Positions 1-64,000 of a DNA stretch of 64,000 nt are shown here, piece by piece. The position numbers were made by a program, and so were the translations under genes. Position 1 is the first letter of the stretch, and the number at the start of each line of letters is the position of its first letter. The notes under the pieces are model-generated. The model saw nothing but the letters and a program-made list of their open reading frames with translations, did not search any database and was not told the origin of the DNA. This DNA comes from Thuidium tamariscinum (Eukaryota; Streptophyta; Bryopsida; Hypnales; Thuidiaceae), in NCBI GenBank assembly GCA_947034885.2, contig OX344752.2:23645386-23709385 (forward strand). Reading direction: 5' to 3'.

Positions 1-214
1 TCACACTAAAGCCACCTCCATTGAAAGGCCACAAAAGTTCATTGCCAAGGCTTAAGGCCGTTTAGATTTGGTTTGGGGAGACTTCTCACTATGGCCATCC
101 AAATTGAGAGGTCATAGAAGTTCACTGCTAAGGATTTGGACTTTGAGTTTGGCCTTTGGAAGCTTTACATTATAGTCTTCCAAAATCTCTAAATCCTATT
201 TTTTTTATTGCCTT
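1..214. other. AT-rich flank, no gene seen
   Basis: No coding frame, RNA gene or clear repeat end is visible. The sequence is AT-rich and resembles the rest of the first 11.5 kb. Confidence 0.5.
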
Positions 215-1143
215 TTAACTCCTAAAGGCTCAAGGCCATTTTGGGGGGTCAAAAACCACTCAAAACTGCCATTTTTGTTGCATTTATCCAAAAGAACAAA
301 AAAAGTGTTTTTATAGAATCTAACCTTAGGATCTTCTACTTTGTTTGTCTAAGATTATGTGGTAAAAATTTCATGAAGTTTGACCTTATAGATTGGAAGA
401 TATGAGCATTCAAAGTTGGAAAACATAGTTTTGTTAAACTCTATCCTGCAATTTCAGATGACTTTCATTGCCATTTGTTGAATTTTTTTATACTATGGAC
501 TTTGAATTAAAAAAAAATTGTATTTGAAAATCGAGTTGAAAGTCTAGAAAAAAAAATTCAAAAAAAAAAATGCTTGATTTTCATTCTTTAAAAAATTATT
601 AAGTAGAGGTAGGTCCAAGATTGAAAGAAAAATTAAATCGTTAATAACTCTAAGATGGAGTTGAAACACAATATTCCTGACAGTGAGATTGTTCTATAAA
701 GGAAATTTAACCTTCGAAAGCAATTTTTTTTAAATCTGAAAATTGCATTTAGAAATGAATCCTTTAAGTTATTTTTTCTAGAAGATGTTCAAACTACCCC
801 AAAAACAAGATTGTTAATAACTTTCACATAACCAATCCAAATGGAATGAATCAAAGCTTCAAACGTAGACAAAAATATGATCTTTGAGACAAAAAAAAAT
901 TTAAATTTAATTTCAAGTTTTTGTGGATTTATTTTTCTACCCACCGACTTGAAATTTGGGCTTTTTGTGGTATAACTCTTGCTCCTAGGCGCCAATTTAA
1001 ATAAAAATTATATTCCCATCAAGCTAATCTATTTTCCTATATTCTGAGAAAGTTTCAAAAAAATTCACTAAAAATTGAGGTCATTGGAACCTATCCAAAC
1101 TCCAAATTGATTCTCAAGGGGACAATGGACTTTAAGGGATTAA
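215..1143. mobile_element. TTAA-flanked piggyBac-like non-autonomous element (family A, degenerate copy)
   Basis: The left end reads TTAA then CTCCTAAAGG at 215-228. The right end reads ggactttaaggga then TTAA at 1140-1143, so its reverse complement starts TTAATCCCTTAAAGTCC. The interior (for example the stretch around 'ccttaggatcttctacttt' at about 325-345) matches the interior of the better copy at 33,435-34,387 in the same order. Length, about 929 bp, agrees with the 945 bp of that copy. The copy is old, with substitutions in both ends. No open frame of meaningful size is present, so it is non-autonomous. Assignment to the piggyBac superfamily rests only on the TTAA flank and CCC-type ends. 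Confidence 0.6.
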
Positions 1144-2306
1144 TAGTCTATTTCTTTGGATTCTCAATAAAATTTTGGTCATTCAATCCCAGGGCCTCTT
1201 GACTTGGACAACCACAATATGAAGTGGACTTAATTCTTTAAAGGTTCACAAAATAAAAAACAATTTGTATTGGATTCCAATTCCATTTTCATTCCTACCA
1301 AATTTTACCAATTTTTTTTAGGAATATAGCTTCTTCCAGTTGCAATGATTCTTTAAAAGGTCGTTCTAAGAACTTGGCCATTTTCTTTTAGAATCAAAAG
1401 GACAAAAAACCAAATATGTTGAACACTTTGATATAATGACACTTCTAGATTCTAATTGGTATAATGACGGTTACTTCATACCTAGAAGATGGGCCAATTT
1501 TCCTTGAAGTCAATTGTACAATATTTTAGCCCTTTTGGGACTATAGATTTTCAACTAATCATTAGAATAAGATGTCTCCCACATATGAGGCTTTGAGGTG
1601 AAGAAGCTTGAACTAATTCAACAAAAACTAAAAAAATTTAGTGCCTTTCTTTTTTTTACACCCCTCTACATCTAGAAGCCAAGACAATCCTCCTTAAGGC
1701 CAATTGCACAAAATCCAATGAATCTAATTTGTGAAAAAAAAAAAATTATGTGAAAAGTTTTATTAATTTGAAATTTGACATTGGCCTTGGGGCTAGGAAT
1801 TTTCCTCTCATTTTTAGTGCATTCATTTCTACAAGCTCAAGCCATATCAAATCATATTTTTTGAATAAAAATTTCATTCCACCAAATTTGCTTGGCCTCT
1901 AGGCAGTAGGCACATTACAAAAAATTAGAACTTTGTAGAAGGTTGCTAATTGTAGTTTGATTTTATGCCAAAGTGCAATTGAAAAAAATCAAAAAATTAT
2001 TTATAAAAAACCCATTATTATTACTATTTTTAAAGCGCCAATTTGACAAGGTGCTAATGAAGTACTAGTAGTGCCTTATCATTTCAAAAAATATATTAAA
2101 TATTGAATTTTTTTTTTGACTAATTGTAAATTAGGACTTTGGACCTTAGATACAACAAATTAGCCCAACCTATGCATATAAAGCAATCATAAGTAACTTA
2201 AAAGTTAAAACACTCAAAGGCAATCCCCAAAGAAGAGGGAGATCAATTTGGATCTCAAAGACCACGATGAATGAAGCGTATGTTAGGAATGGCTCCACTA
2301 TTTAAT
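1144..2306. other. AT-rich spacer, no gene seen
   Basis: No coding frame above background and no clear element end. Short A and T runs and scattered fragments resembling the repeats elsewhere in the window. Confidence 0.4.
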
Positions 2307-3046
2307 TTAACCCTTAAATAATGGACTTATAACCACTAATTTAGAACCTCATTGCCCATCACTCAATTTGTTTCCATTTTTGAATTAAATATGTATAAAA
2401 AAATTATTTATTTTTTAGAGATGAAATTACATGCCTTCTTTCTTTACAAAATTTGTAGATTTTTTGTGGAGAATTGATTCTTTTGAGAATTTTTAAAGAA
2501 AAAGTGCAAAAACATCTCATCAAATAGAAAATTATTTCAAAAAGAATTGAAAATTTCACCAAATGTATATACGACACTAACAAACATCATATTATAAACT
2601 CAATACCCATGTCATTCTATAATTAGAAATTGATAGACATTGAAATTACATCCAATGTTCAAGTGACAATAAAAAATTGAATTTGAGGAATTTTTTCAAA
2701 ATTCCAATTGAAATAGAAACTAGAGTAAATGAACTTCATTTTGTTGGTGGGCTCAAACTCAAAGAATATCATTTTTGTGGAGAAATTTCAGATTTAAAGC
2801 AAGAAGTAGCAACTTTCTAAAATGCACTAAAATGACATTTTCTGTGATTCATTTTTTTTACTAACTTCTCATTCACATGAAGACAAACACTAGCAAGACT
2901 AAAATTTCAACTAGATATTCTTCACAGTTCTCCATGAAAGGTCACCAAGAAAAAAAATGGATGAAAAGATGCTTTTAGTCTCTCTCCAAATCACCTTTGA
3001 ATCATCTAAAAGCCACAAATTGACATTGCCAATATTAAGGGGTTAA
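2307..3046. mobile_element. Candidate TTAA-flanked element, about 740 bp
   Basis: The left end is TTAACCCTTAAATAATGG at 2307-2324. The right end gives TTAACCCCTTAATATTGGC when reverse complemented, ending at 3046. The ends therefore share TTAACCC and a following TTAA-TTGG-like stretch. A second 'taaggggtta' lies 15 bp downstream, suggesting a duplicated or nested right end. No interior match was established, so the call depends on the ends alone. Confidence 0.4.
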
Positions 3047-3364
3047 ACCTCATGGAGCATTAAGGGGTTACTTAACTGAAGCCTCATGGACTAAAATGGT
3101 GAATTCCAGCCCTTTTTGGGGGTGCGATATGGTGCCAGATTGCACCATTCCAAAATAAATGTCTACTTTTCGCCAGATAAAAGTAATCTTTTTTTGCAAG
3201 AAATTCTTCATTTTAATTCAAAACATAGATGAAATTGCCAAATTTGGATGAAAAAGTGTATGGATATGATTCAAAAGTGTTTTTTGGTCAAAAAGATGGA
3301 TGGATGGAGATATACAATGCTTCACCAAATTTTAAGTGTCACCACCTTGGCACTTTCTCAAAAA

Positions 3365-3711
3365 CTAACTAATAAACAAAAGGGACGGTGAATTCCATTC
3401 TTGTAACCCTATATCTTGCAAAACCCCCGACAAAGTTCCTTCCTTCAAGAAATTCTCCCAAACCTGCGTGACGACAAAGTCATCTGATTCCCTACCACGG
3501 TAGGCTTTGAATATCTTCTCCTCTTTCTTGTTGGGGGTTTGGATGGAAAAATCACTGCACAACTTGTTTGGCTTCTTGGTTTATCTGATGTCGCATTTGA
3601 CGTCGCATTTGATGCTCCATTCCATGTTTCTTTTGACGATTCTTTTTGACGAGTGTTCACTTTCACAACGGAAGAAACATTCCTCAGTTGTTTCTTTAAA
3701 TCACACCGCAA
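3365..3711 (-). pseudogene. Possible remnant of an unrecognised coding sequence
   Basis: This stretch is less AT-rich than its surroundings and carries two overlapping reverse-strand frames. One (3365-3562) reads like protein, with a charged run containing KKEEKIFKAYRGRESDDFVV. The other (3445-3711) has a basic PTRKRRRYSKP stretch. They are in different frames, as expected from a broken exon or a frameshift. I do not recognise a family. It could be a chance open stretch in a GC-richer repeat. Confidence 0.2.
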
Positions 3712-4002
3712 GTTGGGCTGTTGGCTGGGATTGTATATTTTTTTTTCTTGCTCTTAATTTGCTTTCGAAGACCACCGTACAAGAAGCCCAACATCTCAAT
3801 GATAGCCGGGTCACATCACTTGCTGTGCGTCTCCTCCTGCACTAAAACTCTCCATGATTCCCTTTCATTTGCTTTGTTTGTAGGAGAATGTTGTTGGGGG
3901 CACTAGACATGAGACGCCTGTAGCAATCAAAAAGGAAGCAGCCCACCAGCTTTTCTTTTTAGCTGAACTAGTGTGCCCTGTGCCGCTGCCCAAGCCAAAA
4001 CA

Positions 4003-4460
4003 AAAGGAAAAGTAACTTTCCAATCATGGAACTTTGAAATTTTAATAACTTTCTCACCATGTGTCCGAATGCTAGGAAAGAATGCTACTAAACAAAGCCC
4101 ATGCACCCCTCCTTGCAAAGAGCTTTTGGACATATCAAGCATGCGGCTGGGGATGCATGGGCGGAGAGATCTCAACATAATAAACAAATAGCTTGTCTTA
4201 AAGTATAGACACACACACACCCCTCTCAAAAAGGAAAAGGAATTTTCCAATCATGAAACTTTGAAATTTTAATAACTTTCTCACCATGTGTTAGAATGCT
4301 ACGAAAGAATGCTACGAAACAAAGCCCATGCACCTCTCCTCACAAAGAGCTTTTTGACGTATCAAGCATGTGGCCCGGGATGCATGGGTGGAGAGATCTC
4401 AACAAAAATATAAACAAAACAAAACAAACAAACAAATAGCCTATCTTAAGGTATAGATCC
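4003..4460. repeat. Tandem duplication, two copies, period about 227 bp
   Basis: The segment beginning ccaatcatggaactttgaaa at 4020 recurs as ccaatcatgaaactttgaaa at 4247, and the two copies stay alignable through 'caaagcccatgcacc', 'gatgcatgggcggagagatc' and the CA-rich junction. A shorter relative lies at about 63,285-63,400 (gtgccttgtgccgttgcc versus gtgccctgtgccgctgcc here). No coding function is apparent. Confidence 0.75.
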
Positions 4461-5303
4461 CCACCCCACCCCACCCCTTCTTCATGGCTATGTAAATATC
4501 CATATCCCTTTGAAATTCCTAATGTAAAGTGGAAAGCAAATATTTTCTCAGGTATACTCATGACTTCCTTTCAACCATGCATTTGCTACACCAATATGGG
4601 CAATTATTGTGGCCTACACTAAGGAAATTTTAGTCTATAACAGGCACAACTGTAGACATGCCTATTGTAGTCTCAAAATTCTTGTAGAGTATATGTGTCC
4701 ATCTTGTAAAATGTATTGCACAAAAAGAAGTGGGATAGCATCAAATCTATCCAAAGTTGTATTTGTCATAGGTTGAGTTACTTTAAAGTAAATTTTTCAT
4801 TTATTGCACACATCCAAAATTTGATCAACAAATATTGCCATTTACTGAACAATAATTGCATGATTCAACTACTCCAATTGAATTGCAATGAAAACAAAAT
4901 TTCATCTCATTGCCTAATGACTGCACACTGTGTGGTGAAAGGTTGCAAGGAATTTTTTAGGGTTGCTATTATGTGAGCCTATAAGTGTGAGCCTATGAGT
5001 TTAGAATACTGTACACTTGTAGTATAAGGATCTTTATTACTAAAGAAAATTTCTATGAATATTAATAGTGTATTTATATCATAGATATCTATATTATAAA
5101 TATTTATGTTAAAAGCACCTTCAATAGTAGTAGTATATCTACTTAATATATATATACACACACAAAAGGCTCACCTGCTCACATATTGGTACCATTGAGA
5201 ATTTTCAATTAGATTTCAGCCTCACCATCTTTAAATTGGAATAAAAGATATATGAATAAAGATATTTGCATTGTGCCTTTTAAAAGGAATTCTAACATGA
5301 CAT

Positions 5304-6404
5304 TTAACCTCTAAAGGACTAAGGCCCTTTTTCTATCAAAACCACTAAAAACTACCATTTTTGTTGTCATTGCCCAAAAAAAAACTTAAAAAAAACACTT
5401 AATTATAGGATCTTTTAGTTAACTTTTAGTAAAACATGACGTGGTAAAATTTTGCAAGGTTTGACTATATGGATTGAAAGGTATTTGCATTCAAAGTATT
5501 TCTTTATCCCATTTTGCCCAAAATTTTAGATGCATTTGACCACCATAAGCTAATTTTTTTGCACTACATACCTTCATTATAATTTTTTTTTCTTATAGAA
5601 AAACATATTCGGATTATACATGCCAAATTTTAAGAGAATCCAAGACATGGACCGCATCTTAAATTTTTTTGTAATGCTACATTGTCCCAAAAACTGACTA
5701 TACACTAGGCCATGTTTGAATCTTCTACTACAAAATTGAGATATTGAAAATTCAAATAGTGCATACAAAGGTATACTCATCTTTGACAACTGGAGATTTT
5801 TTGGAGATAAATTCAAAATCTCACATTTCTACAAGCAATTGAAGTCTACTACCACCTCCAAACAAGCATACAAAATGGGTAGCTCTTCTAGTATGGGACC
5901 CTTAATATTCCCAATTAGTTTCCAAGAAGTTTTTACTATGTTCAACTATTGAAAACTTGTTTTCTTGATTTCTAAACAATTAATTCACTCCTTTTTGGTA
6001 GTGATGCCAAATGGCTTAGATAATGATGGTACATTAGCTTCTAATTGTGCTAAGTCACTTAGACACGTCCACCATGGCCTCATGACTCAGACCACCATTT
6101 GCTTTCAAATCCATTTCTTTCATCCATTGTTTCTATCTTGTCCACCTCTTTTGTCCTTATATAGTCATAAGTAGATTGCCTTGTTCCAACTCGTCAACAA
6201 ATTGTTATTGGCAAAATAACACTCATAAATTCTACAATATAAGTTGAATTTCTACAAAATTTAAATGTGAGCGAAGCTTGTGAGGACTGAGGAACTATAC
6301 ACATAAAAAAAAGTTTTAGAAAATCACATTGAAGAACAATGTTGGATGAGCTTACCCAAAATCCCAAGTGTTCTCTATAGGGACTTTGGTCCTTCAGGAA
6401 TTAA
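5304..6404. mobile_element. TTAA-flanked piggyBac-like element (family A, degenerate copy)
   Basis: Left end TTAA then CCTCTAAAGGACTAAGG from 5304. The right end is tttggtccttcaggaa then TTAA at 6401-6404, which reverse complements to TTAATTCCTGAAGGACC. The start of the interior ('aaaccactaaaaactaccat') matches the left interior of the copies at 215 and 33,435. At about 1.1 kb it is longer than the best copies, so it may carry an unrecognised insertion. No transposase frame. Confidence 0.5.
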
Positions 6405-7059
6405 TAATCAATTCAAATTTCATAATATGAAAGTCTACATATTTATCTGGAAAAGGATTTGAATTTTATTTATATAGTGATTGGAAAATTTACGTTAGTA
6501 TGAATATATATTGTCACTCTTTCTTGGAAATTTGTGACCAAAAAGTTGCTAATAATATGTTTAGTATTGAATGGAATAATGTAAATACTTATAGAATTTT
6601 GTTCTTAGTGACATTATTAACCTATCCTAAAAAATATTGCAAAAAAAGATGCACAAAAATGATATAAATTCAATTTCATTACAATTCTAATTTAGATGCC
6701 ATATAAAAGTTATTAATACTAATACTAATAACACTTGATTTAAGACCATTGTGAATGAAAAATCTACTGGAGGTAGTTTGATTGCTTATACTCCTAAATA
6801 AAGTTGTGATATAAAAACGCAATTACACTCTTGATTAACAAGGAGTCAAAGAGATAATGAACTTCTTTATTTTCTACTTTCCACACAATGGTTTTATATG
6901 TGACTTATATTTCCTACATATATACACAATACAATTCAATTTTTTCCTCCAATTTTTTATTATGTAAGCCACCTATTCTATACATTGTTTACCATTGAGG
7001 TGGTGGCCCTCTAAAACAAACAAAATTGTCTTATATGGCTCTTCAACCAACTCCAATCT

Positions 7060-7830
7060 TTGTATTAATTCCTAAAGTTCCAATGATTCCCTTTCAAAAT
7101 TCTTCAGGTTTTTGACAACTACCTATGGTCTCAATTTTTGGAAAGAGTTTTTGTAAATTATTTCAAGATAAGAAAATTTATTAGCTTTAGAGGAATATAA
7201 TTATTATTTCAATTTCTATCAAGGATACAAAATCATGCAATAATAAGCCAAATATAGAGGAAGGTAGAAGATTGAAAAATTTAAATTAAATTAAAAAAAA
7301 TAGTTATTCTTATAGGTTATATTTTTGTCTATATAGAAAGATTTCTAGTTCATTCCATTGAGATAAGTGGTGACAATTATAAGAATTCTTTTTTTTGAAG
7401 GCAATCTTAGTAAATTCTTGAAAAAATAGTCAATTGAATCTATATTTTAACTCAATTTTGAAAATATTTTTAAAAAATTGCACATAATTTACTTTGTTTC
7501 TTAGAATAATCTCATTGTTGGTATTAGTGAGTTTCAATTTCATCTTAGAGCTACCAACAATTTTTTTTTCTATTTCATTTCTTCTTCAACTCAACAATTT
7601 TTTTAAAGAATAATGACAACTATTTTATTTCATTTTATTTTATTCTTCCAAAACTCTCAATTAAGTTCTTTAGCATAAAAAAATTTAGTTGAAAAGAATT
7701 AAAAGCCTTTTAAAATAACCAAATTAGGAATCCCAAAAGTCATTTTCTTCACTTTAAATGCTTACATCTTGTAATTAATATGGTCCAAGTTTCTAAAAAA
7801 ATTTCCAAAAATTCTCATTCTAGTCTAGTG
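7060..7830. repeat. Interior of a family A element without clear ends
   Basis: Stretches such as 'tttttgtctatatagaaag' (about 7320), 'aataatctcattgttgg' (about 7505) and 'cttacatcttgtaatta' (about 7760) occur in the same order and spacing style inside the elements at 61,633-62,577 and around 20,900-23,200. The terminal CCCCTAAAGG motif was not found, so the borders given are approximate. Confidence 0.35.
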
Positions 7831-7922
7831 TAAGATCCTATGATTGTCAAGACATGCACTTCATTATTTTTTGTACTTGTATATATAATATTGTATTTAT
7901 TAATTGTATGAACAAATTTGTC

Positions 7923-7942
7923 TCATCATCATCATCATCATC
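7923..7942. repeat. (ATC)n microsatellite
   Basis: About six to seven uninterrupted ATC/CAT units in an otherwise AT-rich stretch. Confidence 0.9.
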
Positions 7943-8560
7943 AAAGGGGCGTACTTGACGTCCCACTTGACATAGTTGGCCTTGTTGGAACCTTATCCCC
8001 CTAGAATAATTTTTTTGGTACATTACTACCACTTTGTTGAGCTCTCAAGGGCATATATTGTAGGAAAAGAGAGAGAAGGGAAGAAAAAAGAATGGAGATT
8101 TAGGATTTTCAAAAGATTTTAAACACAAATTGAATCCATTTATGTAAATGTTGCCAACCCTTCTACAAGCCATAATTTTCTCTTCCATGATTTGCCCCTT
8201 TACAAATACTTGGTGAATATACACACACATTTAGGTTGCTATTCCACAAAGCCCCATGTTTTTTGCACATTTTAGCTACACATTATATGCATAGAGAGTA
8301 CACTTGGCCAAGTGCAAAAATGGAAAATTGCATGTAATCTGAGTATAATTTTTGTTGTTTGCATTGAAAATGACAATTTGACTCCTTTTTGTTAGGAAAA
8401 ATGACCTTGAGACTCTCTGTTTTATCGAAAGTCCCTCCTAGGTACCTAGCAAAGCATGACCGCTTCTCAATATGGAGAAGACCATTGTCTAATTATTATA
8501 CAATTCTTAAAGGTTGCAACCTCTTCTCATCAAAGTAGTCACCACAATTGCTCAAGTTAT

Positions 8561-8869
8561 TGAACCTATAAAGTAGGAGGTCTGTAAAGCACCCATTTAA
8601 AAGCTAAAACTGAATTTTGGAAGGTGAACATTTATGAAGTTTTTTTCTATAAATTTTCCTTGGAGGGCAAGTAGAATCAACATCTAATCCAAGTTGTTTC
8701 ATATTTTTTGGAAACTTTGTGGAGTTAGTGATGAATTTTCAAAGTCAGAATAGCAAGGGCTCTACAACTGCCCGCCCCTTCAAGTGCACACTATTTGTAC
8801 ATTCTTGTAAAGATGGTAAAGCAACATGTACAATCATTATACATTTAGAAAGGTGGGCAGTTTTAGAAC
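8561..8869. repeat. Dispersed repeat B, copy 1, ending in a hairpin of about 110 bp
   Basis: The 200 bp before 8758 ('aactgaattttggaaggtga', 'tttttggaaactttg') align with 9511-9717 and 23,210-23,370. From 8758 the sequence folds back: gctctacaactgcccgcccc near the left pairs with ggtgggcagttttagaac near the right. The hairpin looks like a small inverted-repeat element fixed inside a larger repeat unit. Confidence 0.55.
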
Positions 8870-9128
8870 TGGAGCGGTTTTTGAACCTCCAACCTTAGGT
8901 GCATTCTTTGTTTCTACCATGAAGAATGAAGTAATCCATCGACCACTTCTCGAATTTTGCATCCTTCAAGGGTTAATGCCCCCATGCCCAACCCAACCCA
9001 ACCCCAGCCCCTTTGGTTATGAGGACGTAGAAAGTACGCAGTAGTAAAAAGTTTGTGTTTTCTTCAAAGTTTTCTTTCTCCAAAAGACCTTCCAGAAAAG
9101 CCAAAAAGGACTGCAAATTACAAAGCAG

Positions 9129-9183
9129 GATGGAAGCACAAAAGCATGGAAGCATGAAAGCATGGAAGCATGGAAGCATGGAT
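9129..9183. repeat. Short minisatellite, unit GGAAGCAT
   Basis: About six imperfect copies of an 8 bp unit (ggaagcat / gaaagcat) in tandem. No coding frame of interest. Confidence 0.85.
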
Positions 9184-9295
9184 CTTGGGAATTGGGACCG
9201 GGAATGGGGCCCCTCATAATAATAAATGATATATAATAAATAATAAATAAATATAAGCTATAAATAAGCTATGATATGCTACAAAATTTCAAGCA

Positions 9296-9309
9296 GGGGG
9301 GGGGGGGGG
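9296..9309. repeat. Poly-G tract
   Basis: A run of 14 G, unusual in this AT-rich spacer. The length is prone to assembly and sequencing error. Confidence 0.85.
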
Positions 9310-9510
9310 CTTCAGTCTCCCAATGGAACAAAACCTGGTTTATATTTAGACCTACTCATGGCCCCTGGACTAGGGCTTGTCTCTTTCCCCGCAAGTGTGA
9401 CACAGAAAAAGACGGGCTACAGGTCAGAAAAAAAGGACAACCTACTGACACCCTCCCCATTTTGTAATCAATTGAAAATCGAAAAAGTTGGGTATTTTAG
9501 TTGATCTACC

Positions 9511-9830
9511 TCTCGGCCCCAACTCCACTAGGTAGGAGGTCCATAAACGACCATCTAAGTGCTGGAACTGAATTTTGGGGAGGTGAAACATCTTGAAATA
9601 TTTTCCAGTGAATTTTCCTGGAAAGACAGATAGAAGAGGCATCTAACCCAAGTCGTTTCACATTTTTTGGAGCTTTGCGGAATTAGTTATGAATTTTTGA
9701 AGTCAAGATGGCATAGGGCTCCAAAACCGCCCACCCCTTCAAATGTACACTGTTTGTATATTGCTGTAAAGATAAAAAAGCAGCATGTACCAAAGATGTA
9801 CATTTGGGAAAGGTGAGCGGTTTTGGAGCC
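9511..9830. repeat. Dispersed repeat B, copy 2, with hairpin at 9718-9830
   Basis: The leading 200 bp are collinear with copy 1 at 8561 ('aactgaattttggggaggtg'). The final 113 bp form an inverted repeat: ggctccaaaaccgcccaccc at 9718 pairs with ggtgagcggttttggagcc ending at 9830, separated by a loop holding two copies of a tgtac-type motif. This copy is better preserved than copy 1. Confidence 0.65.
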
Positions 9831-10670
9831 TCTTGCCCTTTGGTGGGGGAAAGCTCCATCTACTGAAGGTATTCTATGAAATCAGTGTCACTTGGAAAAT
9901 CAAGTGAATGGGGAATGACATTTCGTTTCATTTGTTTTGAAATCAATAAAATCAACGGGGCCAACTTTTTGTACCATGAAGTGAGTGTGCTACACAAGCC
10001 GATATCACTTGAGCCACTAAATAGGAAGAATCAGTAAAGTCAATGACTTGGGAAATGGTGGAAAAACAAAAAGGCACAATCGAGAAGGACACCGGTTCCT
10101 TCAGAAGGCACATGAATCTGAAAGTCCCTACACAAAACAGGGGGCTTTTTTACTTTTACCCCTGGGTAACTCAAGTTTTATCCCATTGGGCCCACCTTCA
10201 ATGGTAAGATTTAACATCCTGTGCATAAAATTGCACGTAGTTATTAATATAGAGTGTTATTTATTTTCCTTAAAATTTTAATTGATTAATAATATTTGAA
10301 CAAAAACAATAATTAGATCTTAACCCTAGAAGAACCAAGAAGCCCTTTGCGACCACATTGAATATTGTGAATTTGGTTGTATTTGATTAAGTTAGCATTG
10401 ACCAAATGCTTTTCAACACAAAATAACTTAATAATTGTGATGATATCTAAATAATAATGTATCATATTTCATATATTAAACTACAATTGGAAAGTTATAA
10501 GGTTAAATACATGTTGTATAGAGGGTCTATGTGGTCTTTCAAGGATTAAAGTGCTTTATTGATGTTGTCAATATTAAGTACTTCTAAAATTTGTACAATT
10601 AGAAATTAATAACTTTAATAGATTCAAAGAAGGTAGTTAATTGTATCAATAGAAATGAAGAAATAGTGCC
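9831..10670. other. Spacer, no gene seen
   Basis: A short frame at 10,048-10,281 has no recognisable content. The rest is AT-rich without a repeat end that I can place. Confidence 0.4.
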
Positions 10671-10964
10671 ATTAGATGAAATTTGAGGTCTCGGGAGGGC
10701 TGCGGGTTTCCAAATTGCTGGAACACAAAAACTGCTACAAGAACATGTAAACTACTGCAAGAATCCACAATTACAGGATTCCAATGTGGCCAAGCCCGTG
10801 CCACATCATGGATTTTTTTTTGGATTTTTTTCACATTTCAGGACTTGAATTTTATATTTTATATTTTTTGGTAATTGCTAACCTAACAATGGCTAGCAAT
10901 TCAGGAACTCTTTTAGGAACATACCTGAAAACAACCCTCCTGAGGCCTCAAATTTCATATAATC
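10671..10964. mobile_element. Inverted-repeat MITE, family C, copy 1
   Basis: The left end ATTAGATGAAATTTGAGG is matched by the reverse complement of the right end, ATTATATGAAATTTGAGG, and the similarity runs on through a further GGAGGGYTG. Total about 290 bp. Sister copies lie at 19,665, 36,468, 59,373 and 63,403. No frame could encode a transposase. The target duplication is not clear. Confidence 0.7.
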
Positions 10965-11559
10965 CTCATCTTTTTCAATGAAAAGTGTCCATAGAATTCA
11001 AGTATTTTGTTTTATGAATGAAGATAATCCAATTGTCAAAGAAAAAACATTCTAAATTAGCATTTTAATCAATAGTGACATAGTTTTATGGATGATGGTC
11101 TTTTGGTATTATGTGACAAATTAAATAGTATTAGTGGCTATGATTTTTCTTGAATTTTTTTCAAATTGTTATAGAATCATTTCAAAAATCAGAACATAAT
11201 AAAATGAGATACACATAATATGTACTTTGGGGTTGACATTCATTACACAAATAGCCATGTAAGCTGAATGGGTTCATATCCAAGTTTATATTCTATGCAC
11301 ATATTTTTTTCAAAATAGAGTTAGTAACATCCTACTTCACCTTTTGCAAGTTAAGGTGATACTACCATTCATTTAATTGTTTGTTCTAACCATCATAAGG
11401 GATTTCAGATCTTTAATATCTTTAGGTCCCAAGGAATCAAAAGATGCCACTGAATTTCGGCATGGCGTATACCAGGAGGACGACATAAGGAATATAAAGT
11501 TACTAATGAAGTAATGATGCTCTAGTCCTTGCTACCTTATTATTAATAATAAATAATCA

Positions 11560-12278
11560 TAGGGAACCACCTCGATCGACTCCCCCACGGGAACCGGATC
11601 CCCCTCTCCCAATTGAGACCCGCCGGGTACCCGTCTCCCCGACCCTTCTCTTTATCGTCGCTGTTTAACAGCGGTGATTCCCTTCTGGCTGCTGCTGCTG
11701 CCGCTGGCTATCGGCAACTTCATAGCTTCCTTTTGCTCCGATCCCACCACTGTTCTCGTTCTTTTCTGCATCACGCCAACCTTCCGCTCCTCTTAAATCA
11801 CGCCAACATCTTTTTGCTTCTTCTTCCGTCCCTTTTTTCGGCGCCACATCGCTGAGTTAAAGGAATCATCGCCGAAGAAGCAACCACCTGTTCGTGAAAT
11901 CTGCAATTGCGAGCACCAAGGAGGGTGGCGAGTAGGCGCAACATCTTCCAGTTGTTGTCTGCGAACCTGTGGTGGTGGAAATTTGGCGTTTGGAATTTTG
12001 GTTTTGGAAATTTCAGGGAAGAATCCGAAATTTCGGTTTTTGGCTTAAGGATTTCGTGGTTGGTGTTTGCGTTTGAGTGAAGTGTTTCGGTGGAGAGACA
12101 GTCGGCAATCATGAGTGGGGACAACAGGTTAGGCTGATGGGAGGAGTGGTCGGGGGACTACTGTGAGAGAGAGACTTGAGAGTGGTTTGGGAGAGAACTT
12201 TTGGTGGGGCGTTTTTTGGTCTGGGACGCGAGCTTGGCTTGCTCGTGGAAAGATCCTCGTTGCTTGTTGCGTCTCTAA
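11560..12278 (+). promoter_or_regulatory. GC-rich promoter and 5' leader of the CCT gene
   Basis: Composition switches sharply from AT-rich spacer to C-rich sequence at about 11,560 and stays moderate into the gene, as expected of a promoter and long leader. Two short upstream frames precede the chosen start: ATG at 12,111 (8 codons, ends TGA) and ATG at 12,136 (9 codons, ends TGA). Others overlap the main start out of frame. The leader might contain an intron, since 'aacag|gttagg' at about 12,122-12,132 resembles a donor. The transcription start was not located. Confidence 0.4.
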
Positions 12279-15200
12279 ATGTCGGCAGAAGAAGATCTGT
12301 ACCTCAATCAGTCGGACGCGGAAGCGCTTTTTTTTCCCGATGGGATCCTTGGCAATGCGGATGAGATTGACTTTGAGTCATTTGGCGACGCTAGTGGACT
12401 TCATGTGCGTTTCTTCTTTTCTTTCCTTTCTTGGTTTCCGCCTCTATCTGTCACATCTGCGGTATCCCGTTGTGTTACATCGTTGCGTAATTGTCGTAGT
12501 TCCACGAGGAGTTCTTGCGAACCTTATCCCGGTCTTTTCCGTCTTAAGGTGTACACGAATGTAGAAGGAACTAGAATTTCAAGTTTCTGGCGTTGTGGTG
12601 GAAAGAAATGGGTTCTTCTCTTAGCTTCCCCTTTCCAGGGGGTTCTCAATTATCCTCAGTGTGAACCTTTTCTTACCATGGTTTGGAAAGCTTACATTGA
12701 TCGCTTTTTTTCGTATGTTGGATCGCCAGTTTCGATGATTCCGTTGAGATGAATAGGCCTAGATATGTTTTTCTTCGGTCCAGGGTGTCGAGTTTTCTCT
12801 TCCGCGAATCTCTTGGAGTGCAGCATATTAGTTAGCAAACTTCGAATTGCAGTTTAACATTTCCTTTTGAGTTACAATGGTCGAGACTCTGCTGTAATCT
12901 GCGGTGATAGAGCTAAAGAATAGCTCCAGATGAGATATCAACGCCTAGTTGCTGCATTAGGATCACAAGTGTTGCATCCCCTGTGTAATTACTGACCCTA
13001 TCATGGTGTTTCCCCACCAGGATGGCCCGTTTAACGTCATTACAGGACCCGGTTTGACCTCCTTCGAGACTCGAGATATTTTCAAAGCGACAGGCCTGAA
13101 TGGGGAGTCTTTTGTAGACGAGGTGGAGGCAAAGTGTGAACCCAATTCCAATATTCAACAGGAACCCATAGCATCAACTAACGGTGGAGTAGTGGCAGCA
13201 ACAGCACCATATTCCAATGAAGTTAACTACATTTTCAACAAGCCGACCTTGGACCTGGAGGGTCTGGGCATGTCCTATGGCATCTCCGGGCTTTACTTGC
13301 AGAGCAATGGGATGGGCTCTGTCTCCACTAGTCCTTTACTATCCCCCTCCTCGGAGAAGCTCAACGGGTTGACTCTGGGTCAGATGACACCATCTTATGG
13401 GATGCAACAACCCTCGTTCTCACGGGCAATGGCTGTGAACGCTGGAGCCACGAAGCCTGTGTTTGTGTCGTCCCCAACCTCACCTGTAGTGGTGAAATCG
13501 CAGGCAGCGAATGGAATGACGCGATTTGGAAGCCAGGAGCTTTTGATGGCGGACAACAGCAATGGGATTATTTCCAAGAGCAATTCTTCTTCGCCTGCGT
13601 TGTCGCCGAACTCTTCTGATGGGAAGGAGCAAGTTGAAAGACTCGTGGAAAATGGGATGAAACTGGCGCAGGAGCAGAAGCAGTATTACAGTGTGGGGAT
13701 GCAGCCGGAGCGTGGGGTGGACGCAACTGCCAACTTCATAGATCAGGTATGGTGTTCTCGTCTCGTTAAACTTCCTCAAGTTGTGTCAATTTGTCGGTGC
13801 TTTGAATCACAGCATTCTTTGCCGGGCTTAAAATGTGTCTTGCTTAAAATAATAGAGTGATGAACATGTTTGCACTTTTATCTAACTTCTGCAATCTGAC
13901 CTGTTGCAACCTTACCTTCACCTTGGCGGATGCTTCAAAGGAACGTATTTGGAAGATAACTTCACGTGTGTTTCTTTTCGCGGATATTGCTGTATATTGC
14001 TCCATATGCGTGCGTTTTCGAAAAGTGTGTTTGCTTCGAGTTTGACTTCCTGACTTTGTGACAATTGCAAGCCTGTTCTTTGCTTCAATATTCGATTTGA
14101 CTTTATTATTGTTGGGTGTAGTTCTGCTCAGGAGACTCCCTGGGTACGTTATGGAGAGAATGTTTGTTTCAGGGGGTGATGTCCCCTGAGGAACACTCGT
14201 CTCATCTTGTGTGCACATTTGTAGTGGTCGATGAGTCGGTTTGGCAGGACATTTTGTACCGTATTATCGTTATGAATTTTCAATAGTATCAAGGACATAT
14301 ATATTAAATGAAGTCATTCTATCCCTTTTAAAATCAAAGTGAGTTTAAAATGTCACTTTTCATGCAGACTTACTTCTAAAGTAGAAAAGACTTTTTTGGA
14401 GTGCCCTGCAGGTGGATGGAGATGGGGATGGGTTGCAGCCTTTGCCTCAAATGACTCGACCGAGCATGCAGCGAAGCTTTAGCAGTCATGCATTAGGCCA
14501 GCTCCGACACATGGGCGCCCCACCACCCTCTTCTGAAAACGGGATGAATGCCCGACCATCACAGATCGACCATTCCAGTGGAATAACAAGTCCAGTAGCA
14601 CGCGTACAGCCCAACCTGGCAGAGTTTCAAAGCATAGGCATGCGCCCCATGATGCGTCGTGTCTACAGTGCTGGTGACATCCAGGTAAAAAGCCTTTAGG
14701 AAGCTTGACGCTATCAGCATTTCAACCAAGACCTAGGAGTGTGCTTTCATTGGAATATCATGCCATAGAACTCAGTGGACATATTACAATGAGCCAAACT
14801 GGGTAGTACATGAGCCAAACTCTTTTAAGATCAATTTTTTTTCACTCAATGGATGATGATTTCTCTTGCGATCATTCGAATTGTAGGGTTGTAGATCAAG
14901 GGACAGTAGACAACGCCATTTTCGTTCAAAGATCATTGACCGTAGACGTTTAGCCCGAGTCATGCTTGCACCCAATTTTACGAAGTGAAGGCCAAGTAAG
15001 TGTATCGGAGTCAGGGTTGTAGTATTCTCTACCTTAGATATAGCATAATTTGAGGTTGGATTTGCCTACATGTTGAGAACCGGTTGGTGGTGCACTGCTT
15101 TGGATTGTGAGTGGTCGAAAGATTGACTGCTTTGGTTGTGGTTTGAATTCTGATCAAATTCCAGTCTCGTTTGAGAATAGAAATTATAGCTTCATTTGAC

Positions 15201-16064
15201 TTTTGGTTTGTTTGTGGTGTGCAGACCTTGAATGGAATGCAGGGTAGCCTGAGCGGAGGCGCATCTCCCAGTTTCGATGAGGGGAATTATAGGGTTGGGA
15301 AATATAGCATGGAGGAGCGCAAAATAAGGATACATAGGTATCAGCAGAAGCGCACTCAGCGCAATTTCAACAAGAAAATAAAGGTGTTTTATTTGGGGTC
15401 TTTTTGCACATCAGTTGCTGCAGTCGCTCCCGTGTTTTATGACGGAAGGTTGGTCGGTCTAATTTGGTATGTTTTAGAAAGCAAGTCTAGATTGAAAGCA
15501 AGGAAGACAAACAGTGAATATCTTAGCTAACTGAGAATAGTTGACTTGGTGAATGTTTGACACTAAACTCTTATGGAATTTTTGCAACTTCCTTTCAGTA
15601 CGCCTGTCGCAAAACTTTGGCAGATAGCCGCCCCCGAGTGCGAGGGCGGTTCGCAAAGAACATGGATGATGATATACCGACCGCTGTTCTTGGACGAAGT
15701 AAGCGCGAAGATGACGACGAGGAGGTATATGTTTGTGTCCTCTTTTTCGTTCAATTTGACATATCAGCAAGTTTGAGTAGACAATCAACCTAAACTATGT
15801 TTGCCTCATTTTTATCGTTTGTTAATTGGTTCGGTTTCAAATTGTCTTGTTTTGTTTTGTTTTTTCTCAATTGCAAAGCCTTGAATTAGCTTGAAGAGAT
15901 GCAAATTCTCGGTCTGGGTGCTAAATTAGTTGGTTTGGGGGCAGGGTGATACGCATGCCAATGCTAAAGAAGCCAATGGATATCATTTCGACAACTCTTC
16001 AGGAGAGTATTCTGATATGCTGACTTCCATCAAAGTTGAGCAACGCACAGTCAATAGTATGTAA
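12279..16064 (+). CDS. CCT-motif family protein, six exons, 509 aa
   Basis: Exons: 12279-12404, 13021-13746, 14412-14684, 15225-15383, 15599-15724 and 15945-16064. All joins are phase 0 with GT-AG introns, giving 509 residues and a TAA stop. The CCT domain spans about residues 405-449 (EERKIRIHRYQQKRTQRNFN, then YACRKTLAD and RPRVRGRFAKN) and is split by intron 4 between IK and YA. CCT domains mediate DNA contact through NF-Y-like complexes and nuclear location in plant regulators. There is no response-regulator or B-box domain, so this is the CCT-only (CMF/ASML2-like) type rather than a PRR or CONSTANS. The N-terminus is acidic (DAEALFFPDGILGNADEIDF), the middle is Ser/Pro-rich, and a conserved-looking RRVYSAGDIQ motif ends exon 3. 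The tail after CCT is acidic. Role as transcription regulator is inferred from family. Confidence 0.9.
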
Positions 16065-18144
16065 ATTGGCACCTGCAGGATTTTGCTGTTACGACGAGTT
16101 GGTTGAACGTGTGCTCTTTTCAACATCTTTCACTGCTGTTACATTACAGTACTAGTATCTATCGAACCTTTCAAGCGGGTGCGCTTGTTGTTTGGAAGAG
16201 TGGATTGGCACATTCTGAATTACCTTTACTCTTCTTGGGTAGTTCTACGCTTTCAGTATTGTAGAACAAGGGTTAGAAAAGCCGCCTTTTCACTGAGTGC
16301 AAAGGCAGATGCGTATTGTATATTGGTAGTGAATGAGTGTTTAAGCATTGAAGTCAAGTTAGATGAGAGCGAGGCGCGTTGCAAATGAAGTTGCGAAGTG
16401 GAAATTGTAGACGGTCCCAACATGAGGCGGAAATTAGCACATGCTGTAATTATTGAATGTGGCAGAAAATCAAGGCCATTTGTAAAATGTCAGGGAATAG
16501 TTTGCCAGAAATACTAAGCTTAGTGCGAGTTTGTTTGTTTTATGTTACCTTGCAAGGGGAACGGGCAGTGACTCGCCCGTAGAATTGCAGGTTCATTCCT
16601 GCTCTCTTGCATCTGGTAAAATTTTCCATGTTCGAACCAGATTTGCAAGGGCAGGAGTTTTTTTGAGTTTTTTTCTTATGGAAGTAGTGTGTAGTGAGCG
16701 AGTCTCACATTTGGCAGTGACTCACATGTTGGCTAGTTCTCTGAATAACAGGCCAAAATTGGGTAGTCTACTCTTAGGAGACTTACGCCCAAAGCTTGTC
16801 AGAAGTTGACACTATCAACAAAAAAAATAATGGGGGCTGCTTCCAATTGATCGCCACTAAGGTGCGTGGTCAACCAGACGTGCGCATCCCGTGCAGTTAC
16901 TGCAATAGCCTTCTCATAATGTCATGCTATTGCTTTTTGGCTTTAATAAAATTTCCCATTAAATGCTATCCAGTTTCGCTATTGCATAGTTGAGTTGTAG
17001 AGACGGATGTGGGCATTTCTGTGAGTATCTGGTTGATGCGGGACATTGGAAATACTTTTTCTGTGTGTTGGGCCCCGTGATCCATGTTTGTCACGAAATC
17101 ATGATAAATTTATTTGATTCTCCGGGCTGGGCTAAAGTTGTTGTAGAAGTAGAATGCATTAAATACGTGCAGCACATATGTTTGTTACATTGTCGACTTC
17201 AAGGCAAGTTCCCTCAACTCTCTCTGTAAAAACTTAAATGGTCGAATTCATGTACTTGTTTAACAGCCGCATCATTTCGAGAACTAACAACTCTTCCCCG
17301 AGTCCGCCGAGGAGTCCTAAGTTACGATACTCCTCGTGAGGTCCGTTGCTTCTTTCTTGCAATGAACTCTTCTCAGTTACGTTACGCCAACCCAACGAGG
17401 AATTGGAGCTAACTTCTGTAGAAAATCCTGACTGAATGGTGGCAGGAATTTAACTCGTGTCAAAGAATTGGAGCTTCGAGCTCAAAGTGATTTTGCTCGC
17501 ATTCAGCAAATGTAAGATAAGTGAAGTTTTTAAGTTACCCCCAATCGAAGTCCGTCACGGCAGCCAGGTTGTCCAAAGTGCTGAGTGCATGAGCCCAGCA
17601 GCCTGCCAAGTCCTGTCCTGCCGCCAGTCCGGCACCTCCTGTGAGTCTGTGCCTGACTGACTGACTGCAATGGCGGATGCCAGTGCCTGTGCTGGACACA
17701 TGTGATTGCACACCATCCTCGCCTGGGTCAGAAACTCTGGCCCCAACAGAACTGAACAGAATAAATTGCCTTCAATAAAGAACAGGAAGCCAGGGCCAGG
17801 GCCAGGACGGGGGCATCAAATCTGTAGTAATGATAATATCCCACATCAGTCAGAGATCTGCGGAGACAGGACTCAGGCTCACATGGTCCTGCCCACCGTG
17901 ACCAGCCCCTGGACCCCGGCCCTACTGGAGGCCTGGAGCTACCTTAAGTTTGCGTAACTTTTTCTTGACACGTCGAGTGGCGGGAAATAGGGGGGTGTTG
18001 CCACGTCACAGGTTCCTGTGTGTTCACAATTTGGATGCTTCCACAGAAATGGTTTCGGAGTTCGATCGCTTGCAAATGGGACCACTGGCAGGGGAGAGAC
18101 ATGTTTTTTGTGATCATTTTCTTTTTTTCGGTTGGATTGTTTGA
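16065..18144 (+). other. 3' flank of the CCT gene, no second gene seen
   Basis: Base composition is moderate, close to that of the gene. 'tttaataaaattt' near 16,944 is a possible polyadenylation signal. Several short frames exist, but none joins into a recognisable protein. From 17,540 to 17,960 the sequence is GC-richer, with CTGACTGACTGACTG and CAGGGCCAGGGCCAGG runs, which look like low-complexity or an inserted fragment. Confidence 0.4.
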
Positions 18145-18150
18145 TCCTAG

Positions 18151-18835
18151 AAGGATGGGCTGGTCTCCATGGAAATCATGGTTTTTGAAACCATGCGAAT
18201 CATCTACTAAAAAAAATTCAAAAGTATTCTCTAGAGTCTAAACTACTATTCATGAACTCCCCTTTCTGCACAAAATTTTAAGGATGAACAATTGCATTTT
18301 TTGTGTTACATGCAAGAATTCTCTGCCATTCATCAAACACTTAGTGTCTGCAATGGCATTTTAGGGTTGACCCTTGACCCTATAAGGATGGGCTAGTCTC
18401 CATGGAAATCATGGTTTTTGAGACTGTGGGAATCATCTACTTTAAAAAATTCAAAAATATTCATTGGAGACCAATCCACTATTCATGACCTTGCTTTTTT
18501 GCACAAAATTCCAAAGATGAACAATTGCACTTCTGCCTTACATACAAGAATTCTTTATCATCCATTAGACACTTAGTGTCTGCAATGGCATTTTATAGTT
18601 TACCCTTAACTCGGTAAGGACAAACTCATTTATGTGGAAATCATACTTTTTTGAAACTATGAGAATCATATACTTTAAAAAATTCAAAAATATTCATTTG
18701 AGACCAAACCACTATTCATGACCTTGCCTTTTACACAAAATTCTAAAGATGAACAGTTGCAATTATGTCTTACATACAAAAATTCTCTATCATCCATCGA
18801 ACAATTACAATCTATAACAATATTACATCATTAAG
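18151..18835. repeat. Tandem repeat, three copies, period about 232 bp
   Basis: Units begin at about 18,151, 18,384 and 18,616 (aaggatgggctggtctccat, aaggatgggctagtctccat, then the diverged aaggacaaactcatttatgt). Each contains 'ggaaatcat', 'attcaaaaatattc', 'cactattcatgac' and 'gatgaacaattgca' in order. The first two are most similar and the third is older or mutated. No coding potential. Confidence 0.85.
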
Positions 18836-19664
18836 GTAGAACCACCCATTACCAACCAATGCCCAATAGCCAACGTGTTGATAAACATATTTTCAACCAA
18901 GTCTAGAATGTTTTTTTTTCTCCTTTTCAAAGTTGGAACAAAAAGTTCATAGCACATGTCTCAAAGTATTGTGCATGAAAATAGAAGTGAGTAATAAAGT
19001 AGTTTTCTGTAAGATCGGAATTAGAAGAGTTCACATATTGGCTATAGGTCTAGTGCACTTTTTTGCCATTCAAAATTCATAGTAATTTCAATTCATGCGA
19101 TAAAATTATCAAAGTTTTGGTGATCCCTATCATTTCTATCATCGCACCTGCAAAAATATTTATTTTGCCATGCACTCTACTATATCATATCCAAAATGCC
19201 TTAAGTGATTAGTTATGGGTAGCTCCACCTTAAATGCCAACACTAACAAAAACCATGTGATGATTGACAAGGAATGCTTTTAATAGGACAAATGTGCAAC
19301 TATTCATCCTTAGAATTTTGTTGTAAAAAGGAGAGGGCTTCTACAATAGTTTAACTTCCAATGAGTATTTTTGGCATCATTTTAAGCCAATGATTCCTTC
19401 GGCAAGTAACTAAAGGGGTAACTTCCACAATCACCAACTCGTCCTTGAACAATTAACCATTATAGCCCCCTCCATGACCAAGATAGTCACCAAAATTGCT
19501 TCACTTATTGGACCAACAGGTACATTCTTTGTTATTATAGTGAACAATGAAGTCATTCATTGACCACTTTGGAGCTCAATAGTCAACACCCTTCAAGGGT
19601 TAACTCATAAAGAACAATTTGGATGTTTAAAAGAATTTGGAGAGGTTTTTGCCAAAGTCAAATT
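18836..19664. other. AT-rich spacer, no gene seen
   Basis: No coding frame and no definite repeat end. It contains phrases also found near 8,500 and 29,150. Confidence 0.4.
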
Positions 19665-19928
19665 CATTAGATGTTTTTTCAAGGATTAGAAGATTGTTTC
19701 AAGCTCGTTCCTAATGCTGGGAACAGTCTGAATATAAAATATAAAATATAAAAATATTTTTATTAAAAAAATATCTTTTTTGAAAAAAAATATTTTTAAT
19801 TTTTTAATTATTATAAATATGACGTGGCAGTCTCTCGGCCATGTCAGATCACAGACATGGTAGAGTTTCCCAACGTTCCCATAGTTGGGAACTCACAGTC
19901 TTCTAACTAGGAGAAAAAACATCTAATG
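19665..19928. mobile_element. Inverted-repeat MITE, family C, copy 2
   Basis: Left end CATTAGATGTTTTTTC; right end GAAAAAACATCTAATG, its exact complement over 16 bp. Subterminal AGAAGAYTGT is also inverted. The element is 264 bp with a very AT-rich centre. Inside both ends a gggaac/gttcc motif recurs, as in the copies at 36,468, 59,373 and 63,403. Confidence 0.8.
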
Positions 19929-22900
19929 AGAATGGATAGTTCAAAAATTTGGACACAAAGTGTGGGATGTATGACCTTTGCAAAAATTTGTATACCTTGC
20001 ATCTCCAAATAAGTGTCTACATTGGAACCTTAAGTTTTTTTCTTACCAAATTCATTGATTATATTGTAAAAGTCATACTTTCATATGCACTCCTTTCATC
20101 CCAAAACAAATGTCTACATTAGAACCTCACATTCTTTTATACCAAATTCATTGATCATATTGTAAATTACATATTGACTCAAAAGGGTTCAAACTCTAAA
20201 TCACCACAATTGTATGAAGAACATTGCTTGATGCTTAGTTTGACTCATTAAAATTTTAATTTGACTATTTTTACTATTTCAAATCAAAATATTGGACAAA
20301 ATATTCATTGCAACATAAATGAAATGAAATCCAAGAGAGTTTGTATACAATCTACTAAAAACTACAAAAAATAGTTCAAATTTTCAATGTTGACACTTCT
20401 TTCAAGCCAAAGGGAATATTTTTTATTCCAATTGGGTGCCTACATTAGAACTTTAGAAGTTGTTTTGTCCAAAGTTTTGGGGACAAGGTAGATAACTTTA
20501 GCAAGTATGTGCAAATATGTTAAATGGTATAGAATGTAAGTGCTAAAAATACATTAGTAGTGCAAAAATTTCATTGCAAGAAGAGCTAAAGTTTGTTGAC
20601 TTTGTTCCAATTGTATCATAAAGAAAATTTCCTACCAACTTCAAATGCTTTGATATTTTAGTTTATAATATCAAAAATTCAAAAATAAAATATTCCACAC
20701 ATTCCTAGTCTAGTACAATTTTGTATGATTAAATTTTTTATTGCTATAAATTGTAGTAGTTTTTGACAATTTCCATAATTTTATACTTTGATTCTTTAGA
20801 AGTTACATATAGAAAGATAAGACCAATCACCAAGGTAGTGAACCAAGAATTTCTAGATTCCTAGATGAAGGATGAAAAATTGCATACTTCCTTTCTGTAA
20901 TTTTTTTGAAAATCATTCATTAGACAACTTTTTGTCCTCCTCAAAATTCATAAAGGAAAAGGACTATTATCAAGGATGTGAATTTTAAAATAATCTAATT
21001 TACTTGATGAATAGGCCCACTATTTATTTTATGCATTTTTTAAAATAATTTTTAAAACTTTTAATCCTTTGCGTCTTTTGGAAGATGGTATATTCAAATG
21101 TATATTTGTAATGAACCTCTAAAGTCTCAAGTATCTACTTAGGAGATACTTGTGAAGGTTTGGACAAGTTCCTATAATCTCAACTTCTAAGTTGATTTTT
21201 TGAATTTCTTTTGGAGATAAAAAAAACATATGAACTTTTGTAGGATATCTTTTTTATTTCATTCAATGCCTAGAAGCAAAAATTATGATACCTTGCTTTC
21301 AAAAAACAATTTACCAGACAACAAAAACAAACCTTCAGAAACTTGAAAAAATTTGTTTGTTTTTTGCTTCTCACATGTTTTATTTTTGTCTACATGGAAA
21401 GCTTTGATTTATCCTAGTTACATTGGTAACATAAAAGTTATAGAATTTCTTATTTTGTAGACAATCATTGCATCATTTTGAATAAATAATGCACTTATTA
21501 TGTTTTTGAGCTCAATTGCCACAATTTACTACCCCCACCCCCCGAAGTTCAATCAATTTTCTTATACATAATCTCATTTTTGGAATTATTGTATTTCAAT
21601 GTCAATGACTTAGAACTATTAACAATAAAGATTTTCATTCAATCTCATACCTATATTTACTTAAGAGATTTTTAAAAATCACAATTTAAAAAAAAATTAA
21701 AAAATTGTTTCTACACCCTCAACTCAATTGTTCAACATATAAAATTAAAAGTTAAAAATCTATAATGCAAAAATTTTAGGCAATCTTGAAGATTCAAGTC
21801 TTATGATCCAATCTTGCAAGGTACAAATAGTTTCCTTCACTTTAACCCCTATCGTAGACATGCTACTTGCCATGTACAACCACTTACTATGCACAACACC
21901 ATATTGTGTAGTGTCACTTACCGTGCACTTTTTATCTTAGCCATGTGATCCTCTTAAATGCAATATCGACCGTCCAATCATTAATGATGTAATAAAACTT
22001 CATGAATTTCCTATGCCTACAAAAAAGACGACAACATTTGTACCTCCCATAGTGAAATCTAATGTGCACAGTTAGTGAATTGTACATTGAGTACACATTA
22101 TTGCATGTATATGTGAACTTAATTTTAGAAAAGTCACAACTTTTACTATACAATTGTCATTTCATTTTCCCAAAATACTCTCACCTCATTTCTTAAAGAT
22201 AAATGTCAAAAAAATAGTGAAAAAGTGATACCCACCTTGCGTAAAAACATTTGAAACCCAAATGTACACAATGAGTAGCATGTTCATGATAAATGCCCAA
22301 GCCTTTCCAAGTGGGTTTTGTCTATGAAAAAAGTGCATTGGCTTGTAGAGTTGTAGTCATCCATAATGAAGCAAATTGATTTTTTTTCCAAAATCTAACT
22401 GTATAGATGTTTAAAGAGCTTGTTTATTAATATGTAAAGAAATATTGAGTGCAAAATTGCGTAGGAGTTGTGAGATTATAACAAAAGAAGAGTACATTTT
22501 CTATATTTAGTATGCTGTCTTTTCCTACAATGTTTCTCAAATTTGTATATAAATTTTTTTTGGAATTGGAGGTGACATGAACAACTACAAAGAGTGTTAG
22601 CACACTGAAATGCATTTCTAAAAAAATCTAATTTCACATGAAAAGCTATTAAACTCATTACACAATCTACCTTGTAATTGTTGAAACACAATTATTTTTT
22701 ATAAGTAGAAATTGCAAATAGGTCCAAATCAATAGTTGCATATTAAAATTTTGAATGATGAATATCATGAAAACATTTTACTTCTTTCTATTGGAACCAT
22801 TCTTAAAGCAAATGGATATGTACAATTTCTTAGATCTCAAATCAAACAAAATTGCTAAACTTTGCATAGGGCTAGGAAATCAAGTAAAATTGGTAAGCTG

Positions 22901-22992
22901 TACACTTCTCTTATGATACATGTATGCCTTTGAAGATCTGTCAATAATCAAATATGTACTTTTTTTTAGTGAAAAATGGAAATTTTCAATAG
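19929..22992. repeat. AT-rich DNA with fragments of family A elements
   Basis: Parts of 20,900-22,990 (for example 'tttttgtctacatggaaagc' at about 21,385 and 'taatctcatttttggaatta' at about 21,570) match the interior of the element at 61,633-62,577 in the same order. Intact ends were not found. No gene frame. Confidence 0.4.
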
Positions 22993-23114
22993 TTAACCCT
23001 TAAAACTCCCCGAAATGTTTTTCTAAATAGTAAAAGGAATTTAACCACCCGCAAAGAAATGAACCTGAAATTTTAGATCAACTATATATGGTTGATTGGA
23101 TAGTTAGGGGTTAA
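22993..23114. mobile_element. Short TTAA-flanked deletion derivative, 122 bp
   Basis: It reads TTAACCCTTAAAACTCC on the left and ttaggggTTAA on the right. The sequence just after it, atacaaataccttgcaatct, matches the family A interior at about 62,385 (ttaaacacaaataccttgca), where no insert is present. The insert therefore sits at a TTAA of an older family A copy. Confidence 0.55.
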
Positions 23115-23209
23115 ATACAAATACCTTGCAATCTAAAAGTGGTTAAAGTTTCTAAAATTTCTTTCACACGTGCTTATATTAGTTTAGTACAAGAGTTCAA
23201 TGGAAGAGG

Positions 23210-23370
23210 TCCTTAAATGGAGTATCTATGGGTTGGAATTGAATTTTGGGGAGGTAAATCATCTTGAAATTTTTCCTTAAAAGAGAAGTAGAATTAACAT
23301 CTAACTCAAGTCGATTCATTTTTTTGGAACTTGGTAGAATTAGTTAAAATTTTTGAAGTTGAAGTAGTAT
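23210..23370. repeat. Dispersed repeat B, copy 3 (leading part)
   Basis: 'aattgaattttggggaggta', 'catctaactcaagtcgattc' and 'tttttggaacttggtagaat' are collinear with 9531-9690 and 8600-8720. As in those copies it leads directly into an inverted-repeat element, here a very long one. Confidence 0.6.
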
Positions 23371-24510
23371 AGGGCTTTGAAATGAAGCACCTCCTAAAAT
23401 GTACACACTCATTTCATTACTAAGGCTTATGAAAAAGAAACATGTATAGTCGGGTACCATAAACTTACGAATTTTTGCATTCATAGTAAAAAAAAAGTTC
23501 ACTACTACCCACTTTGACGCCCTCCTGAGGGCTGAAAAACTAATATTTTCCACAAATTTTTTTTAACAAGATCCTCTCTATGCTAATAACATATGTGCCA
23601 AATTTCAAGTCCAAATGATTTATACAAAAAAGATATTCAAACATGTACCAACATGTGTAGTTCAAAAAAAAATTCCACTACTCCCAACTTTGACGCCCTC
23701 CCAAAAATCGAAAAAAAAAATTTTGGCCATGAAATATTTAGCATGAGATTTCCTCTATGTTATTAACATATGTGACGAATTTCAGTTTCAAAAGATTTTC
23801 CCACCAAGCGTGTCACCAAGTTTTATCAACATGTGTAATGCCAAATTTTGTTTTGCAAAACTACACATGTTGGTAGATTTTGAATATCTTTTTGTGTGTA
23901 AATCTTTTGAGCTTGAAATTTGGCGCATATGCTATCAACATAGAATTGATCTTATGACAAAAATTTCAAGCTCAAAAGATTTACACACAAAAAGATATTC
24001 AAAATCTACCAACATGTGTAGTTTTGCAAAACAAAATTTGGCACTACACATGTTGATAAAACTTGGTGACACACTTGGTAGGAAAATATTTTGAACTTGA
24101 AATTGGGCACATATGTTAATAAAATAGAAGAAATCTCATGCTAAAAATTTCATGACCAAAACTTTTTTTTTCAATTTTTGCGAGGGCGTCAAAGTTGGGA
24201 GTAGTGGAATTTTTTTCTGCACTACACATGTTGCTTCAAAACTTCATGTCTTTTTTTCTATAAATCTTTTGGACTTGAAATTTGTGAAATATGTTAATAA
24301 CATATAGAGGATCTTGTAAAAAAAAATTCAAGAAAAAATACAAAATTTCAGCCCTCAGGAGGGCGTCAAAGTTGGGCAGGAATGTAGTTTTTTCGTTGTG
24401 CCGGCATTTTGTTCGTAAGTTTCTGGTACCCGACTATACAAACAAGGGTAAATGTATGCTCTACTTTAGAGCCTTCTCTATTTTAGAACCTCCTACCTTA
24501 GACGTCATCA
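23371..24510. repeat. Long fold-back palindrome, arms about 540 bp
   Basis: The centre is near 23,940. Inner arms pair almost perfectly: aaatcttttgagcttgaaat at 23,900 with atttcaagctcaaaagattt ending 23,981, and tgccaaattttgttttgcaa at about 23,838 with its complement near 24,023-24,042. Outer arms continue with gacgccctcctgagggctga at about 23,516 against tcagccctcaggagggcgtc at about 24,348, and with the gtcgggtacc / ggtacccgac pair near 23,450 and 24,430. A transcript would form a hairpin of several hundred base pairs. The ends resemble the small hairpins at 8758 and 9718. Confidence 0.85.
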
Positions 24511-25297
24511 AATTTCTATGTCAATCCAAGTTGTTTTGAATGTTTGAGAGCAACTTCAAGTTCAAAAACCACACATTTTTCAATTATAGTGAACTTTGGT
24601 GGCTTGTTTCCTCCTCATATGGAGTTCATTTCTAATAATTCTTTTTGGAAAAGTTGTACATTCTAGTTTAGTTTGTGTGTCTTAAATTTCATATCAATCC
24701 AAGAAGTTATGAGTGACCAATAAACATTTTGGTAGAAGGAGGTTCAACCCTAGATGTGTTTTTTGCAACTATTTTTTGACATTTTAAAGCCATTTTGCAG
24801 ACACAATGAGTCGATTGAATGATTTTTTTTACTAAAGTCTTTGTATGTTGCTTTTGAAGCACTTTCGAGTTCAAAGTTTTTTTATTTGAGTAGTTTTAGA
24901 AATCAAATTTTAACACCAAAACATAATAATCTCTCAATCTATGAAGCTAAATGACTCTAAATTTGATTCACATCATCTTCAACACATACACTACAAGATT
25001 GTACGATTGAGATTTCCATACCTTAAGAACATTTAGACCTACAACACTTCAAAAACAATGATGTTTTTAACCTCCAAAAGGCGTTAGATCTTTAGAGGTT
25101 AATGAACATAATTTTAATTTTGAGGATACACATGAAATGTGCACTACTAGTCGAGTATACAAGGTGAGAGGTCCTATTTGTTCCACAATTTAGAAACTAT
25201 TTGGACCATCATATATTATTAGTCTACATTACAAATTTTCAAATATACTATATGCCATTTCGCGCATGATTTGGTTTGGTAGAACAGAAGCGCAATT
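24511..25297. other. AT-rich spacer, no gene seen
   Basis: A tiny TTAA-flanked pair of ends lies at 25,067-25,102 (TTAACCTCCAAAAGG ... ctttagaggTTAA), perhaps the scar of an extreme deletion derivative. Nothing else is recognisable. Confidence 0.35.
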
Positions 25298-25797
25298 TAG
25301 CCAATTTAAAGATCGCTGATCGGCAGCTTCAACTGACTTTCCATCTCTTCCTTTTTTGAGATCTGATTGTCGATGTAAAATGTAGCAGATTCAAGGTTCC
25401 TGTCATGGTGGGGATTTGTCATCGTGGGGGTGATTGATTGCTTTTCTGTATGAAGAAAAAGCTCTACAGTAGCAGAGTTGGATGTTTAGAAGAAGAGCTT
25501 GTTCGAATTGCATTTCATCAAAAGGTCACAGGCTCCGAATTTCTCAAAAATCTCAAGTGCGAGTCAGAGTTTGCTCTTCGAAAGCTCTGGATGTGGGTGT
25601 CTTGCGAAGAGGGGAGAGGTGGAGATCGTGATTGTCTTTAGGGTTTGGGAAAACGGGCATGCGGGGTGGCAAGGATCGTGTCGCCTCAATTTGAGCAGCT
25701 TGCCGTCGGCAGTAGCGCATTTCTAGAAATTATGGTGACAATTCGCTGTGGATTCATGCGGTTGTAAGTGATTTTAGTGATTTTAGGGTTTGGAGCT
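25298..25797 (+). promoter_or_regulatory. Promoter and 5' leader region of the PPPDE gene
   Basis: GC content rises at about 25,300 and stays high up to the ATG at 25,798. No firm TATA box or other element was identified. Short upstream frames start at 25,438 and 25,499. Confidence 0.35.
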
Positions 25798-27712
25798 ATG
25801 GCGGAGGTGACGCTGCACGTGTATGATGTGACCAATAGTGGAAGTGTGCGTGCAAACTCTGTCATCCTGGGGTTGAATCGATTCATGCGCGGCGGAATTG
25901 GAATTGGAGGCATCTTTCATGGTGCTGTGGAGGTGAGTGAATTTGCTGACCAATTGGACGATTCAGATTGAATTCGATGCTTTGCCTTTTCCTTAATTGC
26001 AACTCGTGTATGAATTTATGGAAGAAATATTTATTTTTTGCATAGATTTCTGAGGGATTGCTGTTCCTTGCAGTGTTGATTGTATTTTTCAATCTTTAGG
26101 GTGTTTTGTGGACAGGTTTACAGCAGGGAATGGTCATTTGGCTATTGCGAAGATTGCACAGGTGTCTTCCCCTGTCAACCGAAACGGAACCCCATGTACA
26201 CCTACCGAGAAAGTATATCTTTGGGAAGGACTGAATTGACGCGCTTGCGCGTGGAAGCCGTTGTGGGAGACCTGAGTCAAGAGTGGCCGGGGGATTCCTA
26301 CGATCTTCTGGCCCGGAATTGCAACCATTTCTGCGATGTTTTTTGTGACAGGCTTGGCGTGGAGAGAGTACCATGTAAGTGTTACTTTGTTTCAACTCCC
26401 AAAGAATTTATGGTTTGAAGATGATCGTATCGTGAGTAATTACCATTTAGATGGGGCCAAATATCCTATCACCAGAATCAATATAAACGTTGCATGTCTT
26501 GGTCAAGAAGAAAGAAATTTAAGACAAAAAAGAGTCCTGATATGACTGCTAAACAAACGTGAATGCCAGTTTGAGCTTCTTGGTCCTTTAGGCGTTAACT
26601 CTGTTAAATTCTCCAAGCATGTTGGGTGAGTATGTTGTGTGAACAAGGGAGATTTGTCAATTGTCTTCCATTTTGAAGTGCACGGCCCAGTTTTTTAATG
26701 GATAAACTTTAACGCTGATTTTCTTGGACGTGTGTTGACAGTATGGGTGAACAGATTTGCGAATGCTGGTGATGCCACTTTCATAGCAGTTGACAATACT
26801 TTAGAACGGGTAAAGTATATCATTCTTTTTACTGGGTGTCACTTCTGCACATCGTAAGTCCCAAGTTGTTTATTATGCTTGAAGATTTGGGGTCATCTAA
26901 GCCTCCATCGTCAAGCCTCCATCATAATGTCTGTATCATAAGATCTGCTTCTTCTGTATACGGAGGTGATTTGGCATTCTTATTTCTCTTGATTTGTCAA
27001 ATGGTTGCTTAAACCCGTACAGACCAAGGATGCATGGTTTGGAAACGACCAATTCAATTGATTGTGCTGTGAAAAATATAATTCTGATGGGGCCAAATTT
27101 TATACCACTGTATTCAATGAACACTGCATGTCTTTGTAGAAGGAGAAAAAAATTGGGCAAAACTAAGTCTAAATATGACCTACTCTAAACTGCTATGGAG
27201 CATGGTTGCGATAATTTTTTCAACATTTCTGAATCTTTCTGAATTGAGAGTTCCAAAGGTGATCATAGCCTACTTCAAAGAGATTTGAGCTTGAAATTTG
27301 GTTGGAAAGGATAAAATGTGTGTCCATCTGATAAAAACTAGTAAATGACGCTGTTCACCTTTGTGTTTCCTTCTCTTGTATTTGGTGATTTTGTAATTTT
27401 CTGACGCAAGGGTTTTCCTTACGACAGTTGAGGCAAGCCAAAGATGAGGTGTTATCAGCGAGCAGCCGTGCTATGCAATTCATGTTTGGATCGCCTGCAT
27501 CGTCCTCAGCAACTCCCCGCTTGGACTCCACAACGCCAGACACACCTGGTAATTCAAGCATCTGTTCGCCTTTACTGCGATTTCCACTACAACTTTCCTT
27601 AACTAGTTCGCCGTCATCATCTGTGGACAGTGGCAGTAGAGATGGAAGTATCATATCTTCCTCTGATGATGACGACGCTGTGGAACAACCACCACCACCA
27701 CCAGTACCGTGA
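25798..27712 (+). CDS. PPPDE thiol peptidase (DeSI-like), four exons, 248 aa
   Basis: Exons 25798-25932, 26116-26374, 26742-26809 and 27428-27712 join in frame to 248 residues. The PPPDE fold covers about residues 3-150. The probable catalytic His is H41 in GGIFHGAVE and the probable nucleophile is C114 in LLARNCNHFCD. The segments EWSFGYCE, NPMYTYRES and EWPGDSYDLL are typical of plant members, and the block ends in WVNRFANAGD. Family members are cysteine isopeptidases, some acting on SUMO (DeSI) or ubiquitin; the substrate here is unknown. Exon 4 adds a tail rich in Ser, Thr, Asp and Pro that ends with an acidic DDDDA and a PPPPPVP run. The start was chosen because it begins right at the domain and is the first in-frame ATG. 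No signal peptide or membrane segment is visible. Confidence 0.92.
26402..26570. repeat. Intron 2 segment related to one in intron 3
   Basis: 'gatggggccaaatatcct', 'tcaatataaacgttgcatgt' and a following 'gatatgactgctaaac' have counterparts in the same order at 26,995-27,200 in intron 3. Confidence 0.4.
26995..27200. repeat. Intron 3 segment related to one in intron 2
   Basis: 'gatggggccaaattttatac', 'tcaatgaacactgcatgt' and 'aatatgacctactctaaact' parallel the intron 2 segment. It is either an intronic duplication or two copies of one small element. Confidence 0.4.
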
Positions 27713-28333
27713 GATGCTTTTGTACAGAAACTCATCTTTTTCTGGGAGATTGATGCATTGCAAAAAGGAAGGTACACTTTTATATGGGTCTCTCACCGTG
27801 CCAGCGTAGTGTACAGAAATTTCTCCAGGTTCAAGAGTCTGTTCCTGATAAAATCAGTATGCCTGACTTAGTAGATAGAATGTCGTGTGCCTGTTTCCAA
27901 CTTCGGTGTTGGGTTTGCTCTACCGGTGTCGGTATCTGCATCTACGAGTAGTCTGCGTAAGCAATCTGCATCTGTCGGCCGGGACTATTATAAGCTATAA
28001 TAAGGGCAAATTGGAGCGAAGTGGAGTTGCTGATATGTTTGAAAGTGCTAAATTAGCACCCAAACTGCCGGTATTGTTTTACAAGATTGTGGTTGACATT
28101 TTCATGTCTCATTTTAAATAAAACAGCAGGGTGTACGTCTTTGCATATCGGCTTTTGGATGGACATTTGGCAATTGACATGGGGCTTGGCTTTTGTGGCT
28201 TTTGTAATTTTTCAAATATCAAGATGTCATTTATACCTTGACTGCTGCAAGTGAGGGCTTCAGGTTAACGTATCCTCTCATCGAAGTGTGCATAATCCAC
28301 ACTGTTGCTGGCAATCAGTGTGGATGGACCATG
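27713..28333 (+). other. 3' flank of the PPPDE gene
   Basis: Probably 3' untranslated sequence and spacer. 'aaataaaac' at about 28,117 could serve as polyadenylation signal. No further frame is recognised. Confidence 0.35.
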
Positions 28334-28375
28334 GTGTGTGTGTGTGTGTGTGTGTGGGGTGGGGGGGGGGGGGGG
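28334..28375. repeat. (GT)n microsatellite followed by poly-G
   Basis: About eleven GT units run into GGGGTG and then about 17 G. The length is likely to be unreliable. Confidence 0.9.
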
Positions 28376-28484
28376 ACAGAGCAGTGAGGAGGCTGCATCT
28401 TCTTCATCGTTCATATTTCCAATTTTTTCATAGCTCCCAATTTTTTCTGGATTGTTTGTTGTGTATTAAAGTCTGCCAAACATT

Positions 28485-28625
28485 TGGTCAGTTGAGTGGA
28501 AAATTGCAGACATTGACAAAACTTTCATCCTTGAGCTCAAGTTGTTGCGCAAAATGAATCTAAGCTTAGACTCATTTTGCAAGGGCGAGTTGAGGCAACT
28601 TCTCAAGAATGTTATGGATGGGTTG
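28485..28625. repeat. Dispersed segment shared with 48,505-48,630
   Basis: 'gacattgacaaaactttcat', 'gctcaagttgttgcgcaaaa' and 'aagaatgttatggatgg' align in order with 'gatattgacaaatcttttta', 'gctcaagatgctatgcgaaa' and 'aagattgttatgaattg' downstream of the second REV7 gene. The match may mark a small old element lying 3' of both genes. Confidence 0.35.
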
Positions 28626-29000
28626 TATAGGTTGTACACACCCTGTACCTCGTAGAAGAAAAAGACCGAGAGGAGCGGGTGGAAGCCCTGAGAGAAAACG
28701 AAGGGGGAAACGCCCAACGAGTGAGGGATGCCCAAGCAGGGCATCCGAGAGAGGAGGACGCCCTTTCCTCCAACTCAACGAAGGATGTGTGTTCTCCCGG
28801 AAGGGCAGAATTATATTGCTTGGGTTTTGGGTTGTATTATTCATGTCTTTGGGTATATGGGAGCTTCTGGCCAGAAAACATGTGTTCAGGGTACTAACTT
28901 AAGACTCCCATTTTATACCCATTTTTTTTCATTTTTTGGGTTGTATTTTGTATCCATTCTTTTTCACTTTTGGGGTATGATAGGTTTTCTATAAGGGAAT
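28626..29000. other. GC-richer patch, no recognised gene
   Basis: 28,640-28,790 is purine- and GC-rich (aagaccgagaggagcggg and similar) and opens frames in several phases with basic composition. Nothing resembles a known family. It may be a repeat fragment. Confidence 0.25.
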
Positions 29001-32000
29001 AGTCGATGTCCAGATTAGATGGTGGAACTGAACATAATATTGTTTACCAATGAGGCAAAGGTCCCTACATTGAACAAAATTGTCTTAGATGGCTCCTCCT
29101 CAATCAACGTCAATTTTTCGAGGAATTGGTGAGTCCCTCCCAAGTATCTAGTAAAGCATATTACCTTCCTAACATAGGGAGGACCATTGCCTACTTATGC
29201 AATGTTACATATTGTAGAACAAATGGTTGGTGAATACATGAGTGATGCCAAAAAAATATTTGAATCATATACTTGTGCATTTAGATAAAATAATTGAAAA
29301 GAACCTATGACATTTTATACCTTTGGCAATATTGTTGTATTTATGTAGGGAGTGTACCCTACTTATCATTGAACAACAAGATTGTGACTTGTATCATTAG
29401 GTCAAGGAATCTAATTATGAATAGGTAGAAGCAAGATGATTGGTGGAATAAATTGAAAAAATAAAAATAAAGTAGCTCACATTTACTCTAGCTTCAAGCA
29501 ACTTTTAACTTCATATGTTGTACAAATAAAAAAGTTTGTAGGTAATTGAAAGTCATTATTCTTTGGTGCTAAGAGACATTTTCTAGTGAAAAGCTTTTAG
29601 TTTAGAAACTTTCAAGAACCTAAATTGTTTTGGAGATTTTTTTTCCACTAAAACACACAATGTTGCCACCTCTATTGAAGTTTGTGTATTATATTTATAT
29701 TTCTTGTTTTGTTTTGCATGCTACTCCACATCAATTGTACTAGTATCATTTAGATTCCTAACAAAATAGGATTGGCTAGTTCAAAGTGCATATCCAAAAT
29801 TGTACCCTTATACATGTGTATATTTAATAGATAGTCATTACAAAATGTTCAATAATATGACATTTGAAATCAAAGCATGAATTTGAAAAAGATTCCATTT
29901 GGAATTGACCTTTTATAATTTTGAATACAATAATTAAATTCTATCTTTGGATTATACCTAAGTTAAGTTACAATTTTTCTATGTATGACTAAAAAATTAA
30001 ATCTCATTTATATACAATCATAAGTGTCAAAATGTAGTGATCTCAATAATAGTTCACCTTTATTTATACAAACAAATGAAAGGATTGTGCAGGTGTTGTA
30101 ATGTCATCTATCATTGATAGCCAACGGGTCTCCATTCTATTGTAAGTTGTGAACATAGCTTGATGTACTTATGCAAGAATTGATGCACTTATATTTGTAC
30201 TAGATATAGTAGTTCCATTCTATGATTTCTAAATAATTCAAATCAATCACATTTTTGTGAATATCAACAATCCTCTTTGATATTTATTTATTTAAATTAA
30301 AAATGAACGTTACTTTGCATTTTTAATAAAATGATACCATTTAGGCAATATGAAAATCATTTTGAGATACTTTGGTTTAGACTCCTAATATATGATAATA
30401 TTACACTATAGTATATATAATATTACATTGTTTACCTTTTCATCAATAGAAGTGTTTAATTCTTGAGTTTCGACTTTCCTAATTCTTGAAATAAGGTGAC
30501 CCTAAGCTAGCACAATGTAATACAATCACACTTCTCATAATTTAAATTCCATATTTGTATAAATGGTTGTAGTTTTTTATTTCAATACTTCTTGTGTGCA
30601 TAAAGTTTGCTACATTAACCATTGATGAAACTATTTGTGTCAAATGTCACTATACTTTTTAGATGCACCACTAGTCAAATACAATTATCATATGACATGA
30701 ACATATTGACATGATTGACAATTGGCATTTGAACTTTTCTATTTGCATATTGCTAATAACTACTCCCCACTGTTCCAATACAATAAGAGAGGTTTGACTA
30801 TAACAATATTTTCAATATGTTGCCAATGAATCAGGCAAAGGATTAGAACTCCAAGTTTGCAGCAACTATGGAGGGCAGTGTTCCGCATTCCCCAAAATTC
30901 TGATTTCCTCCAATTGAATCAACAAGGCTTAACTCCTAGTATGCATTTGGAGTCCAATGCTTCTTCTAGAGAGGACCCTCTTTTGCAACTGCCATCCAAT
31001 TCTACAACAAGGCACAACATCTTCTAAAGAGGGAAATTCAACATCAATACTATATACATGCCAATACATCAAACTATTACCAAGTACTATTTGTCCTAGT
31101 ATTTCAATGGAAGTTTCTTGTAGAATATCCCTTTATGGATAACTCCTAGATGTTCAACCAACTAATGAGTGGATGGTGAATGAGCTGAGAAGTGTACTTC
31201 ATCCTATTTAATCCTATTGAAAAAGTTTGACAAAAAAATAGGTTAATATATAAACCAAATAAAGAAATGCATGAATATATAATTGATATAGATATTTTAG
31301 AGGAGTTACAATTGCTTACAATGATTTTAAAAATGATCACACAAAATCTTTTGTTTAAGCATATAAAAGTTAAATCTAAAGCTTTCATATGTATTAATAA
31401 CACATTTGTGAATATGCCAATATTAACCAAGAAATAGAAATAACCATTATTAAATGATTGGATCCAAACCTTCGATATTTCTTTGCAATAAACTCATTGA
31501 TTAACTCAATTATCAAATATGTTTTGTAATAGTTAATCTAATTTTTTGCAACAAAGACATCATTAACCCCTAAAGGACCAATTATCTATTCAAGGGATAT
31601 TGCAAACTTATGCATGTGATTATGAAGTCAAATTGGTCAGTGTTTTTGAATTTTAAAATAAATATGGGTATTCCTTTGAGAGGATTTTTTCAACTTATTT
31701 TCATCATGGTGTACTATAATTTAGTATGGTTGAGGTATAAATAATACTTTAATTCTTTAGGTATTATTTTATTGATGTGAAAATTTGAAGCTTATTATGG
31801 TTGTAAGTTTATATATATGAATGTGCATTTATATCTAAAAACCACACATATCTTCATCATATTTTATTTAGGCAACATATTTTTCAAAAGCAATACTATT
31901 TAAGACTATAGAAATGGAGTTTGGAAAACAACGATACTACCAAAATGAATGCCATATAAATAGTACTTTGTTGGCCTAGAAGGGAACTAGGATGTCATCT

Positions 32001-33434
32001 TAGTGCTAGAGCAATACCAATATTACTCAAGCTCATGGTGCTCACCACCTTGAGTTCATGAGCAATTTTGAAATGTGTACTTATTCCAAGTCTTGCAATA
32101 TATTTTTATTTAGCACATGGGTTTGCATAATTGTGATTTTGCTATGTCAAATGGAGGTTGTTTTTGAAATATGGATAAGGCAATTTGTTTGTTCTTCATT
32201 ATTAATTTATTATTTTATTGTGTTTCAAAGGTAAAATTAAGTATATTATGCTTGCTTCATGCTTACTTCACTCGAAATCTTGTATGTGCACTTTCCTCAT
32301 TTGCTTGCATTTCTTTCTTTGACCATTGATCTATTGATTGCATCTACTTTGTAGGATTTGTTGAAATTTTGGACAAGGCTTTAATATGGCTTTGAAGCCA
32401 AAAAAGAAGGTCCCCTCCTTCAAGCAATGTCCCCTCATATTCTTAAGCCAAGGCAAGTTCATCACCCAAGCAATAAAAGACATAAAAAATGTTCAAGTTG
32501 TGAGTTGTCAAATCTCCACTTCTATCGATGAGACAACAATATGTGCTCCTATAATTAAGTAACCAAGGTTGTTAATAAAATAGAAATAGAAGATGTCACA
32601 CAAAAACATGAATATCAATACAATGGTTGATTGACAAAAGAAATACAACAAAAGTAAGTTTGGTGTAAGACATCCTTTGTTGCTTCATTTCACCAAATTG
32701 TAGCTTTTATATTGTTATTTGTCATACCCATTTGAATGTCAAATGCACTCTTCTAGTTTAATTGTCATTGCATTGGAGCTCGCATTAGAATTTGATCTTC
32801 ACTTTTTTTGAAATCATTGTAGATTTGCTTGTACAAAACCTTTAGCCACATTGCCATTGCCTTGGAATCTTTAATTTTTGATGTGAATAGTATTTCCTTT
32901 CAGACAATGTTTGCTAACTTTTGTGATTTGAAAATGTACAAATAGGGATACTAATTATGAAGATTGGGCCTTGGTGTTTTTTTGATATAAGCAACCTCCA
33001 ACCAAATCTAACAACTTTGAAAGTGTCAAATATAGAACTTAGAGTAGAGTAAATGGAAATGATGTATTCCTTGATGCAAAAGGCAAAGTTTTGGGGGAAT
33101 ATTAGGAATGAGTGATGGCTAAATGTAAAGTGCCTAAGTAAATAATTATGAAGGGTGACTATTGTGATTTTAAACACAAAAAATCATACTTAGTAGGTGT
33201 ATGCAAGTTTCCAAGTATTTAATATCCAAACAATAGTAGGTCAAGGCACACCTTCAAAGCACAAAGAAGTTCAATTGGTGATAATATTTCACGTACTTTC
33301 CTTTGGATGCCAATTGCAAGGCTTGATAATCTCATTGGAACTATATTTTTGAGTCAAGCTTAATAATTTTAAAATCAAGAAGTATGTGAAATTTATATTG
33401 ACTTTTATAGTGCCCCTTGAATTTGGTTCATCCT
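29001..33434. other. AT-rich spacer, no gene seen
   Basis: No coding frame of note in 4.4 kb. A single family A end, TTAACCCCTAAAGGACCAA, stands at 31,563-31,581 without a partner that I could find. 29,100-29,240 resembles 8,420-8,530. The remainder is unassigned. Confidence 0.45.
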
Positions 33435-34387
33435 TTAACCCCTAAAGGTTTTGGACTATGTTTTCACCAAAACCGCTTCAAAACTGTCATTTTTTAGACA
33501 ACTATCAAATTTTTAGAAAAAAACAATTTTTGACAAAAATAACCTTAGGATCTTTTAGATAACAAGTTTAAGAATATGTGGAAAAAATTTCAGCAATTTC
33601 TGCCGTGTAGATTGCAAGATATTAGTGTTTAAAGTCACAGAAATCATTTTTTTACCACTGCGGAAATCCGGGCAGCTGCACTTCAGAAGACCATATTTGT
33701 GTGGAAAAATGTCCAAAATGATTGTAACTCTTTGGATTCATTTTTCAAGTGAAATTGGCTACATGCTTGAAAATTTTCAGATCATTTGAAATCGTACAAC
33801 ATATAGGAAAAAAATAGTAAGTAGAAAGAAGTAGAAAATGAGCCAAAACACTAAATTATTAACAATTTATTTATAGAGTTAAAAAAAAGACAATCCCAAT
33901 GGTTGTAATGTTGTGTTAAACAATATACACCCATAGTTTTTATTTTTTTTCAAAAATATTAAAAATTGAATTAAATAAAGAATTTCAAATTTTTTTTGTA
34001 GTGTAGAGATTTTATAACTAGCCAAAACTACCTCAAACTAAAAATCCTCATAACTTTTGACTCATTAATCAGAATGGAATGATTCAAAGGTTTCCACTTT
34101 GATGAAAATCAAAGAAACCAATTTCAAATTTTAATTTCTTAAAAAAGTAATTTTTGAAGAAGTTTTTTTTGCTGCCCGGGCTGCCCACCGAGTAGAGAAA
34201 TTAGATATCAACCAATAACTTTTTCACTATCTAGTCAAAAGTTATGAAAATTGTTGGGCCTTAAAGCTACTCCTCGGGCACATGTTGTGTAAAAATTTCA
34301 GAGAAAAAAACCAAAAACTCCATCTGTAATGAGCTGCCCGAAATCGCTATGTTGCCAAAAAACGCAGTTTGGTCCTTTAGGGGTTAA
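33435..34387. mobile_element. TTAA-flanked piggyBac-like element, family A (best full copy)
   Basis: It is flanked by TTAA at 33,435-33,438 and 34,384-34,387. The left end is CCCCTAAAGGTTTTGG. The right end is ccaaactgcg reversed, reading cagtttggtcctttagggg, so the perfect terminal inverted repeat is 10 bp, CCCCTAAAGG. The body is 945 bp, AT-rich, and carries no transposase frame. TTAA target duplication and short CCC-starting ends are the hallmarks of the piggyBac superfamily in established usage; membership here is inferred. The body recurs, in either orientation, at 215, 35,587, 37,899 and 38,443, with relatives at 5,304 and 61,633. Confidence 0.75.
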
Positions 34388-35586
34388 TGATTGAGACTGT
34401 TTTTCAAAACTTTCATATTTTTTTGTTGCATAGATGAATATTTAACCAACTTAAGAGCCACATACATCCACCAAAAACTTCATTATAACCAAGAAGTATT
34501 GTGTATTGATATTTCCTATCAATCTTCTTCAATAAAAAATTTGGATGATAATGTAGCTTGTAAAAAATTTGAAATATACTTTTTATCATTCCAAATTATT
34601 GGCATCAAACATTTGAAATTACATTCAATTCAATGCCATTTTTTTTATTAGTCTACAAACAACAAAGGACTCTATCCAAGTTAATTCAATTCGCACAATC
34701 CACTAATTGTTTTATATTGCATTTTTTACTCAAAATTAATTTATTCTTATTTGTTTAGTACCAATTGGAAGAAGAACCAAGCACCCCAAAGTCTTATAAT
34801 CATTGAAATTTTGAAAATAGATTTTGTTCTAGTTGGAAAATACAATATATAAAACTTACTATGTATTTTTGTGGAAAAAAGGTAGAAAAACATAATTCTA
34901 GAAACAAATGCATTTTATTTGTGAATACAAGTACACAATTTTGATTTATAAACATTTGAATTTCCTACTTACAATAGTGCAAGACTCATTACATTGATTC
35001 ATCCTACTTGTGCATAAGACATCAATTTGATCAAAATCATAATATTTTGTAATGGTAATAGTTCAAATATTAATGCATCACACCAAATTATATATAAGAG
35101 ATATATTCTAGTAATATTAATTTTGTAGGTGACACTAATATTCTATTCTACAAGAAAAGGAAGAACTCCAATTTTGAATGAGTTGACTAAAATAAAGATT
35201 TTGTTGACTAAAGATTCTATAATTGACTCCCAAAAGTTTGTAAAATTTACCTTTATACTTTTTCCTTCAATATTCATACGATTGAGTGAAAATGAATTAA
35301 CTTGTGTAGGATCTAAATTACAGAAAAATGCCCAATCCAAAGCAAACTTCTATGTTTTTTTGTTGAAATCCAACATTGATTTTGATTTTTCCAAAGTTGT
35401 AATTGCCATTGCTATATATCACATATTTTTAGTTTTACTTAAGATGAAAAATCTAGAACATCAAAAAATGTCCTTATATCTATTTCTCACAAATAGACTT
35501 CTATTGAAATTGACTTTCAAGATGCCATGAACCCCTTAAAAACAAGATCCATTGCCAACTTATCAAACATCATGTTTGAGGATAGT
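34388..35586. other. AT-rich spacer, no gene seen
   Basis: One longer frame at 35,129-35,530 is rich in Phe, Ile, Leu and Lys, as expected by chance in AT-rich DNA, and has no recognisable motif. Confidence 0.4.
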
Positions 35587-35703
35587 TTAATCCCTAAAGC
35601 CCTAAATTGCATTTTTTAGCAACATAGCAATTTCAGACAGCTCATTACAAATGGAGATTTTTTTTTTTGAAATTTTTACAAAACATTTTTCCCAAGAGTA
35701 GCT

Positions 35704-36285
35704 TTAACCCTTTAAGGACCGTGGTTGATTTGAGGGGTGATTGCAATTTCTTTACACAATTCTTGAAAAATCCCATTTTGTAATCATTCTATGAATGTAA
35801 TTTTAAACCAAATTGTATGAATTGGTTCTATAGGACAAATCCTTGAATCAAACAAAAAATAGAAGCGATCCAACTGTTCACATCTTTGGAATTAATTTTC
35901 AAAGATTAATGTGTTGCAAATAGCCTCTAGCAATGGTGCTAAATAGGGTTTGTCACAATTGGACATATATTTCACCAAATGCTTCAAAAATTGATCCTAA
36001 ACCTTCCAATTAGTTCTTTCACACATATAAGTAGTCATCTTTTACATTCATTATATATTCTTTTGCAATATTTTACATATGAAGGGCCAAACAATTTAAG
36101 TTCAGACTAGCATAGCTAATGCATTTTTGTACGCATTTCCTTGAAAATGGCTTTGTTAGAAGCATACAAAGACACTCTAATTGTGTTGTTCTCTAAGTTT
36201 TAGAAATGAGATGTTCTATAATTAATAATAGACAAAAAGTGCAAAAATCAACCCAAAAGTGATCGACCAGTCCTTAAAGGGTTTA
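35704..36285. mobile_element. Nested TTAA element with CCCTTTAAGGAC ends, 574 bp body
   Basis: Ends are CCCTTTAAGGACCGTGG on the left and cagtccttaaaggg on the right, an inverted repeat of 12 bp. It lies between TTAA (35,704-35,707) and TTTA (36,282-36,285, one base changed). The sister copies at 38,571 and 38,014 read gctttaaggtcc and gctttaaggccc without insert, so the empty target is seen. No transposase frame. Confidence 0.75.
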
Positions 36286-36467
36286 GGCCCAACAATTTTC
36301 AGAACTTTTGATTACATGGTAAAAGTGTTATGGCATAATATGTCATTTTCTTTACTCAATAGGCAACCAAGGTACCTAAGAAACTTCTTTAGGTATAATT
36401 ATTTTAAGAAACATAAATTTGAAACTGGTTTATAAATTTATATTTAAGTGGAAATCTTTCAATTCAT

Positions 36468-36739
36468 CATAAGAGTTTTTTTGGCCGTACTGGGAGATTG
36501 CAAGTTCCTAGACTAAAAGAATTCGCTGAAATCTGTTCCACAGGCAATCTGAATCAAATAATAATATTTTATTATTATTTTCCAAAATTAAACAATTTTT
36601 TAATAAATTAATAAATATTTGTTATTCTTTTATTTTTAAATTTAAATTTTATTTCTTTAATCTGGCCAACAATGACTAGTTCACAAATTGGGGAACGGGA
36701 TTGAAATAGTCTCTTAAAACCCTGAAAAAACCTCTTATG
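36468..36739. mobile_element. Inverted-repeat MITE, family C, copy 3, nested in a family A element
   Basis: It begins CATAAGAGTTTTTTTGG and ends aaaaaacctcttatg. A gttcc-type motif near the left and gggaac near the right match the other family C copies. It interrupts the family A body between 'gaaatctttcaattcat' and 'ccaattttgattaatgag'; uninterrupted copies read ttaatcattccattttgatt at about 38,748. Confidence 0.7.
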
Positions 36740-37368
36740 CCAATTTTGATTAATGAGTCAAAAGTTATGAGGGGTTCTAGTTTGTGGTAGTTTGTGGGTA
36801 GTTATGGAATCTTGACTCTAAAAAGAAAAGCTTGAAATTCTTTATTTAATTCAATTTTTAATATTTTTGAAAAAAAAAATGGGGGAAATATTTTTTATTA
36901 CAATATTACAACCATCAAGATTGGCATTTTTCATTTCCATAAACAAATTGTTCACAATTTAGTATTTTGAAGCATTTTCTATTTCTTTTTATTTTACTAT
37001 TTTTTTCCTATATGTTGTACAATTCCAAATGATTTGAGCATATAGCCAACTTGCATTGAAGATTGAATTCAAAGAGTAACCACCATTTTGAACATTTATT
37101 CATACAAATGTGACCTTGTGAAGTGCAACTAGTTGAGTTTTCAAAGGGATAAAAAATGAATTTTTGCCAATTCAAATGTTAATATCTTGCAATCTACACA
37201 GTAGAAAATTTGGAAATTTTTTCCACATCTTTTCAAACTACCTTACTACAAGATCATACAATTGCATGTGTCCAAAAATGTTTTTTTCTAAAATTTTGCA
37301 CTTGTATTAGAAATTGCAATTTTGGAGCGTTTTTGGTGAAAACATAGTCAAAAACCTTAAGGGGTTAA

Positions 37369-37898
37369 AATAGAAGATCATGCTCAAATATCAATCCTAT
37401 ATTTTCATTATTTGAAACCATAGATGGTATATTACTATAACAAATTTCAATTTCTTCTATAAATTTCTTTTATTATTATCATTTTTTTGAAAAATTATAA
37501 ATTATATATATTTGAGATTTCTCAAAAGGTGTAAGTAGCAATGTAAATTGGTATAAATTTTTTCCTATAGGTCATTTTATTTACTTACATCCAAAATAAT
37601 AATAACAAAGTCCTTAAAGTCAAATTAGGCCATTAAGCCAAATTTATTTTTTTATTTAGTTGATATACAAATTTTTCATATTTTTGGATTATGGAAAAAT
37701 TTATTTTCTATTTATGTTGTTTTTTCAAAAAATTGATGGAAAAATCAAATCATTGTGATTTTTTAAAGCTAAAGGAGGAAATTAATTAAAATATATGAAA
37801 AATAAATAAAAACATAGATTAATTAAAATATATATTATAATAAATTTTAAAAGAAGAAATGTGAAAGAAACACAAAAATATTATGTTCTTTGGATTTA
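37369..37898. other. AT-rich spacer, no gene seen
   Basis: Extremely A+T-rich with no coding frame or repeat end recognised. Confidence 0.4.
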
Positions 37899-38074
37899 TG
37901 ACTCCTAAAGGACCAAACTGCATTTTTTTGCAACATAGCAATTTTGGGCAATTCACTACCGATGGAGTTTGTTTTTTCTTTGAAATTTTCACACAACATG
38001 TGTCCAAGGAGTAGCTTTAAGGCCCAACCATTTTCATAACTTTTGACTATATGTTTCAAAGTTATTGTATGATA

Positions 38075-39528
38075 CTTCCTCTATTCCACTAAAAACCTCC
38101 TAAAATCTTCTACTTGAGGGATTAAATGTAATTTCAATTATAGTGCCAATAATACATACATTCAAGAATAAGAATCCCATCCCTTAAATCTATTCAAAAT
38201 CTTTACTGTAGGAGCTATCATTTAGACTTTCAAAATCCATGTACAAAATATGATTATTTAGTATAGTTTGTAAATGCTGCTGATTTTGTCATTTTAAATT
38301 GTTTAAAGGATAGTGGAAATACTAGGATTCTAAAAACATGTTCTCTAATCTAAATATCTACAAGAAAGAAATCTATTCTACTTTATGATCAAATTTTCAT
38401 AGCGGGGAAAGTAGTCACTAAATGCACTATCAACACTAGTGATTAACCCCTAAAGGACCAAACTGCGTTTTTTGGCAATATAGCGATTTTGAGAAGCTCA
38501 TTGCCAATAGAGTTTTTGTTTTTTTTCTTTGAAATTCTTACACAACATGTGCCCAAGGAGTAGCTTTAAGGTCCAACAATTTTCATAATTTTTGACTACA
38601 TGGTTAAAAAGTTATGACATGATATGTTATTTTTTCTACTCGGCGAGTAGCCTGGGTAGAAAAAAAACTTCTTAAAAAATTAATTTTTGGAAAAATTAAA
38701 ATTTGAAATTGGTTTCTTTGATTTTTATCTAAGCAGAAAGCTTTTAATCATTCCATTTTGATTAATGAGTCAAAAGTTTTTAGGATTTTTAGTTTGAGGT
38801 AGTTTCGGCTAGTTATAGAATCTCTACACTACAAAAAAAAGTTTGAAATTCTTTATTTAATTCAATTTTTAATTAGGTGTATATTGTTTATAAATAAATT
38901 GTTAATAATTTAGTATTTTGGCTCATTTTCTACTTCTTTCTACTTACTATTTTTTTCCTACATGTTGTACAATTCCAAATGATCTGAAAATTTTCAAGCA
39001 TGTAGCCAACTTCAATTGAAAAATGAATCCAAGGAGTTACAATCATTTTGGACATTTTTCCACACGAATATGGTCTTCTGAAGTGCAGCTGCCCAGATTT
39101 CCACAATGGTAGAAAAATGATTTTTGTCACTTCAAACACTAATATCTTGCAATCTACATGGTGGAAATTGCTAAAAAAATTTTCACATCTCTTTAAACTT
39201 GTGCTCTAAAAGATCCTGTGGTTGCTTTTGTCCAAAAATGTTTTTTTTAAAAGTTTGGTAGTTGTCTAAGAAATGATAGTTTTGAAGTGGTTTTGGTGAA
39301 AACATAGTCAAAAACCTTTAGGGGTTAAAAGAACAAAAGTACAATGTGCTTCATAAAGGCGAGGCCAATCTTGCAAATCTAATGGAATGCTTCTAAATTG
39401 TTTCATTTGCCCCCACAAGGTCATTTGATACAACCAACATTTAGTAAATGGTCGAAATTCAAAAATAGAGCTTTTAAGTAGAACAATAATTCTACCTAAT
39501 TTGGAGGTTTTTAGTAGAACAAAGGGAG
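38075..39528. mobile_element. Stowaway-like (Tc1/mariner) element with TA duplication
   Basis: It is flanked by TA at 38,073-38,074 and 39,529-39,530. The left terminus CTTCCTCTATTCCACTAAAA and the reverse complement of the right terminus, CTCCCTTTGTTCTACTAAAA, are imperfect inverted repeats that extend through a further AACCTCC. CTCCCTCCGTTCC-type ends with TA target are those of Stowaway elements. Without the TTAA element nested in it, its length is about 570 bp. No transposase. Confidence 0.7.
38443..39328. mobile_element. Family A TTAA element nested inside the Stowaway-like element
   Basis: TTAA at 38,443-38,446 and 39,325-39,328 enclose an 878 bp body with ends CCCCTAAAGG and CCTTTAGGGG, intact over 10 bp. 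The terminal ACCAAACTGCGTTTTTTGGC matches the right end of the 33,435 copy, so it lies in the opposite orientation. The body aligns throughout with that copy. Because it interrupts another element and keeps perfect ends, it is among the younger insertions. Confidence 0.8.
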
Positions 39529-39715
39529 TACCTATGTAGTTTTCATTGCTCGGCGAGTAGCTTGGGCAACTAGAAAAACTTCCTCAAAAATCACTTTTAA
39601 AAAATAAATAAAAAATTGAAATTATTTTTTAGATTTATATTCATGTGGAAAGCTTTGAATCATTTCATTTTGATTAATGAGGTGAAAGTTATGGGAGTTT
39701 TAGTTTGTGGGTAAT

Positions 39716-41614
39716 TGTTGGAAGTGGAGGCTATTTAGTTGTGTTTTGAAGTTCCAATTGGATAATTGGGATTAGTTAGGGTATCTCTTCCAATTAGATA
39801 ATTGCCAATTTTTGGTCCTTATTAGATTCATCTCTACGAGTTTTTGTTTAGCCATTGATGAAGTTCTAGTTGGAGTTTTCCAACCCATTGTATTGTGTAT
39901 TTCTCGTTATTTTGTTTTATTGTATTTGTATATGTGTGGTGAGGTGGAAAGTTGAAGTAATGATCATAATTGTAGTGGAGGAATATGAGACTATGACTAT
40001 GAAGTGTGTGAGATGTGAATATACTGATTAAAGTACAAATTTGAAATGAGTGTAAAGGTTGCGTCAAACATGGCTGAGGTGTAAGTGAGAATGAAAATAA
40101 TTTAGAAAGTTGTGACAAATCAGATGATTCAAAAATATATGTAATGGTGATATACTCACCAATTCAGTTGAATGAAATATTCGATTTAACCCTAAACCGC
40201 CCAGACCCAGTTCGCGTGATGCTAAAGCTCTGGAACGTCACAGTAGAGAATCACAACCGAATTACTAGGTTGCGCAAAATTGGACAAATTCAATGGTGGG
40301 TTTGAACATGAAGGACAGGGCGATGCTCCTTGTCACCTTGACTTGGCAATTGAGTGGCCAATTCACCTAAAATCAGTGATTCGAAGAGGCACCGTGCCGT
40401 GAAAATGAACGGAGTTATCAGCTTCTGAGAGCACAATTTTACAGATTGTGGGCATAAAGGTGTTCAATTAGAGACCAATGCGGGAAAATTTGGATGACAG
40501 TGTATACGCAAGGAGGCTGACAAAAAATTGGAGCAAACGATAACTTGCATGCCGTGATTCAAACACTTCAAATGTACGCACTTGCTGAAGGGTGACCGGT
40601 GCAGACCGGAAGTCGCTTCCTCGCGACGGGTGTGGCCAGTACCCTCAGCAACTTGCGACATTGCGACGGAACTGAGCAACACCCACACTGGCAACTAGTT
40701 TTTGCGACAAAATTGGCAAACATTTACGTTCAATTCATTGCGCCATTGTCAATGCCATACTTAGCAAAAGAACCCCAAACTAATCTTGCACCAGTGTGAC
40801 AAATTGGAATTCATAAAAAACCCAATGGGATGCCGTGATACACCACAAGAGTTCACAAAAAGTCTGCTCTGAGAGATAGAATGGAAATCACAAAATTGTC
40901 CATTGTAACTATAGCAAATGAGTAAATTGGGTAACTTACACCACAGTCATCGGAAATTTGGTACAGTAGGCTCGCTTGGCCACCACAACCCTAAGGCATC
41001 CGAAGAACTACTCTATCCCCGCTACGAACCTCGACTTAGCCATGAACGGTATGGAACCGGCTAGCCCAGGTCACTTTTGTGACATTGCTACTAACTGCCA
41101 TGTCTCGAGTTCCACCATCGCCCACTCCGACAAGCATAGCCCACATTCTCACATCGAGAAGCTTCGAGGGAGGCGCGCAATCAGTTTAGGGGAGTGCTGA
41201 TTCTCGCATTGGAGTTGAACAGGCGCTGTTGATTCTCCCTCATTGCAATATTTGAGAAAGAAAATTCGGAGAGGCCAGAATCCGTCCCCTTGGGCGGTTG
41301 AGGGTTAAGCAAATTGGTGTCATGTGGGTGTGATTGTATGATTGAATTATGTGATGTGATTGAAAAATTTATGGAGTGTGAATCCTAATTGGATAAGTTG
41401 TCAAGTTTGAGTTACATTCCTAATTGGAAGTGCAAAGTAGTTTGAGTAGCTAATAATTTTCTAGATTGGGTCATGGTTTCCTATTTTAGAATTGTATTAT
41501 CTATTTTAGATATTAGTCCATTAAGCATAGATTTCCTACTTGATTGTCTCCCTTGGAACAAACTTATTACACTAATAGGATAGTTTCCAATTTGGTAATT
41601 ATCCTTCTTCAACA
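39716..41614. mobile_element. Probable solo LTR (about 780 bp) carrying a nested TTAA element
   Basis: The insert starts TGTTGGAAGTGG and ends cttcttcaaca, the TG...CA style of copia-type LTRs with short inverted ends. It interrupts a family A body. With the nested 40,186-41,308 element removed it measures about 780 bp, the size of a lone LTR. I could not identify a matching 5 bp duplication, nor any gag or pol sequence, so the class is tentative. Confidence 0.45.
40186..41308. mobile_element. GC-richer TTAA element with CCCTAAACCGCCC ends (family D)
   Basis: Perfect TTAA flanks lie at 40,186-40,189 and 41,305-41,308. The left end is CCCTAAACCGCCCAGACC, and the right end reverse complements to CCCTCAACCGCCCAAGG, giving 12 of 13 matching terminal bases. 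The 1115 bp body is clearly GC-richer than everything around it. Short frames occur on both strands, none transposase-like. It is the innermost insertion of this nest and its intact flanks suggest relative youth. Confidence 0.75.
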
Positions 41615-42537
41615 CTACTCTAAAATAAAATTTGAAGTCCTTTATTGAATTCAATTTTTAATATTTTTGAAAAAGAACAAAAATGTTAGGTGTAGATTGT
41701 TTATTACAACATTTCAACCATTGGAATTCGCATTTTTCAGTTCTATAAAAAAATTGTCAACAATTTAGTATTTTCAATTATTTTCTACTTCTTTTTTATT
41801 ACTATTTTTTTTCTACATTTGGTACAATTCCAATTGATTTGAAAATTTCAAGTATGTAGCAAACTTGATTTTAAGAATAAATCTAAAGAGTTACAACTAT
41901 TTTGAACATTTTTTCATACAAATGTGGCCTTCTAAAGTGTAGCTACTTGGATTTTTGCAAGGATAGAAAAAAGACTTTTCTCACTCCAAACACTAGTATC
42001 TTACAATCTACAAGGTGAAAACTTTTGAAAACTTTTCTACATCTTCTCAAACTAGTGTTTTAAGAGATTATATGGTTTCATTGTCCAAAAATGTTTTTTA
42101 AAAGAAATTTGGTAGTTGTTCTAGAAATGACAATTTTGGAGCAGTTTTGATGAAAACATAGTAAAAAACCTTTAGAGGTTAAGACACAGGGCTTGCAATT
42201 GCAATAATTCTTTTAATTTTTTGAGTTTTTTCAAACTTCAAGATGATGTAAGAAGAAATATTGTCAAGACACCAAATTTTTAAAATGGGTATATTAAAAG
42301 CTATAATCAAGGTTTACCAATGCACATCCACTTTAAGTATGCGTAAAGACCTTGAGGTCTTAAACCATCCCCTTATCAATTGTGATTAGTTGAATATTAA
42401 TTTTCAAAGATTTTGGTGTTAGGACAAAGCTATGTATCAAATTTAGTGACTTTTGGAGTTAAAAATTATTAGTAATAACGTATCTTATCCAAAAATTCAA
42501 TTTTTTCAAATTGAATTCTAGTTTTTCTTTGCTTTGT

Positions 42538-43086
42538 TTAACCCCTAGCCGCATTTTGACTCATCTAAAGTACTATTTGGAAGAATATTTTGGAATTGAG
42601 ATGCAAATAAAAGTTGTGAGAGTTTGAATTAGATTCTATTCATATGATTAGATTCACCATTGCTATCATTAATATTAAATTTTGAAAGGAAAAATTCAAA
42701 AAAATTTCTAAATTTAATTACAAACAAAATATTTTCATTTTCTGAATAAATTTTTTTGGAGTGCATTCGAAATGAGGTTTTCTTGATATATTGGATTTTT
42801 TGAATTTTTTGTGTACTATGATTCTATGACCTCATTTTTGCAATTCTAAGTTTAAATTGAGTCAATGCAGCTTTGGCTTAGTCAACCACTTGATATACTT
42901 TCACATTTGTAGTTTTAGAAAAATATGTACTTTACTAACTTTGAATCAAACCCTTGGATAGGCCAACAACTTCATAAAGTATCTCTAAAAATGAAGATGA
43001 CTTTCATCCAAGTTCTAATGAGAAAGAAATCTAATTTTCAATTTGCACATCCACTAGAAATTGGATGTCCGAGGCTTCAGGGTTAA
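42538..43086. mobile_element. Candidate TTAA element, weak ends
   Basis: Left TTAACCCCTAGCCGC at 42,538. Right ggcttcaggg then TTAA ending at about 43,086. Only CCC(C)T and the TTAA flanks agree. No interior match was checked with confidence. Confidence 0.25.
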
Positions 43087-43239
43087 CAATGGAAGACCCA
43101 TTTTTTTCCTTGAAAATTCATAGTTTTGAATTGCTAATACTACAAAAATGCTTTTTTTAATAAAAAGGTGCCTCCAACTGCCCTGAATTGCGGTTCTTAC
43201 TGTAGCTGCATAAAATAAGTTAATCCTGGCCAGCATATA

Positions 43240-43541
43240 GCCTTGAATGCGCCGCCAAACGACTGAGCCCTAGATCCACACCTTTCTAAAAATCAGGAGC
43301 ATCTCCCTCTCACAGCATGATGTGGCATTCCAGTGACTAATTACGGCACCCCATGCACCTCCTAATAATAACAGCAACTCTTCTTCAAGCTGAAGAGTTG
43401 CCTTGAGTCTCTCAATTCCTCCCCTTCACATTTGAATTGCAGCGCCTTCTCCAAGAAGAACCCAGCTTCAAACTGAGCTTGACCCTCCGCCAATTCGGCC
43501 CCAAGAATTCTGTGTGACCAACCGATTGTGCTGTAGTCTTG
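43240..43541 (+). promoter_or_regulatory. 5' flank of REV7 copy A
   Basis: GC content rises at about 43,240. This stretch ends at the ATG of the first REV7 gene. No specific promoter element is recognised. Confidence 0.3.
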
Positions 43542-45596
43542 ATGGAAGCTCCTCAAGGTGAGCGGAGATGGCCGATCTCCTCAAGTTGCGTGATCTCTTC
43601 AGCTATCAACACTTGCTTTTGCTTTCTCCAGGCTCATGGACGATTGTCTGTGCTTCCAGGAGATTTTGGCGAGTTAATTTGCGAGTTTCTTGAGGTTTGT
43701 GTTCATCAGCTGCTGTGCATCCGCGAGGTTTATCCACCAGGTAGGTTTACTGAGTCTCTTGCTCTCTGTTTTGCGTCCGTGGATACTCCGACTCGATACT
43801 TTTTGCTGATTTTCGTGTTGGTAACTGCTAGAGGATTCCAATGTACTGAAGAATGCGTTATTTTGATACCTTATGCGAAAGTTTTGAAGGGTTAAAGTTT
43901 TGTTAGTGGAAGTTTAAGATTGGTGATTTTGTTCGAAGTATACTGATTAAGGGGTACCGCAGCTGAATAGGGAAGTGATGCTTTGGAATCTCAAGCAATT
44001 TTGGGTGAGCCTACCTTAAATTTTTAGCCAATTTCGTGAGGGTTTTTAATTTTATGTGCAGAGATCTTCGAAAGACGGCGCCATTTTAATGTTCCGGTGC
44101 AGTGGGCTCGTCACCCTGAGTTGAGGGAGTATATACATTCGGCCGTTACTAATCTTCAGCCTTGGATTCAGCAAGTAAGGATATCTGTATCCCCAAGCTC
44201 TCATCATACATATCTTGGAAATTGGATTAACCCTCGAGGGCCTCATGTATTCTCTGGCGCTTTTTAGTGGGTCACATGGGGACTTTCTTTTGTTCAGTTT
44301 ATGTTTTTTTCGTGACTTAACATATGCATCTTGCTTCACTGATTCTACAGATTTAGAATTCCGTCTTCTGCGAATGATTTTGTTCACAAGATGATCAATT
44401 AAATTTGTCATGTAAAATACTATGAAATCTCTGTCGTGTAGGGGTGTCGAATAAAACCTGAGTCAAGCCCTGTACTGATCAAATTGGTTGATGCAATTTT
44501 AGGGCGTTGTGGAGAAAATCGCAGTAGTGTTTCTGGATGGCCACCAAGTGCCAGTGGAGAAGGTTATTTTCAAGCTATGCCTCAAGCTGGTGACAGGTGC
44601 AGGATTGCCCTCATCTCACCTCGAGTTTGCCCTTCGAGGCTTCCTCCTCAAGCTCTGCGTTTCTGATTCCGCACTGTCGCTTTTACCACCAGGTACATTC
44701 CCTTTGAAAAGTTCTCTAGCCCTAAGTGATGTCTTTATTTTGTAACTGCTACTGATCATATTTACTACCATAATACCTGTCATTTTTTTACATGTTCGTA
44801 TATGGAAATGAAAAAGGATTCCATTGCACGAAAGAATACGATATTTGCATACTGTACGCGAAGGTTACAATGGTTCAAAGTTTTTTAGGTGATTTCTAGG
44901 TGGTCTGTATTCTCTTTATCAGTGTGAAGCATTGACTGAAAATTTAGGGTGTCCCTAAACCTTAGTTGCAAAAGGTGATGTCCTGGGTAAGGGTAGCAAT
45001 AGGGTTTATCGAACCTTGCTTATGTCTTCATCAGGGTGAGGATTCTGTCTTCCTGTACTTTAGGCCTAGGGAAAATCTAAGGACTGTAGTTGGAGGTCAC
45101 AACGATCCCGATTACTTCTCTTGTGGAGTAACCCACGAGACTGTTGTGGCAATTGGGTGCTATTGCACTCCAATCCTAGAAAATTCTACGATATATGCAA
45201 CTAGCAGAGTCAAATTGAAGTGAGATAATCCCAAGGAGTAGTTGGTTGCCTTTAGAGGAATAATATTTTCATCACCGATAGAAGATTATGTGCCAAGGAA
45301 GTTTGATAACCCCAGTTCGTGCCCACAAAAGAATTGCAATAACGTTCATGAATTTAGTACTTCAATTATTCTTAGCTGGTGCAGATTGTTCGTGGGAGGT
45401 GGTGGCTTACATGAAGACACTCGATGCCGACATTTCCAGCAAAGGCCAGTATTGGGTACCAGCTGAGGAGAAGGAGGATTCAAACCAGAGCTTCACGATC
45501 ACAGCCATCAAGTCTATGCGCAGCAGTTGCTTGGACATGCAATTGTACATAGAGCACCCTGTCCCTGTAGAGGAGCCCCCAAAGAAAGAAAAGTAA
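43542..45596 (+). CDS. REV7: REV7/MAD2B HORMA-domain protein, copy A, five exons, 203 aa
   Basis: Exons 43542-43557, 43660-43740, 44062-44174, 44503-44692 and 45385-45596 join in frame to 203 residues. The HORMA fold covers about residues 8-195: GELICEFLEVCVHQLLCIRE, then FERRRHFNVPVQWARHPELR, EYIHSAVTNL, the central strand VPVEKVIFKL, LEFALRGFLLKL, and the C-terminal safety-belt part with CSWEVVAYMK and SCLDMQLYIEHP. REV7 is the accessory subunit of DNA polymerase zeta, binding REV3 peptides by safety-belt closure, and acts in translesion synthesis in the nucleus. The order and spacing of these blocks match plant MAD2B rather than the checkpoint protein MAD2. The first exon codes only five residues. 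The tail ends in a short charged PPKKEK. A paralogue follows 1.2 kb downstream. Confidence 0.88.
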
Positions 45597-46820
<1,224 letters not shown>

Positions 46821-48228
46821 ATGGAAGGCGTTCGTATCTCTGATCGAGGTACTTGCCCCGATCTTGAATGTTCTTTGAAGTTGAAGTTTTTTGCTCATTT
46901 TGATACGGTTCAATCGATGCAGCATCAAACCCTAAATCGAGAAGTGAAACCTAGCTCCGTTAGATTTTACCAATCGTAACGCTATTCCAGACGATTTTAA
47001 GTTTAAACCCGCTCAATTGTAGGTTTCAATCTGGGGCTGGGTATTCTACCAGTGATATTTTCTGTTTCGCAGGAGAGCTTGGAGAGCTGGTTTGTGAGTT
47101 TCTGGAGGTTTGCGTCCATCAGCTGCTGTGCATCCGAGAACTCTACCCACCAGGTAGAGCTCCTTCTGGAAGTTGACAGCTTTGCTTTGGCTCTGAGGTT
47201 CGGTGCTGCAATAGTAGAAAGTGGGATTTTTCTCATTCTGAACTTCATGAGAATAATCGGTTGTTGGATGTGTAGAGCTTTTTGAGAGACGGCGGCACTT
47301 CAACGTTCCTGTCCAGTGGGCTCGCCACCCTGGTTTGAGAGAGTACATCCATTCGGCAGTCACTAATCTTCACCCCTGGATTCAGCAAGTAAAGTTTTTT
47401 TTTTCTCTGACAATTTTAGCTCTGTTGAAATAGCCGTTTCCTATTCACTTGAGCTTCTGTGTGATATGGTATAACAGATTGCAAACAGTTTGGTACCAAA
47501 TCATCTTTGAGGCTTTTCACTACTTCGTTTACGGTTCCAAAGCAAGTTTGGTGCCGTTTTTTTTGCTAAGTCCTTGGTTGATTTTTCAGGGGGTCGTGGA
47601 CAAAATTACTCTTTTGGTTGTCGATACTAATCAGACGCCCGTGGAGAAATTTGTATTCAAGCTCGGCCTCAAGCAACTGTCAAGCGCCGGAGTGCCAGCA
47701 CAGCACCTTGAATTCGCCTTACGAGGCTTCCTCCTCAAGATCTCCGTTTCTGATGCGCTAATGTCGCCATTACCCTCAGGTACAAATTTTGCCAGAGAAC
47801 TTGCTGTGCTGAATTGCCTTACTGTAGGGTATCTAATGAATCCAATGAAGTTCTATCCAAAGTGAAGAGGAGCCTGGTGTACTTGTGCATTAAGTAGTAC
47901 CAAATATACTACTTTCGTTCTTCAATGATGAGAGAGCAAGGAAACTATCCAATAATGAAAGAGCAAAGAAATTGACATTAGTTTGTGTTTTGTGGGAGAT
48001 TGTTCATGGGAACTGGTAGCCTATCTGAAGTCACCCTCTCCGGACACCATCAACAAAGACCAACTTTGGATACCAGCGGATGATGAAGGTTGGGACCAGA
48101 GCTTCACAATAACATCCATCAAATCATTTCAGAGTACTTGTTTGGATATGCAGCTCCATGTGGAGCACCCCACAAACCAAAGATCAAGTGATACCGAGCA
48201 AGATGACATGTTCAACAGTATCACTTGA
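46821..48228 (+). CDS. REV7: REV7/MAD2B HORMA-domain protein, copy B, five exons, 213 aa
   Basis: Exons 46821-46848, 47073-47153, 47276-47388, 47590-47779 and 47999-48228 give 213 residues. Exons 2, 3 and 4 are 81, 113 and 190 nt, exactly as in copy A, with the same phases, so this is a DNA-level duplication. Counting by eye, exon 2 plus its junction codon matches at 23 of 27 residues and exon 3 at 35 of 38. Exon 4 differs more (DKITLLVVDTNQTPVEKFVF against EKIAVVFLDGHQVPVEKVIF). Safety-belt landmarks CSWELVAYLK and CLDMQLHVEHP are kept. The N-terminus (MEGVRISDRG) and the tail, which is longer and acidic, differ from copy A. The last acceptor, gggag, is weak, with a purine-rich lead, so that border is the least certain. 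Confidence 0.85.
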
Positions 48229-48854
48229 GAAGTCTCCCATCTCCCATCTTACGAGCCTCCCATCTTTCCATACAAATCCTGAGCTTCATGAAGTTGAGAA
48301 TTGGCACGTTGATTTCAGCAAAACAGTCTTATATGATTCGTTTCTCATGTACAGTTTCAGTTATTAACGCAATTGCATAGATCAATTCATTGGAAGACTA
48401 GTTAGCTCATTACATCTATTGTAGCGGGGAGCTTGTTCCCTCTCCACTGCTTTCCACACGTAATTGCTTTGTTTCAAAGCTTGTCAATCACTATCTTGAT
48501 AATCAAATGGCGGATATTGACAAATCTTTTTATAAAGCTCAAGATGCTATGCGAAATGAGCCTAGATTCTTTTTCCAAAGGTGCAAATGCAGTTGCCCAA
48601 GATTGTTATGAATTGTACTACATAGCATTACTCTGATATGCTCGTGGTGTGTCAACTGCGACTTCGTCTTTTTTACACTCATTGTACCTATGCTTTGAAT
48701 AATAAGAATTCACGTTCAAGTATTAGTTGGAGAGTGGTGCCGACATATTATTGAAAATTCTGGTAATGCTCAGATTGAGTTTTAGGAGGATTTAGCGGAT
48801 CAAATACTGTCTTGCATCTCAGTCTCAGAAACTATGTTGCATGTTAATTTTCAG
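48229..48854 (+). other. Spacer after REV7 copy B
   Basis: Non-coding by frame. Contains 48,505-48,630, related to 28,485-28,625 downstream of the PPPDE gene. A polypyrimidine-like lead and CAG at 48,852-48,854 form the acceptor of the next exon. Confidence 0.35.
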
Positions 48855-49811
48855 CTCTTATCCGTGGTACCTTTTGCGCTCCTTCGAAACCCTGATCAAC
48901 CTCAAGGCCAAGGGTACCTCTTCCAGAGTAATACCATCTCTATTCAGCCTTCCCTGCGTATCCTGGAACATTGCTGCCAACGTTTCGAGATTATGCAGGC
49001 TCGTTGTTTGATGCCAGGTTCAAAAGCAAGCTTTGTAATTGGATGCTCTACAGGCAGCACTGAAAAAATTGAGAGGTGCAAAAGAATAGTAAATGAAGAA
49101 GAGTGTGTTACCTCCCAATTTCCCAATCACTGTGTCGACATGCGGGAACTAGCTTCGAGTACCTATGTTGAATCTCTTCTAGATTGGGCAGAGTTGCCTT
49201 CATCTTCCAAAGAGGATTACAGTCAAGCATTCCTCCACATTGAAGCACTCGCAGTATTCGACGAAGAAATTCAGCAAGAGGTTCTGAAGTTGGAAGACTT
49301 TACTATGGACTTACCATCAAAGATTGTCAACTTGCAGAACACAAATGGCTACACGAGTAAGTTTTTAGATTCGATCAAATTTTAATAATTTTATTTATTG
49401 AATGTTGTTGAATTTTTTTAAATTCAAGAAAGCTTCATTAGCTAGCTCCTGATGTTTATTAAACGCTCAAATAGCAATAGAAGGAAATTACGTCATGGAC
49501 TGTAAACACAACTTACGTGCTAGCTGAGAAATTGGTTTTCTACTGAATAAGTTTAAATATTGCCTGCAGAGCCAATTTTGCAATCCTTCGAAGCTGCCAT
49601 AGGTGCTGAAAGCAGTACTGGGACGGAAAGCATCAATCTTGAGGACCAAGGATTTGACGACGCATTAGAGAATGCGAAGAGGCTTAGCTTAGGACTTGGA
49701 GAAGTGAAATCTGACAGCATTCAATTCGCGGCTGCACCAGCTCAAGACATGGCTCACTTTCGGCTGAAGCCATTGCGAAGAGCCCCTTTGAATGGTGGGT
49801 GCGTATGGTAG
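48855..49811 (+). CDS. Unrecognised protein segment, two exons
   Basis: Exons 48855-49356 and 49570-49811 join in phase (ACG A|AG CCA) into about 247 residues. An ATG at 48,834 lies in frame just upstream, so the segment could begin there without splicing, but 'aattttcag' before 48,855 looks like a true acceptor and an upstream exon may be missing. I do not recognise a family. Visible features: a Cys-containing first third, a stretch LLDWAELPSSSKEDYSQAFL, an acidic helix-like FDEEIQQEVLKLEDF, and a second exon with QGFDDALENAKRLSLGLGEV. The final 'aatg|gtgggt' resembles a donor, so the true gene may continue or be truncated. It could be an intact small gene or a displaced fragment, as its neighbours on both sides are single stray exons. 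Confidence 0.45.
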
Positions 49812-50134
49812 CCTTGAGAGCATGCGAGGCACCCAAGTCTCAGGTAACTTAATAATTATAACTCCTTTCTCAAACTCTTCCACACTCAGACAGTATCTTC
49901 AGGAGTTAGTATAGATTACACCAGTCGTGGGTAGTCCGCAATATTCCTTCAGTGTGATTATACAAACCCCCTGATCATCTCATCGGATCGGTCAAAGAGG
50001 GACATCTATTGACGAGTTCAGAACACGTTTGCTTTAAGTTAGTTGTAGACAGGAAATTTCTTGATTGAAAGAGATCGTGCATGACAAAACTAACTTGAGG
50101 CTGCCTGGGTTGGTTGATTCCCTGCCTGCTCCCA
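49812..50134. other. Spacer, intron-like lead of the CHAT exon
   Basis: No frame. Ends in cctgcctgctcccag, a good acceptor. Confidence 0.35.
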
Positions 50135-50446
50135 GATCCAAGCAGAGAGTGTGCTCAACCTGGCACGAGCATTCATGGTGGCTGGGGTGCCGTGCGTGAT
50201 TATGTCTCACTGGCTGCCGAGTGATCCAGCGGCGACATCAGTGCTGTTCGGTCAGCTGTACCAGCGTATGAATTGAAGGAAGGCGACGACGTGTCGACCG
50301 CTCTACGCCGCTCCATGCTGCGGATGCTGGAGGATGGGGTGGGCATGGAGCAGTGGGGAGCATACTCAGTGCTGGGCTTGCCCACCGTTCGCCTTCCTGA
50401 TGACATGCTGGTCCGCAGGTCTGGGAAAGAGAAGATGACGGACTAG
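50135..50446 (+). pseudogene. Frameshifted last exon of a CHAT-domain protein
   Basis: The first frame reads SVLNLARAFMVAGVPCVIMS then HWLPSDPAATSVLFGQLYQR and stops at TGA near 50,274. Shifting by two bases continues as LKEGDDVSTALRRSMLRMLE, then MEQWGAYSVLGLP, to a TAG at 50,446. The joined order (LARAF-AGVP-VIMS-W-DPAAT-LF-LYQR, ALRRSM, W-AYSVLG) is that of the C-terminal third of CHAT domains (caspase-like, HetF-associated with TPRs), as found in plant TPR-CHAT proteins. The catalytic His and Cys lie upstream in the family and are absent here. A sequencing indel could also explain the shift, but no other part of the gene is nearby. Confidence 0.72.
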
Positions 50447-52273
50447 ATTAAATACAACCTCCGATCGACAGCCCCCGGAGGTCATGCCCGGACATCATGC
50501 CATGCAGTCCTTATTGAGAACTTCGTTGTGCTCGCTCTCTTTTGATTGAGCTGCTTAGGTGGTTTATTTTTCATTCGAATTAGAGGGTATTTACAGTATG
50601 CATGCAGGCTTGTGCAAACTTTGATCCTCAGCACCCATTCCTCTCAATTGCTTTACCTCCGCTTCCTGAAACTATTTTCTGTGGAGGCCTGCATGCCTTC
50701 TCTTCGGTACGTCGGATCAGAGGCTGTGAAAGCTCCATATACATGGAGCTCTTACAGTGCAAGTCATGGAGGTCCTACAGTCCGGGTTCCATCTCACTAT
50801 ATATTGAAGTGGATCGATCTTACGTAGCTCGGATCATCTGAAAGTGCATGCTCCTCTACATTGATACATGAGTATTTGAGTTGGTGAATCTGATATCAAG
50901 ATTAAACTTCAGTTTTATACTTGCCACACCCATTTCACTGACCACGTACCTCTGCTGAAAATTTATGGATCTTCCCAACTAGACAACATGCTGAATTTAA
51001 ACCAGCAGTAGCTAGACAATCAGAGATTCTAATCGGCCAAGCCCCGAGCCCCATGAATGTGTTAAGCATGTTCACCTTACTGAGTTTCTGTGATGTGGAG
51101 GAAGGAGTGAAGTTTTTGGTTAATTAAGAGATGTTCAATCAGCTTCTTTTGACGAAATCGCTCTTCTTTCGATCCTCCGCTTCAATCAGCTCTTCCAGTT
51201 CACCGAATTCATGAACTCAAGCATTTTCATGAGGAAAAACTCATCTCAATATCTCACATGGGTAGCCAATTGCCAGCACTCTGACATCTTCGGAAGCCTC
51301 GTGTTGGAGTTCAATTCTTTTGACGTAGCGATTCTTCTCGTTTCGACTCACCCCCTCCCTCAGTGGGTCCTAGAGTGATGTCTCTTATCTAGATTCTGAC
51401 CAGAATCTGAGGCATTGCCACAAAACATTCCTGTGGCTTTCTGTTTCGCAAGTAAAATCTTTTATCAGGAAGCACATACCCAACTCTGATAAGGCTGTGA
51501 TTATTCCTCTTCAGGTAAGGTAAAACAGCCCAACATGGATAGCTAGGGAATGATCTCATGATGAGTTTTTCAAGTTTATGAGATTTGGGTCATGATGAAT
51601 GTCTCACTTGGACATGAATGGAGTGATTAGTGACCTCATTAGGAATACCTAGTTTTTAAAGTGACTTTTTATGGCCTTTTACATTAGAAATTATTGTGGC
51701 CACTTCAGGTGAGTAAGATAAGCATATTAGTTACAGTTTTGTTGATTTGGGGGTATTCTAAAGATTCTTTTGGGCAGAGCACTTCAAAAACTCGTAGCAA
51801 ATTTGTACTTTGTCTAAAATATATAATTTCAATTGCTCTTAATATTTCTCACACTTGTCTTTTATGTGGGGAAGTTTTAAAAAAAATTTAGCAGTGGCAT
51901 GAGGGCTAACTCGTAATTCTGACCGTGATAGACTGTCTTACCTTAGACGCTGAATTTGGATAGGAGTTAGGATATGGGTTAAGTAACTAGATTTGGAGAA
52001 TATTTCTGCTCCACATTTGCAACTGTTCTCCTGGCCTTTGATTTGTTTGGGCTCATGTCTTTCACCATGGTTGCCATCATCTGGATTTCATTCAGTATTA
52101 AGTGACTTAAAAGATGACATTTCAAATGGCAAACTTACAGCCTTAAGAAAAACGAATATGAGAATTACGGTAGTTTGGGCGATAATTGGTGTACACATAC
52201 TTTGTGCTCGTCCATGTCACCGTAATCTCGGCAAGAAAAAAACTGGTTGATTATCATCATCTTCACAACAGAA
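50447..52273. other. Spacer between the + cluster and the WD40 gene
   Basis: Moderate GC up to about 51,500, then AT-rich. Frames at 50,546-50,841 and 51,993-52,250 show no recognisable motif. The 3' ends of the convergent WD40 gene and the CHAT remnant must lie here. Confidence 0.35.
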
Positions 52274-55200
52274 CTACCTTGTCACAGAACGCCAAAGTAT
52301 GACGTTACCCTGAGCATCCCCTGACACTAGCCAAACAGTCGAATCGTGGCTATGCAGTTGACTTCCGTTTTTCTCAAGTGGTGACATAGTTTGCACTGAA
52401 CTTAGAATGGATGATGAGTAAGTAAGCTTAGCAGCTAATGATCTTACACCCGTAGCATGTGCTTGCACCGGTTCTCCAACAGGGACCAGAGTTTCTGGAT
52501 CCCAAACACGCACAAACTGCAAAGCACAATCAAGTATACAACTCAGCAGAATTGAAAATTCAAGATAAGTAAGACGGCAATCGAATTCAAAAGGCAATAA
52601 TATAGTTCTCAGTGCAATTGGACTGTTTCGAGAACTCCTGGACAACATTACGAAATAATCTTGAGTTCTCCATAATTCATGAGGTCTCCTTATGTCACAA
52701 TGATCGTTTGGAGGTCTTCGAATGACCCTATTCATAAGATCTTTCCATGAATCTTGACGAAGATTCTTCTTATGGCACTCTTTAAATTACCAGAAAAAAC
52801 TTTTCAATGTCAATGACGTGCACAAACCTTGTCGGCCCCGCCACTGAAGAGGAAGGTGCTTGTTGATGTTAACGCATGCAACTTTGCGCCCTTGTGCGCA
52901 GCTACTGCTTCTGCCTTCATTTGCAACGTTAACTTGCACCAGACCTAGGATGCACAAGTCAAGGACAGAATACTCATTCTTGAGGATAATGAACGTATGT
53001 GGAAATTTTCCATCATACGAAGATGCTAAAACAGTGTGAATTTGCAAGCGCAAAGGGACAGAATGTACCCGAATATGGCCATCATGTCCAGCAGTAATGA
53101 CAACGTCGTTGTGGAGCACTAGACTGATGACTCTGCCTGCAATACAACTGTTGCTGAGATTCCTCCACGTATTCCAGTGTCACGCAAGCAGGGGTTCATT
53201 TGGTGCTAATAAGACAGTTTGGAAGGACCAAAGACACAAAATGATCAAATATAAAAGACGAAAAATTCAACTCTACAGACATATTGTAATGAATTAAAAT
53301 GATTTCCCCAGTACACCGGTACGACTTCCACATCTAGTCAAAGCTTCGAAGTGCCCGAATTGGCCAATGAGTGTAAAGGTTCTGCATCTCTAAACTGCCC
53401 ACGTCGGCAGTCTGATCAAACTTCAAAAACAATTGAACTGGACGGCAAAACCTTCGTGGGCTTGAACACTGGCTCCTTCGTAAAGGGAGCTAATAGATAA
53501 GTTCTTTAAAGCTTGAGAGATTTTCCACATATGTAGCACTCTGGCAAGGCAATTAGAATCGGTCAACTTTTCTGTTTGAAGATTAATACCTAAGTACGTA
53601 AATGGCATGAAGTGGCAACCTGCACATCTATAGGAGTTGAATTAATCATTTGGAAACTTCAAGGTGGCAAAATATACCAATGAAATTAAGAAAACATGCG
53701 CCACAGTTTCAAACAATATAATATGTTTTTGGTAATTACTATAATGGAGTCCGTGTTTTCAAAGTGGAATTTCTATGTTTAGTTCAGCACCAAAGAATTA
53801 AAGATGTCCAGAAGCGCGAAGGCACGCAAAGCATAGGCTTACCCATCTGCGGTGGCAGCGTAAATGCAGTCATCATCCATCGCCGTTACAAGCACATCAC
53901 CTGCTCTTCCCAAGCACAGTTCCTGTATTAGTGATTGGAGCTTTTCACCACAGTGAGCAATATCCCCCATAAGAGTGTGAGTGAAGAAAATCCACACAGA
54001 AGCAATTTGGTAGACGACCACTACCCTTGAATAGTCGCAAGTCACCTAGATGCCTAATCGTGGAGGAGTTTGTCATCCTATTGTTCGAGGTGCCAGGAAG
54101 CTTCCACACCTTAATGAAATTGCATGCTGCGCTGAACAGAACAGAGCAATGAAAATACCAGAACACAATTACCTCACTCACAATAAAAACTTACGAATGA
54201 AGCGTACGAGACACTGGCTCCCGAGAGTGGATACTGCATAATATTCTAGAGAACCTTATTGAGAACCCTCTGAGGGGAACAATGACACATGTAGGGGATT
54301 AGCAACACCCAGTTTTACAAAATTGAGCTCTATTTGATAAAGAGAGCGATCAGCAATTCTCGAAATTGTCTTCACATACAAGTATGGCGGGGCTTATTTC
54401 AATTAATTTTCTCTGATTTTCTCAGATTTGACATGACTTGCTCTACATAACTTAGTTGACAATGTTCTTGATATATGCCATGCCATTAATCTCAAGGATG
54501 CTATGTGTATCGGCACAAAATGATCGCACAAACCATATGATTACTGTAAGAGTAGCAATACTGAACTGCCAAGAAACTGGGGAGCAATTGGACTTTAAGA
54601 CAAATACAGGAAAAAAGAAGATATGTGGTGCTATGTGCAATTTCTAAGCTTACCTTACCATGACTGTATTGCCAACAGCGAGAGTTCGCACCCACCCAGT
54701 ATGGCCTCCTAAAGCATCCCCAGGAACTGGAGTCCAATCCCTCAGTCTCCATAGCCGCAACTCCCTCGTTGCATGACCTGCAACCAACTCACAAAACTTG
54801 AAACCAATTCCGACATGGACACACTTGCCTCAGAGGCGAACTTGCAAAATCCAAAAATCTGTCCTCGAAAAAGGATTGCAAACACAAAAACGCCACATTA
54901 GAAGAAAGCTTTGGAGATTTCGCTCAACTCTCACGTAGTTGGCCAGCCATGTGTCAAACAGACATACACTTATCAAGGCTTAGTGGCTATGCCAACAATG
55001 CATTTTTGTCATGAAATACATTTGTCGTCATGCTTAACCAAGTTCTCTGGGGTGGAGGGGTGGTGAGGGTACAATAGTGAATAAACGCAACCATCCCTAA
55101 TGAGACTAACTCACGGGGACGAATGAGCTTTCAAATGCCCGTGACTTTACAACCTAATACGTAAAAGTCGTCAAATCAAATGTGTACACAACATGACAAG

Positions 55201-55478
55201 ATATGACTATACTCGAGGAATGTGCAGTTACAGAGTGCGTCATCAGAGAGGGTTGAGTGAATAAAGAACAAAAACTCTTGGAGGCCGAAAACGACTAAGG
55301 AATTTTGAACTAACAAAAAAACATAAATACGAGATGACTTGCCAGTAATGAGAAGGTCAAGCTGAGGTGCCACCCCCAAGGAGAAAATAGGACTCCCACT
55401 CTCGGAACCACGTAATTCACATCTTTCAACAACTTCCAAATCCGCTTCCGCCGTAGCCGGCACTCCAAAGCACGTCAT
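52274..55478 (-). CDS. WD40-repeat protein, seven exons, at least 282 aa
   Basis: Coding order on the minus strand: 55478-55343, 54777-54654, 54131-54025, 53900-53843, 53132-53069, 52944-52828 and 52516-52274. All joins keep frame, total 849 nt. WD-type strands are visible: RELRLW (50-55), GGHTGWVRTL then NFIKVW (69-96), GDVLVTAMDDDCIYAATADG (about 123-142), HDGHIRVW (158-165), AHKGAKLHALTSTSTFLFSG then FVRVWDP (to 209), and LVSGDAQGNVILW near the end. That is at least five blades of a beta-propeller, a scaffold for protein complexes; the partner is unknown. Intron 1 has a GC donor (actg|gcaagt). The true N-terminus is uncertain: an exon at about 56,190-56,260 ending TTTE would join in phase to 55,532 and add part of another blade (QLHQGAILALLL). 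Confidence 0.82.
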
Positions 55479-55599
55479 TAGCAACTGAGCATCAGTGGAT
55501 GTAGAAACGAGCGACAATCTACCCGCATTTTGCTGAGAGCACACACTCCCAATCCAACTTTGGTTAGCGGACTAAGTCTTTACCAGTGCACCCCGACCT

Positions 55600-55610
55600 C
55601 TTTTATATCA
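55600..55610 (-). promoter_or_regulatory. TATA-box-like site upstream of the WD40 gene
   Basis: On the minus strand the sequence is TGATATAAAAG, about 120 bp before the chosen start codon, with a short upstream frame (ATG in caaaATGcgg) between. If the WD40 gene instead starts at 56.2 kb, this site would be intronic and meaningless. Confidence 0.35.
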
Positions 55611-56839
55611 CCTTCTCTAATCTCATGTCCTATGTTCTCTCACCAGACCAGAGGAAACGGATATAGACTGTTCAAAACTCACTCGCTACTCTCCACCTTC
55701 CCTCACACTTTGTTATGCCACATGAAAACATACAATAATGAGTTTGGCAAATGCAAGAAGTTCTAGACCATCTCTTTTGACTCCAGTGTACTTTCTGGAT
55801 AAAATTGGAGAACACTCAAGTTGGGTGAATGGAATATCCTAAACTTGTAGTGTTCCTACAATAATGACAGACTAAGTGGATACAAAGGTGAAGACATAAC
55901 TGCAAATTCTTGTTTTCCTTTTGAGGCGGACACTAGCATTCACCCATTATTAATGAGACCTGAGATGAGATGAGAAGAATCTTTGTCCGAAATCAATGAT
56001 CTATCTATCTATCTAATACTCACTAAAATCACAATTGCATCCAACACTAGTTCGTCACAATGTTACAAGATTCCATATGATCACGAGCATTTTGTGCACC
56101 TAGGGTGTACCATTAAAGAGCTCAAAGCGAAATCAAGAAATTCAAGAACGATTACAGTGTCAATCCTTCAAAAATTCGTAAATTCTCACCTCCGTAGTAG
56201 TGTTATGCAAGAGCAGGGCTAAAATAGCGCCCTGGTGAAGCTGTCCTTGCCACTGACGCCTCTGCAATCGCCATAGCCATATGATCAACAGCAAAAACTG
56301 AATAATTGAGTGTCTGAAAAATCGAGTGACTAACTCATTGAGCTACATAATCTGACTCAAAATCTCTCTAGCAGGTTCGAAATTGAGGCTATTACCAGAA
56401 CATGGTCTCGCAAGTTCCATGTGGAATTACTTTCGCAATTGCAAGAGGTTCTAATCCATCGCAGCTGCCCTAGCATGTCACAGAAACTCTTGTCATGGTG
56501 CCTGTGGGTTAAGCTTAGTTTCCTGAGAAGCCGAGAGGAAACGGGAGTGCAAATGCTGAAAGCATGTCCAAGTCCCATGTCTGGAATGTGGGAAACTCTT
56601 TGAAGATCACGGAGTTCAATCGACGTTGCATTTGCAGAGTGCAGTGGTTCTAACAAGGCGAGAGTCTTGAAAAGAGACGCGGTGAGAAAATGGACTTTTG
56701 CTAGCCACTTATAATGTGACCTCTTTAGTATCACATTGGCTTTGGTCTCTGTATTATCACTATCACACTCGAGTGGTCGTGTAGACCAGGATTAGTTTAA
56801 TTTAGGTTTCAAATTTTGGTGTAGATTGAAGAATAACCC
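55611..56839. other. 5' flank of the WD40 gene, possible upstream exon
   Basis: Moderate GC continues to about 56,750, farther than a simple promoter requires. A candidate exon on the minus strand (about 56,190-56,260, donor GAG|GTGAGA) has a WD-like reading. A second frame of the same bases also reads well (MAMAIAEASVARTASPGRYF), so the assignment is open. A minus-strand frame at 56,357-56,734 shows no known motif. ATCT tetranucleotides repeat at 56,000-56,016. Confidence 0.3.
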
Positions 56840-56917
56840 TTAACCCCTAAACGAGCAAAAGGCCACTAGGTAGCTTTTACAACACAGGTTTTTGCACCCC
56901 AGTCTTTTAGGGATTAA
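56840..56917. mobile_element. Tiny TTAA-flanked deletion derivative, 78 bp
   Basis: TTAACCCCTAAACGAGC on the left, and gtcttttagggaTTAA on the right, which reverse complements to TTAATCCCTAAAAGAC. The ends agree over TTAAYCCCTAAA. It looks like an internal-deletion product or a pair of ends brought together. Confidence 0.45.
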
Positions 56918-57473
56918 ACATATGGTATGAGTGAGATATGGTCTACACAATTTTTTTGAAAAAATTTAGAAATTAGGAATCACATGTGCATAATATGAAG
57001 TACTTGGATTTGCAACATTTGTCAAAAAAATCAGCTATGAAAACAGCAAAACCTAGTGGGTTCTTCTACTTGACAGATTCACTTGCCATGGTCCTAGTAT
57101 GTTGGTCCCTTGTGATTTAAATGAAGAACCACTTGTGATTAGAAGTCTCACCTAGTATTTGAAGGTTTTTGGTAGATTATGAAGAATTCTTCTTAGAAGC
57201 CCTAAGGATAGAAAAAGAGTAGAATTAACAAATGAGAAACACATAAAAACACATAAATTAGTCTCAAACTATCCTCTGAAAAGGTGCAACCCACCCTAGC
57301 TTGCATTTGTCCCCTCCCCCTCCCCCTCCCTCTCTCCAAAAATTTACAAGCCGTTGATAGTTTTTATTAAAAAGATGGTGACCTTTGAAATCACCATCGA
57401 TTTTTCAAAAAATCACAAGCCATTGATCTTGTGAGACTTACAGATATGGATACAAATACAAAATATGGATACA

Positions 57474-57512
<39 letters not shown>

Positions 57513-59372
57513 AAATATTAGTTACAGATAGGAATATAATATAAAACATGTATACAATATTATATATATACTACTGAATATGTATACAATACTAAATACA
57601 TATACTAAATAAGGATATGGGTAAAATCCCATATGGATTTTCAATTACATTGGCTTTTGAGAAGTACAAGAGGTAGGGGGATGAAAATTTACAAAGTTAA
57701 AATTTAAAATTTATAGGTTTAAAATTTTAAAATTTAAATTTAAAATTTTGTTTGTTTTCTTGGGAAGGGGGTGGAGGGAGGTGAATTAATCATTTCTTTT
57801 GGGCTGGAAGTGAGGCATCATGCTTCACTATCCACTCAAAAGACATGTTACATCAAACAAACATATGCTTCACTATCTTTCATTGTTTGAAGTTTACTAA
57901 TATATTTTTAGACACTTACTATCTTGTTTTGGAAAGGCTTCATGATCCAAATCATAAGAGATTCTATAGTAGGACTCTGTCAATTTACAATAATCTGTCG
58001 CTATTACTTGAGATTCTTTAGTTTTTTACGTAAAAGACTCATTGGTGAATCTAAATAATCACTATAGTAGGCACCCTAAGGACTTTGTATAAAACTCAAG
58101 AAAAATTGACCAACTTCCCAATTTTCTCTATATTGCATCAGATGAGCTATATAGGCACAATATTCTTCAAGTGAAGGATGAGTCTTTTACAACTAAACAA
58201 GTATAGTAAGTTCAATGTTGAATTTGTCTCCTACAAAGAATAATGACAAAAATGAACCTAAAAACAAGCTCTCCAACTAATCAAAGATTTTGAATCCTTC
58301 TTTGTATCCACTTGAATAGTTGAGTCATGCTTGATAAAATGATACATCTTTAGAAACAACAACACTCAAATAGTTTAGAACTAGTGAGTAGAAAATTGTA
58401 AGGGAGCTTTAGATCTTTGTAAATCCCACAAAAAAATTTATTGAATGTGACAAAAAATAAATACCCACTCCACAAAATAAGTGTTGGAACACCTACTTAT
58501 ATAAGGTAGCAAATTAATGCAACCAATTAGATGTTGTCATTGAGTAAGACTCAAATACTAAAAGAAAAACTTATGGAAGTCAACATAATCTACATGATGT
58601 CTTTTTGTTTATCAAAAGAAAATTGCAACATATACACAAAAACATCATGTAGATTGTATTGGCTCTAACATAATTAAATTTCTTTGAGTCTAAGATGCAA
58701 ATGTAGATAATTGTGAACACCATGTCACTTTATTTATGTAGTATATCTATGTCTACCATGTAATGCCTAAAATCTATTAGTGTGTGTTTGTTCATGAGAG
58801 CTACTATGAACACACAACCATGAAGGTGTAAAACAAGGACATTACCTCCATAAGAAAATTACTATGCCAATCCAATTCATTGCAGCTTTATTGAATTTAG
58901 ATCATTCACCACTACTTTCTACCACTAATGCTTCGTAATATAGATATGCATAACAATCATCCTTAATCCATAAAAACTCACTTTGAAGAATGATACAAGC
59001 CAAAATGGTCTTCTATGTGACCATTGCCTTTGAACTTGTACAACAACTTCAATAGGGAATATGAAAGTGGGGTTTTGGATTTGGAAAGAGTATACTATTT
59101 AAACAAGGGGTAGAGTATTATTGCCTTACAAAGCAAAGTTGTTGCATACCAAAACTCCAATGACAACTTATCACCTACAGTAGACACCTAATAAAACCAC
59201 AAGTTTTATATTACACATGCAAGATGGAATTCTTGTATGTTTCAAATTTTTTGCCATCAATGTTGGTATGGGAGTATGAAAATGTGAGCATGTGAACTTT
59301 GTGTAAATGTAAAAGTAGATATCCTATAACCATTGAAGGTGCTTATAACATAAATACATATAGATTTGCAAT
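56918..59372. other. AT-rich spacer, no gene seen
   Basis: No coding frame. Includes a CCCCTCC-type run at about 57,310-57,335 and the AT microsatellite listed separately. Confidence 0.4.
57477..57507. repeat. (AT)n microsatellite
   Basis: About 15 uninterrupted TA units, followed by several ATATTAT-type derivatives to 57,600. Confidence 0.9.
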
Positions 59373-59664
59373 CATTAGATAAAATTTGAAGGCATTGGAA
59401 GACTACAAGTTCTCGAACTGCGGGAACGCAATTTTTGCTACAAAAAAAGAATCTTACGTGGTTGAGAGTTTGCCAAGTCATTAAGTTGTTGTTTTTTTGA
59501 AAAAAAAATTGGGACTTTTTTCATATTTTAGGATCCAATTTTTCTTTTTAATTTTTAAATTTTTTTTGGGGTTAATGTTGGCTTGATAGCGGCCAGCGAT
59601 ATTGGGAACCATTTGGAAAATAGACCCGAAATGGCCCTCCACTACCCTCAAATTTCTTCTAATG
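59373..59664. mobile_element. Inverted-repeat MITE, family C, copy 4
   Basis: Left end CATTAGATAAAATTTGAAGG. The right end reverse complements to CATTAGAAGAAATTTGAGGG. Inside lie a gggaacg motif at about 59,423 and gggaacc at about 59,607. Length 292 bp, very T-rich centre. Confidence 0.75.
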
Positions 59665-60009
59665 CTTCTAGGCTCATAGACTCACACTCCTAGGCTTATA
59701 TAATAGAAATCTTTGAAGGAGATTAAAAGAGACTGATGAAAAGGAAGCAAAAAAGTGCAAAATATGATTAAGAATATTATGAGCCTTGTTTCCATGATAT
59801 CCAAGTTGCTTGCATTGATTTATTTTTAAAGAAAATACAAAATTAGTAGAAACATACACATAAATACTTGTAAAAATGACTATAATATGGTAAATTTTTA
59901 ACTTGTACTAATTCAATCATATTTCAAAATATTTAGCCTTCTTGTAAATTAGTGCCACACGCACTAATAGGATAAATTTCTACATTGGCCAATGTTATAT
60001 ATCTCTACA
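59665..60009. other. AT-rich spacer, no gene seen
   Basis: No coding frame or repeat end recognised. Confidence 0.4.
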
Positions 60010-60607
60010 TTAACTTTTAAAGGATTAAACACTCAAAGTTTAAACAATACAATAGATGAATGCAAACAGTTTTTCAAGTGTAGATGAATTTTTTAGAATG
60101 TAAGATAATTTTATTAATTCTTATTTATCCATTCATCTTTGTATTTATAAATTCTTTTTTTAGTTTGTATATTTATACATTATAGATCCTTAAAAGTATT
60201 CTTTGCAAATATCTTGCAATTCAAAAGATAGAAGTATACCTTCAAGGAAAACTTGAATAAATAAAATAATATAAAAAATTCCAAAAAATATATAATTTAA
60301 AATCAATATTTGAACATGAAAAAAGAATTTTTTTTGTAAAAATTTGAAGTATTCAAGTTACAATCATTTAATTTGGGAATTTCTAATTATGATTTCCTAT
60401 TTTATCAAAAAATATTGATGAGTGTAGCAAAAGATCTAATTTTATAGATATATGGATATATGATATCTATATCTCTATATATAGTATTATATGAAACATC
60501 ATATTTTAAACCTTTTGTTTGAACCTTACTATTAAATTATTATTCTAAATTGTATTATATAATATATCTTCATGATTTTGGACAATACTTGGTCATTAAG
60601 GGGTTAA
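60010..60607. mobile_element. Candidate TTAA element, about 600 bp, degenerate ends
   Basis: Left TTAACTTTTAAAGGATTAAA. Right ggtcattaaggggTTAA, reverse complement TTAACCCCTTAATGACC. The pair fits the general pattern, but only part of the left end matches. Confidence 0.35.
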
Positions 60608-61632
60608 CAAAACTACACGTCATTTGCAACACCAAACTTTATAGAATCTTGACCAAAATATATAACTTCAATTCATGAGAGTCCTTGGTAGATTTAGGGT
60701 ACATCTATTTTCAACACTTAAAAAATTTATAGTTTATTTACATGATGGCCTAAGAACATTCTAAGAAGAGTTGAAGTTCTAAACAATAAGACACAAGTCA
60801 TCCACAAAAACAAAGACTATAACAATACAAAAATAAAAACCACACTCAAATGGATAATTCTTTGCATAAAGTAGGTAGTGCTTCAAGCAAACAAAATCCA
60901 AAAGTGTCAACTAATATAAAGATTCATACTTCTTTTTTCAATGAACCAATTGCAATTGTCAATATACAAATAATAAATACATTAGAAAGGTGAATACTTT
61001 CAAAGCCTTATGTGATTCCATTTTTAAAATTCATAATTGATTTTTTTACTTAAACAATATCAAAAAGATGAATTGTAAATGGAATAAAAAATATTTAATA
61101 ATGAATTTTTTCTAGTTTTTTCTAACTATTTAAACTGCGTCAAATTAATGAACTAGGAATTTGAAAGCCAAAAAATTTATTAAAAAAAGTTTATTAAAAA
61201 AATTTATTAAAAAAATCTAATTAAAATTTTAACTAACTAAAATTATGTTTACAAGTTAGTATGCCTTGTATGTCTTAGGCATACTTGGAAAGTACATATA
61301 AGTGTACAAGGGTTGTGATTGACCTTGAAATTCCAATGCTTATTCAATGTCAATATAGAAACTCCTTTTGTACTCACTACTTGTATAGTACACACCTACA
61401 ACTGAATTTCCAGCCAATGAATTTTTAGAGAGAACCACAAGTTAGTTCAATGTTAGTTGATGAAGTTAGAAAAAATAAATGGTTGCAATTTGAAAACATT
61501 GGAAAAGAATTGGTGAAGAAATCTACTCTATATAAAATTTCTAGTTGGAATAAGAAATAGAGAAAAAAACCAGACTTGAAACTTAAAAAACTAGTTCCAT
61601 ATGGGAATTTAAGGAAAATCTATACTTATACC
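60608..61632. other. AT-rich spacer, no gene seen
   Basis: No frame of interest. Short A-rich direct repeats (aaaaaatttattaaaa) at about 61,175-61,215. Confidence 0.4.
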
Positions 61633-62577
61633 TTAATCCCTAAAGGATTGTTTATCTTCTCAAGGTATAGTTTGGATTTGGGTAGGTTTCTAATGCTCCA
61701 ACTTTCAATGAATGTTTTGAAACTTTTTGAAGATGTGTAGTTTTGGAAGAGCTTCATGAGTATGTAATTTTGATTTCAATTGGAGCCTAGGAGCAAAAGT
61801 TATGGTATAGTAAGCAAAAATGGAATTTGGTGGGTAGCACAAAAAAAATCATAGGAAGTCAAAATAATTTTTATTTCAATTTTTTCCCTCAAAGATTATA
61901 ATTTTGTCTACATGTGAAGCTTTGATTTATTCTATTTGGACTAATATTGAGAAGTTATGGATAATCTTAGTTTTTTGGACAGTCTAAGCATCTTCTTGAA
62001 AAAATAACTTGTAGAATTATTTTTTTAATGCAATTTTTAGAAATTTTCAAAAAAAATTGTTAGATAGGATTAGATTTTTTTCCAAGAATTGAGGCTAGAA
62101 TAATCTCACCATTGGAATTATTGTGATTCAATTCCATCTCAAAGCTACCAAAAATTCATTTTTTCTTCAATTTTGAACCTACATCTACTTAATAATTTTT
62201 TAATGAGTGAAAATTGAGTGTTTTTTTCCTAAATTTTTTTTGTAGATTTTCAACTCAAATATATAACATGAATAAGTAGAAAATCAAAGTCAATAGACAA
62301 GTGCAAAACTTTTAAATTCAAAAGAATCAAAGCCAAAAAATTTAGTCAAGCAAAGTACAAAAGAACTTGTTTTTTTACTTTAAACACAAATACCTTGCAA
62401 TCTACAAGTCAAAGTTTCCAAAATTTCTTCCATATTTATATAGACCAATCAAGTATAAGATCCTCCAATTGAATATTCCAAAAAAATAATCTTTAAAGTT
62501 TTTTTTCTCTTTGCAATAGAAATAACAATTTTGAATGGATTTTGGTAGGAAAATCACATTATTCCTTTAGGGGTTAA
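61633..62577. mobile_element. TTAA-flanked piggyBac-like element, family A relative
   Basis: TTAATCCCTAAAGGATTG at the left. ttcctttaggggTTAA at the right, reverse complement TTAACCCCTAAAGGAAT, so 10 of the first 11 bases after TTAA agree. Length 945 bp including flanks. Its interior recurs, without ends, at about 7,060-7,830 and 20,900-23,200. No transposase frame. Confidence 0.7.
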
Positions 62578-63402
62578 GAAAGTCTATTTGTTTTGTTTTG
62601 TTTGTTATGCTAAGATCTCTGGGACCGGGAATCTATAGTCAGGTTCTTAGTACTGTTGGAAAGCTCTCTGCAAGGAAGGGTGCACAGGCTTTCTTTCATG
62701 GCATTTTGAATCCTAGTGAGAAATTATTGAATTTCATAGTTTTATGAATTAGGAAATTAGGAAATTTCATACTTTTACTTTGATTTTGGATGTAGTAAAA
62801 GCAGAGGGTACACTAAGGTTGGAGTACCCAAATGCAACATTAGTCGTTCTAGGACATCTTGAAAAGAACCTAAATCCAAGTGCAAGTCCACCCAAAGAAG
62901 ACATATGGGGTTTAAAGGAGACAAGCGAGGTTCCAAGAAATTGTCACTCTTCCAAAAAATGGCCAATCACTTGCAAAGAATCCAAGGTTAGAATGTGTCA
63001 CTTTTGGATGTTTCGGTGCCAACTTTGATGTTAGTCTAGTACTCACAATAGGTGCCTCTACATAGTTGTTTTCAAAAACTCATATTATATTCATACAAGC
63101 TCAGAAAAATACAAAACTAATTTTGTTGGTTTTGTAAACCATTTCCTAACAACCTCACATCAATTTATTTTGTAGTTAACCTCAAGATCTGTGAATTTGA
63201 AACAAGTGTTGCTTTGAAGTACTTCTACCTTAGTAGCTGTTAAAAAATTTTAAAAATATCATGAATGCTACTATCATAATGTGCCTTGTGCCGTTGCCAC
63301 AATCAAATCCAAAGTAAAAGTAATTTTCTAATTTTGTAATCCATTAAAACTTTGAAATTCAATAATTTTTTCATTGTGTGTGGGTCGTAGCTAGAAACAC
63401 TT
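62578..63402. other. Spacer, no supported gene
   Basis: A frame at 62,780-63,028 reads somewhat protein-like (KAEGTLRLEYPNATLVVLGH) but has no family match I know. 63,285-63,400 is related to the 4 kb tandem duplication. Confidence 0.3.
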
Positions 63403-63729
63403 CATAAGAGGATTTCTAGCTGGTTTACAAGACTGCAAGTTTCCAAACGTTGGGAACTCTAGGAACGCGATGCTGATGTGGTCGAGCGACTACTACGTCA
63501 GAAAATACTAAATTTTAATTAATTTTAATTAATTATTAAATATTTTAAAGATATTTTTTTGAAAAAAAAATCATTTTTTTCTCTTTAGTACATTCTAAAG
63601 TCTTTTGGGAAAAAAATTTTAATTTTTTTTTTTCAAAATTCAAAAATTCAGAGCAGCAGGGGGCTGGTCTGTAGGAGTGGGAATAATTTCGGGGAACACC
63701 CTTGAAACAGTCCCAGAAATCCTCTTATG
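63403..63729. mobile_element. Inverted-repeat MITE, family C, copy 5
   Basis: Left end CATAAGAGGATTTCTAG. The right end reverse complements to CATAAGAGGATTTCTGG, one mismatch in 17. Internal gggaac and ggggaac motifs near each end match the other copies. Length 327 bp. Confidence 0.8.
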
Positions 63730-64000
63730 TACTAATTTTGGTTCAAAATGGCCTTACAACTAGAGTATTGTGACCTTTGCTATAAATTTTTTTAAATAAT
63801 ATAAAATATGGATAATTTATAAAGCATTAAAAAAACTCAAGTGTGTGAAAACTGAAGTCTAAAAAACTTTATCTCTAAAAGTTATGCTCACTCAAAGGGT
63901 GATGGAAAATACCATGAAAATAGACAGTTTAATGTTTGATTTAAGAAAATAGTAAAAATTAATTTTTTTTTTTAAAAGAAAAACATTTTTCCTAACATAA
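63730..64000. other. AT-rich edge, no gene seen
   Basis: Nothing recognised up to the end of the window. Confidence 0.4.

Follow-up and report, generated by a model that had tools for sequence, protein, structure and literature searches.

A probable non-autonomous piggyBac element of a plant genome and its full-length, transposase-bearing relatives

To which transposon superfamily does the TTAA-flanked element F1 (Table 1) belong, and what could have moved it? The element lies in the window, by which we mean the whole 64,000-bp stretch of DNA that was analyzed (C4:23645386-23709385). Its structure is TTAA-CCCCTAAAGG...CCTTTAGGGG-TTAA, and its ends start with CCC, as the short terminal inverted repeats of the piggyBac superfamily do. 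This superfamily is familiar from animals, but few reports of it come from land plants. We interpret F1 as a non-autonomous piggyBac element of a moss, with a probability of about 0.95. The evidence comes from the ends of the element, full-length relatives that carry transposase genes, empty target sites and a host gene on the same contig.

F1-like elements in the window and the genome

The end motif of F1 is far more frequent in the window than expected by chance. With at most one mismatch, CCCCTAAAGG occurs 15 times (2.34 expected; maximum of 6 in 100 shuffles), and TTAA immediately precedes 13 of these matches. We counted inverted pairs located between equal tetranucleotides (10-nt ends, one mismatch permitted, spacing 150-3500 bp). 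When the ends were required to start with CC, TTAA had five pairs and every other of the 256 tetranucleotides had two or fewer, although two of the five TTAA pairs connect ends of separate elements. Without the CC requirement TTAA is unremarkable (13 pairs, versus 23 for AATT). In total, 8,662 of the 64,000 bp show similarity to the query set of piggyBac elements and their derivatives. Scans of the 64-kb window for tRNAs and Rfam families gave no matches.

The original prediction of a TTAA-flanked element with inverted ends at this locus is confirmed, and its list of copies needs revision. Those starting at 33,435, 38443, 215, 5304 and 61,633 are TTAA elements, whereas 35,587 and 37,899 are the left ends of older, broken copies. 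TTAA flanks had been given for all; the copy at 37899 has lost its left TTAA. Bodies of about 880-950 bp had been predicted; the element at 5304-6404 measures 1,101 bp and that at 215-1143 measures 929 bp. Four features with TTAA-CCC ends had been overlooked: F3, F4, F7 and an isolated left end at 31563.

Table 1. Features of the window (position 1 is its first letter) and full-length elements found elsewhere in the genome
Feature	Coordinates	Strand	Description
F1, probable non-autonomous piggyBac element	33435..34387	(-)	953 bp including both TTAA; 10-bp inverted ends CCCCTAAAGG
Second F1 copy	38443..39328	(+)	886 bp; at a TTAA within a Stowaway-like MITE
Older F1-type copy, broken	about 37898..42182	(+)	pieces 37901-38074, 39540-39716, 41615-42182; left TTAA gone
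Older F1-type copy, broken	35587..37368	(+)	pieces 35587-35707, 36282-36463, 36743-37368
F4, TTAA element	35704..36285	(.)	ends CCCTTTAAGGAC / GTCCTTAAAGGG; inside older F1 copy; right TTAA now TTTA
F2, second group	61633..62577	(+)	945 bp
F6, second group	215..1143	(-)	929 bp; 80 percent identity over 901 bp with genome copy L090
F5, derivative of autonomous piggyBac L043	5304..6404	(-)	1101 bp; both end regions 70-72 percent, coding middle absent
F3, TTAA element	40186..41308	(.)	ends CCCTAAACCG / CCCTCAACCG; within the 39711-41608 insert
F7, TTAA-CCC element	2307..3046	(.)	740 bp
Isolated left end TTAACCCCTAAAGGACCAA	31563..31581	(+)	right end not identified
Stowaway-like MITE	38076..39534	(.)	about 570 bp minus nested element; the 38443 copy inserted here
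Full-length element L049			6,461 bp; frame broken by TAG
Full-length element L061, TTAA-bounded			6,471 bp; 951-codon stop-to-stop frame
Full-length element	C3:41119643-41127215		7,573 bp; 630-codon frame
Full-length element	C1:42570958-42578078		7,121 bp; 629-codon frame

Positions 35587-42182 form a nest in which two old F1-type copies are split by other insertions. The second F1 copy lies in a MITE (Stowaway-like, judging from its end sequence), and this MITE lies in the copy at 37898-42182, which is further disrupted by an insert of about 1.9 kb (39711-41608) carrying F3. The other old copy contains an insertion of about 280 bp (36464-36742) with the ends TAAGAGTTTTTT / AAAAAACCTCTTA. F2, F5 and F6 form a second group of elements. 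F7 is 71 percent identical over 617 bp to a TTAA element adjoining the autonomous element L039, and 78 percent identical over 45 bp to the terminus of L039 itself. F3 gave no blastn match to the autonomous elements, and its kinship with them is drawn from its ends.

As the original prediction had proposed, we searched the whole assembly (363,211,507 bp, 19 contigs) with the ends plus TTAA. The sequence TTAACCCCTAAAGG occurs 8,526 times (4,286 + 4,240 on the two strands), versus two matches for the reversed-sequence control; CCCCTAAAGG occurs 10,070 times, versus 364 for its control. Exact TTAA thus precedes 84.7 percent (8,526/10,070) of the CCCCTAAAGG matches. Among 100 listed matches of TTAACCCCTAAAGG, all from contig C1, 16 of 20 adjacent forward-reverse pairs (<20 kb apart) span 915-939 bp, whereas the 13 opposite-order spans are scattered from 297 to 19,237 bp. 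With F1 as the query, the scoring of 40 among 9,460 first-look candidates gave 43 rows, and 40 of these cover nearly the whole element (91-100 percent identity). Just 583 of the perfect ends have the sequence TTAACCCCTAAAGGACCAAAC, which is one end of F1.

Five end pairs were retrieved. Three of about 931 bp (L089-L091) are second-group elements, one is F1-like (L092, 704 bp) and one, L093, contains an F1-type copy. The last (C1:1307903, 7,555 bp between ends) was considered as an autonomous element and rejected: a complete F1-type element makes up the leftmost 952 bp, the right end is similar to those of the second group, and the whole is thus probably composed of separate elements. Between its two TTAACCCCTAAAGG ends, 7.5 kb apart (C1:1307853-1315507), there is a frame for a protein-kinase-like fragment, which may reflect gene capture. 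At the 3' ends of L022 and L019, and at positions 6756-6765 of L040, a single TTAA is common to a piggyBac element and a neighboring TTAA element (GGGTTAACCC), as if the edge TTAA of one element had served as the target for the next.

Full-length elements and their transposases

We identified at least 116 genomic matches to the piggyBac transposase domain PF13843 (116 scored of 659 candidates). Each of the 116 exceeds the curated cut-off, and their frames reach up to 1,214 codons. Frame lengths are given from stop to stop. A transposase C-terminal query gave at least 150 matches (150 scored of 538 candidates). Fourteen control genomes had no PF13843 match; they also had no LEAFY match and are thus uninformative on plants. 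Eight TTAA-bounded elements of 5.1-7.6 kb hold piggyBac transposases, and all eight have CCC-starting terminal inverted repeats. In L039, L042, L043 and L044, the end pair encloses the transposase in about 5.1 kb each; no such pair was identified in L040 and L041, the other two of these six longer stretches. Like F1, the elements on C3 and C1 listed in Table 1 carry TTAACCCCTAAAGG at each of their two ends. The frame of L044 is broken by a stop and, together with L049, shows that some copies are not intact. Automatic pairing of terminal repeats at 30 loci gave no pairs (0/30), with flanks of 1,500 bp that are too short to include both ends. The prediction that an autonomous partner should exist is thus borne out by full-length TTAA-CCCC elements with a PF13843 DDD transposase in the same genome.

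The proteins of L039, L042, L043 and L061 match PF13843 only (Pfam, E <=0.001). Among PDB structures, at the same threshold, L043 and L061 match only 6x67 and piggyBat (9c0f). L043 aligns with 6x67 (8.9e-33) including the catalytic motifs, and the best match of L061 is piggyBat (9.7e-21). We take 6x67 and 6x68 to be the piggyBac (IFP2) of Trichoplusia ni, and the catalytic columns to correspond to D268, D346, D447 and D450. In an alignment of 32 proteins (30 PF13843 loci plus L061 and L087), all 32, of which 11 are near-identical copies, have aspartate at the four columns. In a strict motif search, 30 of 37 frames had the complete set of three motifs. Clustered at 80 percent identity, the 32 sequences form 15 groups, one of which comprises the 11 near-identical copies. 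Cysteine-rich C-terminal tails are visible in L061, L087, L042 and L043; there was no Pfam match to this region in L061, L042 and L043, which were scanned.

F1 is connected to these elements through its ends. In reverse complement, positions 1-125 of F1 align with 1-125 of L061 (70 percent), and 575-953 align with 6093-6471 (67 percent), so that the alignment is anchored first base to first base and last to last. The matches to L061 and L049 score 114-117 bits, versus 39.2 for the best of 500 dinucleotide shuffles. At the 5' end of C3:41119643-41127215, 37 of 40 bases agree with F1; at the 3' end 29 of 40 agree, with the first 20 all identical. The second group shows the same arrangement: L091 aligns with L043 at 1-106 to 1-106 (77 percent) and at 628-931 to 4841-5143 (71 percent). 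Among 3' ends of transposase loci, gathered to look for a direct parent of F1, we identified a TTAA-CCC end in 4 of 11 first-round stretches (L050-L060) and in 9 of 11 extended stretches (L076-L086). In all seven pairs of related 3' ends compared, identity inside the element is 88-100 percent over 170 bp (gapped alignment) and only 14/58 to 36/100 outside (ungapped), and this contrast indicates that the element limits are real. The TTAA-CCCC boundaries enclose the transposase frames and are common to independent copies with unrelated flanks.

The closest relatives of F1 are L061, L049 and the two elements on C3 and C1 (C1:42.57M), and none of them is near-identical. Away from the tips, F1 is 67-72 percent identical to the full-length copies, and none of those examined matches F1 between about 380 and 730. 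Thus, its direct parent was not found, nor was it present among the 3' ends of the transposase loci. In form, F1 is an internal-deletion derivative that lacks the coding middle.

An autonomous relative would make the DDD transposase, which would bind the ends of F1 and excise it. The excised element would be joined into a TTAA site, so that the four bases would end up on either side of it. Cut-and-paste chemistry is that of the T. ni enzyme. We infer both this chemistry and movement in trans by the moss transposases. The autonomous families with CCCCTAAAGG ends reported above are the probable source of the enzyme that moved F1.

Target sites, recent activity and alternative interpretations

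Empty sites are available within the same genome as paralogous copies. When the MITE flanks of the 38443 insertion were joined and used as a query, 40 scored of 823 candidates gave 48 rows, one of which is the window itself. We chose 13 Stowaway copies (L062, L064-L075) for a match running across the site, and all therefore lack the insert. An exact single TTAA is present in nine of the 13, and one base is altered in four (TTCA, TTAC, GTAA and GTAA); at the filled site, TTAA borders the insert on each side. At the F4 site, three of three paralogous copies are empty and carry a single TTAA; in the filled copy, the left flank reads TTAA and the right one TTTA. Empty sites without TTAA would have spoken against the original prediction; those found carry a single TTAA, either exact or with one base altered. 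The data fit a TTAA duplication.

By themselves, however, the empty sites are compatible with duplication of either TTAA or TA (with an element reading A...T), and thus the transposase class decides. A Tc1/mariner-type MITE with TA duplication, a strong T-TA-A preference and ends ACCCCTAAAGG is formally consistent with the sites, and Stowaway-like MITEs do occur in this genome. Their ends in the window are quite different from those of F1, though. Such an element would have CTCCCTCC-like ends and a mariner transposase; the ends of F1 differ, and PF13843 is what the full-length relatives sharing its type of ends encode, so we consider this origin very unlikely. TTAA by itself also cannot tell superfamilies apart, as Kolobok and Sola3 duplicate the same target, and the piggyBac genes could in principle be unrelated neighbors of such elements. 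This, too, is highly improbable given that the elements examined with these ends encode a piggyBac transposase inside TTAA-CCCC limits that are common to independent copies. Among the elements examined, the longer relatives with the same ends encode the DDD transposase of PF13843, rather than one of another class, which the original prediction had named as a contrary outcome.

It is a separate matter whether these elements are still mobile. They could be dead piggyBac relics, with the F1 family extinct and the open frames chance survivors. Several copies in the window are broken or diverged, the identity of F1 to full-length elements is low off the tips, and 42 of the 116 scored transposase matches contain an internal stop (hand count). 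However, copies of F1 at other loci are up to 99 percent identical to it, and another, autonomous family is nearly uniform. It has 11 copies (L020-L030) with a frame of 1,023 codons; over 3,984 bp, nine of them are one base away from L020 and one is two bases away. The differences fall at different places, and the sequences past the 3' end, the side compared, are unrelated between copies. Plant-like neutral rates are about 5e-9 per site per year, at which this family would be tens of thousands of years old at most. The 11 near-identical copies are strong evidence for very recent movement of this autonomous family, and offer indirect evidence for recent activity of the F1 family. We thus regard the relic interpretation as unlikely. 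With less confidence than for F1 itself, we lean towards a native, currently active piggyBac system in the moss, with many autonomous families, working DDD transposases and thousands of non-autonomous derivatives, which would make it a major land-plant DNA transposon.

The host and comparison with known systems

The original prediction of a plant genome is supported by a LEAFY gene (L045) on the same contig as the window. The best PDB match of its DNA-binding region is 4bhk (238.5 bits; the other four LEAFY chains score 106.5-173.2), which we take to be LEAFY of Physcomitrella. Like 4bhk, it has D in place of an Arabidopsis H and C in place of an Arabidopsis R, residues that we assume to mark type II LEAFY. 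By LEAFY type, the host is most likely a moss, and it would be a land plant in any case. Type II LEAFY occurs mainly in mosses, with class Bryopsida of type II and one liverwort type II gene, according to a passage of PMC6588583. Beside the one strong LEAFY match, there are weaker SAM_LFY-like domains (L046, L047, L048; five rows, E 6.1e-9 to 1.5e-4).

With its 0.95 kb, F1 exceeds the usual length of a MITE. Like the plant MITEs Stowaway and Tourist it is short, non-autonomous and present in high copy number, but those have another transposase class and target. The moss elements share with T. ni piggyBac (IFP2) the TTAA target, CCC-starting ends and a PF13843 DDD transposase. Unlike it, they have long stop-to-stop frames with low-complexity N-terminal parts and a land plant host. 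They are also larger (5.1-7.6 kb versus 2,472 bp, as given in a passage of PMC10140906). piggyBat belongs to the same superfamily; what sets the moss transposases apart is their diversity.

Plant repeat surveys use the same superfamily name for entries in a table row and a list, which in the portions consulted come without a full-length coding element. A repeat table for the fern Ceratopteris gives 1,230 PiggyBac fragments (PMC6890710), and a review passage includes PiggyBac among the MITE superfamilies of angiosperms (PMC10004981). The introduction of a 2025 paper describes piggyBac as occasional in plants, naming red algae (PMC12732532), and plants appear among piggyBac hosts without detail in a passage of PMC10140906. 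In a moss paper (PMC10619864), the passage with the word concerns expression piggybacking. Searching by title and abstract opening, we found no paper on native piggyBac in bryophytes, although earlier annotation (e.g., in Repbase) is possible; nor did the literature searched include an abundant, recently active native piggyBac of a land plant. The superfamily is already known, and what is unusual is the host, the diversity and the recency.

In animal genetics, piggyBac is a workhorse transposon. The moss system opens several questions to test: by what route piggyBac reached land plants and spread there, how it is controlled in a haploid-dominant plant, and whether a plant-native piggyBac could serve as a seamless tool. 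The 15 groups among 32 sequences, the thousands of shared ends and the near-identical autonomous copies make these questions testable.

We also identified other features in the window. Two sets of open frames (44503-45593 and 47434-48225) encode similar peptides (HLEFALRGFLLK, ITAIKS/ITSIKS and CLDMQL), which suggests a tandem gene duplication; a Pfam scan of one frame from these sets gave no match. A 233-bp tandem repeat occupies 18164-18807 (2.8 copies, 81 percent matches), and an exon of a PPPDE (Peptidase_C97) protein is present at 26080-26415.
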